The notes under the pieces: generated by a model
Seen by the model: only the letters and a program-made list of their open reading frames with translations
What the model was told of the DNA's origin: nothing
The model's database searches: none
Shown here: positions 1 to 64,000 of the stretch, piece by piece
How the letters are laid out: every line of letters begins with the position of its first letter
How positions within the stretch are numbered: position 1 is the stretch's first letter
Source of the DNA: Branchiostoma floridae
Taxonomy: Eukaryota; Chordata; Leptocardii; Amphioxiformes; Branchiostomatidae
Direction of reading: 5' to 3'
DNA length: 64,000 bases
Assembly: GCF_000003815.2 (NCBI RefSeq)
Contig: NC_049981.1
Coordinates: forward strand, 21,664,091-21,728,090
Position numbers and translations under genes: made by a program

Positions 1-365
1 CAGCTCTGATCCCCTGACGGTAACGTTAATGTACCCTAATACCGACGGGGTCTTCACCTCACGAGGGAGCGTCTTATTACACAGACTCCCAGGACGCCCA
101 TACGTGCCCACAGCCGGCTGACAATACGCCGTTATTAAGAATGCATGGTCGTCAATTTTTCATCCCTGTGCCTCATGCGTGGAGATGCCAGGATCGTTGT
201 GCAGGCTGGGGCACCTTTTCGGAACCGTTTATTCTATAACGTTAACTGAAGAAGGAAATATCAACAAGCTTCTGGCACTTGAAATTACGGTGCCATGCCT
301 CTTTTTACACAAAAGCGCTTTAGTTTTAACCTGGTATTTTTTTAAATCATAAGAGGGCCACCTAG

Positions 366-460
366 GTGTTAACCTGAAAGTTTAGCTGTGTTGGATGGAG
401 TACTTTTGGTTAAGAGTTGAACTGTAATTTCCAAAACATACCCCAAAAAAGTTGCAGGAA
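366..460 (+). repeat. Fragment of dispersed foldback family I
   Basis: This stretch aligns with the left part of the element at 42299-42555. Shared words include ACTGTAATTTCCAA and a CTGTGTTGG motif in the same order. A second related piece around 810-880 (GACGTCATG followed by GCAGTGGATTG) matches the reverse complement of the middle of that element. The copy is diverged and its ends cannot be fixed. Confidence 0.45.
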
Positions 461-607
461 GTTAATGTTCAGACAAGTTCATATAGAGTCACCTGGACGC
501 TCCGTCTCACTGGACCAAGTGAGAATGTTGGACACAGACTTTTTTAAAGGAATTCAAGAAGCCATCTACTAATCTCCAGTCAGAGTTACTGACGGCATAA
601 GATACTA

Positions 608-684
608 GTAGTATTAAAGCTGGCCAAGGAGTGGTCATCTGACTCCCTTTGGCTGACTGTACTCCTTGGTCAGCTTTAATACTA
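608..684. repeat. Perfect-arm hairpin, MITE-like
   Basis: The left arm (TAGTATTAAAGCTG, then CCAAGGAGT) is repeated in reverse complement at 661-684 (ACTCCTTGG, then CAGCTTTAATACTA), with one mismatch and a loop of about 28 bases. Related words (CCAAGGAGTG and CTCCTGACAGCTTTTAA) reappear at about 47595-47690, so this is a dispersed foldback family, not a unique structure. Confidence 0.6.
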
Positions 685-1665
685 TCTCATGCTGCCGGTA
701 AAACTGCCTTGAGATTAGCAATCTACATCATGGCTTTACAACCACCTCTCAACAGAGATTGGAGGCGCCATAGTCATACAACTTCTGCAACTCATGATCA
801 ACTCAATTGTCCATCGAGTCACGTGTTCTATCTACATAACGTGACGTCATGGAAGCAGTGGATTGAGAATTTTTGACCATGATGACTGGAGTTGGACAGT
901 CGGACATTTTGATGATTGTGTTGATAATTGCAGTTGAACTCTGGCCCAGAGCCAGTCTGTTGTCCGTGCTGCAATATTTTGCAGATGGCAAGGCAGGATG
1001 ATGAATGCTGCTGATGCAATATCAACTGGTTAAGACAGACCGATAAATCTTATGCTGTCATAAAATTATATCATAAACCATCCAAGCGACCATTGGAGCC
1101 GCCACCATCGACACCTTTGTGTCAAGGGCTTCCAAACATTCCAAGACATTTTACGCTGGTGACCTTGCCCTTTCTCGTTACAAGTGTCTGAATGATCAGC
1201 AGGATGATAGTGGTCACTTCAAACGGAAGAGGAGGAGCACGATCCATGGTCCTCACTTCAAAGCGAATTAAAGCTCTACGATGGTTCTAGATACACGACC
1301 GCACACATTTAGACGTAGAATTATTATACGTCATTTCTATAAAAAGACAGGTCACCCTGTCCCGTCCACTTCCGATCGTTCTGTTGCACGAGTTCATCTG
1401 GAACTCCGCGGTCGAAACCCCGGACTTGAAGTTGACGTATTGCAATAGCAGCCAACGATGGCGATATCATCGCTTCTGGTGCCAATAAAATGGACATCTG
1501 ATATGGAACAAAATAGTGGACAATCTGGGGCCACCATAGATTGTGTTGAGTGCGAGGAGCCGGGCTGACAGCGCCTGTCCTGTTCATTAACCTGCCCACC
1601 CACCCGAATGAGATGAATGCGCCCCTTGCGGCGGTAATACTCCCGTTTATTTTCCGGCTTGACTT

Positions 1666-2520
1666 TTTGATAGGTATACAAAGGATTGGTCAAGAATCAT
1701 CCTTCTGGCAAGAATATAGCAAAAGAACACAACAAAATAGGCTAAGACGTAGAAATTTAAAGTGAACCTTATTAAAGATCTACTTACAAGTCACTACAGG
1801 ATGACAAGCGCGAATAAATACATTGACAGGTATACAAGGGATTCGTCAAGAATTATTCTTCTGGCAAAAATATAGCAGAGAGACACAGCAAATACCGTAA
1901 CATACGTAAGGTCAACTGCAAGCTAAGAAATAGAAAATTAAGATAAACCTTATTAGATATCTACTTACAAGTCATTACAGGATAACAAACGTATAACGGA
2001 AAAGAATTGGTCAAGAATCATCCTTCTGGCAAGAATATAGCAGAGAGACACAAAAAAACGCGGTGACTTTCGTACGGTTAGCTTATCAAAAATCTACTAA
2101 CTTGAAGTCAGTAAAGGATGACAAACGCGAATCTGTAATACATGTATCTTGAAAGGTATACAAAGGATTAGTCGAAAATCATCCTTCTGGCCAGAATATA
2201 GCGATATATAAGAGAGACAACAAAAAATACGGTGACATTCGCTCGGTCAACTACAGGATAGAAATTTGAAATAAACCTTAATAACAATCTACGTACAAGT
2301 CAATGCAGGATAACAACGTGAATCTCTGATATCTTGATAGGCATACAAAGGATTGGTCACGAATTATTCTTCTGGTGTGAATATGACAGAGTCGCAACAA
2401 GAAGTACAGTGACTTTCGCACCGTCAACTATAAACTATGAAATATAAATCTAAGATAAAAGTTCTACTAATTATAACTTAACAATACAGTATAATCATGC
2501 GAATCTCTAATATCTTGACT
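1666..2520 (+). repeat. Five-unit minisatellite, 157-186 bp period
   Basis: Five diverged head-to-tail units begin near 1666, 1823, 1990, 2149 and 2334. Each carries the order GGTATACAA-GGATT, then GTCAAGAAT, CTTCTGGC and GAATATAGC, an AGAGACAC-like word, an AAACCTTATTA word, ATCTACTTACAAGTCA, and CAGGATAACAA. Unit length changes by small indels, which suggests an old array. The frames that cross it are not conserved between units, so it is not coding. Confidence 0.85.
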
Positions 2521-3784
2521 CAATCAGGGGAGCTGAATATCAGTTTTCTTATATTTATAATGAAACAAATTTTCCGTATCTAACCATTTTTGTATTGTGA
2601 GAGATTTGAAATCTTAAGATATATTCAAATCTGCTTGTGGTATCAAGCCTCTTGAAGTCTCTTGTTGTACTTAAAACAATGAAATGTGGATAGCTTATTA
2701 CGTAAGACATTCTGTATAAACTCTAGAGCATTCCAACCACAAGATGAAATGCAGCAGGAATCTTTGATGTCTGACACCAACGTCATACATCACGTGTGTG
2801 TGTGTTTATCATGACAGGACCGTGACGTCACAGCTAACGAGATTACCGGTTTGTACATAGAAATATTGGGCTATGTCTGTCTGTCTAGTAAACGTATTGC
2901 CTCCAGTTGTACATTACATGAAACCAACGTTTATAGTTTACTACCGAAGCAATCATCAAATAGCCTAGCCCGTCTTTATGGAATTTCCGTAAATCACCCA
3001 AGGTGTATTTTTGTTTCAGAATGTCGGCAATTTACGGTCCGCTGGGAGAGACGAAGAGCTCAGTCCATCTCCGCAGATATCACACTTGATGTGATGAAAC
3101 CAATATATTTGTAGGATATTGGAGAAAGATAATCCCGCGAGCGCAAAATGCCAATAAGAACCGCTACATGAAGCATTGTAATATAGTAAAAAAATCTCCA
3201 TGGATAATTGAATCATAAATCTGGAAAGTACTAAAAGTTGTTCGATACTGCAGACGACGAGAAAATTACTGTCCCTGTTTTGCAAGCTCGCAAATCCATC
3301 GTCGACATTGATTGATAAAATGATGATACGGCCCAGGCCAAACGCGTGTGAAGAGGAGTGAATATGTATGTACATTCTCATGAGTCTCTAGAGCTCGTCC
3401 TCATATCATAGGTTAGATAAAGTTCAGTTATTTGTTTTTAATTGATATATATAGCTAATGTAACTTGAAACGTTTTGATGGTCATTTTATTTCGCATTTA
3501 TGACGCTACGCAATGCGTTCAAAATTCAGGCTGAATCATTATATTGTGATGAGACGGCACTGTACCTCTGCAGACTGGCAGAGAAAGGCTGGCATGGTCG
3601 TCGTGGGTGACAAAATTCAATTTCATCCGTCCCCCCAGGGTCAACAAACGACATACCCCATTACTCAATGGGAAGTCCGAACCACATGTTCAGCGGATCG
3701 ACTTGCGATGTTCCCGATAGATTGGAAGAGCTGGAGGTCCAATCTCCGCAGTTTGCGAGTCTGGTTGGAAACTTTTCGGCGCCG
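2521..3784. other. Unassigned non-coding stretch
   Basis: I find no conserved domain, no exon with good splice sites and no clear repeat here. Open frames on both strands near 3016-3381 are low in information and overlap each other. Confidence 0.5.
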
Positions 3785-4080
3785 CTCGCTACAGGCAACG
3801 ATGTCACAACGACAATTTTACTTACCCCTGGAATGAATTGGGCTTTCAAATAATATCATACTTCCCTAACTGTGATTGCACATTAGCTAGTGCTGGCCCG
3901 CAGCTCAGCTCAGCGCTTCATCTAAAATTCGTGGCAAAACCAAGGCAAAACTGGCGCCGCTCGATACAACGATGTCGCAACGAAAGGGAATTGGGCTCTC
4001 AAATCATATCATACTTCCCCTGCTGTGATTGCACCTTAGCTAGTACCTGCAGCTCTGCTCTTCATCTAAAAACCCTGGCA
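3785..4080 (+). repeat. Local direct duplication, about 173 bp apart
   Basis: The segment starting near 3785 (CAACGATGTCACAACGA, then GAATTGGGCTTTCAAAT and CATACTTCCC) recurs near 3957 with the same order of words, including GTGATTGCAC, TTAGCTAGT and CTTCATCTAAAA. The two units differ by scattered substitutions and small indels. This looks like an old tandem duplication of non-coding DNA. Confidence 0.75.
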
Positions 4081-4694
4081 ATTTGTACCGCACAGGCGCC
4101 ACTTACCAGACTCTTGATCATGCCCGAGCGTCGATAGTCTCGTGATGTTCAAATCGTTACCCCCAAGAAATAAAGAAATACGACATTTCCTATGGTCGAT
4201 ATCAGTAACGAAATTATTTTGATATATATGTCCTGATTACTTTGTACCTTAGTGGCAAGCCGCAATTAAAAGTACTTCAAACCTATACCGGATTGACGCA
4301 GGTAAAGTGCAATCGTCAACAGTGTGAATACCCCACATAACTATTAACAAATGGAAATGAAACTTGAGGAATCTAGTGTACTTACTTTTTATGAGTATCC
4401 ACATAGTGATGACGTGCAAATCTAAACGCCAATATACATGCTTATATCTATTCATCTAGCTATACACGTAACCATAAAAGAATTGGTGGAGCGAGGAGTT
4501 TGATTATACAGATCAATTTCTTAGGCTTTATAACTCCCGTCCTCGATTGCCTCCATCCCGATTGCCGGGAACAGCTGCAATGTTGCCGCGATCCCGTGGG
4601 GATTCAAGGTCACTATCGTCATTAGCCGAGGTATTAGAGCCAGGCTGGCGCGGCCATTGCCGTGGTTTATTACTACTGCTCCATACAGGTTCTA

Positions 4695-4844
4695 ATGGAC
4701 GAGCCCGAGCCCAGGCGGCGGCTGCACCAGCGGGACAGTTTCACTGGCCATCAGGACCTCCCGCGGCAGTTTGCCTTCATTACGTCTTTCAGCACGTCTG
4801 GTGTTAACGATGGGCGGCCATGCCCGGGAAAGATTGTTGGTTAA
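4695..4844 (+). CDS. Candidate short first exon, unknown product
   Basis: An ATG at 4695 opens a frame of about 50 codons (MDEPEPRRR, then HQRDSFTGH and a phenylalanine/serine-rich end) in a locally GC- and CpG-rich patch that differs from its AT-rich surroundings. The RRxHxRxSF-like stretch resembles a basophilic kinase site, which is weak evidence. There is no clear donor (a GTGTTA follows the FSTSG codons), no partner exon and no family I recognise. It lies about 1.7 kb upstream of the GPCR start and could be a 5' exon of another gene or non-coding CpG-rich DNA. I would not rely on it. Confidence 0.2.
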   Translation: MDEPEPRRRLHQRDSFTGHQDLPRQFAFITSFSTSGVNDGRPCPGKIVG

Positions 4845-5027
4845 TTTGCTAATGTAGAAGCCGTGTAAAGCCTTTTTTGTGGCTTCTAGAGGTTAATTCT
4901 GACGAGGCACTACAGCCATGTTTATCACTTATTACTGTGAGATTTGTCTAGGCGCCTTATCGCCAGGATCGTAAAGATACATTAACATACAGTTTCCACC
5001 CCTTCTTTACAACTCTATACAACAATA

Positions 5028-5100
5028 ATAGTTGATTGCAAATTCTTGCCCGAGGGCTAATTGCAGGTAACATGAAAGGTGACAAACAAACAAAGTGTAG
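5028..5100 (-). mobile_element. LINE 3'-end fragment, family J
   Basis: The words TTGCAAATTCTTGCCC, then GGGCTAATTGCA, match those at 58745-58785. On the opposite strand they read as a 3' tail, with a CAATAAA signal in the 58.7 kb copy. A diverged relative lies at 20815-20970. This is the pattern of 5'-truncated non-LTR retrotransposons. No coding part remains. Confidence 0.4.
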
Positions 5101-6382
5101 GATATGTCTATTCTAGTCAAACTTATTGGGTTCGACTTCTTTTCCTAAGGCAGTGGAAGACAAAGGTTCCCATCTTTTCCGTAATAAGTGGGTTCTGTAA
5201 TGTTAGGAGGAGGGTTGTCACTATCTTATAATACAGTAATTTGTGTAGTACAGTCAAATCTGGTGACACAACAGGCCGCGGTATATAAAGATAAATAAAC
5301 AAACCAATGCAAAAACTGGAAACACACAAACTTATATACTTACGTTTTTACTTAAAATAAAATAAGCACAGAATATGTTTTCGTGTCCAGCAAACTATGG
5401 TGCAGAGTATAGTTTTAAACTTCAAAATTTCAAAAAATTGTAAAAAAAAAATGATTGAAGGGAACATATGAATCATTTCCCTAATAGTTGTTTGTGAATA
5501 TTGTTGATATATGAGTTGTCTCAGCGTCTGGCGGTAACCTGCCTATGCAAACTTCCTGTCTTTAGTGACCGGTCAGTGGTCGTCTTAGACAGGTTTGACT
5601 CTACATAGATATCGTTCAAAGTAACGAACGATAAACAGATTAATAGACATATAATAAGTAAACAACGAACAGTGTGTTGAAGATATTGATGATTTGCATG
5701 TTTTAAAGGCGGGGGAAAATAACAAACAAGTATCAGGATATATATAGTTGTTCACGTTTTTAGTAAACATCAAGTCAACATCTGCAGCTGCTCCAAAAAC
5801 CCAGTGCAAACTGCAGTTCATTGGAGTGTGAATTGATATTCATCGCACGTGCAGCATTTATCGGAAGGGGGCATTGAAAATGCCCGACAAGTGCTAGCGG
5901 TAAACCCTTCATTTTATGCCAGAACTCCAGTGTCTGTATTGCGTGTAAGTCTGTGTGGCTGAGCTCTAAGGAAATGTTGCTGCAAAGACCTATCAGAAAC
6001 AGGAGAGGATAAAGACCCGGGAGCTTACGGCACGCCAGCAGCTGGCCTTTGCGGTAGATATTTATGTAGTGATATTTCCTGCTTTATTTTGGTCGTGGTA
6101 TCGGATCGTTTCCTTTGCCGCACACCCTCTTCCGCAGCTGCCAGCTGGGACAACCATCGGGGATGAGGGACATGTCTTGCGCACGCAAATGAGGAGCTTG
6201 TCCAGGAGGCAATTACCTGAAGTGAAGCTTTGCTGGCCCAAACGAGGAGGGGTATTTCTTGGGTAACCTCGCGGCGATTCGTCACCGCCACCCGGGACAG
6301 CTTCCGCCGCTACGGCCAGTCGGCTTCGGTACGCAGTGAGCTACTTGGCATCGCGGCGGAAAAGTCGCTAACCAGAATAGAT
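5101..6382. other. Upstream region of the GPCR gene
   Basis: This interval should hold the promoter and 5' UTR of the receptor, but I cannot place a TATA box or transcription start with confidence. The receptor frame stays open for 51 codons upstream of the first ATG (from 6230) without another ATG in frame. That region may be 5' UTR or part of an exon reached by splicing. Confidence 0.5.
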
Positions 6383-6686
6383 ATGGTAGAAGCAAACTCT
6401 TCTTCGGCCCTGTCTCTGTCGGCTACCTGGTGGAACGAGACGTCTTCGAACGGCACTTTGCGCGGTGGCTCTCATCAGGTCTACGTAACGTCGCTCTACC
6501 TCGCCGCCTACTGCGCCGTATTTCTCCTGAGCATGGTCGGTAATGTTGCCGTGGTAATCATGGTATTGAAAATATCGAAGAACGGAGGGACTCGAGCTTG
6601 TTGTTTCATTTTCAACCTGGTCATGTGCGACCTTTTAGTAGGGATATTCTGCGTACCTTTCACGCTGATACAGGACCTTTTGACGG
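6383..6686 (+). CDS. GPCR exon 1: N-terminus, TM1, TM2
   Basis: The first in-frame ATG is at 6383 and gives a short N-tail with three N-x-S/T sites and no signal peptide, as usual for this receptor class. TM1 spans roughly residues 34-62 with the GN pair at 53-54. TM2 spans about 72-98 with D83. The exon ends ACGG before GTAAGG at 6687, leaving one base of codon 102. The frame runs open upstream to 6230 but has no earlier ATG, so the 6383 start is preferred. Confidence 0.9.
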
Positions 6687-9600
6687 GTAAGGACTGACTC
6701 TATTGTAATTATCATTACATTGACTGCTGGTATTTAGGAGAACCTTTTAGAATGATTCTGTATCCGATAGACAAAGCCAATGTGGCTGAAATATTGCCAG
6801 ACGTTAGAACGATGTATAGGGCTCGATGCCGGTCCTAAAACGTACACGGAAATGCAATTTCCTGTGTGTCAGAGCGAGTGATCATCAGTGGACATGGAGC
6901 ATCAACGGGCTTGCTTATCAGGCAATCCTTAGCTTACGTAATCAAGCCAGTATGCTGCTACTAAATGGGGATCCTATGGGCGTAGAGACATACTAAGAAA
7001 TACATGATAAGGGTGACTGAAGTACAGGATAATCGGGTGTAATTGGGAAAATCTATGTAGTTTGAAGCAAGTTTGTTACTTTACATGATGAATTTATGTA
7101 TACTGTTAAAGCTGAACCATGGGCCTAATCTAACGTGTCAACACAATCTGTCACCATCGGCGATATTTATACAGGTGCTTAGTTCATGTCCATACGCTCG
7201 CACCACTGGCACCAACTGCCGCAGCCCGGAACAGAATATGATATAATACGCTGGCTACCAATACTCATTAGAGCGTTGAAATTAGTTTTGCACACATTCA
7301 TCAATTCGTTCTGTCACGTCCCACAGACGGCGGGCTGGCAGATCTGATGTGCAAGATGACGTCAACAGTCCAGGGCATCGCCGTCTGTTGTTCTGTGTTT
7401 ACTCTAACAACCGTCGCCATCCTAAGGTAACCGACTCATTTTTTTTCAAATCTACGAGACAAATTATGACGTTAATTCGGGTAAATTTTGTTGGAATCCC
7501 TCTTGTGCGTAAGGAACTTTCCAATCATATTTTTGTGCTGTCAAATAACCTTAGAGTAATATTTTACGATGGCCCCAAAGGGCCCCCAGGGGATAGGTAC
7601 CGTTTCAAATGTTCTAAATGAAAGGCGATGTTCAAGTTGGGTTTCTGGATCAGCTGGATGTAAGAAAAATGAGAATTGAAGTTTACGAAACGCCTAATTT
7701 TTTGCTAATAAGACGTACCGCTGTGTCCACGACGAAAAACGAAACCATGAGCATTAACGAGGGAGTAGACGTTGTCGTCTTAGTCAGATGCGCAATAACT
7801 CATCGAGATATCAATATTGATCTTCAATTTCTTGGGCAGATGTTTTCTTTTTCTTTTTTACATTTGTATTCTTTTAGACAATATGTATCATTGTCCTCTA
7901 GAGATGATGGTAACCCTCTGGTGTGTATATTGTATTAGATATCATATTTTATGTTCTTATAGATATTGTTAATAAGTTGATAACATTACCCCAGAACTGG
8001 ATTCTCTCATGACAATGGAGGCGTCTCTTACAAGATCTTGATATAAGCCCCCCCCCCCTCCCGAACATTTAGTCTATTGTGATTTTTATTTCATGGTCGG
8101 AAGCGAGAGTCGATTTGTGTATTCCCATGAATTTGTATTCAATTGTTTATCTTTATGGCTCAGTATGCAATTAGCGCACCAGAGGAAACATCAAATCCAT
8201 TTCTTTCCAATCTAAATATAATGATAACAAATCTATTTTACCAGGGCGCAGTCAAGCAATACTACTGCCAATCCCATCAAATAATATGTTCAGCAATAAC
8301 ATTCTGTGCAATATTCAAATGGAATTCAATTTCTACAACTTGATAAAAAACGGAGATTTACTTTTTGACATTTCAAGTGACATCCATCACTCTTCTTCAG
8401 CGTCGCTAAAAGAAGAGTGATGCTGAAGAAGAGTGGTAGGTGTCACTCGAAACGTCCGGAAGTAAATATCCGTTTTTAATCAACTGTAGAGATTGAATTA
8501 TATTTGGATATTGTTTTCCTGGACGTCTAACCATCATAGATGTATTCTGTACAATGGTCTGAAAACCAACACCTCAAAGCATCTGAACAAGACACAGTGA
8601 AATCAAATCTCTAAGCGGCCAGTATATGTGGGCAGGCCCAAAGGCTGTCAGAAAGATTTAGGACCGCAGAAAAATTGCCGGATCTCTCTGCCAGTTGTCC
8701 TGTATCACCTGAAATATGAAGGTCTGCAAAGTTAATATCCAGCGGCTTTGCCACCTTTGACTTCTAGTGGGGCAATAAAGAAGGGCTCAAAGTGGAAGAT
8801 GCCGGCCATAAACTTTCCTCAAGTCCATCATGGCCACCTCAGGTCGGTGGTGAAAAGGTCATAGCTTCAATTTCACACCTTAGGACCTTTGGTGCTTTGA
8901 AACTACACGCGCTGGCCTCAGGCCCTGTTGTAGCCTGACTTATTTGCTGTTAGGTGATTGGAGACACAAGACTGTTTTGTCTGATCAAAGCTGATTGGAT
9001 TTTAAAGGGTTTTGTGGGTCAACGCCTGCCGGACACGTTTTCAGCTCTTTTCATTGTTCACAGGTTTATTGTATTTTAGAACTGAATGGTTGTTCTAATC
9101 TGCAACAGACAATATAAATGTTCAAATAACGTCTAATACAATGCCGAAGAGTTATGCCAAAAAGCAGTTACTCCAGCAACTGGATATGATTTTGGAAAAC
9201 CATATCCAGTTGCTTGACTAACTGCCTTTTGGCATATCTTATTACCTGGATGTCTAATCTTCATCAACAAACACTGATGCGTACTATTGAAGGTTAGCTG
9301 TCATGCATTTTGTTCATTTTACCTTTTCCAAGAAAATTTTTCTATACCGTTTATCAGATGTCAAAATCAAGTCGCTGGTTTATTATGTTAACCATTCTGC
9401 TGACAACCTGATTTGGGTTTGGCGGATTGTTGAGTACAGGGCAGCGTAAAAAGATATCTGTATTCTGTGTAAAGACTACACGATTTTGACATGTCAGACC
9501 TCCATCAAATAAATAAGATAGACAAGGTAAACTACCTTAATTACGAACAGTAGAATTAAAAGTCCTTCTTGCCCAAATCTATATAAAATGCATAATACTG

Positions 9601-12600
9601 TCCGCCTCAAAATTACTAGAATAATACTGTCCGCCTCAAAATAATACTGTCCGCCTCAAAATTACTAGAATAGTTAGGGTTAGGGTTAGGGTTAGGGACC
9701 CTTCGTATGAATAATATTGTCATTATTATGTATCACTAAGGACAGACAGATGTATAAATATCACTTATTTTACCAAACAAACAAATAAACTTCTTGTAAT
9801 GATACCCACTTAAAAAAGAATTTTCCAAAGAATTCTTCAAATCACTGTCGAATTTGCATGTTATGATTGGCATAATTTGCATCTTCTTATCTGCACCTAA
9901 CCCACATACAAGCGAAATTATGAAAACTATCCATCTTTCCCATAACTATATGAGGACAGAGTGTAAAGGTCATTATTAAACCACTTCATATCCTCTGCAA
10001 CTGAAGTGAAACCTTATGACATGAGGCCCACTGCGCTGTGATCGTGTCACGATCGACAGGAATTTGGCCAGTATTCAAGCGGCAAAAGGCCATGGTGATG
10101 TGACTTTGCCGATTCATTTTTCGTCAAACGGATTTTGCTGTTTTAGGGCAAGAATCGTGATATCGTGGTATAATGAGTACTCACTTATAAGGAATTCGAA
10201 TATATCATAACCCCATAAAACATTTTACATATCAATTCATTAGTTAGGACAAACCTGTTCTTAAACTGGATCTCTTTTGCATATCAATTCACAGCTAGGA
10301 TCTTTTAAACCCTATCCAACAAGATTTCTCATGGATCACTGACGAAAAACAGCGGATGTTGTCTGAAATGTCTGACCGTTTCCAAAATCATATCCAGTTG
10401 GTTGAGTAACTGCTTTTTGGCGTTTAACATTTTACATAGATCCTCGTGTTTCTTGTTTAATTGTAGCTCATTAATTATGCCTACATTAATCAAGCTTTGA
10501 TTAGCATGTTTTCATTGGTCACTTCCTGCCTATACCGAGAACGTGGCTAGTACATGTGGAAATCATAAAGTCACAAACAGGCAGATAGACAATTCAAAAA
10601 CAATACCTCCCTGTGGACTAATGGGCCCTTCCATTGACCCTATGACCTCTATCTTCTGACAGTTGTCACAAAAGATTGATACGTCACTAACTCGGAACGC
10701 CACTCCTCCTGTCAACTCCCCTACTCTGACCTATACTTTCTGTCACATTGCTGTGAAGATGACTAGCATATTGAACATGCATGAAAAGAAAACACAGACT
10801 AATAGTAACAGCACGGTAAAAAAACATTGGGACACTTATCAGGGCATTTTTTGCATATTCAATTATGCTAGAGAGGATACAGCCAGAAATTAGATTTAGA
10901 ATTAGAAAAAAAATCACGAAGGTAAAGGTTTGTTGAATTTTTTTTCTCGGTGGGTACCGCAGCCTTCGCCTTCATGCATGACTTCGTATGAAGACATCGC
11001 ATTTCATACAGAAATTGTGTTCTGTTGCAATACTAATGGAAGTTGCTAAATATGGATATTGACCTTCTCAAAACCTATCCATGTACTAAATATCATCGCA
11101 GTCCATATGCAGCCTGACCTCTCGAGTCAAGCTCACCAAAGTATGCAGTAACACAGAAAAATTAGTAAGAAGAATAGTGAGGAAGAACAATATCAATATT
11201 GATGTCCTGTTACTATGTTTCGATCTTTCCAAAATATAGTTTGGAAAGGAAACTATAACTACCGGTAATCCGCAGGTAACATTATCCAAGAGGAACAGAA
11301 ATATTCAAAACAAGAGCTCAGAGACCCCATACCTCCATGGAATATGTAGCTATCTTGTCTCACAGATTATGAAATGATTTTGACTAAATCTATCGTTTTA
11401 AATGATTGTCTTCTCTATCAAAATTACATAGTGAGAAAGTCATTTTTGCAGAATTTCATCGTGAATTATGCACACGACTTGAAATTAACATAATCTATGC
11501 ACACCTCCAACTGACTTACTTTGTCACAAGAAAGTAACTCCCTTCACTTAGGGATTATGACACTTTCGTATTAACTATGCGAATTGATGCTCATTTGTCT
11601 AAGTTGCATCTAATTTTGTACATCTCTAGTTATCCTATTTACCCTGCCCGAAAGATTTTAAGATTTTCAAAAAAGCCTCAGCAAGCAACAAGGAGGCCCA
11701 AACCTATATTTTTCTTTCTAAAATCGAAATCAACCAAAACAATCAACACCACAGCATTACCAGGCGAAAGACACATAAACTTTTTAAAGTTTATGTGTCT
11801 AAAAGTAGTGCCCCAGTACCAAAGAATAGTGACAAGGAGGCTTTGGTCATGCACCACCTATGACCTCCCCCATGTACTGTCCGTCCAATCGTTTGTAAGC
11901 TATGCTGGGCAAAAATGTCCGGAAACGCAGACAAAAACGCCAAAAACAATACCTCCATTTTCAATGAGGTAACAAGAGTTGAAATGACCATTTCATCTGC
12001 TAAGACAAGTTGGACTTCAGCCTTTTCAGCATCATATATCTGAATTGCTTGATATTTCGGCTCTGTTGAAAGCTTTCTGCGACCACCAGCAGTTTACAAT
12101 GAAAACGTCGTCAGCATCGATGTACATAATCCATTTACAGCCAGGCTGCGGCAAAAAGTGTGGGTAATCTATGACTCTTTTGTTGCGACCGGACTTCGCT
12201 TGAATTCATATATTGAATGAATTCGCCTCGCAGCAGCGGCCTCGTATCAATCAAAAGTCCCAAATTATCGATTTTTTTTAGATCGCACCACCCACACCGT
12301 GTTTGGATAACAAAGAAAGTAATGTTACCTGTATTGGGCGATTGGGCTTCCGATTTTCTTTCAATTCATGCATCATCGTTATATATTCTTTAAACCGCAA
12401 TTATTTTCTGATAGAGAAATTTGAGATACGACGTGCAACGATCAAGACATTCTCTTCCGTGCAATTCATGTTAACTTACATGGTTTCAGAGAAAGTAAGA
12501 ATAACTAATCTAAGAATTAGTGATTAAGTCCAGTTATGTGAAATTGAGACGTTAATGATATTGAAATACATTGTTCGTTTATTTTTTTCACGATTTACTA

Positions 12601-13862
12601 CACCATGGATGACAGCCATATCTTATTCCAGTCATGATTTTGCCATAGAACAAAGAGTTTGCCAATTTTGTACCTCATACATGGTAGAAGATGAAGTGCA
12701 CTTCACTGTTGATTGCGACATGTATGTCAATGATAGAAATACTCTATTTAGTTATATAGAAAGTAGATTCCCTCATTTTAGACATATGAGTAGCACTGAC
12801 AAGTTTATATTTCTCATGCGTTTTGACAAACCGACAATAGCTAAACCCATAACAGTCCTACATTTTCACCATTACTAAGAAGCGAGCAGAAGCCGAACTT
12901 TTGTGTTAGACTAGATTTGTGATACTTTATATCTTGACTTGTTGTGACCTGTACTTAGCTCGGTTGGGCAAAACTGTACAATAAAGGTCTTCATTCATTC
13001 ATTCATATCTTCCAGGTATAGATGGAGGGACCATCAACAACAAATGGAGATATCAGGGACCACAGTTCTCGTCGTGTCAATCGCTATGTGGGTCGTGGCC
13101 GTTCTTTTCTCCTCACCCGAACTCGTGGTGCGAAGAACTATTCAACCCGACCCAGAAGTAGGAGGTAAACCAGCATGTGTCGATGTTTGGCCGTCATCGC
13201 AGCTGAAAATGGTCTACAAGGGTTTTCTGTTCGCATTGTGCTTTCTCGGACCATTTTTTGTCATCGGATACCTATGGGTGACTGTTGGAATTAAAACGTG
13301 CTGCGCATCCAGAGAGCCGCAACGAGATGTTGTCATCGAACGCAGCCACTCCCCGAGTGCCACTCCAACCAGACGAAAGGGAACCAAGTATTTCCGTATG
13401 ATGAAAGTCATCGTCGCCATCTTCTGTTTTCTATGGCTGCCACTTTACGTTAGCTGGACCCTGGAAGCGTACGGCGACTATTCCTGGTTTCTGAAAGAAA
13501 AGGTAAAAGGTTATATTTATCCAATTGCCCTGTGGACTGCCTTTAGCAATAGCTTGATCAATCCGTTCATATGCGGGTACTACATCAAGAACGTGGGTAA
13601 AACGTGCAGGAAGAAGCCTCGGAGAAGTCGGCAGGCCCGGAAAAACTGGGAAAGTTCAATATCTTCCAACAACTCCAGCTCGGACGGAAAACTCGGGCAT
13701 ATTGAGCTGAATTCCGTATGCGGCTCGACGGAAAAGCCCGACGATGTTCGCGACCGGATCCTGGTGCTACCGACCGACAAAGATGTCAGCCTAGACCCGG
13801 TCATGCGGTTACCGACCGACTGCAGCACGGAACCGTTAACGCGAACAGAAGTGAAGGAGTGA
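6383..13862 (+). CDS. Neuropeptide FF/RFamide receptor-like GPCR, three exons
   Basis: The CDS is join(6383..6686,7327..7426,13016..13862) and encodes 416 residues. The product is a rhodopsin-class (beta group) seven-helix receptor of the plasma membrane. Family resemblance is to neuropeptide FF and related RFamide receptors: DLLVGIFC in TM2, MCK then VQGI and SVFTL in TM3, a WP pair in loop 2, FLWLP in TM6, and a YP..LW.AF.NS run before NPF in TM7. Conserved points are N54 in TM1, D83 in TM2, C110 and C189 for the loop disulphide, W160 in TM4, P214 in TM5, and W275/P277 in TM6. N5, N18 and N23 are N-glycosylation sequons. Two motifs are altered: L134 replaces the acidic residue of DRY, and C321 replaces the tyrosine of NPxxY. 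The ligand is unknown. The peptide-receptor assignment is firm; the exact subfamily is inference. Confidence 0.9.
6687..7326 (+). other. GPCR intron 1
   Basis: This 640 bp intron starts with GTAAGG and ends with CCACAG. It interrupts codon 102 after its first base, in extracellular loop 1. I see no repeat or secondary gene inside it. Confidence 0.85.
7327..7426 (+). CDS. GPCR exon 2: loop 1 and TM3
   Basis: This 100 bp exon is flanked by CACAG and GTAACC. It encodes D102 to the first two bases of R135: loop 1, C110 for the disulphide, and TM3 with VQGIAV and SVFTL. TM3 closes AILR, so the position that is D or E in nearly all family members is L134, from a CTA codon. The tryptophan usually seen in loop 1 (GWPF) is also absent. 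The exon boundary splits the arginine codon of the DRY motif, a common intron site in peptide GPCRs. Confidence 0.9.
8341..8482. repeat. Foldback MITE, 142 bp
   Basis: The ends are TGATAAAAAACGG and CCGTTTTTAATCA. The arms are imperfect inverted repeats of nearly 70 bases meeting near 8408, and contain AAGAAGAGTG / CACTCTTCTT. A partial copy at about 59049-59122 shares ACGGAGATTTACTTT and the GTGACATCCATCACTC word. This non-autonomous element has no coding capacity. Confidence 0.8.
9154..9235. repeat. MITE family A, hairpin form
   Basis: Inverted arms (ATGCCAAAAAGCAGTTACT ... AACTGCCTTTTGGCAT) surround the core CAACTGGATATGATTTTGG. Other copies are at 10336-10422, 14344-14515, 59943-60038 and 62877-63035. 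This copy and the one near 60 kb also share the right flank word ATTACCTGGATGTCTA, so the true element extends past the hairpin. Confidence 0.8.
9585..9672 (+). repeat. Short tandem repeat with ATACTGTCCGCCTCAAAA unit
   Basis: The word ATACTGTCCGCCTCAAAA occurs three times in about 75 bases. ATTACTAGAATA follows two of the copies and is missing from the other, so two unit lengths alternate. The array runs directly into the telomeric hexamers that follow. Confidence 0.8.
9673..9697 (+). repeat. Interstitial telomeric repeat, four TTAGGG units
   Basis: There are four exact GTTAGG-phase hexamers at 9673-9697, inside intron 2. This is the metazoan telomere unit. At this length it may be a break-repair scar or part of a repeat. 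It is not a chromosome end, since unique sequence continues on both sides. Confidence 0.85.
10336..10422 (-). repeat. MITE family A fragment
   Basis: Reading the opposite strand gives the family A order: GCCAAAAAGCAGTTACT, the ATATGATTTTGGAAACGG core, GTCAGAC, and CGTCAGTGAT. The left half is intact and the far end is truncated. Confidence 0.7.
12540..13010 (+). mobile_element. LINE 3' remnant with ATTC-repeat tail
   Basis: A frame at 12555-12878 ends in a CxxC ... HxxxxC cluster (RVCQFC, then EDEVHFTVDC and Y..DR), typical of the C-terminal tail of non-LTR retrotransposon reverse transcriptases. A short 3' UTR follows, with AATAAA at about 12980 and a tail of ATTC repeats ending near 13006. 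The reverse transcriptase and endonuclease domains are absent, so this is a 5'-truncated dead copy in the same orientation as the GPCR. Its tail sits immediately before the exon 3 acceptor. Confidence 0.7.
13016..13862 (+). CDS. GPCR exon 3: TM4-TM7 and C-tail
   Basis: The acceptor is TTCCAG at 13010-13015. The first base completes R135, then YRWRDH follows. TM4 (about 147-168, W160), loop 2 with C189, TM5 (about 202-226, P214), TM6 (about 263-284, FLWLP) and TM7 (about 302-324) are all here. TM7 ends NPFICGYY, so the NPxxY tyrosine is cysteine 321. Helix 8 carries a candidate palmitoylated cysteine (KTCRKK). The tail is serine-rich (SSISSNNSSS) and ends TEVKE before TGA at 13860. Intracellular loop 3 is of moderate length. 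Confidence 0.92.
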
Positions 13863-14103
13863 CTCCAAGGCAATTTTAACAAATGTAATATTCAATCTAT
13901 TAGCTGATATACATATAATACAACAGGCGGTTGGAATGATAACAAAGAAAATTAAGCAACCGTACATCGAAGAAAGACAGCTTGCATAATCTTGCGTGTA
14001 TACAATTAACAAGTTATATAATCAGCCTCGAGCCCGTACAATTGCAAAGGACAATTTGAGTAGAAGGATATGTACATAATTGTTAATAGCGTTAAGCAAT
14101 GGG

Positions 14104-14109
14104 AATAAA
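14104..14109 (+). terminator. AATAAA poly(A) signal of the GPCR gene
   Basis: This is the first AATAAA downstream of the stop codon, about 240 bases after TGA, in AT-rich DNA. It gives a plausible 3' UTR length. No transcript evidence is available. Confidence 0.5.
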
Positions 14110-14343
14110 TAAACCAAACTTTAAATTACTTTGAATTCACCATCCTTTGCAACAAAAATTACTTCAACGACCTCCGTTTAATTGACAAATCGTTCTTGTC
14201 ACATTCAATTGCCCGCGATGCATTTCTAAACGTCTTTCTGAATATAATTATAGCTTCCTGACCACCGTAACATGTAATTATCAAACATTCATGTACAGGG
14301 ATATATGCATACTCCGAGCTCTTGATCAACTAAGAGAGAGCCT

Positions 14344-14515
14344 TGCCAAAAAAGCATTTACTCAGGCAACTGGATATGATTTTGGACACGGTCAGACGAT
14401 TCAGATAACACCCGTTATCTTTCGTCAGTGACACTGAAGTCTGGGAGAAACTGGTCTTTCATACCATAACTATGAATGTAAACGAGCTGAAGACAATTTT
14501 GATGGTCCAATAGAA
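14344..14515 (+). repeat. MITE family A, extended form
   Basis: It begins TGCCAAAAAAGCATTTACT, has the CAACTGGATATGATTTTGG core, then GGTCAGACG, TTATCTTTCGTCAGTGACAC, GAGAAACTGGTCTTTCATA and an AGACAATTTT end near GGTCCAATAG. The copy at 62877-63035 has the same parts in the same order, so this is the longer form, lacking the inverted right arm. Confidence 0.75.
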
Positions 14516-15585
14516 AACAAGGCAAGACAATGTCAAGCTGAAGACAATTTGGATTCGAATAAGAAACAACGGTAAGGCAAAGCTAAGACAAAATTGGTGA
14601 AAATGAGTCAATTAGCTCCTGTCGTTTTAGTTACCGGAGCTAATGTTTGTCGCGTGGGGAGAGGGCGCTATGTTTCAAGTGCCGAAAAGTTCCATGGAGA
14701 GAATGTTGATTATGTATCGATCTTCGTGGCCACATGTCGAAAGATATGGGCACGACAGCCCGTAACTCTTATCGGTCAAGTTATCTGAACCAGATGTGAA
14801 GACATCCTGCCGTCACTAATCATGCTTAGTCATGCACTGTCGTGCGCGCAAGACGTTAATGCCTCAGCAGCAAAGTCGTACCGACATATCGGCGCATTTT
14901 CTCAGCCTTGGAGAACTTGTGTTTGCCCCATCGATCGTGCATTCCCGGTGAGTATAGGTGTTCCATCTCGTGATGAGGAGAAAATTTATACTGTGGAGTT
15001 TATACTTTGTCAAGTCATCACCCGGCCATTGTTTAATACAATAAAGACTAAGATCTGTCACCATAAGAAATTTTTAGAAAACCTGGATGTAACGATGGTG
15101 CAAATCCAGTCATCTATCTTCGTTTCTGTCCCAAATGGTTAGACATTAATCCACCTCAGAGAATATCGACAAAAGTAACTGAAGACTGATGTACTGCTTA
15201 TACGCTGCCAGCAAGACGACACCTGGACGGCACAACGCACTTGCCTGAAGCCTTAAAGAGTGCTTCTACATGTAAGGTCTCATAGCAGGGCGGTGTCACT
15301 CTTTCTGATGACTCCTCCCTTGAACTGTTCCAGACTCTTCTGCATGTAAGGTATATTCACAGTAAATGGATGTATTTGATTCATGCGTCACTCGATTTAA
15401 CAAAAACGGTTTTATTTTTTTGTCTATGTCCTTATGTTTTGTTCATGTGAACCGTATATTTTACATGTAAAATGCAATAAAATGAAAAATAAAAATAAGA
15501 AACGGTAAGACATCGACTTAAGATTATTGCACCCCCCAACTATCAGGTAACCTAAAGGTCCACCAATAATATGGCTTGCCATTTA
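14516..15585. other. Intergenic stretch, no gene recognised
   Basis: There is a small local repeat of the word AAGCTGAAGACAATTTGG near 14540-14600. The frames at 14594-14788 and 14822-15142 show no domain and no splice partners. I find nothing else I can support. Confidence 0.5.
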
Positions 15586-15817
15586 TACCCCTGTCACATT
15601 TGACGAAAATCGGTCGGACGGCGATTCTGCGGCAATCGCCCGAGCCTCGCTTATCATAATAACGTTATTGCACAACAATTGTACAAGGTACAAAGTTATC
15701 CTTATATGTGACAGGAACGGTTTTCAGGTGAAAAATACACGCAACCCTCTGTCGATCTGAAATATGGCCGATCTTCCATTGATACGCCCGAAGTTCGTGG
15801 ATAATGTGACAGGGGTA
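15586..15817. mobile_element. TTA-target MITE, family F, 232 bp
   Basis: It has perfect 15-bp terminal inverted repeats, TACCCCTGTCACATT and its reverse complement, with an exact TTA target duplication at 15583-15585 and 15818-15820. A 3-bp TWA target is the signature of PIF/Harbinger elements, so this is probably a non-autonomous member. The second copy, at 36731-36976, is in reverse orientation. Confidence 0.88.
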
Positions 15818-15994
15818 TTAGGAAACCTACTACCAGACAAAAGTCATTTCAGCTGTGAAGGACATTTTCTAATGCCTGTTCTCCTTGGTATAGTTTTATA
15901 TATGTTACCAGGCTATAGGATGAATGAAAATGACAAGTTGCTTTACCTACAGCCACATATTTTCAACGACCGACGTTTTGACGACCGGGCAGTA

Positions 15995-16135
15995 GATCAC
16001 CTTAAATGTATTGCCCTGGAGAAGATGACAGACGGTCATCGGAACGCAAACTCTTGAAGATATGTGGTTGTAAATAATAATTTTGCTGTTCATTCATTCA
16101 AAACCTGGTAAAACTATTCACGAAGGCTGTTGCTA
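15995..16135 (+). repeat. Dispersed element, family B
   Basis: It carries the diagnostic run ATTGCCCTGGAGAAG, GTGACAGACGGTCA-like word, ATGTGGTTGT, then a CCTGGTAAAACTATTCAC end. The same order of words occurs at 18165-18290, 20230-20350, 38755-38880 (opposite strand) and 51045-51150. It is short and non-coding, and is probably a MITE or SINE-like element. Confidence 0.65.
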
Positions 16136-16139
16136 ACTG

Positions 16140-18160
16140 TAAACCATGTCAGACATCTGCAAGCATCACTCGTATGAAGGCACGCCAGGAATGACATTTG
16201 ATACAGCGATCCTGCGCTTCTTTTCCCCGCCATCATCGATACGTGTCGTCATGCGTATTTTATCACAGCATCTTCGACAGAGCCATTCCAACTCACTAGC
16301 GTTCCATAATGCTCCCGTCCTTATCTGCTCACCTAGTCTTCGCTTCCGAAGTGCAGCCATTCTTCAATAATGATACCATTGCACCGAATCACTTGCAACC
16401 TAACGGACGGATAGGTCCACGTAACAGCTTCTGATGTTCGAAAATAAGGGCCCGTCTTCCACGCAGAGCCAAAATCGCTTTCAGTAGTTCTCCGCACTCT
16501 TAAATTATGAAATGGATTTTGTTACTTTGATATTGACCATCTGGACGAATTTACCAGACCCACAACGTGTCCCTGCATGTTAAGATGTGGTTCTTTAATG
16601 CAAAGGCGGTCGGCAAAATTCATTCGTCCTTTACTATCTTTAAAAGGCCTGGGTCTGCAAATGACTCCCCAAATGTAAAGCACTCTGCTCTGTCCTGATA
16701 CAGGGTATAATGGATGATGAAACAATGCATGGAGATGAAATGTAGCTGCGACCTCAGACAACCTTGTTCCTGAGTACGTCAAGGGCATCTGGAATGCATT
16801 CAAACCGTGGACTGCGCGCACCGCGTGTAGATATGTGGGAGACAGTGCCAATAATGGCAATTAATTGCACCTTTCTAATGAACCCCGCGTAGCAAGTGCG
16901 ACCAACTGGTGGATAATGTGACTAATGCAAGAATCAATCAAAGCATGTGATTATGTCAGCACCCACAGTAGAGAAAGGGAATGGTAACGCGAGTTATGTT
17001 ATTAAAGTTACATGCATCGCCAATTGCCTGGATGATTTTACAGAGGAAAGGAAAGCGATTGAAAGCTACAGACTGTGTCCGCGTCCGTTCGTTTGTACGT
17101 TCGTTCTTTCTTTCCTTCGTTTTGCCTGCTAAGGCCTACGTCACATTTCCAAACCAAGGCAAGGGCCCGACCGGGCAGCTTTCGGGAACGAAAAGTATGA
17201 TATAAAAGACACCAAACTACACAAGACTTAAAGAGAATAGCCGTGGCCATTATTTATTTGTGTATATTTGCACGTATACATTTCCATTTTTCGTTTCAAC
17301 AAACAGTCCGGCCAGGCTCCGGTCTAGCAATTACTGAGAATGAGGATCGCTCATTTCATCTCACGAAAGGAGAATTATAATGTACTTAACAGTTAGACGT
17401 ATAATATAATATTCGAACATAACACAGGTTACTGACCTACATCATATAGTGATCTGGTTACGTACGCCATTCTCCATATACTTCCATCCATATCTTGTTT
17501 CATTTCTTTTCTCCAAAGGAGCCTTAAGTCATTATTCATGTCTTAAATTGCCGCCTTGTAAGTTAAGACGATAATGGGTTATATGACAATAACTTTGAGC
17601 TTGGCAGCTGGTAGATATGGCAGAAAATTAATAACATACAGCTTATCAAGGGTTGATGATCTGCCTCCTCCACAGTGTATATGGTGTCATAACGCCTGTT
17701 TCTGTGCTATAACCACGAATAAAACTAACGAGTGAGCGAAGCGATCATTCGCCTCTGGTGGGTTATCTACATTTATCTCTCCTTCTGATGTAATTATACA
17801 CCCCATCCTGATTGTTCAATGTATCATCAGAACATTTACCATATCGTATTTCTTTTGTGACAGGCAGCTTGCAGTTCCATTAGTCATCTTACTTCTAGTA
17901 TGTCATTTGTTGAACAAAAGACAAAAAACTCAACGAATACCTATTAGTATAACGGAAAGAATCAGACCGTAATACAAGCACGACAGTTTTTTTAAATATT
18001 TTTTGCGCTTTTCTTCCTAATTAGCGAGAGAGAAATGGTCTATTATCATATAGCCAGGCGCCGCGGACCAATCAGAAGGCCCCGTTCCACGTTGGTTATG
18101 ACGCCGTAACACGCAGATTCAGGCCAGGCAGCGACGTCTACGCTGCAGTTCAATGTCGTA
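16140..18160. other. Intergenic stretch, no gene recognised
   Basis: Overlapping short frames on both strands (16146-16370, 16522-16860, 16947-17250) have no recognisable domain or conserved motif. I see no long repeat here. Confidence 0.5.
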
Positions 18161-18164
18161 AACC

Positions 18165-18290
18165 AGTAAGAATTGCCCTGGGGAAGGTGACAGACGGTCA
18201 GAGAAACGTCGGTTGAATAAATACTTGGTTGTGTACAAAAAAATTGTTCAGTGACTTGCAAACCTGATGAAACTGTTCACAGATGCGATC
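18165..18290 (+). repeat. Dispersed element, family B
   Basis: It contains AATTGCCCTGGGGAAGGTGA, CAGACGGTCAGAGAAACGTC, TTGGTTGTGTAC, TTCAGTGACTTGCAAACC and GATGAAACTGTTCAC in the family order. It is one of the clearest copies. Confidence 0.7.
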
Positions 18291-20229
18291 GAAATTGCCA
18301 TCATCCATTAGTAACCCCTTTGTACTGCTCCACTATACGGCCCTGGCGTCCTTTGAAACTTTGCTTTGTTGTCTGGCATGCCAGACGGTCACGATATTAC
18401 GTATTTTGTTTTTATACAAATGGCCTTTTAGCATGAACCCACAACAGGCCACAAATTCCAAACAGAACATCAACACATTGGAATCTCGTTGAGATCTGTT
18501 TGCCGTGCCTTTGAATGTGAACATTGTCAGAATAGAGGCGATTGGGTGGGTTTACGGACGTTGTCAAAATTGGGCCTTTTTCTGAATGTTCGTAAGCCGC
18601 TGATTATCGTAACAAACGCCCATGATCACGCTACAGATGGGCACCTCAAAACATGTTGTTTGTTACCAATGGACAATCCTCAAGATTAGGGCCACTACCA
18701 TTCTTCCACATGAACTGCACCATGTGATCTTTGTGAGCTCAAAAAACAGTTTTGTAGTTATTTTGTTAAATCACTAGGAAAATATCCATAACAGAGTTAC
18801 TCTGAGTAACAGATGGACTCTGAAATGTGGCGGATTAGAAAGCCGTTATGTCTATCCAAGAGCTTTCCATATCTGCAATATAACTAAGAACTACACGGAT
18901 CTTATAGTGATGAATAGAAGCAATATAGAAGCATGCAAGCTCGCTTTCCCTTCAAGAGCACTGATGTAGCATATTTCACACAGTAGTTGCAACATTTCAT
19001 GCTTGATTAAATGATAGCAGGAGGTATTTTTGCAACGTCCTGTCTGCAATATTAAAGATCGATGAAGGCATCGTAAGGTAAGGTACGGAGAATGTTCCCA
19101 ATAGGTATCACCAACTATGAATGAATAAATCATCGCAATTTGCGTTGATTTTCTTATAGAACCATCTGATGATCCCTTGAACGTACGAACTATCGTCGGT
19201 TACCATCAGCCGATCACGCGGGATTACAGCGTATTTTACATAAGTGGTGAATAATGGGCAGTAAATCAGAGATCATTGCCCAAGTACCATGCCCGTATTT
19301 GTGGTTGTCCTGCTTAACTGATAGAGAAAGCAATCTGATGGGATCGATATTTGACAAGCTGCGCGAACATTTCTAGCGACTGTGGAATTCTGTTTGGTAC
19401 AATTCATTACATCGATGCGGGAAAGAAATATATTTTGTGCTGCCGCTTCTTCTACTGAAAGATGTGAGATAGATCCAACCAAATGGCATACGGTTTAGCA
19501 AGGAGATAACGTGCGCAAAAACCCCGAACGTTTTCTCCTCAATTAAGATTTTTCATTTGTTTTTTTCTACAGACCAAAATGTACATGTTGTCCTTTTATA
19601 ACTCTAGTAATGAGACCAAACCCCTGCAATTCTGTACGGGGGCATATGCACATGCACATATCCACTCCGACCCTTTTTCTCATTCACTTCTTCAAAATTG
19701 TTCGTTTTTTAGTTCATCTTTATTGTGTATAGAATGAAAATAGAATAGACAACAAGCACAAGATAGATAATTAAAAATTCATGGGAACCCATTGATGTTC
19801 TTACATGATTTAATTTCTAAATTGATATCAGTAAATGTTTCCTATTATGAAGAGAGCTCTAGGTCAAGTTTATTGCCGTGGTAACAGGAACGTTTTGGAT
19901 TGATAAAGATAAAGACACGAAGCAAATACGAATGATTATTTATAGGAAAATGTTGATAGAATTGTGTTTTGGTAAGCTTACAGATTGTATTCCATTTACC
20001 TGTAGGCAGACAGTTGGTAATGAAGAAAATGCGTATGGTGATTAGTGAGAATTGGGGCGTGCAAGCCCGCCGTTCAGAACGGGAAAATGTGTTGTATCAA
20101 TAGTCGATTAAGCCCATTTCTGCACCCAAGCGTTGCATACATGTAATAGGTTTCTGCCTTGCCACATTTCTTTGAGAGGGAAGCACTGGCTACCAATAGA
20201 GCAAATTCTTGAATAAAGAGACTCTTTTT
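18291..20229. other. Intergenic stretch, no gene recognised
   Basis: I see no exon or repeat that I can support. The short frames at 18251-18689 overlap on both strands and carry no family motif. Confidence 0.5.
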
Positions 20230-20350
20230 ACACAACCATTGCGTTCACATTACCCTGAACAAGGTGACAGACGGTCACCAAAATGTTGGTGAGAATAAAG
20301 CAATGGTTGTGTCTCTTTATTCAGTGACGTACCAAGCAAGCTGATGAAGA
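20230..20350 (+). repeat. Dispersed element, family B, with inner inverted repeat
   Basis: ACACAACCATTGC near 20230 and GCAATGGTTGTGT near 20302 form an inverted pair around the AAGGTGACAGACGGTCACC core. The rest (TTCAGTGACGTACCAAGCAA) follows the family order. Confidence 0.7.
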
Positions 20351-20814
20351 GCAAATTCTTGAAATGACATGCCAACACCAGACGTATAGCAGCAGGCGTC
20401 TTAGGCAGTTAGTTCTAGAACCGGGTTATGTTGAAAAAGAGAAAAAAACTTGTCCAAACATGTACATCTTTTGTTTAAATTATCAAAATATGTGTATTTG
20501 TTAATAGAAATTTTCAATCATAATGCTGAAGTGGTGGAGTTATAAGCTTCAATGTGAAAAAATTGGAATCATTTTCCCGTTTCGATTCTTTTGGATATCT
20601 GCACCCTATATGCAGTAGCCCAAAGCACTGGGTTTGCAATATTATGGTTTCAAATGTAAGTTCATTATCTAAGAAAGAACTTGACATAGCCAGCACTGAG
20701 TTGGACAATTTTCTTTAAGTTCAAAAATGTAATTTCATATTTGTATGAATACATCAACTACTACATAGAAACAACCATCTTGTTCCTAGGACCAGTATCG
20801 TGACTTATGACAAT

Positions 20815-20970
20815 GATCTTTATTATACAAATTTTTATTGACACGACAAAAGCACAGCGGCTTTCGTAAGGTCTATATGTATAACAACTACTTACATTAC
20901 AACTAAACACACATATATGTGCATGTCCTTGCCCATATGGGCTAAATGTAGTAGTTACATAAAACGTTTC
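20815..20970 (-). mobile_element. LINE 3'-end fragment, family J relative
   Basis: On the - strand this reads as a 3' tail ending in a TCAATAAAAATTTGTATAAT-like signal. It shares words with 50265-50340 (TAGTTGTTATA, ACCTTACGAAAG, TTGTCAATAAA). The CTTGCCCATATGGGCTAA word links it weakly to 5028-5100 and 58735-58830. No coding sequence remains. Confidence 0.45.
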
Positions 20971-21224
20971 TGTAAAGAATCTTTACAGTGAGTGGGAGCG
21001 ACAGATCAACTAAGGCTATGCTACACTATAAGTACATTTATCGTTTACAAAATAGTCAAATATGTAATGCCATGCTATTCTACAATTAACATGTCTCTTT
21101 ACATGTCTTCTTTACATGTCTTGTTTAGCTCGTGTATCAAAATTCAGGGCATTGATAAAAGAATTACGTATATCACTATATAACTCACACTCCAATACAA
21201 AATGGACATTCATCATTATAAGCA

Positions 21225-21790
21225 CCAGTGGTGTTTATAACCTGCCCGTAGTGACGACAGGCGAAGTTGGGGTCTGATGGCTGCAGCGTGACAGATATAG
21301 CCTTAACTTCCACCGGTGTACATTTTCAGTGGCACAGAAGCAGAAGAAGAGCAAGTCCGAAGAGTTATGACGGGAAGTCTGGGGTATGATATGGCTGGAG
21401 AGTGACTTATCCTCCAGCAATTTACATTTTCAGAGGCACTTATGTCATAAAATAACAGCAACTTACCTTCACAGGAAATGTCCTTTAGGTTAGAGATATA
21501 GGGTCACCAAGGCCCAAATCACCCTGGGTGCTTCACACAGATACTGCTATGGACGGTGTCAAGGGGGCTGCTTTATGTTTCTGAGCGTTAAAGGCACCTG
21601 TCTTCATGTCTGTGTGACTTATGGTTGTGTCTTCGTGTATGAAATAGCCGATGGGAAAGATTTGCGAGTATTGGGGGATATTTTCTTCTTCAGAAGCAGA
21701 CATCACGATGCCTATTCTAAGCCCAAGCCACCCAAGAGAGCAATATCCCCCCGGTGATGCATCGGACTCGCTCCCCTCCTGATAAAAGAG
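21225..21790 (+). repeat. Segment repeated in inverted orientation at 41 kb
   Basis: The words GCAATTTACATTTTCAGAGG, CACTTATGTCATAAAATAAC, GAGATATAGGGTCACC, GTGCTTCACACAGATACTGC and CTGAGCGTTAAAGGCACCTG all recur in reverse complement at about 41100-41480, in reverse order. The left part also has a local duplication (GAAGT-TGGGGT-TGATGGCTG and GAAGTCTGGGGTATGATATGG, about 110 bases apart). Identity is high, but frames are interrupted in both copies. It is probably a mobile or segmental repeat. Confidence 0.75.
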
Positions 21791-21799
21791 ATAGAACTC

Positions 21800-24120
21800 G
21801 ACTCGTTCTGCGTTCCCACACGTATCGTAATAACTTACTGACAGCTCTTTTGAGGAACGACATAATGAAGAATGCAACTGTCTTACCTACAAATAAATTC
21901 TGCATCCCATGAAGTCAATTAAACATTAGATATACCACAGGGTGTGTGTTTTGACATGTTGACACGGAATATTTGATACAAACGTCATACATACATAGTG
22001 ACGTACCTTTGCAAGCGTTAATGGACAGCGCTGACACTTGCAAAATGAAATTTATGAAACAAAAAGTTTATCACCTCCAGTAAAACATGTGATGGTGTTC
22101 GTCCATCGGGGTCAATGAGGATCTTGACTTCACCTCAGTCGCCCTTGTGAGTACGGGCGTGACTGGCCGAGTCATTTGCGTGCGTTAATTCCATTCTATT
22201 CATTGTTATACTGAGTAGATCATTTGCTGATTGGAAATGTTAACAAATAGCAGTGGACCAAGGCAACTGCTCTGGGATACACAGCATTTGCTAAAGCAGC
22301 AAAAACACGACAACTTTATTTCGACGATATGCCCTATAGGGACCCCTATAGTATCGTACAAGATGCACCTACATGCAAAAGTAGTAACGTGCCATAGCTC
22401 TTCTGGGAAGTATGTATAAATCACAACTCCTTATCACAGCATAATGCATATAGCTTGCAAAAGTAAAAATACCAGAGCTCTTCGCCCATCCCCTCAGACG
22501 GTACTTCATCTTGATTGATTCTAATGTTCAGAATTTCGGTTTATGCTTTGCAGAGAAATGTTCTTAATGATTTACAGAACGTAGAAACAAGATTTTTTTC
22601 TATCGTCTTTGTCATTCTGCTTATTGCAGGCAGTTTTAAATGTATTTTCTATTTGAGGCACAGAAAGCCAATCTATATTGATATAGGATAGTAACAAAGT
22701 CAAATTGTTGCTAGGGAAAGCTATATTTTTTGCTCTTTATGCAGTCTAATGATACGTGATTCGACTCCCAATCTTCATATTCATCACTACATAGAACAAT
22801 ATTTTGTACAATGCCATCGTTAATATTAACTGATTTATTATATATATATGTTGCAGAAACCTCATGCACACTTATCTTGTTTGTTTGTGAAGTATGTTTA
22901 TGTATATTTTTCCTGCCTGTCATGTTGTTTTGTAGTTAATGTTATATGTCTTAATGGTCGACTACATGAAGAATACTGCAATCTAACATTACATTACGAA
23001 GCTAATTGTGGGTCGTAATAAACTCAACTCAACTGCTGTGATGTTCTGGCTTGAATACGATAGTGTGTCGGTAAGCAGTATAATACAATAGATTCGTGTT
23101 GTTGCACGGGGTAGACGTTATCGTAAAGATGCAAGTTATGGTTTTTCTATGCCCATTATCCATTCCGTTGAATTCTACTCGAGTCGTCTCACAGAAAATA
23201 TAGCTGAAGCACTGCAATGCGTCCTGCAACTTTATGGATCTGTCGCATTATCTGCATCATCGCTAGAAACAAATGTACAGTATATAAAACATACAGTTTT
23301 GCTGTTGACTCTGTTGGTCGCAGCTGATTCTGCTACGTAACGAATCACTCTAAAGTGTGTATTTCTGCAGCTATCGTTTAGAAAAGAGGAAACTCATAAG
23401 GTATTCGTTTATTGTCACGTCATCTACTCGAAGAAAATCAATGACTCCGCACATATAGATATGCTAACACGTCCGATTCGGCATTTCTATATATATACGC
23501 CCAAGCCGCTTTCATGACAGCTCTACCCTTTCTCACCAAAGGTACCATGGAGAGTATTATTTTTCCATGTAATGATGTCGACAGGCAGGACGGTCCTATC
23601 GTTGAAATGATGAAAGGACACAACCCTGAGACGCTATACCTTCCGTATATTTTAATACTTTGAAGGTATCGAAGCGCGTCATTAAATAATATTGTTTGAG
23701 ACTTACCAAGATATTATTTTGTCACTACAGCTACAATTTACGATGCGATATTCAGATTGGGTTTGCGGACAAAATCAATATAAATGTACGTCTGTCTCCA
23801 AGGTAGCGCCCGGGACACGGCGCACAAATCGGCTTTAATTGTGCGAAAGGGGGCAACTTTACCATGGGTTTATATGTCTCTACACACATGTATAGAGAGG
23901 GGGGGACAGACTGACAGACAGAAGGGATAATGGGTTTATGTGGAGAGAATTAACAAATGATTTAAAAGGGTAAATACTGACATTCAAAAGATATCGATCG
24001 AAGATGAAGATGCAAAGCTTTGCATGATTATGTAATGATGATATCTGTACAATTAGAATGTAACTTTATAATGTCTGAACAATTAGTATGTAAGTTATTG
24101 ACAAAAATGGCCGTCTAAAG
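21800..24120. other. Intergenic stretch, repeat fragments only
   Basis: A probable LINE-like tail lies at about 22985-23036 (AATAAACTCAACTCAAC). Other frames are short and lack motifs. I see no gene I can support. Confidence 0.45.
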
Positions 24121-24148
24121 TCTCTAGACACACGGTATCCCGACGCAG

Positions 24149-24482
24149 TCTTGTTGCCAACTGCAATAAGCCCGGTGTGTGTCATCCCCCTGCCGAATAG
24201 ATCAATACATCACGACTGTGATGGTCCATACTTCCTCAGGGGCGTCATCATGTCCAACGTCATGATAGATCAGCAGATTCTCGCCATGGGATCTGGTATT
24301 TCACCACATCCCCATTACCATTTCTGTGGCGAGCCCTGCACATCACTAATTTATACATCTAACACGACCGAAGTGCTGTATCCCGTTTTGCACAAATATC
24401 CTGGCGCCATTAAGCCCATCGATCGTGGCCTGGAGGAACTGAGCATATTGTCCTTGTCCTGGCGCTCTCTGATGGCTGAAGG
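24149..24482 (+). CDS. Candidate exon, weak PAAR-like pattern
   Basis: An acceptor-like CCCGACGCAG precedes a frame with no stop for over 100 codons. It has coding-like third positions (GTC ATC ATG TCC AAC GTC ATG). The product has the order SNVMIDQQILA, GSGISPHPH, CGEPC, which loosely resembles the V-x-I-(N/D)-x-x-x-x-A ... G-D ... H-P-H layout of PAAR-type domains. I do not regard this as a domain assignment. The 3' part is cut by the MITE at 24484, and no partner exon is visible. It may be a gene relic or chance. Confidence 0.18.
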
Positions 24483-24483
24483 T

Positions 24484-24720
24484 GGACTCTCACTGTACTT
24501 GGGGCACCGGTGCGGCACTGCGGGGTTCGTAGATGACTCAACAAATTTCAGAGATAAAGAACGAATTTTCTTCCGTTTTGTGTATTTTGTTGTCTTCTAA
24601 GTCATACTTTTACGTATTACGCAATATCTAAATTATTAAACATCACCAAAATAACCAAACAGTGCCGCAGGGAACGAACCCCACAGTGCCGCACCGGTGC
24701 CCCAAGTGCAGAGAGAGTCC
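24484..24720. mobile_element. Foldback element, family C, 237 bp
   Basis: It has 47-bp terminal inverted repeats starting GGACTCTC, with three mismatches, and containing CTTGGGGCACCGGTGCGGCA. Flanking direct repeats of about 51 bp (24418-24468 and 24723-24773) are far longer than usual target duplications. A second copy, with a decayed left end, is at 49069-49306. Confidence 0.85.
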
Positions 24721-24805
24721 TGATCGATCGTGGCCTGGAGGAACCGAGCATATTGTCCCTGTCCCGCAGCTCTATAGCCTGCCGACCACAAAGAATGCGG
24801 TAATA

Positions 24806-25062
24806 CCCCCTTTCCACTAGGACGGCGCCCTCGCCGCGCTCGCTTTACGACCTAAGATTTGACAGATCGCCCAACGAATTGTATAGAAAAGAAACGAATA
24901 TTTTTACAGTTTCTATGTTTTGTTGTCTTCTCAGTCAATCTTGTACGGTTTGTAGGATATACACAGTGTGAAAATGAAGGTTACAAATATACATTTATAC
25001 ATATATATCCTATTTAGGTCGCAGTGAGAGCGCAGCGCGATCGCCGTGTAGTGGAAAGGGGC
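24806..25062. mobile_element. Foldback MITE, family G, 257 bp
   Basis: The terminal inverted repeats begin CCCCTTTCCACTA and run about 50 bases to ACGACCTAA / TTAGGTCG, both GC-rich (CGCGCTCGC against GAGAGCGCAGCGCG). The middle is AT-rich. No coding frame is present. The arms have diverged by several substitutions. Confidence 0.85.
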
Positions 25063-25428
25063 CCGAGCGTACTTAGGTAAATCTCCTTCCCTGGTGATTG
25101 ATGGCCAATTTGCCTCTAGCCACTTAACTTTCTGGCCGAGTTTTGCCTGTTACATGCCAGAGAGTGAGTCAATTTGTTCATTTGGGTATGTCGTCTGGGG
25201 CGTACATATTTGGAAGGTAACCAATTTTCCCACATTTGTTTTCAGATTGATACTGATCATCCGCTACGAGATTAGATCAAATGAATCTAGGTTTGGCTCT
25301 AAGCTCTTTAAAACGGCAATACCCATTACTTCTCTTTGCATACCATCTCTCCTATGTGCTTAAAAATGCATGTTCTCTATGTTCGAAAACTTTAGGCAGT
25401 AGAAGCCCATGCAGTGTGGAAGAACTTT
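25063..25428. other. Short intergenic stretch
   Basis: A frame at 25094-25363 has no recognisable motif. I see nothing else. Confidence 0.4.
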
Positions 25429-25636
25429 ACTCTCCAAGCAGAGCTTAGGCTCCGGCTTTTTTTTTGTACTTTTTTTTTTGTATTATCGGGATTTTTATTT
25501 TGTCATCATCATCTATTTTGTATTGTATCTTGTATTGTAGGTTTTTACAATACAAGATACAATAAAAAATAGAAAGCTTTAAGCCTGACTAAAAACCGTC
25601 AAAAAAGAGCCAGAGCCTAACCTCTGCCTGGAGAGT
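25429..25636. mobile_element. Foldback MITE, family E
   Basis: The ends are ACTCTCCAAGCAGAG and CTCTGCCTGGAGAGT. Inside are TTAGGCTCCGGCTTTTTT and AAAAAAGAGCCAGAGCCTAA. A nested palindrome lies near the centre (TATCTTGTATTGTA / TACAATACAAGATA). Similar 8-10 bp words (AGAACTTT, AGAACCTT) flank it and may be a target duplication. A partial relative with AGGTTAGGCTCCGGCTTC is at about 31960-31980. Confidence 0.82.
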
Positions 25637-26390
25637 AGAAGAACCTTACTGAGACGAGCATAGGGGCCAGTCCCTGTTCTAGGTACTCAAGCAGATAGGC
25701 ACTTATGATTCAGAGGAAACTGTGATCATTAACGCTCAAGCCACCCATAGCCACATTTGCCTGCGTGACATTTTGTATCAATTAACATGAATTATCAACA
25801 TTTTTCAACAGCGAACGCCGTCATCTGAACGTAACAATTTGCCCTGAGGTAAACCTATGCTTGTGATGGGACGATATTATGGGAGAAAATTAGAGTCGTT
25901 CTTCGTTCTCAGCTTTACAACTTTATCTTCTACTTATTTTTCCTCCTTCTGTCCTTGAAGACATTTCCAAAGAAGATAAATGCCACCGATCCGAAATGAA
26001 AATCAAGGATTTCATAAAGGATAAAACTCATCCTTAGCTTAGGTTTTATAGAGAGTGGGTGTGCATAGCTGTAGTTTTATCGGGAAAGTGAGTATTTTTA
26101 TCATCCCAATAATGGACTGAAAAGATATATGGCTCCTTGTTAGATTCCTTTGCGCAGAAAGCATTTCTCGTAAAAAGAACATCACATTTCTCCCTTTTAT
26201 GTAATCCTTAGCTTCTAGTCCCTGACGGTCCATGACAAAACTTCGTGTGATAAACTCCATCTTTGAGCATGTCCAGATCATAAAACTTCCTTAATGTCTT
26301 TAGGAACGATGCAACTTGAAATAGCACGCATTCTATTGGGAAGGTGCCGTGTTTTCCTTGTGCCTTTCTTCGGTGTGATACTCTCTGTAG

Positions 26391-26420
26391 GGGAGAGAGA
26401 CAGAGAGAGAGAGAGAGACA
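26391..26420 (+). repeat. GA microsatellite
   Basis: A run of GA dinucleotides with one C interruption. Confidence 0.85.
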
Positions 26421-26654
26421 TGCCAATTTCTTCCCACTCTGATGATACGTGAGATGAAGCCTGTATCTACTTCGTTTTGTAGATAATAGCCTGTAATGTT
26501 GGTATGTGATTGATGCGACTGGACCATCGAGCCACTGGAACACTCATATAGTAGTGGAGTGTGGGACGTGCTAAGTATTATAGATAATCTTACACAATGT
26601 AACTTGGCGGACAATCTTTCTGCGGAGCTCCAGGGATTTCAGCACCAGCCCAAG

Positions 26655-26985
26655 TTTTTCAGCGCCGTGGTAACTCAGCTAATGCAGTCATTGCATACAT
26701 AGTGGGTTGCTCTTCGTTGGTTCACCTGCACCCTACTCACCTGGTCCTTGGTACCGTTGTGGGGATCCTAGACACAGCACAGCTATAGTCTATGTATGGT
26801 CTTACAAGAGCTCTCCTTTGCCATGGTATTTGACTTGGCAGGGTCTCAGCATTCGTGATGATCTCTTCACCTTTGATGTTACCCTTTCTCTAGTGTGTCT
26901 GATCGACTATGTCAGGTCTGAGCCTATGTTAACACCAATGGATTTGCTGGTCCTTACCATGGTCAGAGTGTAGCCATGGAGAATA
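26655..26985 (+). mobile_element. Possible tRNA-headed SINE, diverged
   Basis: CGTGGTAACTCAGCTAATGC resembles a pol III A box context, and GGTTCACCTGC about 60 bases later resembles a B box. The body after it is unassigned. No second copy is in the window, so the call is weak. Confidence 0.25.
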
Positions 26986-26989
26986 TATA

Positions 26990-27599
26990 TGGAGTGTTAT
27001 CGGGTTTCTGGAGGATGGTACTGACACTTCACACTTTGATGGACACTACTCAACCTGCCCTTGCATGATACCAAATACTGTGTGATGTACCTTTAATGGC
27101 ACTACATTGTGACTGATGATGTACATTTTATATGTGAAAATATTTTTAAAAATGGCAAAAATGAAAAATATTTCCAAACTGTGATGCACAAAATTGAAAG
27201 AAGTACCTAATCATATGTTCCAGACTTATTCTATATATACCAAATTTTATTCCTTTGGCTGAAATACCATCGAAGGGCATTTATCTTTTAGTGATTGTAA
27301 CGCTTGGCTCCAACTTTAAAATATAGCATCGATGTCTGAGAAAAGTGGGCACTGACGCTGAGTTCTTTTTTACGAAGATTCATTTATAACATAAACTGAA
27401 ATGCTTGTTTCAGATATGACAAATCGGTTATAAAGACATTCCATTCCAAGTTGGTACATGCATGGTACTTTGCCATTCCTCTTTTGGAGTGCGTAAACGT
27501 AAGCTGTCTTTCCTCCGCGATTTTAGCAGAGACTATCAATAACCAGTAGCGCGAACTCAATTTAACAGTCTGTTTGATCGTTGGGGTACGACATCTGCA
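26990..27599. other. Intergenic stretch, nothing recognised
   Basis: AT-rich DNA without an exon or repeat that I can support. Confidence 0.45.
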
Positions 27600-28119
27600 T
27601 TCGAAAACGCCTCAAACCATTCCCTCGGGTCTCTCTCTGATAGAATACACAAGCGTGTGATAATCGTGTATGATTGGGTGGAGGTCTGGTCTGTTGCAGA
27701 AATCTCTTGTGATCTCTTTAGATGTCCGATTAATCGTGCTTAATCTCGGAAACAGTACCCACAATCTTGCGGCGAAATTACGTCTTAACAATACACTTTT
27801 AGATATGGCATTTCTCATTCAAATCCACCGAACCCTACTCAGACGATCTGTAATATACCAAGCAAGTTTGCCAGACCAGAGGGCGCCGAGGAATCCAATA
27901 AAAAAGCAACTCATGAAAGAGAACATCAACTATCTATGGCGTTAGGCGGGTTAGATAGAAAAGACAAAGCTATGTTTTTGAAAGTGAATCTTTTATCAAA
28001 AGACACGGACATGATGGCTTTACACGCCTTATGAACTGTATTTCTAATATTTTCTATAAGTTTGTCACCACCAGCGATCCGGCATTTTCTTTGATCACAG
28101 TTCCATGATATAACTCCAT

Positions 28120-28335
28120 CGTGGCACTGCCTTGGCATAACTGGTAGAGCGTTGGGCTTGGAGCCATGTTCGATACTCACCAAGCCCTCGACATTGCGCT
28201 CTTGGGAAAGGCACACCACTTTATTCCCTACACCCAGGTGTAAAATGGGTACCTGACTTCGGTTGGGGAGTTCTCTAGTACTCTATGTTGGGGGACCACT
28301 TTATCTATGTGACAATACTTTAGGCTTGGGACCAT
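28120..28335 (+). mobile_element. tRNA-derived SINE, family 1
   Basis: The A-box-like TTGGCATAACTGGTAGAGC and B-box-like GTTCGATACTC mark a tRNA-derived head. A body with TTGGGAAAGGCA and ACCCAGGTGTAAAATGGG follows. The copy at 55563-55700 shares all of these words. It is not a tRNA gene, because no cloverleaf with an acceptor stem can be formed. Confidence 0.75.
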
Positions 28336-28374
28336 TGCTAACAACGACACCTAGCTGCAGTGCAAAGTGATTCA

Positions 28375-28425
28375 ATCAGTATTGTCCTGAAGAAAGTGAC
28401 AGAGCGTCACCAAAGCTTTGACTGT
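28375..28425 (+). repeat. Family B fragment
   Basis: ATTGTCCTGAAGAAAGTGAC followed by AGAGCGTCACCAAAGCTTTG is a truncated family B core. Confidence 0.5.
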
Positions 28426-28751
28426 GCGATGTTATTTCTACCATATTTTGACAGAGCATCGCTATCACCCAGTGTAATAGAGAACGTACACTGTCGAGCA
28501 ATTCAGCCCCTAAAAGGCAGTGAATACATGGTTACGCTTTAGCATTGTTTTGTGTAAGAATTAGCCGTTGGAGTAATCCTCATAACCCAAATAGAATATT
28601 TCTGCACAAGACTCAGCAGTTCAGTAACCCATTACTATTGTACTCGTAACTACATTCAGGTGAGAAAGTAGGTGGGCAAACAATGCTTTACATCAATGAC
28701 ATTTCTGGAATGTATGGCATGTATTAGATACAAGTTTACAGATTTCAACTC

Positions 28752-28978
28752 GCGTTCAGCATTCTGTACGTGTTGACCTCCATACGTATGTTGCTGACAC
28801 CATCAGCACGGCACCAAGAATAGTGATGAGCATGCCGATTTCTTTCAACAAGATGAAGTGACCATAAACGTCCTCTTCTATCATGTGGATTGGTCTCTTT
28901 ATGCCTTATTAACCTTCCTATGGTGTGTGTCACCCCAACCTGAGACCCGGTCGACTCCCTTCGGCACAGGCTAATTTC
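28752..28978 (-). other. Highly conserved block in duplication, copy 1; possible membrane exon
   Basis: These 227 bases differ from 48446-48672 at only six positions, although the surrounding duplication is far more diverged. On the - strand one frame reads an acidic start (MIEEDVYGHF), then a hydrophobic helix of about 20 residues (LLK.IGMLITILGAVLMV) and a basic end (VWRSTRTEC) before a stop. It differs by two amino acids and one silent change between copies. A second frame stays open through the whole block but nearly all its differences are replacements. I cannot find a strong acceptor, so coding status is open. Confidence 0.35.
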
Positions 28979-29087
28979 AACGTTAGCAGGTTTGTTTCCT
29001 ATTTTACATACACTACTAGATTGTACCCATAAATCAAGAAAACATAAGTGTAGGTGTGAAATAGTAGACTTCAACAAAGTGTTTAAC

Positions 29088-29474
29088 TTTGCATGTTAAA
29101 AAAATGTATCCTATACAGTCGCAGCGTGTAGGATTGATACGGTTCTGTCAAAAACGATTTTGTTGTAAATTTTTTGCTGCGCCATGTAACGATGTATAAA
29201 AGAAAGCTTCTTTTAAGTCTCTAAGCCCTACACACAACCCCGGACCCGTGGTATGTGCCACGCTGTGGGCTATTGCTTACTTTGCATGTAAAAATGTATT
29301 TAATACAGTTGAAACGTGTAGCTGTAGGATAGATACGGTTCTTTCAAAAACGATTTTGTTGTAAATAGTTTTCTGCGCCATGTAACCATGTAAAAAAGGA
29401 AGCTTCTTTTAAGTCTCTAAGCCCTACCCATAACCCCGGACCGGTGGAATGCTCCACGCCGTAGGCTATTGCTG
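29088..29474 (+). repeat. Tandem duplication of a 193-bp unit
   Basis: The two units, starting near 29088 and 29281, share TACGGTTCT.TCAAAAACGA, TTTTGTTGTAAAT, CTGCGCCATGTAAC and TTCTTTTAAGTCTCTAAGCC. Part of the unit (AGAAAGCTTCTT, ATTG.T) also appears once at about 48710-48775 in duplication copy 2, so this doubling happened in copy 1 after the larger duplication. Confidence 0.8.
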
Positions 29475-30009
29475 CAGCACATAACAGAATTACTTCCAAG
29501 TACTGTCTTCTTGCAGGGAGACAATCCGCCTACGATGAGTATTAGCATATCAAGGTCATCACGATTTAACACCCCCTGGTTGACACTGTCATTAATGGCA
29601 GAACCAAATCCGCTGCTGACGTATCAAGGTGGAATTTAAGCCATGCTATAAACACCTGATGGGAATCTTTGGTGCTGCCTTCGGCAAACTGACGCACACA
29701 TCTCCAACATCCGCGGCACAATCCACCCTTATACATATTCTAACACTTAAACACCTCCCACGAAAATCCATCTGATAAGAATTACTTTGCTGTGTTTCAT
29801 GTCTTTCCAAGAGCGAATCAATTTTCTCTGCTAAACGTCAACACATCTAGGACGCTGGAAAGATCAGGTGTTCGCATTCAATTGTTGAGTAAACCTTGGT
29901 GATCAAAGAGGGATGGACAAGTTATCATGAAGACAGCTCAAATCTAGGGCATGACCTACTGTGTCTAATACACGGCTGTATGTTAAGCTGGGTGACAGAG
30001 AGATCCACC

Positions 30010-31078
30010 AACGGCTAATGCCTTGTAGTGGCAAAAAAATTTTGATGATAAATTAAGTCGTCTTAAAAGCTTGTCATATGTATTGGTTGTGTGCTCAATG
30101 AGCAATGGCGTCCTACCTTTCCTTGCAAACTTCATACTAAAGATCCCTTTTTATCATGCTGAAAACTTTCGAGGTGCATCTGAAGTTTAGAAATATCGAA
30201 CGGCATTCAAAGTATGCGGTATGACCGCATTCGACGGTATTCCGACATTATTCGAAACACTCTGATCTCATCCGATGGAGAACCGAAACGGCAAGCCACT
30301 TCATATCCTGCCAGAATGAGGCCAAAGGATATCTGGAATGCTGTGAGAATGTCTGGAATGCACTTACTACGTATACAAATATCCAGGGATAGACAAACAA
30401 GAAATCTTTTTAAAAAAGCTGTGCCTTGCCGCGTATTTTATGTTATTTTGGTAAGTTAGACTAGATTCTACGCTTAAAAATCCCGAGTTCCACATGTCGC
30501 CCCCCCTCCCCCCTCATTATCATAATTTATGTCAGATGAATTATTGGCACATTAAACAGGTTTTGTAAAACTTTTTGACCCACAATGAATATGCATTATT
30601 TTTTATTACAAACTAAGTTCCTTCTGATGCAATTTGTGATATATATTTATATAAACATGGTGAGTTAAAGCGTAGATTTATTACGCTGGACCACATACAG
30701 TAACATGCGTCTAGAAGAGCGTTTTAATACTCGCCTGGAATGTACCATTGTCTAACTAAGCCATGAAACTCGGCCGCGAGTGAGCGAGCGAGCGATTAGC
30801 CGCGAGCGAGCGTGGTCCAGTGGATTGGCTTACGTCCCTAATGTTTGTGAACCCTTAGGGGTCAACTACATATGAGTATGGTCATTGTATCGAATGGTCA
30901 TTACTAATTTTGAACTGTCACCTTCCAGCAAAAAGAAGGGCCTTTGGAAGGGGCTTTGGAAGGGCTGGGTTAACAGGTCCGTCCAACCATGGAAGAAAGC
31001 TGGCGTAAAGCCTTGCCTGGCGGCAAGGCAAAAAAGAGTTATTCTGACGGCATTCCGTCTCATTCCTTCTCGTGTGAA
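30010..31078. other. Non-coding stretch, nothing recognised
   Basis: It contains a GC-rich patch with GAGCGAGCGAGCG at 30780-30812 and the SINE-like word GTGGTCCAGTGGATTGGC. Open frames at 30885-31124 overlap on both strands. I see no gene. Confidence 0.4.
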
Positions 31079-31190
31079 CTAGTCTGGGTGCCATCTGGGT
31101 ACTACCTTGGATCCTCACGCTCATGCTCTGATTTTGTTCAGGTTAGCGAGTGTAAGTAGCCTTGGAGGTAATCGGATGGCACACAGGCTA
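31079..31190. repeat. Foldback MITE, about 110 bp
   Basis: TAGTCTGGGTGCCATC at the left and GATGGCACACAGGCTA at the right are the ends of imperfect inverted arms of about 38 bases (also TACTACCTTGG against CCTTGGAGGTA). There is no internal coding sequence. Confidence 0.72.
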
Positions 31191-31426
31191 TCATGAGACC
31201 ATCAGAAATACTGCGCTGTATGCACATCCCAGTTTATAGCGCCTTCTGCAATAGGACTGATAGAAAGTTACACCATATTTTCCCATTTTCGGTATGCTGA
31301 TCATTTTGCCGGAGGGTAACAAAATTTATTGTGTTTTGTCAAAAATCCAGCGAAAATCAATGCGCGCGTTGATGTCATCTAAGAAATTTGCCCGCTGTGG
31401 CCTTAAGATCGGATGTGTTGGCGCCA

Positions 31427-31625
31427 AAAGGCCGAGTGGCTTATAGTGCTAGTGGACACAGGATGGAGAGGTCACGCGGGTTCGATTCCCGGTATTCCTG
31501 GCTAGACGTCTTCTCCCTATCCCATGTACCCGGGAAAAGCGCTAAGGCCACACCAATTTCATTTGTTGCTTCTCGGATTCGCCTGTCCATTTTTTTTTTT
31601 TCATTTTCAAAAAAAAAAATTAATT
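31427..31625 (+). mobile_element. tRNA-derived SINE, family 2 (Ser/Leu-like head)
   Basis: AGGCCGAGTGGCTTATAGTG resembles the D-arm region of serine or leucine tRNAs (A box). GCGGGTTCGATTCCCGG is a near-perfect T-arm and B box. A body with AGGCCACACCAATTTCATT and a T-rich then A-rich end follows. The spacing and the missing acceptor stem rule out a functional tRNA. Confidence 0.72.
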
Positions 31626-33054
31626 CCTGAGAAAAAAATAATACAGGTTTTGGTATCACAAATCTGTAAATATTACTATTCAGAGCCATATACACATAAC
31701 TTCAGTCTCAAAACAATGTCTTTTATTCAGAACATTAGTAACAAATCAAAGGAAGGGTTCATTATATGAAACGTGCCATTAAATTCCCAGGCTGTTTTTT
31801 TGTGTGTGTTATCAAAGCCGTATATCTTCACCCCAGACCTTTTTAAAAAATATCATTTTTTGACCTGTCGGTCCATTTCTTTCTAAAAAAAATTCAAGAA
31901 GCCTCATCACGCCTTTCCTCCCTCCACTCGTTTGGGGAGGTAAAAGATGATGGGAGGCGCAGGTTAGGCTCCGGCTTCAAATATCATGCCCTAGATACAT
32001 TGGGTAACAGCCAACTGCCTCTATCTGCCCTAGAAAAGCCATGGGGGTACCTTTACTTTCCATTGTAAGGTCGGTCGATGGGCCCCTTCTACCATAACGC
32101 ATAGGTAACGCTCTGACGTGGATGAACAATGCCCGTAACCCTAACATCTGAACTTATATTTTGTGTAGGTTAGGAAACGACGTTGTCAGGCATGTATACC
32201 ACAGATTTCAAAATTTTATGACGGACAACTGTGTTGGTCAAGATAAACATAACAGGTACATGCTTTATGTGTGCAAGTATGTCTGACGGCACCCTTGAGT
32301 TGACCATATATTTTCAGGGATGTTCCATCACATGAGCAGAACAAGGTTATCATCACAGCATCTGATGTGCGTGCCTGGCATATACAATATATCTGTTTCC
32401 CTCAGGCACTGGAGTGCGTTATTCTGACAACTGTTGGCACCCTCATCCTTAAAGTCGAGATAAGTTCGCAGGAAGAATTATAACCTTTGAAAAAGAACCG
32501 TCACAAGAAGCAGCCGTGCAGCAATAAGATAACAAGCCTCACAGCCGTATCTTTTAATAGCAGCCCAGATTTACTACTGACGGCGTTATTTCTCGTGCGG
32601 GTTTACTCCTTTGATATAACGGTGCACATGGGACCCGCCCCCTCAGTGTAACTGCCTCAAGCTTAGGTTTTCTTAAGGCGATATGTGTACAATTACAGTG
32701 AGAAATCCACCCATGAGAAACGAGTGTAGTCCGTACAAATAACACGTGTGCTACATCTCAAGTCAAGTTCCCGACAAACTCTTGTAAACTGGATTGATCC
32801 AGATTAAAAATAGCCAGTTGTTATGGTTTGATATATCAGACACCGACTCCTGCAACGGCGTCAGACTCAGCTTTTCTTAAGGCGACATTTCTACAATTAC
32901 AGTCACAAGTCCACCCATGCGTGACGAGTGTAGTCACTAAATCCATACAAATAACACTTGTGCTACGTCTTAAGTGCAGTTCCCGACAAACTTTTGTAAA
33001 TTGGCTTGATCCAGACTCAAAATAGGTAGTTGTTATGGTTTGATGTAGAAAAGG

Positions 33055-33075
33055 ATGAGTGAGTGAGTGAGTGAG
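33055..33075 (+). repeat. GAGT microsatellite
   Basis: Five GAGT tetramers in a row. Confidence 0.85.
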
Positions 33076-33239
33076 ATGTAGACACCGACTGCTGCAAATT
33101 GAAAGCGGTGCAGCGAAAATGCGCGTTTAAAAACGTCAGTCAAGTCTAATTGGCCAAACGAGGTTTCTCTGGCGGACCAGATTTTAGCTAGCACGGTTAG
33201 GTTCTCTAATTGCTTTCTGCGAGTGAGTGATAACAACGT

Positions 33240-34860
33240 CGCTGCAAGACTACATATTAATTTGTACCGTGGAATAACATGATCTCTAAAACTTTATTGT
33301 CTGCTTATCACTCTTTACAATATTAATGCAATAAAGATAAATATAACCTCGATTGTATACCCTCCTTACTAATTGTTTTGGTATGAACATCGTCAAAAAG
33401 ACTATGCTTTCGGATAAGTGTGTTTTTGTGTGGGTGAGTGTATGTTTGTGAACGGTTAACTCAATTATGGGCTCCCTAGCAGCTTTGGCTTTGCGTGGTA
33501 GCAAGACTTCGGGTTTGGGCCCTGGTAACTTTTTTAATGCAGGGGCTGATTTTGTTCAAAGTCTTGGAAGTGAATACCATGGATTGTCATTTGGCATGTG
33601 GATAGCGTAAGGTAATAATTGACACAACTAGATGGAAATTATGCAATTTAGGACAACTTTGCATTCGTTATGAGGGAATTTTCTAAATCCGCTACATTCC
33701 TTGATAGTGCGTCAAACATATGGCAGAGGCAACTGAAAAAGACCAATAGATGCCAACCAAGCATCAGTTACGAGAAATACTATAATATCATAATGACAAA
33801 TAACTAGACTTTCATACTTCCTGCGTTTGGAAGCGAACTAAAATTTGAAAATTAGGCATTTATCAGGCAAATCAGGACCTAACTAGTACCCTTGATGACA
33901 AAATTCTACATCTTTGCTATAGTAAGAGTTTCATACTTTGGAAAACCTATATAATTTGGGTTGGAAAGATTTATGCAAATAATGGCCTTACTGGCTTAAT
34001 CAATGAGAACTCTTTGGAATACGTCAGTTATAAAGGTTAACATCATTTGGCAAAGGTGTGAAGTCTTCTTTTTTTCTGCTAATAAAAGCTAACATTCAAT
34101 AATTTGCAAGCAGTTTCAGGCGATACGTAGCCGGTAGGTACAATCATTTCGGTTAGAATCATTTATTAACGTTATTGCTAAGAGTAAAGAATACACTTCC
34201 ACCCTGAAGTGATCATTCTGTAATATATCCACGTCATTTAGCATAAAGGAGACTGTTGGCTACATTTTTAATACGGCACCACTTATCTTGTAGTTTATAA
34301 ATGGTCGCCTCTTCAGCATGAGCCACAGGGTAAATTTCAGTATTCCAGCACAGGCGCAGATGGCCAACTTAGCAAGTTAGGTATCCTTGGCCTGAAAAGT
34401 GCCTGTAGGAATTTTTTTTTTCTTTGGAGATGTTTGGATTTTGGTGGTGCATATTACAAGTACGTTTTTTTTACCTTTATATTGTGATAAAAAAAGATTT
34501 TTAGCAATGTTTGTGGCAGGCTCTGGAAGGTGCTTTGATGTTCTTCATTGGCAGTGAAGACGTGGTCAAAAGGTCACCATGCACTCGTATGTATTGGTCA
34601 TAATTCACGTGTTGCGCCGTATACTTTTTCCTGGTTTAGTGTTCAATTTACACTTTACAGGCTGGACAACCATGCCAATGTGAGTGTTTCATAGTCTAAA
34701 ACTCAGATAGGTGATTTTTGACGGCCTCTTTTGACGGCCTCTATTATAAGTATAGGCAGCCTGATACTCTAATGTGGCCCACACAGAAGACTCACTGGGC
34801 AACCTGTCAAAACAAATTTTTGCGCGCACTCTTTTCAAGTTGATGGTTCAAAACACTCAA
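33240..34860. other. AT-rich stretch in duplication copy 1
   Basis: No gene is seen. Most of it has no counterpart in copy 2 that I can align by eye, so it may be inserted or fast-evolving DNA. Confidence 0.4.
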
Positions 34861-35389
34861 TAACGTCAATACAGACGAGAGGCCGGTCCAATCCGTGTAG
34901 TAATTGGGCCATTAGTAGGGGCTTTTACGTATTGATGACGATAACCGTAGAAACAAGGAGCCATGATTGTCCTCTAAGCGGCAGTGACAGCTGGTGAATG
35001 GGGTAAGAGTAAACGGATGGCCCACATACAGTAATCATTTTGGAGAGTCAGGTAAAGAAATTGATAGATTGCAGCAATCAAGTGAGTCTATACTATTATA
35101 GCCAAACGCCGCTTGAATATATGAACCCTGTAAACGATTTGTTTAGTAACATTGGACGTTTGAAGGTAAGTATATACGTATCCATAATTTGTCAATAAGC
35201 GCCGCTCATTGAAAGCGGCTCAAAGCATTAAGTGCAGAAATGGCGGTCTTCACGTCAAGGCAGCTCAACGACGATTTTACCTACATAAATTTCCTTTTAG
35301 ATTTCATTGAGGGAATTTAATCTAAGGAATGCTATTGCATACAAGAATTATTATATTAAACGTTGAGTCTTTGCTCTACTAATGTTTTG

Positions 35390-35530
35390 TACCATGTATA
35401 TGTAGTGATATATGTTGATAAATTTATTAGGACTCGATGTAATCTGTATCTCTGTTATATTTTTATCTGACCCTTACCTCCCTCATGACCTCAGTGAAAA
35501 GCGGCGTGCAGGCCAATTTAGGCAAACAAA
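35390..35530 (+). mobile_element. Probable LINE 3' UTR remnant
   Basis: The words CCCTCATGACCTCAGTGAAA and AGCGGCGTGCAGGCCAATTT, ending in AAACAAACAAA and a TA microsatellite, fit the 3' end of a non-LTR element followed by a simple-repeat tail. No coding part is present. Confidence 0.4.
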
Positions 35531-35532
35531 CA

Positions 35533-35557
35533 AATATATATATATATATATATATAT
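35533..35557 (+). repeat. TA microsatellite
   Basis: An uninterrupted AT/TA run at the end of the LINE-like fragment. Confidence 0.85.
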
Positions 35558-35725
35558 GAATACTAATTTCAAAAGATGACGTTCTGAAGTGTCATCTTGC
35601 CACAATGGTTATCCCTTGCCGCTGGCAGAGCGGCATGGCGACACGCCATCCAACATTCTCCTTCTTAGAGAAGACGCTAGCGGCTTGTTTTGGAACTGCA
35701 GGGGCAAATTAGCTTAAGTTGTTGT

Positions 35726-35876
35726 TGACGGGAGAGGGCGATTCGCGGTTTTCGAACGGGAAGGTTCTGATGCCGCAAAAGGAATATATGCCGGAACGCT
35801 TGTAGCCTTCCCACCGCTGTGGGCATATGTTCCGTTCCATTCCCGGTTGAAAGTCGCAAATCGCCCTCCCCTGTCA
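35726..35876. mobile_element. Foldback MITE, family H, 151 bp
   Basis: TGACGGGAGAGGGCGATT at the left and AATCGCCCTCCCCTGTCA-type sequence at the right are imperfect terminal inverted repeats of about 35 bases, extending to CGAACGGGAA / TTCCCGGTTG. The interior has no frame of interest. It has no visible counterpart in duplication copy 2. Confidence 0.8.
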
Positions 35877-36730
35877 CCACCCCCCACCCCTCACCAACAA
35901 CTTACGCCAATGTCCACAGAGAGGCCGGTGAAGGAGGCTAGTATTTTTCATTGACTAATGCGTACAGCAGTTGTCTTCTGTGGAGTCCCAAATGTCTATT
36001 TCATGACGGGATCGATCCAAAAAGCCCATAAGAGGTCATTTAGAAACTGTATTAATCAAAACTGCAAAGCGATTCAATTCCCATCTGACGAAATGTAATC
36101 CCTAACAATCAGATGGACATGTGTCTCTAGAGATTATATCAACGACATATTAATGCAGTTTTTGTCTTATCTTAAGGATCATGATATAGACAATATGTAT
36201 TAGAAATAACATACAATACTATAACTACCTAGTAGAAAAATATATCTTATATACTAATATTTTGCGACATCTTAGAAATAGGAGACCCATTGATTTATTT
36301 CTTCGACCCTCTCATTTCATTTCATGATATTACCATAAACAGATGTATTCCATAGATACAAATGAATGTTGCAGGTTACATGTACAGTAATGTAATTTGG
36401 TATCGTCATAACGCAGCAGAGTTATGTGAAAACTTAAAATGTCAAACGTTGCATGTATTGAATTTTTGTTAGCGTCTTTCTTTATGTAACTAAAGGAAAC
36501 TATGGATAGGCTAGGGCTAAATTGAAATATGACACAAAATAACAATAAAATTCGACCAACATCTCCCATCGTGGCGCTACAAATAAAATGATGGAGGCCA
36601 ATGGCACAATTTTGTTAGAAAGTATGCCGCACTACCCTTTGCCTGTGTTGAAATGTTGAAAGTATTAGATTTCCAGAAAATAAATCCTAACTTCTTCAAC
36701 GTAATCAGTTAAGCAATAAGCAGTTCTTAA

Positions 36731-36976
36731 TACTCTTGTCACATTGTCCACGATCTTCGGGCGTATCGATGGAAGATCGACCATCGATGGAAGATCGACC
36801 AAAAGATCGACAGTGGGTTGCGCGTATTTTCCACCTGAACACCGTCCCTGTCACATATAAGACATACTTTGTACCTTGTACAATTGTTGTGCAATAAAGT
36901 TATTATTATAAGCGAGGCTCGGGCGATTGCAGCAGAATCGTCGTTCGATCGATTTTCGCCAAATGTTACAGGGGTA
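36731..36976. mobile_element. TAA-target MITE, family F, second copy
   Basis: The ends are TACTCTTGTCACATT and AATGTTACAGGGGTA, diverged forms of the perfect ends at 15586-15817. TAA flanks both sides (36728-36730, 36977-36979). Internal words (GTACCTTGTACAATTGTTGT, GCGAGGCTCGGGCGATTGC) are the reverse complement of the first copy. It contains a tandem doubling of ATCGATGGAAGATCGACC. Confidence 0.85.
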
Positions 36977-36979
36977 TAA

Positions 36980-37195
36980 GGGCGCGGTCACATAGGTCGT
37001 GCGATCGTCGTACGATTTTGATAACATAAGATTTTTAAGCGGGCCGTGACAGAACCAACCCCGACCTTCATGGATCCAAAACAGCATTTTGTGTACCAAG
37101 ACAGTTGAACTTTGCAGAAGACGTACATGATTGTCCTACAAAATGCCCACAGTTAGCGATCGTACGACGATCTCACGACCTATGTGACCGCGCCC
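36980..37195. mobile_element. TAA-target MITE, family D, 216 bp
   Basis: The terminal inverted repeats start GGGCGCGGTCACATAGGTCG and continue through a CGATCGTCGTACGAT region. TAA is duplicated at 36977-36979 and 37196-37198. The left TAA is also the right target duplication of the family F element, so the two insertions abut. TAA targets suggest PIF/Harbinger mobilisation. Confidence 0.88.
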
Positions 37196-37319
37196 TAACC
37201 CGGAATACCACGTTGTTACATTAACAGGTTTGGGTTATCTACTTCACACATAAACCCAAGGTCCCATGTAATGAATTAGATCCCCCCAGCCACCTACGCT
37301 CTGTATCACGCCGTAATTG

Positions 37320-37640
37320 ACTGTAATGAAGTTTTACGACACTCAGCTTACCAACCGATAGTTTCACTCCCGTTCCAGTCGTGAAATACGCCGTGTCAGT
37401 TGCAGTTAATTATAAAGCAATGTTTATTTCAGTAGTAAGGGCCATCCTTAAGTTCATTGCTCTTTCAAGGGGTCATATTTCCCAGTACTTTGTCAAGTAG
37501 AAGCGGTAATGACCATTATACAGCTCTACTGGCACCTCTGAAGTGCTAGTTTCGGCAGTGACAAATTTTAATTACTCCTCATGGTGGCATTTGCGGTGGT
37601 GGAAGGAGTTTTACTACTTCGGGGTGCTGCAAGCTGTGTT
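37320..37640. other. Conserved block in duplication, copy 1
   Basis: It aligns closely with 55960-56290. Words such as GAAATACGCCGTGTCAGTTG, GGGGTCATATTTCCCAGTAC and CGGTAATGACCATTAT are unchanged. No frame stays open in both copies. On the - strand of copy 2 there is an acceptor-like CTTCTTCCCCACCGCAG, but the AG is lost in copy 1. It may be a conserved non-coding element or exon relic. Confidence 0.5.
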
Positions 37641-37989
37641 TATTGATGAGGGTAGCAAAAGTCGACAATAAAATTATGTCGCCCGATTTTAAACAGGCCG
37701 AGAGGTACAGTGAATATCGTTTCGTGCATAGCCTAAAATACTAATCATTATCAACTAACCTGTGTATTTGCAAGGTTACGAGGTAATAAAAGATTTCTCA
37801 AAATCTTCAAAACTAAATATGTTCTTAGTTATGGTGTCCTTAAACCAGTTGTTTGCTTCTTGTATTTGTTTTTCTAATTGATTCAGCGTAAGATGAGCTG
37901 ATGGGGACTCCAACAGAATGTTGCTAAGTACTTCACAGTTCTTCTCTGGCACAGTTTCACATCAAAGTCTGCAAAGCACCATATCGATC

Positions 37990-38135
37990 ATTTACTTCAC
38001 GTGTGGTTGGAATAAATGCATTTTGATGAAGGGATGTTTGACATGGTTTAAGACCCGGCACACAGTCAGAACATCCATCTTCGCACGGATGAAAAGGGTG
38101 GCTTTTCGCGCGACAGTTCCCTGACACCCCGCGTA
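37990..38135 (-). other. Candidate cysteine-rich exon, duplication copy 1
   Basis: About 94 percent of bases match 56800-56945. On the - strand one frame reads NCRAKSHPFHPC, EDGCSDC, GLKPC, then QNAFIPTTRE before a donor-like GTAAAT. The cysteine spacing (PC-x3-C-x2-C-x5-PC) recalls cysteine-rich segments that precede TM1 in some class C receptors, but this is only a resemblance. Between copies there are three silent and five replacement differences in this frame, so purifying selection is not shown. Exon limits are uncertain. Confidence 0.3.
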
Positions 38136-38754
38136 CTCATGCCTGGTCCGGCTTCTAATGACAAATGGATACTACTTAAAACCCTGTCTCCAGACATACA
38201 CATCACCTCTTTGTAGTTGTCCAGGTGGCTAAAAAAATGCATATTCAATGAGGTTTGAATATACCTAAAAGAAGTATCTAAGAATCCTTGCACATATTCC
38301 ATATAAAAGCAGATGCATTTCCGTACAGTATGTTATGAGCAGAATTGGGGTCCACGTTTGGGAATGTGCCTTGAGCACGTTTAAGGAGGAGAGCTAGCAA
38401 ATCCTTCTGTAAAATATACCCTGCTACAGAAACAACAAGGACACTTGTTGTTATGCACTACAAGGATCTTAAAGACGGAACATATCTTTAGTACAATCAC
38501 GATCTGAGTTATGTCCCCGGGCTATCCCAGTCTTTGACAAGGTAATTAGCAGACTGTAACATAATCGCTCATATTCCCTGATGCCAGGCCGCCAGACAGA
38601 CCGCCGACTGCTCGGCAGTTTCCACGTGTGTAGAGTAAAACATGATAAAGAGTTATTAGCCTGACATCAGGTGGTGTAAGATAAAGCCTCTAATTTTACT
38701 CCAAAGTCTGCCTATGCAGCTTAAGTAGCTTTATGAACAAATGAGCTCAATCTC

Positions 38755-38880
38755 TGCAACTTATTGCACACTCTCCGTGAACAGTTTCACCAGGCTGGTG
38801 AATGACCGAGCAACTAAGTTCGTTACTCACAACCGCTTCGATGACCGTCTGTCATCTTATTCACGGCAATAATGGCTGGT
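38755..38880 (-). repeat. Dispersed element, family B, reverse orientation
   Basis: Read on the + strand it goes GTGAACAGTTTCACCAGG, TCACAACCGC, GATGACCGTCTGTCATCTTA, ACGGCAATAA, which is the exact reverse order of the family at 15995 and 18165. Confidence 0.65.
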
Positions 38881-40230
38881 TCACTTTTCACTGATAACAA
38901 TGGAGTCAAAAGAGTTAAGAATTGTCACATACGTAGATATTGTTAAGCAACAATGCTGAGATAGTTCGGTCCCAAACACAAAGTATAAAGAATTCAATTG
39001 CAATTCTATAGAGTGCTGAACATGTTACAAAATGTTACGATGATACACTAACTATTTGATTATAGTCAATGGATTGTATTCAAAATATTTCATTTTCATT
39101 TATTGTTTATTTGGGGCATATAAAAAAATAAATTAGATGTAGATTTGTAAATGTAAATCTTTTGGCAACCCGAAAAATGTTACATTAGGTACATTACAAT
39201 ACATGATAATACAAACAAATGAACCACAAAAATGGAGAGCGTTTTGGTTCTGCAGTTATCTCAAAAATAACTGCACTGGCCACTTGATATATTACTTGAT
39301 AATTAATTGGGTGGTTGTGCACACACCCCTCCGTGTTTCACTGCTTCGTTACCGCCCATTATCTTTTAGGGGCCAACTTTAAGGAAGACAATACTCCCTG
39401 TAGCGGGTATTGTGGCCGTCATTCCTTGGACTGCAAGCGATCAGGGCAGCAGGCAAACATAGAACGGAAAACAGCTCGTACTAGTCCAAACCAACGGGCA
39501 CGGAGCCTGCTGGGGGCTTTATATGACTACAGACGTATATGCTCTTTCGCAGACATTTTGGTATGATGCAATGATTCCGCCGTCGTATGAAGGGTCACTG
39601 CGGTGACACCAGGGGCGAACCTTTGATCCTCGCAGGTTCCGATAGAGAGCCTTGCTAAGATCCTCATCCGGGGAGCTGGCAGGAGTCCAAGGATAACTGT
39701 GGGGGTTTTCTCGGTCCTGGGTCGACAGGAATTGCCTGACTAGTCTGTGTAACACAAACTCTGCTGTCCGGGGCTGTAACTGGCCCCTCCCCGCCGGCGG
39801 ATGTTGGCTGCTATAAGCGAGATTTAATCAGGCTATTACCTGACCAGGTACGCGCTGCTCAGCCTACGTAGGATGAGTCGTCAACAATTTTTTAAGTAAT
39901 CTGAGTGGATAGATTCAAACAAAACTGTACATTTGATCATAAAAATACATGTTTCGTTGAAATTGTCAATGAAGCAGAATTCGACGAGGATGCAGTAGAA
40001 TGCTAAAAGGTGAATTCCATAAAAAATCGTATATCATCAACGTTATAGCAAACTGGATGGATAAATTCAAACAAAGCTGTACAAAAATTTGATCATGAAA
40101 ATGCACGTTTCGTTGAGGTTGTTGATGACTGCCAATGAAGCAGCATTTGACGAAGATTCTTCAGAATGCTAAAAGGTGAATTCCATAAAAAAGCGTATAT
40201 CATCATTTAATCAAGTAATATGCCTCCAAT
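38881..40230. other. Duplication copy 1, no secure gene
   Basis: Around 39640-39710 the words AGAGAGCCTTGCTAAGATCC, GTTGGCAGGAG-like and GATAACTGTGGGG match 58910-58985 in copy 2. Near 39950-40190 a local doubling of ACATTTGATCAT, CGTTTCGTTGA and GCTAAAAGGTGAATTCCATA is seen. I see no exon with splice support. Confidence 0.45.
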
Positions 40231-40518
40231 TCAGAAGGGAATGGGCAACATGGCGTATCTCGCGGTACATTTATTTCCCGTGGCACTGTTGGGATCACGT
40301 TTCTCCATACCCGTTACGGCGTAGACTGCACGTTTTTCAAATTGAATAGTTCCCCTTCCAGATACGCTACACGGGCCATTACAGTCATACATTGACTGTG
40401 GACTGTACGCAATCTGCAGTGCATGACAATCATTTTCTATCCAGCAACTTTCACCAGAGAAATATAGATGCCCAGTACCATTCATCACAAGTTTTAAAAC
40501 GACACGTAAGAAATACAC
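40231..40518 (-). CDS. Candidate cysteine-rich secreted-type exon
   Basis: The - strand frame is open for about 95 codons. It has six cysteines, including SCW, NDC, the run YDCNGPC, and NKC near the end, before a TGA at LPIPF. A CxGxC-type element is found in several cystine-knot growth-factor folds, but the other spacing does not match one family, so I assign none. A pyrimidine-rich stretch precedes an AAAG near residue SCW and could be an acceptor. The paralogous sequence at 59490-59745 aligns but has stops and lost cysteines, so this is either a gene with one decayed copy or chance. Confidence 0.28.
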   Translation of the reverse strand: MYFLRVVLKLVMNGTGHLYFSGESCWIENDCHALQIAYSPQSMYDCNGPCSVSGRGTIQFEKRAVYAVTGMEKRDPNSATGNKCTARYAMLPIPF

Positions 40519-40803
40519 TTAAGGTTGCCTCCCCTCACATCTAATTGCTTCACGTATGCTCTGCTGTCCCACTTTGACATTCCCTCCGACGGAGGGTGTG
40601 TGCCGGCGTGAGTTTGCAGTGATATGTCAAGATATGATGGATTTGTTTCTAATATATAGCATGTCGGTACGTATTGAGGTGCTGATGGTGCACGGACACC
40701 ATAACGGAATTTTCAAGTGATGCAGAATTAGAGAGAGACACCGCCATCTTGAAGAAGCGTGTTCCAGCCATTAAAACAGCTTCACAGAGGCTTGTATAGA
40801 GGC

Positions 40804-40943
<140 letters not shown>

Positions 40944-41034
40944 GATTCCCTTATTTCAATCAAACATTACTTTATATAGAAATACACATAATACCCACCC
41001 AACCAGCCCCCGGTATCGTGACTGTAAGAGCACC

Positions 41035-41500
41035 AGCGTTGTTTATAACCTGTCCGTCATTACCTGAGGGAATATTTCTCTCCTGGGTGACTAGGACTTA
41101 GGGCCGGCATCGCGATGTCTGCTTCTAGGGAAGACAAATGATATCGAGGACACTCGCAAATCTTTCCTATCGGCTATTTCATACACAAGGACACTGCCAT
41201 AAGTCACACAGACATGAAGACAGGTGCCTTTAACGCTCAGAAACATAAAGCAGCCCCCTTGACACCGTCCATAGCAGTATCTGTGTGAAGCACCCAGGGT
41301 GATTTGGGCTTTGGTGACCCTATATCTCTAACCCAAAGGACATTTCCTGTTAAGGCAAGTTGCTGTTATTTTATGACATAAGTGCCTCTGAAAATGTAAA
41401 TTGCTGGAGGATAAGTCAATATCGTTCACTCTCCAGCCATATCATACCCCAGACTTCCCGTCATAACTCTTCGGACTTGCTCTTCTTCTGCTTAAGGAGA
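41035..41500 (-). repeat. Inverted copy of the 21 kb segment
   Basis: Reverse complement of 21225-21790: CAGGTGCCTTTAACGCTCAG, GCAGTATCTGTGTGAAGCAC, CCTCTGAAAATGTAAATTGC and CCAGACTTCCCGTCATAACT appear in inverted order. The left edge (GCACCAGCGTTGTTTATAAC) matches the left edge of the 21 kb copy in direct orientation, so the body is inverted relative to that edge. Confidence 0.75.
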
Positions 41501-41920
41501 CGTAAGCAGCGTCTCTTTATGCCTTCTACATACCAATACGCACTCGAGTATTGATGGATTTTTTTGCAGGAACGACATAATGAAGAACAAAATCATTTAC
41601 GATTATGTTAACCTTTTTATGCGTACAAAGTTAGAAGCCTGGAAACCATCTTATCTTGTTTGAGAAACAGACAGAGCAGTGTAAGATCCACGTCATTATC
41701 TTAACTAACATATATTAACAAATATAATGAAATTTTGACATTTTGTTCGCTGCCTGCATATTTTGTTTCCTAAATGGAGAACGCGGAGTCCCTAGCCAAC
41801 ATGGTAGATGTACCAGTCTCAAAACAACTTTTTTTCTGAAACAGCATCCCAAATGAGACTAGCGTGGTCTTCGTTGTGGTATACGATGCAACAATTTTGC
41901 CATCACCTAAACATATGTAT

Positions 41921-41921
41921 G

Positions 41922-41956
<35 letters not shown>

Positions 41957-41972
41957 CATATATATAAATATC
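41921..41972 (+). repeat. TA microsatellite, interrupted
   Basis: Three TA runs separated by single substitutions. Confidence 0.85.
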
Positions 41973-42024
41973 GATAATAGCTCGTAAGTTATGCTGACCA
42001 CAAATTTCTGGAAACACAATCACA

Positions 42025-42034
42025 AAGAGAGAGT

Positions 42035-42070
<36 letters not shown>
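42025..42070 (+). repeat. GA / GACA microsatellite
   Basis: GA dinucleotides followed by GACA tetramers, similar in composition to the repeat at 40885-40943. Confidence 0.85.
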
Positions 42071-42298
42071 GACACTCAGAAAAAGAGGTGGACGGATAAA
42101 GATAATACCTTCATTTTCATGGAGATAATGTAATTCGTCCATCATTGAATGAGCAGCAAACAGCGTATTCGTCTTTAACATGATGCAGGCAAAAAAAATC
42201 CGTGTAGAAATTTGGGCTTCGATGTGAACAATTTCCGAAATATACAATCCCAGAATAAAGAAAGCAAAAGCCATTTATCACTGAAAATCAATGCCCTT

Positions 42299-42555
42299 AA
42301 CTTGAAAGTTCACCTGTGTTGGTACAAGTCATTCTTGAAATAGTTGAACTGTAATTTCCAACACCAAAATTGGACTCACCAAAATTTTCGACTGTACAGC
42401 ATCAGTCTTTGTCAAGGAATGAACAATCCACTGCTGTCATGACGTCCCGCTATGCAGATCGAACGAGTGACTCAGTTAGCAGTGGATTATGGGCTGTAGA
42501 CTGATGCTGTACAGTCGAAAATTTGGGTGAGTCCAATTTTGGTTTGGAAATTACA
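42299..42555. mobile_element. Foldback element, family I
   Basis: Long inverted arms pair GTAATTTCCAAC, CCAAAATTGGACTCACC and TTTTCGACTGTACAGCATCA with their reverse complements ending at 42555. The word ATCAATGCCCTT occurs at 42287-42298 and 42556-42567 and may be a 12-bp target duplication. Related fragments occur at 366-460 and 810-880. Confidence 0.8.
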
Positions 42556-44307
42556 ATCAATGCCCTTGTTCTGACACACAATATTGTATCTTTTTCTTGC
42601 CTATGGAAAGTGTTGTTTTCCCATGCCAGGTGTTGGTAAGTCCACAATATGTAAGCCGGATGTAAAACCTCGGGCTTGACATTTGTTCGAATAATGCCTG
42701 AGGACCGAGGGCACAAATGACCCGTCCTCCAGCCAAGCATTATGATTGAAACTTCTACCCGGAAGGTCACGAGGTATTCGTATAGGATTCGTGAGATCAA
42801 ACCGTTCCGGGCTTCAGTAACGTTATGATATGATATATTTTCATCACTAAGGTCGCCTGTGAGTTACGATGTAATATCAAGATGTAGTGGGGCAGATAAC
42901 ATCAAATTTTGGAGGAATCTTTCACTTTGTGATACAAGCACCAAACTTGGTACAGATACTCATTGGACTTTACTGTTTTGAAAAAGTACGCGGGCCACTT
43001 GATTTGACTTTCGGCGCCCCCTAGCGGCGCGTTTTGGTACTGCAGCAGACCTTCCGGGCTTTGAATCTCCTGTTCTAAACATGCTACAGTCATGATTTTT
43101 ATGTGGTAGAAAGCTGGTAGGGTAAGGAACAAGTGACGTAAGTTTGGTTTCCCTAGCGGCTTGTGTTGGAACTACAGCGGCGTTTTTTTGCCGCTGCCGA
43201 ATTGCCCTAGGGGCGCTTTTTGGTACTGCAGCAGACCTTCCGGACTTTGTATCTCCTGTTCTAGACATTCTACAGTCATGATTTTTATGTGGTAGGAAGC
43301 TGTTGGAGTAAGGACGAAGTGATGTAAGTTTGGTCTCCCTAGCAGCTTGCGTTGGAACTGCAGCAACGTTTTTTTGCCGCTGACGAATGTGAAGCGGAAC
43401 AACTCCGGACGTTTGAAATGTCCAAAAGTAGGTTCTTGACTATGGGAAAGCTAAATGTTCAACTCTAATTGTGATACAAGCGCCAAACTTAGTACAAATA
43501 CTCATGTGATACTACTCTTTTGAAAAAGTACGCGGGCCACTTGATTTGACTTTTGGCGCCCCCTAGGGGCGCTTTTTGGTACTGCAGCAGACCTTCCGGG
43601 CTTTGTATCTCCTGTTTTAAACATGCGGTATCTCCTGTTTTAAACATACAGTCATGATAAAATATTTCGTCACAATATGTGCTAGTTTGTCTATAATTCT
43701 CACCATCTGTTGCTCACAAAAGTATTTAAAAAAAGCTCCTTAGAAGGTTGAGAGGTGACCATTTAGCTTTCCCATAGTCAAAAACCCACTTTTAGACATT
43801 TTAAACGTCCGAAGTTGTTCCGCTTCGAATTCGGCAGCGGCAAAAACGCCCCTGTAGTTCCAACGCAAGTTCCTAGGGAGACCACTTACGTCACTTCTTC
43901 CTTGCACCAACAGCTTTCCACCACATAAAAATCATGACTGTAGCATGTTTCGAACAGGAGATACAAAGCCCGGAAGGTCTTCTGCAGTACCAACAAGAGT
44001 TCGTAGACCTCAGGCCTGCATGCGGCAAAAAACGCCGCTGCAGTTCCAACGCAAGCTGCTAGGGAAACCAATCTTACATCACTTCGTCCTTACGCTAACA
44101 GCTTTCTACCACATAAAAATTATGACTGTAGCATGTCTAGAACAGGAGATACAAAGTCCGGAAGGTCTGCTGCAGTACCAAAAAGCGCCCCTAGGGCAAT
44201 TCGGCAGCGGCAAAAAAATGCCTCTGTAGTTCCAACGCAAGCCGCTAAGGAAACCAAACTTACGGCACTTGTTCCTTACCCTACCAGCTTTCTACCACAT
44301 AAAAATC

Positions 44308-44407
44308 NNNNNNNNNNNNNNNNNNNNNNNNNNNNNNNNNNNNNNNNNNNNNNNNNNNNNNNNNNNNNNNNNNNNNNNNNNNNNNNNNNNNNNNNNNNNN
44401 NNNNNNN
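44308..44407. other. Assembly gap of 100 N
   Basis: A run of N of round length, placed inside the repetitive foldback element. The true length of the missing sequence is unknown. Confidence 0.99.
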
Positions 44408-44589
44408 ATATATCATCTGGTACACTCCCGCCATCTGGCACACCGTAAGACAGGGGATACAAAGTAACCTGATACATTGAAGGTTGCCCCAGGCCAGATG
44501 ATGGTTCTACACCCAACCGTAATCTGTTTTCAGAACCAAGCAGATATTGGGAGGATGCCCCAACCACACCAAAACAGGGTCAACCTATA

Positions 44590-45180
44590 CAGTATCAAGT
44601 TCAAGCACTAGGAGGCCCAAAATCAAACCTCACCACCAGGACACCACCAACAACTCACGTACCAAATAGCAACACAATGGCACCTTGCGTTCCGGAGATA
44701 CAGCGCACGCCCCGTGCCCGCACAAAAGGTAACCTAAAATGTCAAGTTCAAGCACGAAGGGCGCCAAAATCAAAATTGAGAATTATTCAGCCACCGCCGA
44801 CACATGTGCCAAATATCATCGCGCCCGCACCAACCGTTCAGAAGATATAACTCCGGAAATACCCCTCCCGGACACAAAATTCGACCTGCCGCGTCAAGTT
44901 CAAACGCGACAAGGCCCAAAGTCAATCCTAGGCAACAGGCAACAACTTCCCACCCATGCACCAAAAATTGTCGCAATGGTGCGTATCGTTCCGGACACAC
45001 AGCGCCAAAAGTGCCCCCAAAACACCAAAAATGCCACCTGCAATGTCAAGTTCAAGCGCCAGGAGGCCCAAAATCAAACCTGAGTGTCAAGCCACCACCC
45101 CCAACTTACGTACCAAAAATCGTCGTGCTCGCACCATCCTTTCTCGAGATACAGCGCCCTAAATCCCCAGCTTCCAAATT
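44590..45180 (+). repeat. Internal minisatellite of the foldback element
   Basis: About four units of 150-160 bases begin near 44595, 44740, 44890 and 45045. Each has TCAAGTTCAAGC, a GGCCCAAAATCAAA-type word, CACC.CCAACTCACGTACCAAA, then a GGAGATACAGCGC word. The GAGATACA and GTACCAAA words suggest these are diverged relatives of the arm unit. Confidence 0.75.
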
Positions 45181-46274
45181 TTCCCACGCCCGTGAAAACC
45201 ATACCTGCATACATGCAGGTAAAAAGCGCCCTTAGGAGCAATTTGGCAGCGGCAAAAAACGCCGCTGCAGTTCCAACGCAAGCTGCTAGGGAAACCAAAC
45301 TTACATCACTTCGTCCTTACGCTAACAGCTTTATACCACATAAAAATCATGACTGTAGCTTGTTTCAAACAGGAGATACAAAGCCCGAAAAGTCTACTGC
45401 AGTACCAAAAAGCGCCCCTAGGGCAATTCGGCAGCGGCAAAAAAAAAACGCTGCTGTAGTTCCAACGCAAGCAGCTAGGGAAACCAAACTTACGTCACTT
45501 CTTCCTTACCCTACCAGCTTTCTACCACAGAACAATCATGACTGTAGCATGTTTAGAACAGGAGATACAAAGCCCGGAAGGTCTGCTGCAGTACCAAAAG
45601 GCGCCGCTAGGGGGCACCAAAAGTCAAATAAAGTGGCCCGCGTACTTTTTCAAAACAGTAAAGTCTAATGAGTATCTGTACTAAGTTTGGTGCTTGTATC
45701 ACAATTGTAGTTGAACATTTAGCTGTCCCATACTTTTAGACATTTTAAACATTCGGAGTTGTTCCGCTTCAAATTCGGCAGCGGCAAAAAAAACGCCCCT
45801 GCAGTTCCAACGCAAGCTGCTAGGGAGACAAAACTTACGTCACTTCATCCTTACTACAACAGCTTTCTACCACATAAAAACTATGACTGTAGCATGTCTA
45901 GAACAGGAGATAGAAAGTCCGGAAGGTCTGCTGCAGTACCAAAAAGCGCCCCTAGGGCAATTCGGCAGCGGCAAAAAAATGCCTCTGTAGTTCCAACGCA
46001 AGCCGCTAAGGAAACCAAACTTACGTCACTTGTTCCTTACCCTACCAGCTTTCTACCACATAAAAATCATGACTGTAGCATGTTTAGAACCAGAGATACA
46101 AAGCCCGGAAGGTCTGCTGCAGTACCAAAAGGCGCCGCTAGGGGGCGCCAAAAGTCAAATCAAATGGCCCGCGTACTTTTTCAAAACAGTAAAGTCTAAT
46201 GAGTATCTGTACCAAGTTTGGTGCTTGTATCACAAAGTGAAAGATTTTTTCAGTTATCTGCCCCACTAATGGGG

Positions 46275-47049
46275 TATTTCGGGGCAAGATCGATACTGTC
46301 TGTCTGTCTTCCAACTAGTAACCTTGACACAACAGACTACAAATCTGCCGCATCTGTCCACTGGTGATGATTCAAACATGGATTTTGTACAGACAGATCT
46401 TGCAGACATATTAAAAGATGTAACGTGTCAGATTTGCACAGTTCCATTTATCATTAGATATGATCAGAGCTAGCTGGATTTGGAATATTCTGGCAACGGA
46501 GTATTTGAACTCTTTTCTTGGTCACGCGTAACAAGTATATTCTATGTGTCAAGGACACAATTAGTATTTAATGTCATTTTTTTCAAATTCATCGACTACG
46601 ATGGACGAACATCACTCAGTACCTTACATTCAACAATTTCAATCAATAGAAGGTGGGATCTCTGAAGTTGTAACTGCAGAGAATACACCTCCTATTGATT
46701 GAAAGTGTGCGTCCCCTATAATTAAAACTTCACAGATCCCACCCTCTTTTTTGCATGGTGCCCTCAACAACAACAAAATGAGAGTAGAGCACAGTTTGAT
46801 TTGAATATTGGGTAGCAATCACAACATATTTGTAGTACAAAGCGCAAATCTAATCGCATTTTACCAATGGCCATATGTATGTTACATACGAAGCGTATAG
46901 TGAATCAAGCTCATACTGGTGCAGGTAATCTTGTTCCCTTTGATTGGAACAAGAAAGAACGCTATTCATTCCCTATAAGTTTAAAGAAAGACATTTATTC
47001 GCAACTAGTTCCCCAGATATTTACGTACTATTGCCCTCAATCATTTTCT
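46275..47049. other. Intergenic stretch with a short foldback
   Basis: Apart from the inverted pair at 46630-46745 I see nothing that I can support. Frames at 46480-46665 and 46867-47076 have no motif. Confidence 0.45.
46630..46745. repeat. Short imperfect foldback
   Basis: TTTCAATCAATAG pairs with CTATTGATTGAAA, and GTGGGATCTCTGAAGTT pairs with AACTTCACAGATCCCAC. The arms are arranged in an overlapping order, as in a small rearranged MITE. Confidence 0.55.
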
Positions 47050-48445
47050 CACATCTCTAGCATGGGACTATTTTAGTGCGCGCTATCTCGTATGTGATGA
47101 TACAAGTGATAGAGCTGGATTGTCCTATCGCTCACGGATAATCATGTTCTATTATAGAAACAGTTCAATACAAATCGTCTGACCTAACTTTTCAGGCATA
47201 TGATTTCCCCGTCTTTAACACAATGAAACCTACTCAGACAGTCCAACTTTGCCAGACTTGGAGGCGCCACCATATCAACTACAGAACCAACATATTAAAG
47301 GGGACATCAACTATCTATGAGGAGGCGGAATAAACGGACGGCGTATCAAAAGAAGACAAGGCTATTATTGAGCTGAGTCTTCGATTGAAGCTACGGTTAT
47401 CACCCGTCTTTACACGCAATATGCACCAACTGTTGTAATGAAAGGGAGAGATCGGGGGATTTTTTTGTATTTTGACTGAGGGAGATATATACAGCTTTGG
47501 TTCGGTTCCATATAGCCATAACCAGTTGCCACAGCGTGGTGCATACGAACCTAATATCCAAGCGGATCCTACAATGGCATAAGATAGAACCAAACTGGCC
47601 AAGGAGTGTAGTCAGCCAAGAGGTGTACATTTGCCATGTAGCCAAACACACTCCTAGGCCGGCTTCACTCCTGACAGCTTTTAACACTATATAATGCTAC
47701 TGTAGTATCTGCTTGGAGATTACTACGAACCTGTTATCCGGCATGGAGGTTCTGCTGATAGACAAATTCAGACTCACAAATTTACTTATTTCTATTTCTG
47801 ATCAAATCTAACTCAATAAAATGACTAAATCAGCTCTCATACTCATTTGGTCGTAAAGGTCAATCTATAGCTATGCACAGCCACTATGCAATACAAGGTG
47901 AACAAAGGTTCGTAACCACTAGGTATGTTTCTAGAGATACATGACTAGTATCGTGAATATTTCAGTTGTCAGTTTGTTCCACCACTAGCTGAGAGAACAC
48001 TGCTTTACTCCTGCGCCACAGCAACTGCATACAGCAAAGTTACAAGGTAATCGCACTCAGATTCTACTGTTCTTAAACGACTCACTGACGGGCTGCTAAA
48101 ATTGACCCGCTGGGTTAAAGACCGCTTATATCATGACAACCATTTTCCCTCTTACAGATGAAACCCCTAAATAGAATGTTCTCCATCAAACCAATGATAT
48201 CTTGTCGCGGGTCTAAATCATGTGGCAAAGACGTGAGCTTATATTACTATCGAATCACTGCATTTAGCCCACGAGGGCAAGAACATGCAAATAAAGATTA
48301 CCATTATATTACACCACCGTTATGACTGCAATGATATATACATTTATATCAAAGGAGATATAGGTCACTAAACGCATCGCTCTACATCAATCAAAAACGT
48401 GAATGTTTTGATATGTAGTAGATACTGGTTTATATAGTCTAGCTA

Positions 48446-48672
48446 GCGTTCAGCATTCTGTACGTGTTGACCTCCATACGTTTGTTGCTGACACCATCAG
48501 CACGGCACCAAGGATAGTGATGAGCATGCCGATTCCTTTCAACAAGATGAAGTGACCATAAACGTCCTCTTCTATCATGTGGATTGGTCTCTATATGCCT
48601 TATTAACCTTCCCATGGTGTGTGTCACCCCAACCTGAGACCCGGTCAACTCCCTTCGGCACAGGCTAATTTC
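48446..48672 (-). other. Highly conserved block in duplication, copy 2
   Basis: Partner of 28752-28978 with six differences in 227 bases. The hydrophobic frame (KGIGMLITILGAVLMV, then VWRSTRTEC and stop) is intact here too. Upstream on the - strand an in-frame TAA lies 6 bases before an ATATAG that would be the only candidate acceptor. It lacks a pyrimidine tract. Confidence 0.35.
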
Positions 48673-49068
48673 GAAGTCAACTTCTTTTTTTCACAGCTAC
48701 TTCCCGACAAAATAGAAAGCTTCTTCCATATGCAACCCATGAGCTGTGGTATGCATCACGCGGCTGGCCATTGATAGGGCATAAGACCAACACAATTACT
48801 TTCAAGTAGTGTTTTCTGCGAAGAGATTACCCACCTACGTTGAGGATTAGCATATCGACACATTTCATCACACTTGACGACCCTCCCGTGGCCCTGTCAT
48901 TTGACACCACATCCGCTGCTGACGTGTTACGATGGGAGTAAAGCCGCACCATAAACACACCTGATGGGAATCTTTAGTGCTGCCTCCGGCAAACTGGCGC
49001 ACACATCTCCAACATCCCCGGAACAGTGTTAACCTTATAGATATTCTAACATCAAAGCACCTTTAGGT

Positions 49069-49306
49069 GCACTCTCACTGAACTTGCGTCAAGCTTGTAT
49101 CACTGCGTGATTCGAAAGATACTAAACGAATGTCAAAGATAAAGAACGACTTGTCTTACTTTTTGTGTGTTTTGTCGTCTTCTAAGTCATACTTTTACGT
49201 ATTACGCAATATGTAAATCATGAAAAAATCGAAGAAAATAACAAAACAGTGACGCAGTGAACGAACCCCGCAGTGCCGCACCGGTGCCCCAAGTGCAGTG
49301 AGCCCT
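49069..49306. mobile_element. Foldback element, family C, second copy
   Basis: The right end (GAACCCCGCAGTGCCGCACC, then GGTGCCCCAAGTGCAGTGAG) is intact, and the core (TTTTGTCGTCTTCTAAGTCA, TACTTTTACGTATTACGCAA) matches 24484-24720. The left end keeps only ACTCTCACTG and scattered bases. Flanks repeat about 30 bases: ATATTCTAACATCAAAGCAC before and ATATTCTAACAGGAAAGCAC after. Copy 1 of the segmental duplication has this site once, without the element (29728-29760). Confidence 0.82.
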
Positions 49307-50155
49307 GACAAATACATATTCTAACAGGAAAGCACCACCTTACAACTTCAACTATCAACAACTGTTTTTTATTGTGTAACATCCGCCCAGGACGATGCAC
49401 ATTAATCATTTTTTCTGGCATATCAAAAAGCCGGATATTTATCAATAGTGGACGCGTTAAATTGTCTTAGCTACAGGTGCCGATACATCTCGGTCACTGT
49501 AATGACGGTGTGTTTATTGAAAAAGCAAATAAACGTAGATGATCAAAGAGGAATAGAATAATAAAGACGGACCAAATCTAGGCCATGACCTACTGTATCT
49601 GATGCACGATCATATGTTAGTCTGACAGAGAGATCCACCAATGGCTGCCTAGCGCCTAGGACTGTAGGAGTAGGATCGACGCTTTTTTGTGCCAAGGCTT
49701 TACATTTTTATATGACCAATACACAAACTTAAAGTGGTGGGCAGCTTTGAATATAGAACCATGTCATAAAAGCAAACATAATTGATACCTAGTTCTTTAT
49801 GATTTTAGAAAAAGACTGCTGTTTACCTTCCATCAGCCTTGGTAATAGTTAGAAATGTTTGTGGGGTCAAAAAAGGATGTTGTTAGTTGTAGATTCTGCA
49901 CATTTTAAAAGGTTCCAAGAAAAGGTGCTGTTACAGCACAATAAAGATCACGGATATGGCCTCTCTTTGTGAAAATACCATGTCGTCAGGACCACCTGCA
50001 TCCCTGACTTTTACGGGATGTTTCATCACGTGAGCTGAATAAGGCGCCTGACGTGCGCGCCTAGCATAATATTTCAAATCGATTCTTGATATTGAAGAAT
50101 TCTTTGATATTTTTTATGTTAGTTAATACATATATCAAAGAATTGACATTCTACA

Positions 50156-50209
50156 ATTCTCTTTCTCTCTCTCTCTCTCTTTTATTTCTCTCTCTCTCTC
50201 TCTCTCTCC
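50156..50209 (+). repeat. CT microsatellite
   Basis: Two TC/CT runs separated by TTTTATTT. An LTR-free LINE-like tail word (TTGTCAATAAA) follows at about 50310. Confidence 0.85.
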
Positions 50210-50839
50210 CAACATGTTGAGTTATTCATACCTGTATATCCAATACGTCTGTTAAGTTGTACTGTAAGTAGTTGTTATAGACCTTACGAAAGTCGCTGTA
50301 CTTTGGTCTTGTCAATAAATAATTCTTTCTATATACGAGTACATCCCTTAGGCACTCGAGTGCATGATTCTAGAAACTGTTGGCGTCGGCACTTGGCACC
50401 CCTCCTCTTCCTAAAGGTTTATGTAAGTTTGTGGGAAGAGCCATAACCTCACAAGAAGCCTCACAAGAAGCAGTCGTGCAGCAATAAGATAACAAGCCCC
50501 ACAGCCATATCTTTTAATAGCTGCCCAGATTTACCTCTTACGTCGTTCATTCTTACGTAGGTTTATTCCTTTTACATAAATGTGCCCTTGTTGGAATAGC
50601 CTTGGGCACTAAAAGGCTATAACCGGTTATCTTGGGGCGTCAATGCGGAATTACTGTCACAAATCTAGCAGTGCGTGACGAGTGCAGTCACCTCATCATT
50701 CTTCCTGGTGCACTTGTATTACGTCAGATTCAGATCAATCAAGTCCCCTTCAAACTCTTGTGAATTATATTTGTCCATATTGATGGACAATCTTGACAGA
50801 TGTAAAGGAAATCCAGCCTATCTTGATGAAATATAGGGT

Positions 50840-52632
50840 GGAGTGGAGACAACTTTCAAGCTTTGCTCGAGCAGGAGCTCGACATAATGAACTTTGTTTA
50901 ATGCAACGTTATACATGTAGCTGTGAATTGTAGTAGATTGAACGCACTGCAAGGTAAATGCAGGTTTTAAAGCATCAGTAAATGTGTAAATAATTGACGT
51001 GAGTAGCGACACCTTTCTGTAGTTTGTAAACGTGAGAAAGTCATAAATTGCCCCCAGGAAGGGCACTGAAACGTCTGCCTTGAATCAAACACTGGGTTGT
51101 GCACAAATAACTTTGCTTTCCAGTGACTTAGCAACTTGATGAAACTATTCACTGATCCATAATATCTGTCTCTCGTGCTATTTGTATCAGCTAGCTCATC
51201 TAGCTACCTTCTGACAGTGATGGAACATTCCGATGTCATCACTCTGAAAATGTCTACCTCTTAAACCTGTCGGGGTTCTTGGGCGTTGACAACGTTTTCA
51301 ATGCGTTGCATGTAACATGCATTGGCACTCGTAATACCGGTCATAAGCCTTATACCGGTCGATTAAAAATAGTGGAACTTAAAGAGATCTACACATGCAA
51401 CAATAGTTATTTCTGAGGTATGCACACTTCAGACATCTAGGTGTCCAATACATAATTTACAAAGCATCGATAACAATGCATTCGAAGACAACAAGGCCAA
51501 AAGTTTTCAGGTCATTTTCGGGGCAGGCGAGCTCGTCGTGGGACAAACACACTGTCACGTTCATCGCCAGATTTGTAGATAATAATCACATGTGCTCACG
51601 GCACAAGACGAGCATGATTCAACAGCAATCTTGAATTTCTTTTGGTGACCTACAACTCGTGTAAAAGTGTGAGGAACCGTTGCATAATAGCCCGGATCTA
51701 CGGCTGAATGGGTCAAATTGAACGTACGCCGCCATTTTCCCGCCATTTTTAATGCTACGGCCAGCAGTAAAGTTTTACGTCATAGCGGTTGTCACGGACC
51801 AAAATTAAATGAAAATTCTTGTCAGTATACGCCCATTTTCTCATGACTTTTTGTATGCTCATGCAGATTTTTGTTTTGTGCAACTACTAACAGGAAAGAA
51901 AGGAACAACAGAGGATGAATAAAGGTACATAGCGGCAGTTAATTGTGCCGTGTTTCGTTCGACCGGTATAGTGCACCCCCTTCCAACCACGCGCCCGTTC
52001 TCCGTGCAATTCCGCGGTGCACGTGTGTTCCAATTACGATATTATGTTTTTAGCAGGACCAGAGAGACAAAATAATTTACACAGAAGAAGTGGCAAAGGT
52101 AAGCTGTAACAGCAACATGTAACTGGAGAAAATGATGCGTTGATCATTTGCCAAATTAGCATTGCTTGAGAAATTGCAGTAAACCGACCGGTATTATGCC
52201 AATGGATGTTACCGTGCAACTAATAAATGGTTCTTATTTCATACCTGGACATGATAACATTCCATACGGATATTCTGGACCGGCTGATAACGTAGGTTAT
52301 TACACGGCTTCAACTGTTATCACACGGGCTTCCATAGAATCGTTCGAACGCCTTTCGAGCGCACCGTTGTCGAAAATTTGAATAACGGATTCTGAAGTTG
52401 GAATTAATGTTGTTACAATCTTTGTTGATAGACACAAAAGTTTTGGCGCATTTCGCATTTAAACGTGTGTCTTCACGGCTATGTATGACATAAATAAAAT
52501 AGGACACCTCGGTCCCAGGCGATCCTACCCGCATGCGTCGGTCGGGCTGGTAGCTACGGTAAAACGGAATACATGTCCTGTTTTCTGTGTTCTGTATTTA
52601 AATACATTTTGACATGTGACAACCTCTGTATG
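50840..52632. other. Duplication copy 2, no secure gene
   Basis: A CpG-richer patch at about 51700-52050 (CGCCGCCATTTTCCCGCCAT, then CACGCGCCCG and CCGCGGTGCACG) followed by AGTGGCAAAGGTAAGCTG at 52088-52105 could be a promoter and first-exon donor, but I find no coding start that I trust. The frames here are short. Confidence 0.35.
51045..51150 (+). repeat. Dispersed element, family B
   Basis: ATTGCCCCCAGGAAGGGCAC, GAAACGTCTGCCTTGAATC, GGGTTGTGCACAAATAACTT, CCAGTGACTTAGCAACTTGA and TGAAACTATTCAC follow the family order, with the core palindrome eroded. Confidence 0.65.
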
Positions 52633-52700
52633 GTATCATCATCATCATCATCCGGGCGTGCTGGTTGCACGGATGGACATGACATGACATGACATGACAT
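52633..52700 (+). repeat. ATC and GACAT microsatellites
   Basis: About six ATC trimers, then after 24 bases about five GACAT pentamers. Confidence 0.85.
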
Positions 52701-52814
52701 AGGCAAATACGCTAGAAATCCCTCCGATTATTGCAAAAGACCATTTTCATCCCATGCTATTCCCCCTTGTTTTAAGCAGATTAGCCTTTTCGAACTGCAG
52801 TTGTGTATCAGTTG

Positions 52815-52865
52815 ATGCCATCCTTTGTACCTTGTACAATTGCTGCGCAATAAAGTTATAATATC
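52815..52865 (+). repeat. Family F fragment
   Basis: TTTGTACCTTGTACAATTGC and GCAATAAAGTTATAAT match the interior of the elements at 15586 and 36731. The ends are missing. Confidence 0.55.
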
Positions 52866-53279
52866 TTCCATTCTATGAGCCCGCCAATGGCCTCGATGGC
52901 CAGAGAATAGACCATTAACCTGTCAGAACTGCTTCGGTATGTCATCTTCTTCGCTCAAAGATGCGAGACGCGCAGTAACATCATTGCTGTAGAGTTTGGT
53001 TCATCCCGTGTTGTAATTGAGCCATTAGTAAGGCCTGTTACTTATTGATTACGTTGCCTATAGAACAAGAAACCATGATTGCCCTTTTAACAAAGGCTAT
53101 GTCTGGTTCAATCTCTGGGGATGACCCACCAACAGAGACGGGGAGGTCGGACCGAGTTGATAAATTACAGTGGTCAAGTAGCTTTATGCTGCTAATATGA
53201 CCGACCACTGCTTAGATGTTAGAGCGTACTGACCGTTTTGTGTACATGCTTTACAAAATAGATATTTTACGGTAACTAT

Positions 53280-55560
53280 AAGTGTATCCAGTGTGGTATG
53301 TAACTATATAAGTGTAGCTTGGTGATTGAATTTATGCACATAAAAATTGCTTGTATTTATTATGTATGTTAGTTAATGGAATGCATATTAACTAATGGAG
53401 TGAAAGTATCTAACAAGACGTATCTACCAGAATTATGACAGGCGGTTAGTGAAACCTCGGCTTTGAGAAATATGTGGTCATCAACAACTTCGTTATTCAT
53501 GCTTTCAGAATGGACTGACCCGGAAGGACCAATGCAAAACAGTCCTTCTGACATAAATGACTGTCAAAGATATGTAAAAGATCAGTCAGCAAAATCTCCG
53601 GGCAATGATTCATGCCAATTTCCGTGTAAAGAATCCGGCGTTTGAAACGGGAAGTCAATAAACCTGTATGGTAATTGATTGATTGCATGGAATTGATACA
53701 CCGGACGACCAATTGCTCAAAGGATTGCCGGAATGAAATCGATAATATACATTAGATGTTGCTTCCCTTCGTCATGGATGTCCCTGTGGCTCAACTGGAG
53801 GCAGTCTCCAGGGTTGGACAAGTTTTCTAAAATTCACTTTTCCTATCGGGCATGCATATATAAATTCACTTGCTCAAAATTCAAATGTCACTTTTATATG
53901 CACTTTCATTTCCAGCAATGGAATTCTTATTATTGCCTCTATTTTCGCATGTTAACCATTGACGTTATGACTGTATATCAAAATTTCTGTCGATGGAAAA
54001 ATCTTACTTGCCCAATCGGGCAAGTGGGGTATAACATACACTTGCCCGATCAGCACTTTCACTTGCCCCGGACAATAAGGCTAGTGGACTAGGCTAGCCT
54101 AGTCTCACAGTTGGGCCTTTGTTTCTTATCACTTGGTTTAAGTCCTGGGAAGGGCATCTCGTTTGGGGCTGTGTGTACCAGGCTTTTAAATGGACGTAAA
54201 ATGGTAGGTTCGTATTCGTGGAGGTGCCTCAAGCACGTTAAAACGGAAGAAACTCCTCCTTGTAAAGTTATATGCTGATGAAACAGCAAGGAAATTTGCT
54301 TGCTCCGAACTAACAACTCCTTCGTGGTATACTTGGAAATCAAGGATATGAACCGGCAGAATTGGCAAGCGCACAATCATACTCAGTTAAATCACTTGGC
54401 GAGAAAAAGAAGATTTTGTCCCTCATATTCATTACATTTATCTCCGATGATTCAGGTGACTCAAAAGCAGCGGAATATGTGAGGAAATTTCAATGTAGTT
54501 CATAAACGATCTTTAGCTACAGCTATGCAATATCCCAGACCTTTAAACATAATGGTAAACTCTAGTTTAAAAACAAGGATCTAGTACCTTTCGATAACGG
54601 CGCCGTGATCATGACTAGGACTAATTTGTCGTACTTTGACGTCAAGAGATATCTGTCATGGAAATGACATTTGTATCTAATAGCTGTCCGATAACAGTTA
54701 GGATTTATTGTAACTCTGAATGGGTTCATTCAATCTTCAAAATGGGCATAAAATGCACATTTACGAGTAGAAAAAAGTTATAACTCTATTACCTCGATTA
54801 AGATATATGAACAGTCATCAGGTATTGTTCATTCAGCTGTGATAACCCAAGATTACGGTTCTCAATCAATATGATAACCATTATTACAGTAATGCAATTT
54901 GGTATAGATATCATATATCGCATCGAAGTTACGAGACAACTGAAAATGTCAAGCGTTGAAAGTACGAAATCTGTATTAGACATATAAGGAAAATGCATTT
55001 GGAACAATCCAAATGCATATTGCCCAGATGCCAGTATGTATGGGTTTTATCTGTGCGAAATAAAGAATAGATAATAGAATAGATTGCTAGCGCCCTCACG
55101 ACGACGCCCTTTTTCTGAGGTTCTGAGATGTGATTTAACTGCTTACATCAGAATGCCGACCCGCTTCTCCTACTGTAAAAAAAGTCACCGGCTAATGATC
55201 TCTTGGGAAATAGGATCTCTCAAAAATAACTTGGTGACTTTGAAGTTTGAAGGTGTTTTATGGTAAAAGTTATACCATTTCAGGAACTACATTAATTGAG
55301 TAGGCGGGAAGGGAAGGAAAGTCCTGCAGCGACGAAAGACATTTCAACACGTTATGTGGCTAGCCTAAACAGCAGCTGTAGGTCAGATACTAGTATAACC
55401 TGCACACGGGCACATCAAACTATTTAATAACAAAAACAGTGGAGCGTCAAACAACAATTAAGGAATACGTGACGTATTCTGGCACGACCAATGGGGTTGA
55501 TGATAGTGGCGAAAGTATCATAGTTCTAATAAAAACCTTTCGTCTTCAACGTAATCATAA
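53280..55560. other. Duplication copy 2, no secure gene
   Basis: Around 54880-54990 it aligns with 36370-36480 of copy 1 (TAATGCAATTTGGTAT, ACTGAAAATGTCAAGCGTTG-like words). The other frames (53733-54092, 54089-54380) show no domain. Confidence 0.4.
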
Positions 55561-55562
55561 TG

Positions 55563-55700
55563 GCGTCGTGTGTGGCGTAACTGGTAAAGCGTTCGGCTCG
55601 GAAGCTAGAGGTCCTGAGTTCGATACTTGCACTCTTTGGGAAAGGCATTTTACACGACCTTCCTCAAATTACCCAGGTGTAAAAAGGGTTTGGAAGGTAA
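55563..55700 (+). mobile_element. tRNA-derived SINE, family 1, second copy
   Basis: GTGGCGTAACTGGTAAAGCG (A box) and GAGTTCGATACTTGC (B box) are followed by TTTGGGAAAGGCATTTTAC and ACCCAGGTGTAAAAAGGG, as in the copy at 28120. It sits at a place in copy 2 where copy 1 has no SINE, so it is a separate insertion. Confidence 0.75.
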
Positions 55701-55959
55701 AATAACTAGAAAAGAAAAGACTACCTTTACCTTCTGTCTGTACTGTGTATGTGACACTGTTAATATATGTTCCTAACTTGAGTGCAGAGCCACGTCTGTC
55801 CAGAAAGCAAATAGAAAATAACGTAATCATCAAGCAGGTATTAGCAGGATTAAACATGAACAAATTGGGGTTATCTACTCCATACATAAACTTGAGGTTC
55901 TGTGTGATTGATAAGATCTCCCACCACCAACTACAAACTGTACACTCTGTATCGCCCCG

Positions 55960-56290
55960 TATTTGACTGGAATGACGTTTTACGGCACTCAGCTTACCTG
56001 CCGATAGTTTTCCGCCCGTTTCACTCGTGAAATACGCCGTGTCAGTTGCTCTTGATTATAACCAAATGTTCTTTATTGGTAAAAAGGGCCGTCATTAAGT
56101 CCCCTGCTCTTTTAAGGGGTCATATTTCCCAGTACTTTGTCACGTAGAAACGGTAATGACCATTATGCAGCTCTTGTGGCACCTCTGAAGTGCCAGTTTT
56201 GGCAGTGACAAACTATAATTACTCCCTCTGGTGGTACCTGCGGTGGGGAAGAAGTTTTATTATTTCAGGGTGCGACAAGCTCTGTTTAAA
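55960..56290. other. Conserved block in duplication, copy 2
   Basis: Partner of 37320-37640. On the - strand an acceptor-like CTTCTTCCCCACCGCAG is followed by about 24 open codons (VPPEGVIIVCHCQNW) that are broken in copy 1. Function unknown. Confidence 0.45.
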
Positions 56291-56799
56291 CTCATATGAG
56301 GGTAGTGGAATGGAACAACGAAATTATGTAAAACAGTCTTTGGCATCCCATAATACATGTAACGTTACCATTGCACCACAAAAACACGAATTCAGAAATT
56401 CAGCAACACATTTGTGACAGTTTCTGTTCGTCGCATGATTCATGGCCCAAAACCAAAAATTATTCACGATGAAAATGTTTCTTTATAGAAGGCTGTGTCG
56501 AGAAATGAGTCACAAATACAGGACAAATCCATTCCAGTAATTCCATATCCGATAGACAACAATTAAGCAACTGGCAATTATCACATAGCCAAATGACCAG
56601 TCAGAAATCACCATTTCATATTGGTTATGGCGCCATAACGTCATAGAAGTGCAACAAGTGTTGAACAATCAATTTCAAACGATCCGATAATAGAATAATT
56701 GATCTGTTTGCCCTTTCCATTATGTAGGAGGTTACGATTCTTTTACACTTAACATGTAGTTCTTCTCGGGTACGGTTTCTGCATAGCAAGGCATCAACT

Positions 56800-56945
56800 A
56801 TTTACTTCACGTGTGGTTGGAATAAATGCATTTTGATGAAGGGATGTTTGACATGGTTTAAGACCCGCCACACAGTCAGAGCATCCATCTTTGCAAGGAT
56901 GAAAAGGGTGGCTTTTCGCACGACAGTTCTCTGTCACCCCGTGTA
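56800..56945 (-). other. Candidate cysteine-rich exon, duplication copy 2
   Basis: Partner of 37990-38135. The - strand frame reads ENCRAKSHPFHPC, KDGCSDC, GLKPC, QNAFIPTTRE and stays open upstream through SIHLSLKTRVHG, giving a continuous frame from 57048 to 56794. In copy 1 the upstream part is shifted by an indel. If the gene is real, this is the better copy. Confidence 0.32.
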
Positions 56946-57049
56946 CCCGTGTCTTTAATGACAAATGGATGCTACTTAAAGCCCTGTCTCCAGACTTCTT
57001 AGTACGCCCTTTGCTTTGAATTTGTCCAGGCTGCCGGAAAATGTACATT

Positions 57050-58099
57050 TAACATTCTGACATTCCTTATTCAATAGCAAGCACGTGATATCCGTATCAT
57101 AATAGCGACATCAATTTTCTTGCAATTTACTAAAGTAATGGGCATGAAATATGGGACATAAGCATAGTAAGTGCACAACGTGGGCCTTCTGTTGAGCTGG
57201 TATCATCAACATTTAAACACGCCAAATTATTTTCTCATATTGAAGAAGCAATGTATGTACAATCATTACGATGTCGATGGTTAACAACAAAAAAAACTTA
57301 CAAAATTATAAATGAGCACCAAATCGTGCGGTCCGTTTGGTCATCTAGGCCGCAACGAAAATCAGAGGTGGCTAAGGGTTTTTATTTTGAAAAAACGACG
57401 AAAATGGTGGATGATTATTTGATAACGATTAGTCCCTTGCTAACGAAGTCAACAATGCCATTAGCTAACAGTATTGGGGCAAACTCGAGCTCTTCACTCT
57501 AGATCTTCATCACAAAACCATTTTGAAGGTGGTGTTTTGAACGAAATAGATGCAGTCATCTTTGAAGATGATGGATATAATTGAAAATGTATGTTGATCG
57601 AATGAAGACTCGGCTTAAATCAACATGACACTTGGAGTATACGCCACAATATTTATCACATAGACCTCAGATCATCCTAGTCGAGAGGAAGAGAAAAATC
57701 ATCAGAATGACCATCGAAAGACCGAACAAATGGGCCGAAAATTAACCCTCATACGACCACGCTGACCCAAGCACTATATCTTTTAATGTTTCCAATATCA
57801 CTAAAGCTATCTGTCTGATATTCTCTAAAAGTTGTCACCCCGCACATTGTACATTATCGCTTTTCACGCATTTATACAAATGTTAGATTGATTTCTATTT
57901 GGGCCTAAGGAGGAAAGATGTTGTTGAAGCTCTATTCATAGAATCAGGACCAATGAAGTAGTCTTCCGGTCACACCTTGGGGTGGCCTCCGGGTTTTGTT
58001 ACGCAGTGACCATTGAGTAAAAACAATTCTCCATTAAGCCCGCCCGGACATACCCCATCTCAACCTTAACGATGTAAACCCGCAGGACAGAGGCAGCTG
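57050..58099. other. Non-coding stretch, nothing recognised
   Basis: A frame at 57251-57502 has no domain. The sequence is AT-rich. No clear repeat is seen. Confidence 0.45.
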
Positions 58100-58440
58100 G
58101 ATGTCTGCCATCAAACTCAGGCATCCAAAGTTTGAGCACGTCTATCCTACACAGCGTTGTCTCGGAATAATTCTTCGTACCTGGTGGTTTCATCATGTTA
58201 CCAACTTGAATGTCCTACATCAAGCAGAGACAGGAAGTTAAAGCGGCCAGCCGACTCAGATGGCTGGGACACATCCTCAGAATGCCCGAGGAGCGGCTTC
58301 CCATGTTTCTCTTCGATTGGACACCAACCTGTGGGGAGCGACCGAGGAGAAGGATACTCAGAAAAACTTGGTTGAACTCTAATCTTGATGGTAAACTGTC
58401 AGTTGGCGCCACGTATGTTGGTTTATTATATGTGTAATCA
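58100..58440 (+). pseudogene. Non-LTR retrotransposon C-terminal fragment
   Basis: Frames around 58140-58200 read QRCLGIILRTWW, HHVTNLNVL. After a frameshift, 58210-58380 reads RLRWLGHILRMPEERLP, FDWTP, GERPRRR, LRKTW. This is the well-known order at the C-terminus of LINE ORF2 proteins (RCLR.IL ... VTN ... RRLRWLGH..RM ... WTP.G.R.RGRP..TW). The catalytic reverse transcriptase and endonuclease parts are missing, so it is a dead 5'-truncated copy. Confidence 0.85.
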
Positions 58441-58734
58441 GACAGCATAAGTCTGCAGGATGTGGAAGTATTGGAGGAGGACTGCCAGGAGTGCCACAGG
58501 GTGGCAGTGTGGACGACGAAACCTTGACGCAGACTACTTCACGATAACGCACAGTTGAGAAGACCTCATCAAGTAACAAGTAAGTTCTTACGTGGCAGGT
58601 TCCGTGACCGTTCGTTGTTCTGTCGACGACAAACGGTCAGGCCACTGTATCGATAAAGAGAATTGAGGTTAGCTCTTTAAATATAAACTTAAAGCTATGC
58701 ATCATTCTACCCTTTGGAAGGGTCCTTGATATGA

Positions 58735-58830
58735 TAGTAAGGTTTTATTGCAAATTCATGCCCATGGGGCTAATTGCAAGTGAACAAAATACGTGAAGTG
58801 ATTGAAAACAGTTAAATAATCTAAAGTCTA
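58735..58830 (-). mobile_element. LINE 3'-end fragment, family J
   Basis: On the - strand it ends CTTGCAATTAGCCCC, ATGGGCATGAATTTGCAATA then AAACC, a 3' tail with a CAATAAA signal. It matches 5028-5100. It lies about 300 bp from the LINE coding relic but in the opposite orientation, so they are separate elements. Confidence 0.45.
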
Positions 58831-59048
58831 ACATACAAAGATTAACTGATTGCATGTACATACAGACTATCGATATAACACCATCAGCGACACTATGATC
58901 CAATGTTCCCACAGAGAGTCTCGCTTAGAATATTAGATCACCATCCGAGTAGTTGGCAGGAGACCGAAGATAACTGTGGGGATCCATTTATGAAGGTTAG
59001 ACATTCAGGTACTAAACAATATTCAGATTTAATTCAATCTTTACAACT

Positions 59049-59122
59049 GGATTTTTTTTTAAACGGAGATTTACTTTCAGACGTTTGGGGTGACATCCAT
59101 CACTCTTCTTCAGTGTCACTAG
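59049..59122 (+). repeat. Half of the 8341 foldback family
   Basis: TAAACGGAGATTTACTTTC, AGACGTTTGGGGTGACATCC, ATCACTCTTCTTCAGTGTCA repeats the left arm of the element at 8341-8482. The right arm is absent. Confidence 0.7.
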
Positions 59123-59489
59123 AATGAACTGGCAGAACAATTCAATACAACTACAGATATTACTAGAAAAAAAATGGTTGAACATGTCAATTCACTATCT
59201 TCTCAGAATCGTAGGCAAATTGCACTCAAATGTAAATCATATTTACATAGTTCCCTATGGTAAGACAATACAATATCCAGACTGGGGGGATCGTCTTGCT
59301 CATGGATCAACAGGAACAGGCCGACCAAGTACGAGACATAAGCGCTGAAGCCATCTGAGAGTGGATATGTTCAAAGTTCAAAGCAAAATGATGCATTGGA
59401 CAACAAAAACACGCGTGTCTTTGACTGATTGTAAACGAAGCAATGTACGACGAAGATGCTGCATAGTGCCAAAAGATGGACCTGATCAC

Positions 59490-59745
59490 AAAACGGTTAT
59501 CACCGTTCAAGTAATACGTCTCCAATTCAGGAAGGAATGGACAGCGTGATAACATTACATTTATTTCCAATCATAGAGTTGGAATCACGTTTCTGCATCC
59601 ACCGTTACGGCATGGACTGCACGTTTTCCCAATTGAATTGCCGGTACATGGGCCATTACAGCCGCACGTTCTCTGTGAGCAATCTGCAGTGCGTAATGGT
59701 CATTTTATATCCAACATCTTTCAACAAAGCAAAATAAGGCGCCAA
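59490..59745 (-). pseudogene. Decayed paralogue of the 40231-40518 candidate
   Basis: DNA alignment with 40231-40518 is clear (CATTTATTTCC, GAATCACGTTTCT, GACTGCACGTTTT, CAATCTGCAGTGC), but on the - strand the matching frame contains stops (WI then stop), a short deletion and lost cysteines. If the 40 kb frame is coding, this copy is dead. Confidence 0.3.
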
Positions 59746-59942
59746 ATAGTAAAGTGTATCTATCAGCAAAAGTTGAAGACTAATGATATGATGCTGACTG
59801 TTACTTATAGTCTATTTCAAGGAATTCTAGCTGTCTCAGCAGCTAATAAAGATGGCTTGAGGATGATAGGTACATACTTCGCTCTTAGCAACCATATTTT
59901 GACTTGCAAAAGACATTGATGATTATCATTTATAGATACGCT

Positions 59943-60038
59943 CGCCATATAGCAATTACTCAGGCAACTGGATATGATTTAGGAAACTCATGATTTTCCA
60001 AAATCATATCCAGTTGCTTGAGTAATTGCTATCTGGCG
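59943..60038. repeat. MITE family A, hairpin form
   Basis: CGCCATATAGCAATTACTCA and CAACTGGATATGATTT pair with AAATCATATCCAGTTG and TGAGTAATTGCTATCTGGCG. The right flank ATTACCTGGATGTCTA is shared with the 9154-9235 copy. Confidence 0.82.
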
Positions 60039-60404
60039 TATCTCATTACCTGGATGTCTAGCCTTCATCTACCTATCATTTATAGATCTTCAATGTGCAA
60101 CGTTATTTTGCCAATTTCTATACAAGTTTACCAGCGATGTGTCGCCACTAAACAGCCCCCCTTACAAATCTATTTTACCCAAAACTCTCTATCACGAAGT
60201 AAAGAATGACAAAAAATCATCATACCCACATTCTGTTGTTACATTGTCGTCAGAAGACAAATGATCCATACCTACCTGGGAGTAGAGGACGTATTCTCAT
60301 CACGCATGTGAGCTGCTGTGTTCTAGTCCAAACAGGCGCAGCTGCCTGCTGCTCCTTTATCAGTCCATTTCTCACCGTACTTTGTCGTGGTGACAATAAA
60401 GCTT

Positions 60405-60790
60405 GTGCAGCCCTTGCTGCTTTGGTACTGACCATGCTCTTAACGTTAACACAGCGAGAGGATTATTCGGTACAAATACGTATGTGTAGATGATAATAAA
60501 ATAAAATAAAAAATGTTTGAGTAAGAAACAAAGTGATAGAAACGATATTGATCCAGTTTAGCTCACAGAAGATCTTTTCTTCCACTAGCCGTAACAGAGG
60601 AGACAGGTGCTGCTTTGGTACTGACCATGCTCTTAACATACTCCCAGGCGAGAGGATGATTTGGTACAAATACGTATGGGTAGATGATAATGTTTGAGTA
60701 GGGAACAAAGTAATCGAAACTATATTTAGATCTATTCTTCCACTGGCCGTTACAGAGAAAGAAGACAGGCGCTATGTACAGGTTCATTGT
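60405..60790. repeat. Tandem repeat containing exon-like frames
   Basis: Two units (about 60410-60540 and 60610-60760) share GCTGCTTTGGTACTGACCAT, GCTCTTAAC, GCGAGAGGAT, GGTACAAATACGTATG and GTAGATGATAAT. A third partial repeat of the TTCTTCCACT-GGCCGT-TACAG stretch lies between them and after the second. Confidence 0.78.
60563..60787 (-). CDS. Small uncharacterised ORF, possible terminal exon
   Basis: A 74-codon frame starts with ATG at 60787 (MNLYIAPVFFLCNGQ) and runs SFDYFVPYSN, IYPYVFVPNHPLAW, then KAAPVSSVTASGRKDLL and a stop. The tyrosine/proline-rich segment could be the end of a membrane protein, but it matches no family I can name. Part of it (MVSTKAA, FVPN.PLA) is repeated in the upstream tandem unit with disrupted flanks. 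It may be a duplicated last exon or non-coding repeat. Confidence 0.22.
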   Translation of the reverse strand: MNLYIAPVFFLCNGQWKNRSKYSFDYFVPYSNIIIYPYVFVPNHPLAWEYVKSMVSTKAAPVSSVTASGRKDLL

Positions 60791-61104
60791 ACTTTGAAAA
60801 TTCCCCTAGCTCTTTCCGACAAGCACAACGAACCTTCGTAACCCCTGTAATAGACTCATATAGTCAGTTGTTATCTTATCCGATTCATTATTTGATTATC
60901 GTTGTACCGCTGTCACATTATTTGTATTACTTAACTTGATTACTTACCGTTTATAATCAATTTTGTGTATACGTGTAGAATAAGGGATGAGGCTTAGTTT
61001 AAACTACATAGGCTTTTCCCTCCTCCTGCAAATGTTTCTGTGTATTACTTCTTGTATTATGTATCAGGCATTTTCTTATGCAAATAAACAGCCAATGGAC
61101 TCTA

Positions 61105-61233
61105 CATCTCCCGCCCTAAGGGTTGTAACGCTTTCCGATAGCGTGCATGTCGGGTGAGCGACCCAGCCGGAATCAAAGTCACGGCTTCTAGTTCTAGTTC
61201 CAGAGCCAGAGCCGCTAACCACTGGACTACGCA
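61105..61233 (-). mobile_element. tRNA-derived SINE head, family 3
   Basis: On the - strand GTAGTCCAGTGGTTAGCGGC is an A-box region and CTTTGATTCCGGCTGG a B-box region, spaced as in a tRNA with an enlarged variable part. It is followed by GTCGCTCACCCGACATGCAC. No acceptor stem pairs, so it is a SINE and not a tRNA gene. It is a different head from the families at 28120 and 31427. Confidence 0.68.
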
Positions 61234-61379
61234 CACTACATAGAGCAAATAGATAGATGCTTCAACCAAAATGTAAATCAGAAGTTCAAGTTGTTGGAGC
61301 ACTTGAAAGATAACCTGGGTACCATCAGGATAGTAGTTCGCTCTGACTTTTATCATACACTATAAACAGTCGCTTCCCA

Positions 61380-62876
61380 CTTTTATTATACTGTAACAGT
61401 AGAAGCCAGGTAATTGCACAACAGACAATCGCACACTTCTGTTAACTGCACGAAATCCCAAAATTCCATGGTGGTGGTGCGGTCATGCTTCATAACCTCG
61501 CTTTGTTGCACAATTTAGATAATGGCACAAAATGCACCGGCAAATGGTGTGTGCAACTAAGCGGAATCTACCGTACACTATATAACAATCGCTTTTCTAG
61601 ATCTGTTATCCGAGTAGCGAACTACCAACCGGATGGTACCCAGGCTACCTGAAACAAGGGTGGGTGACAAGACGTGCGTGTGACCTTGCACGGTGAAGGT
61701 GAATCATTACCAGACGTCTGTCTGCCCATGTAGCAGCCAGGCCGGTCTATACTTTCTACCCGCGGGGCTTTCATAGATTAAGACGTGTAGCAATTTGTTT
61801 CATTATTGAAGTTTAAGGCTATGCGACAAATCGAGTTTATTGAATGCTCATATCTGTCATGTAAGTGAATACGATACAAAATGTTCTTCTGTAATGAATC
61901 AATAATGAATCGATGTCGCATGTCCTCTCCAAAGTTTTCACTAATTTGTTATATACGTGACAGTTTCCATGGAAATTACTTCTCCACGGGGATAAAATTA
62001 GACGTGCTGTCCTCTGTTTCTCCAGAGTGATAGAGTTATACATGCTGTCCGTGCACCTCTTGATAGGGGGTCTGGTACCCTTCTAACTTTAGACAATACT
62101 AGTACCCTTGACAAGTAGAGCGTGTAAGTGCGAAGCAAACTTTTATACGCAAGCATGTGTTCGCGTTTTCTGATTTAGCCTTCACCTCAAACTCACCAGT
62201 GAGCCCCTTCCTCCCTGCACCAACCTTGTCAGGTCCCAGTTGTACGTAGATCTGCCGTCATTAACACGCATGAGGCAGCCCGGGACAAACGGTCCACAGG
62301 AGAATACACTAATGGTGTCCCAATTGGCATAACGGCGACCTGTTGTACCCTATTATTATAATCAGCGCTATAAAGGCCATGGCAGATAGACGTTGAAGTA
62401 GCCAAGTTTTAAGGGCAGGCGTAGCAGAGGAAGACACCATTAAACTTTGCCTCTTCTGTACTTATTGACACAGGTGAAGTAACATGAAAATCATTTTGTC
62501 TCACATCTCACAAAGCAAAGTCAGAGGCTAAGTGTTTCCACAATGTACGAATTGTCTATCTGTTGCGAGTGAAAGTGAAGATGATGGCCTCAGAATCAGT
62601 TGATTGGCGCGTTTATTGGATCCCATTTTGTACCTGCACTTTTCCTGCCAGTTCTATCAAGCTCTCTTTTAGCCGACAAACCTGTGTGGAGAACCACCTG
62701 TGGAGGCATTACGCTCCTTCCCCGAGCATGCGGACCTGAGTGAGTGATTGAGTGAGCTAGGTGGAAACTTGCCAAAAGTACCTGTAGGCACAGGAGGGCC
62801 TATGCATGGTTTAAGTAAAGTATTTTTTAAAGTTCTATCTTGAATTTATACACTTGATGATATCATTTGTATTCCA
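61380..62876. other. Intergenic stretch, nothing recognised
   Basis: The word CCATCAGGATAGTAGTTCGC at about 61324 is mirrored as GCGAACTACCAACCGGATGG at 61616. The intervening 290 bases may be a degenerate foldback (also ACTATAAACAGTCGCTT and ACTATATAACAATCGCTTTT). No gene is seen. Confidence 0.4.
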
Positions 62877-63035
62877 AAAAGTATTTACTCAAGCAACTGG
62901 ATATGGTTTTGGAAACGGTCAGACGTTTCGGATAGAATCCACTATCCTTCGTCATTGACACTAAAGTGACCTGGAAGAAACAGGTCTTTTATACTCTAAC
63001 TATGAATGAAGACAATTTCAGTTGTCCAATAGACG
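62877..63035 (+). repeat. MITE family A, extended form
   Basis: AAAAAGTATTTACTCAAGCA, ACTGGATATGGTTTTGGAAA, CGGTCAGACGTTTCGGATAG, CCTTCGTCATTGACACTAAA, GAAACAGGTCTTTTATAC and GACAATTTCAGTTGTCCAAT give the same order as the copy at 14344-14515. Confidence 0.75.
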
Positions 63036-64000
63036 TATCATTTGTATTGATTCTACTTCTCTACCACATGCCTTATGGGCTGAGACGCACAAGCTCTGCC
63101 ATTGTATTTGCCATTTTGTGTAATTAGATTGGATAAACGATGGGTTAGCAAGTAAATGACTGTAAATTAGGTTGTCACTCCGGAACCACATAAGCATGTA
63201 ATGTAAGATATTTGAAGGTAACATGAAGGTTAGAAGAGTTTCATAAATACTTCTTTGAACACCTGCACATCTATATAGTCTTAAGAGAGTTCTTAGATGA
63301 CTTAATGAGGCCATCTGCATCAGAGCCCATCGACCATTCCTCGACAGAGACGGGGGCCGATACCGACTGCCAAACACCGGTTGCTGAAGTGCAGGTTACG
63401 TGACATAGGCTTCATATTATAGCAGCGAACTTGAGAGGGGTCAAAGAACTGACCGAAAGCTTGATGGCGAGTGCTTTATAATTAAATACCGTGTAAAACA
63501 GTTACTACCTTCATATGGCTATTACTCTTCATTTCTTATATAGACTGAACCAGTAAATGCCAATGTATGTAAAGGCATTTGTTATGTTACTTCATTCGTT
63601 CAAAGGTGTTTCTTATTTCCTAGCCCGCCGTTTATATGTACGTTATGGACCGAGAGTTATTAGCTAGTTACATCGCCACCTGCGGTCAACAGGCAACAAT
63701 AACGTTACTGCCTGAAAACACCTCCTCCAACAACATTAAAGGGAGTGGATGACAGGGTTTTTCATTCACAACCAAGAAATAACATATCACAGCCGAAATT
63801 TTGGTGACCGTCTGTATAACTTTCTCGGAGCAATATTGAATGGGGGGTGGGGGGATGTACTATTCTATACTGCAGCTAGGTGTCGCTGCTAACAGTACCG
63901 TCCGTCATATCGTGATATACATTATAGATCATTGTACTGAAGTTCAAATGCAGTGTGGAATAGTGGTATATGTAGTTGATATTGCCCGACCTGGGAAGTT
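63036..64000. other. Right flank, no gene recognised
   Basis: The frame at 63018-63377 (-) has no domain. A family B fragment (TTTTGGTGACCGTCTGTATA) lies at about 63800-63820. Nothing else is supported. Confidence 0.45.

Follow-up and report, generated by a model that had tools for sequence, protein, structure and literature searches.

A peptide receptor gene with changed activation motifs

How should a gene for a peptide receptor be read when both of its class A activation motifs are changed: as a receptor that signals by other means, as one that binds without signalling, as a gene on its way to loss, or as an error of the assembly? The question is raised by a locus in a 64,000-nucleotide stretch of Branchiostoma floridae contig NC_049981.1 (the window, meaning the whole of the DNA analysed), for which a preliminary description had reported LRY in place of DRY and NPxxC in place of NPxxY. 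Reading frames, phases and splice sites yield a gene of three exons on the forward strand, encoding a 416-residue class A receptor of the NPFF type, and uphold both motif changes. Exon 1 (6383..6686, +) carries the start codon, the N-terminal sequons N5, N18 and N23, TM1, ICL1 and TM2, and ends in phase 1 at the donor GTAAGG; exon 2 (7327..7426, +; 100 nt) encodes ECL1, C3.25 and TM3, ending after the second base of the Arg3.50 codon; exon 3 (13016..13862, +) supplies the remainder of Arg3.50, ICL2, TM4-TM7, helix 8, a Ser-rich C-tail and the stop codon. A possible polyadenylation signal, AATAAA (14104..14109, +), follows the stop codon at about 240 bases. The span first given to the gene, 7327..13862, begins at exon 2 and leaves exon 1 outside. 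Elsewhere, 10 further ORFs of the window (from 30 of at least 110 aa) gave no Pfam match above the curated cut-off, and Rfam at gathering thresholds and a tRNA scan of the window returned nothing.

Membership in class A is indicated by a Pfam 7tm_1 domain (E = 1.4e-36) and by the x.50 anchors of TM1-TM7, all of which are present (N1.50, D2.50, R3.50, W4.50, P5.50, P6.50 and P7.50). In the PDB, the best matches are to neuropeptide FF receptors 1 and 2 (NPFFR1 and NPFFR2), whose chains we take to be human, the PDB matches giving molecule names rather than species, and alignment with them is ungapped from TM3 to TM4. No relatives of the protein, alone or aligned with NPFFR1/2, were found in viral contigs. 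As described earlier, the FLWLP of TM6, the disulphide cysteines C110 and C189 and the N-glycosylation sequons are in place, yet the receptor is not otherwise complete. Positions 3.49-3.51 read L134-R135-Y136, with Leu134 encoded by CTA (7422..7424, +), and 7.49-7.53 read N317-P-F-I-C321, with Cys321 encoded by TGC (13572..13574, +); Tyr5.58 is replaced by Trp222 (TGG, 13275..13277, +), and the V/I3.54, P3.57 and N8.47 of NPFFR1/2 and their lancelet relatives by Arg, Gln and Ile, with Val at 8.50. Since no Asp or Glu codon can be reached from CTA with fewer than two base changes, a single read error is rejected as the cause of Leu134; Cys321 is one base change from Tyr, and such an error could account for 7.53 taken alone.

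The three switches, D/E3.49, Y5.58 and Y7.53, are also imperfectly kept among other receptors of the same genome. In 50 single-exon class A genes used as controls (40 of them hand-chosen rather than random, with two duplicate loci dropped), the usual residue was aligned at 3.49 in 47/49, at 5.58 in 35/43 and at 7.53 in 36/41; a change at 7.53 is thus less rare in these genes, which lie outside the NPFFR-like family, than within it, and the five that have one include one Cys. Exceptions at these switches therefore do not exclude the window gene from class A.

An expanded family and a clade of three

The host genome (513 Mb, lancelet-like) contains a large NPFF-receptor-like expansion. In a published list of B. 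floridae Rhodopsin expansions, an NPFF-receptor group of 39 sequences is the largest (PMC2246102). The window gene and its lancelet paralogues have intron positions in common, in phase 1 after TM2 and in phase 2 within the Arg3.50 codon. No paralogue was found by tblastn (E 1e-3) within 20 kb either side of the window. Forty-six exon-2 loci were recovered and 44 counted, L106 (N at 3.49) and L122 (another receptor type) being excluded; exon 2 of L092, for which the script gave no GT donor, was read by eye, and the reading of L070 was amended manually. Among these 44 copies, the window gene included, 3.49 is acidic in 41, and the only exceptions, all on one contig, are the window gene with L and two paralogues with T and C; both paralogues likewise lack Tyr5.58 and Tyr7.53. 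At the other exon-3 loci, 7.53 is Tyr in 39/40 (one Phe) and, where aligned, 5.58 is Tyr in 35/36 (one Asn).

That 3.49 is non-acidic and 7.53 is not Tyr in two further genes argues against both an assembly error and a lone dying gene. A 100-N assembly gap does lie inside the window, though far from the gene, and might be held to favour an artefact of assembly or gene model; we find this scarcely credible, given that the 100-nt exon 2 recurs in paralogues (42 of 44 readable copies; 97 nt in the other two), that the window yielded a single copy of exon 2, that Leu3.49 would need its two or more base changes, and that the sisters show losses of the same kind. A missing exon, which the preliminary description had thought unlikely, is rejected because the TM3-TM4 lengths match those of NPFFR1/2 and the family exon 2 has the same length; an exon restoring D-R was sought in intron 2, where the only D-R-like donor, at 7592, encodes no TM3.

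Phylogenetic analysis of TM3-TM7 joined the window gene and these two paralogues in one clade, with support of 100/99. The alignment held 27 paralogues, the window gene and four PDB-derived references; 13 of 40 exon-2/exon-3 pairs had been dropped, six without exon 3 and seven without TM4 or with a wrong start. The window gene falls with NPFFR1/2 and the NPFFR-like genes of lancelets, apart from NPY1R and TACR1, bearing out the NPFF/RFamide-type kinship first proposed, and the clade sits with the lancelet expansion, its exact place being moderately supported (87/95) in a tree rooted on two outgroup receptors only, with weak deep forks. Long-branch attraction is rejected as the sole cause of the clade, being answered in part by two results: the extracellular half alone recovers the three (99/95) with branches no longer flagged as long, and in leave-one-out quick trees the remaining sister pairs join at SH-aLRT 96-99, even though these trees still flag long branches meeting. 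In addition, the top non-self genome match of the third sister is the window gene (E 2.6e-20); about 25 kb separates its exon 2 from its exon 3, the two being paired by order and strand only. In the sister L120, exon 2 and the acceptor were set by hand.

Within this clade the switches are lost without a common replacement. Position 3.49 is L/T/C (D/E in 25/25 canonical paralogues), 5.58 is W/H/F (Y in 24/25) and 7.53 is C/S/L (Y in 25/25); 3.54 is R/Q/M (V/I in 25/25), although the letters of L120 at 3.54 and 3.57 are unsure, its ICL2 being three residues longer. All three keep C3.25, S3.39, R3.50, W4.50, P5.50, F6.44, W6.48, P6.50, N7.45 and P7.50. Neither a stop nor a frameshift interrupts the 416 codons of the window gene or the sister exons read, whose donors and acceptors are standard; for the two sisters, intactness refers to the exons read, start codons aside.

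Unequal divergence of the inner and outer halves

The changes are unevenly distributed along the receptors. On a fixed tree, the inner-half branches of the three sisters are 3.9-5.3 times the family median and the outer-half branches 1.0-1.7 times. The corresponding inner-half tips (1.15, 1.27 and 1.57, against a canonical median of 0.30 and maximum of 0.97) are longer than any other among the 28 lancelet rows, while the outer-half tips (0.26, 0.46 and 0.42) stand against a canonical median of 0.27 and maximum of 0.85; in 100 column shuffles the contrast of the three was never reached. The window gene retains 25/71 inner and 44/77 outer positions among those identical in NPFFR1 and NPFFR2, and NPY1R retains 39/71 and 32/77 at the same positions. 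The outer half is itself not wholly static: under a richer model its branches measure 0.89-0.95 in the sisters against a median of 0.56, and the share of conserved outer columns retained is 0.54 and 0.56 in two of them, just under the lowest canonical value of 0.58. Nor is the direction of the contrast unique to the three, since an outer half better preserved than the inner one is also found in the canonical paralogues L116-L118, L105 and L063, and since by tip ratio the lean of NPFFR2 exceeds that of the window gene, the outer-half tip of NPFFR2 being near zero; what is unique is the size of the contrast summed over the three.

These observations bear directly on whether the three genes are functionless relics under relaxed selection, becoming pseudogenes. 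Their long branches, the loss of highly conserved residues and, in the window gene, a retroelement-like stretch immediately 5' of the exon 3 splice site would be in keeping with such decay. We nevertheless think it improbable. The sister exons read are intact, so that recent decay alone is no explanation, and no disabling change has appeared in them despite inner-half branches of more than one change per site; outer-half branches remain inside the family range, and C3.25, W4.50 and the prolines of the helices are retained; third-position GC of the window gene is raised (0.595, against about 0.40 in the flanks); and plain drift would not spare half of one exon.

In all three, residues on the signalling side are lost while the ligand side is more constrained, as would be expected of a decoy or atypical receptor. 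The explanation we favour, with somewhat better than even confidence, is that they form an old decoy-like subfamily within the lancelet NPFFR-like expansion, which would bind ligand while freed from G-protein coupling. The three would have arisen inside the expansion long ago. Their outer half would still fold, bind a peptide and be under selection, and their inner half would have been released from the constraint of G-protein coupling, altering, in ways that differ from sister to sister, the restraint at 3.49, Tyr5.58 and Tyr7.53 (active-state partners of Arg3.50), conserved residues of ICL2 and the beginning of helix 8. Such a receptor may hold, perhaps internalise, a peptide, or partner another receptor, without classical signalling; we infer surface expression, peptide binding and G-protein silence for the three from their sequences.

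Comparison with known receptor systems

Of the functions guessed at in the preliminary description, a decoy fits the pattern best and constitutive activity less well. The former judgment rests on chemokine decoys (DARC, CCBP2, CCRL2, CCRL1 and CXCR7), for which PMC3405870 reports an intracellular bias of diverged sites in 4/5 groups, against 0/5 viral, often constitutively active, groups. According to the same source, R3.50, Y3.51, Y5.58, Y7.53 and F8.50 are changed in the DARC group, which thereby resembles the sisters at 5.58, 7.53 and 8.50, and CCRL2 has a non-acidic 3.49 (Q3.49); unlike the sisters, DARC and CCBP2 have also changed R3.50. The chemokine decoys further differ in family and ligands and in that binding and silence are there established, properties that for the sisters we infer.

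Altered or constitutive signalling, in which loss of the acidic 3.49 frees Arg3.50 for non-standard coupling as in viral ORF74, seems to us unlikely. In its favour, R3.50, F6.44, W6.48 and L3.43 are retained in 3/3 sisters; an A2A D3.49N mutant raises basal cAMP eightfold (PMC6954041), and ORF74, its DRY motif changed, still signals (PMC3405870). Against this, Y5.58 and Y7.53 are lost together, and no new motif is common to the sisters. Y7.53A in A2A lowers agonist potency 16-fold (PMC6954041), Y5.58 is an active-state partner of Arg3.50, and viral chemokine-type receptors display no inner-side bias of changed sites (PMC3405870). Inner-half tips as long as those of the three are also unlike a maintained new coupling surface. 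Retention of R3.50, F6.44 and W6.48 in all three means that some activation may still be possible.

A chemosensory-type receptor of a fast-evolving expansion, with another signalling partner, is suggested by the rank of the NPFF-receptor group at the head of the Rhodopsin expansion list (PMC2246102) and by lancelet odorant receptors, another expanded class A family whose DRY motif is altered and most of whose members carry DLY (PMC2764704). That source describes R3.50 as the residue changed, with D3.49 and NPxxY kept, unlike the sisters. As the joint switch losses are confined to one clade of three among the expansion loci read, the other loci keeping D/E3.49 and, with one exception each, Y5.58 and Y7.53, and as the outer half of the three has not accumulated the extra change that a chemosensory pocket under diversification should show, we consider this very improbable. 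The DLY proteins are nonetheless regarded as receptors, so that motif loss alone is no proof of silence.

To our knowledge, decoy-type seven-helix receptors are known chiefly from the vertebrate chemokine and complement systems, and searches of an open-access library turned up no account of a lancelet NPFF-type receptor that acts as a decoy or fails to signal. If the decoy-like reading is correct, the split between a kept ligand half and a released signalling half arose in another peptide system, among the neuropeptide receptors of an invertebrate chordate, the three genes offer a test made by nature of how much of its cytoplasmic side, residue by residue, a class A receptor can lose, and similarity-based names such as "NPFF receptor" may label non-signalling proteins.

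The ligand pocket

The RFamide pocket comprises T2.61, Q3.32 and H7.39, which contact the amide, and E45.52, T5.39 and D6.59, which contact the Arg (PMC12069643, PMC13107563). In common with NPFFR1/2 and the lancelet expansion, the window gene keeps T2.61, Q3.32, V3.36, Y5.38, L5.42 and an acid at 45.52; unlike them, it carries T5.39K (Lys203, AAG, 13218..13220, +), D6.59A (Ala286, GCG, 13467..13469, +) and H7.39L, and so lacks the full set of RFamide-pocket residues. Among other exon-3 loci, 5.39 is Thr or Ser in 35/36 aligned (one Ala) and 6.59 is Asp or Glu in 37/40. All three sisters have gained Lys5.39 and lost Asp6.59, and two of the three have lost H7.39. Because the sub-pocket for the ligand Arg is changed in every sister, an RFamide appears doubtful as the ligand of the window receptor, and the three would more probably bind some amidated peptide outside the standard RFamides.

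A published lancelet-type NPFF-family receptor, R2, may be set beside the sisters by description; in the assay reported, none of the three endogenous PQRFamide peptides evoked a response from it. A bolder possibility, which we advance tentatively and at somewhat less than even confidence, is that the three are maintained, peptide-bound and G-protein-silent, making up an RFamide-family decoy or co-receptor system that would be independent of the chemokine and complement decoys and have a common pocket fitted to a single class of ligand. That pocket would combine the new Lys5.39 and the loss of Asp6.59 with Tyr6.52, Trp6.55 and an acid at 6.58, which the sisters have in common with some of their relatives.

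A three-exon receptor gene with altered switch residues

The window gene lies on the plus strand in three exons joined in phases 1 and 2: exon 1 (6383-6686), which the preliminary description had omitted from its coordinates, exon 2 (7327-7426) and exon 3 (13016-13862), all bounded by standard GT/AG sites. Its start codon has G at both -3 and +4, and no Met precedes it in the open frame; GC at third codon positions reaches 0.595, flanks and introns having about 0.40, and on the plus strand an AATAAA follows at 14104. The 416-residue product is assigned to 7tm_1 (Pfam, E 1.4e-36), its closest solved relatives being neuropeptide FF receptors 1 and 2 (NPFFR1 and NPFFR2; 34 and 33% identity), to which it aligns without a gap between TM3 and TM4, in keeping with the family-like spacing originally proposed.

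Generic numbers were placed on the protein alongside NPFFR1, NPFFR2, NPY1R and TACR1. The reported Leu at 3.49 (Leu134) and Cys at 7.53 (Cys321) were confirmed, but the receptor is not otherwise complete, as had been supposed, since the switch side has also lost Tyr5.58 (to Trp), the hydrophobic residue at 3.54 (to Arg), Pro3.57 (to Gln), Asn2.40 (to Cys), Asn8.47 (to Ile) and Phe8.50 (to Val). Retained residues include C3.25, S3.39, R3.50, F6.44, W6.48, P6.50, N7.49 and P7.50. Among membrane positions identical in NPFFR1 and NPFFR2, the protein keeps 25/71 in the inner (cytoplasmic, signalling) half and 44/77 in the outer (extracellular, ligand) half (Fisher p = 0.009); the trend is reversed at the same positions in NPY1R (39/71 inner, 32/77 outer) and TACR1 (34/71 and 23/77).

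A divergent clade within the lancelet expansion

The genome comprises 513 Mb in 431 contigs, and the window occupies C3:21664091-21728090. A protein search, with the 100 best candidates scored, revealed many NPFFR-like exons of approximately 23-50% identity, chiefly on contigs C3 and C11; this wealth agrees with the 39 sequences given for the B. floridae NPFF-receptor group, at the top of the Rhodopsin expansion list presented in PMC2246102. Copies of exon 2 were located with a single 33-residue query, yielding 46 loci read, of which 44 were readable at 3.49: 39 encode Asp, two Glu, and one each Leu, Thr and Cys. These three non-acidic copies belong to the window gene, to a near neighbour about 42 kb before the window (C3:21604469-21622067, minus strand; exons in loci L143, L120 and L086) and to a third member (C3:28204624-28234361, minus; exons in L147, L121 and L062). 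The 20 kb on either side of the window yielded no paralogue. In exon 3, the near neighbour and third member carry His and Phe, respectively, at 5.58, and Ser and Leu at 7.53; of the other exon-3 loci, 39 of 40 have Tyr at 7.53, the exception being Phe, and 35 of the 36 aligned have Tyr at 5.58, with a single Asn. As controls we used 50 single-exon class A genes from the same genome, among which none departs at 3.49, 5.58 and 7.53 together; where aligned, 47/49 have Asp or Glu at 3.49, 35/43 Tyr at 5.58 and 36/41 Tyr at 7.53 (one Cys).

In a tree of TM3-TM7 from 27 paralogues, the window gene and four reference receptors, the three genes are united at 100/99, inside a 12-row lancelet group (87/95) within the expansion. 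Because their branches are long, a tree was also built from the outer half alone (108 columns), in which they remain united (99/95) and are no longer flagged as long. When any one is omitted the remaining two still pair (96-99 SH-aLRT, in quick trees where the long-branch warning persists). The first intracellular loop is one residue longer in the window gene and near neighbour than in six other genes compared, and when the genome was searched with the third member, the top hit other than itself was the window gene. Among the loci read, none was recognised as a fourth member.

Several individual loci deserve mention. One single-exon control, L030 (C3:23992327-23993479), combines D3.49 with Ser5.58, Ser7.53, Cys3.51 and Cys8.50, and so represents a further receptor with altered switches. 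By eye, exon 2 of a canonical paralogue, L092 (C3:24008680-24008850, minus), seems to have a GC rather than GT donor, and exon 3 of the near neighbour (L086, C3:21604100-21607000, minus) encodes a very long third intracellular loop, of roughly 200 residues, and a C-tail rich in Glu. Exon-2 peptides and splice sites are identical in L101 (C3:24632460-24632630) and L102 (C243:54810-54980), on a chromosome-size and a small contig, possibly representing an uncollapsed allele of the assembly.

Divergence concentrated in the signalling half

With topology fixed, inner-half tip branches of the three sisters measure 1.15, 1.27 and 1.57, against a median of 0.30 and maximum of 0.97 in the 25 canonical paralogues (the other lancelet NPFFR-like genes of the tree); in the outer half their tips measure 0.26, 0.46 and 0.42 (canonical median 0.27, maximum 0.85). 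The contrast is almost unchanged (3.19 vs 3.18) without helix ends and most of ICL2 (53 columns), and was unmatched in 100 shuffles of columns between halves (largest 2.22). In family columns at least 85% identical, the sisters retain 35/69 cells inside and 38/48 outside (Fisher p = 0.002). Weighing against the contrast, a richer mixture model gives their outer-half branches as 0.89-0.95 against a median of 0.56, and conserved outer columns are retained at 22/41 in L120 (near neighbour) and 23/41 in L121 (third member), slightly below the lowest canonical share; the outer half thus evolves at an ordinary to moderately fast pace. Canonical loci L116-L118, L105 and L063 tilt the same way, but more weakly; canonical L119, with Asn5.58, also has a fast inner half (0.95), and NPFFR2 surpasses the window gene in inner/outer tip ratio owing to its own near-zero outer tip. 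The near neighbour additionally carries Asp1.50 and Thr7.49. Intact exons, as read, in all three genes, along with inner branches exceeding one change per site, argue that the proteins were maintained for most of their history.

Predicted signalling and ligand binding

In the class A activation pathway described in PMC6954041, residue 3.49 restrains Arg3.50, and on activation Tyr7.53 shifts its contacts to 3.43, 3.46 and Arg3.50, which in the active state also contacts Tyr5.58 (PMC3405870). In the A2A receptor, D3.49N raises basal signalling eightfold and Y7.53A lowers agonist potency 16-fold, agonist binding being generally preserved in the pathway mutants reported (PMC6954041). Joint loss of 3.49, 5.58 and 7.53, with that of 3.54 and 3.57 in ICL2, would most simply abolish coupling, with binding still possible. 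Constitutive activity might be expected from 3.49 by the A2A precedent; among the chemokine receptors treated in PMC3405870, however, changed sites are skewed inward in 4/5 decoy groups but in 0/5 viral groups, an analogy that favours a decoy over a constitutively active receptor. We infer receptor function of the three sisters from the sequence of one genome.

Structures of NPFFR1/2, as described in PMC12069643 and PMC13107563, place the ligand amide against T2.61, Q3.32 and H7.39, and the ligand Arg against E45.52 and T5.39; in NPFFR1, D6.59 possibly also holds this Arg, and its Ala mutant loses affinity. The window gene retains T2.61, Q3.32, V3.36, Y5.38, L5.42 and an acid at 45.52, and is changed to K5.39, A6.59 and L7.39. 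K5.39 occurs in each of the three sisters (Thr or Ser in 35/36 other loci), and D6.59 is missing from all three (acid in 37/40 others). Y6.52, W6.55 and an acidic residue at 6.58 are likewise common to the sisters, and are also present in 11, 7 and 8 of the 25 canonical paralogues, respectively; absence of Trp23.50, common to the three, is little informative since it extends to 16/41 other copies. Lys5.39, adjoining the retained acid, could shut the Arg site, so that the ligand is probably other than a plain RFamide. An identical new residue at 5.39 in three genes whose inner switches each differ speaks for selection on ligand binding.

Other elements in the window

An ORF at 12528-12878, matching only DUF7479 and below the Pfam cut-off, precedes an AATAAA and a tail of (ATTC)n, and the whole (12528-13005) stops some 11 bases short of the exon 3 acceptor (CATTCATTCATTCATATCTTCCAG). 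We interpret this stretch as the 3' terminus of a retroelement that inserted at the splice site; it may provide the pyrimidine tract or interfere with it. Within intron 2, about 2.2 copies of a 20-bp unit adjoin some four copies of telomere-type GTTAGG (9620-9697). At 43019-46143 a tandem unit of 186-189 bp forms four arrays around 100 N of assembly gap (44308-44407). Long open frames run through the unit; ahead of the gap they read on the minus strand, whereas around the gap and beyond it they read on the plus strand.
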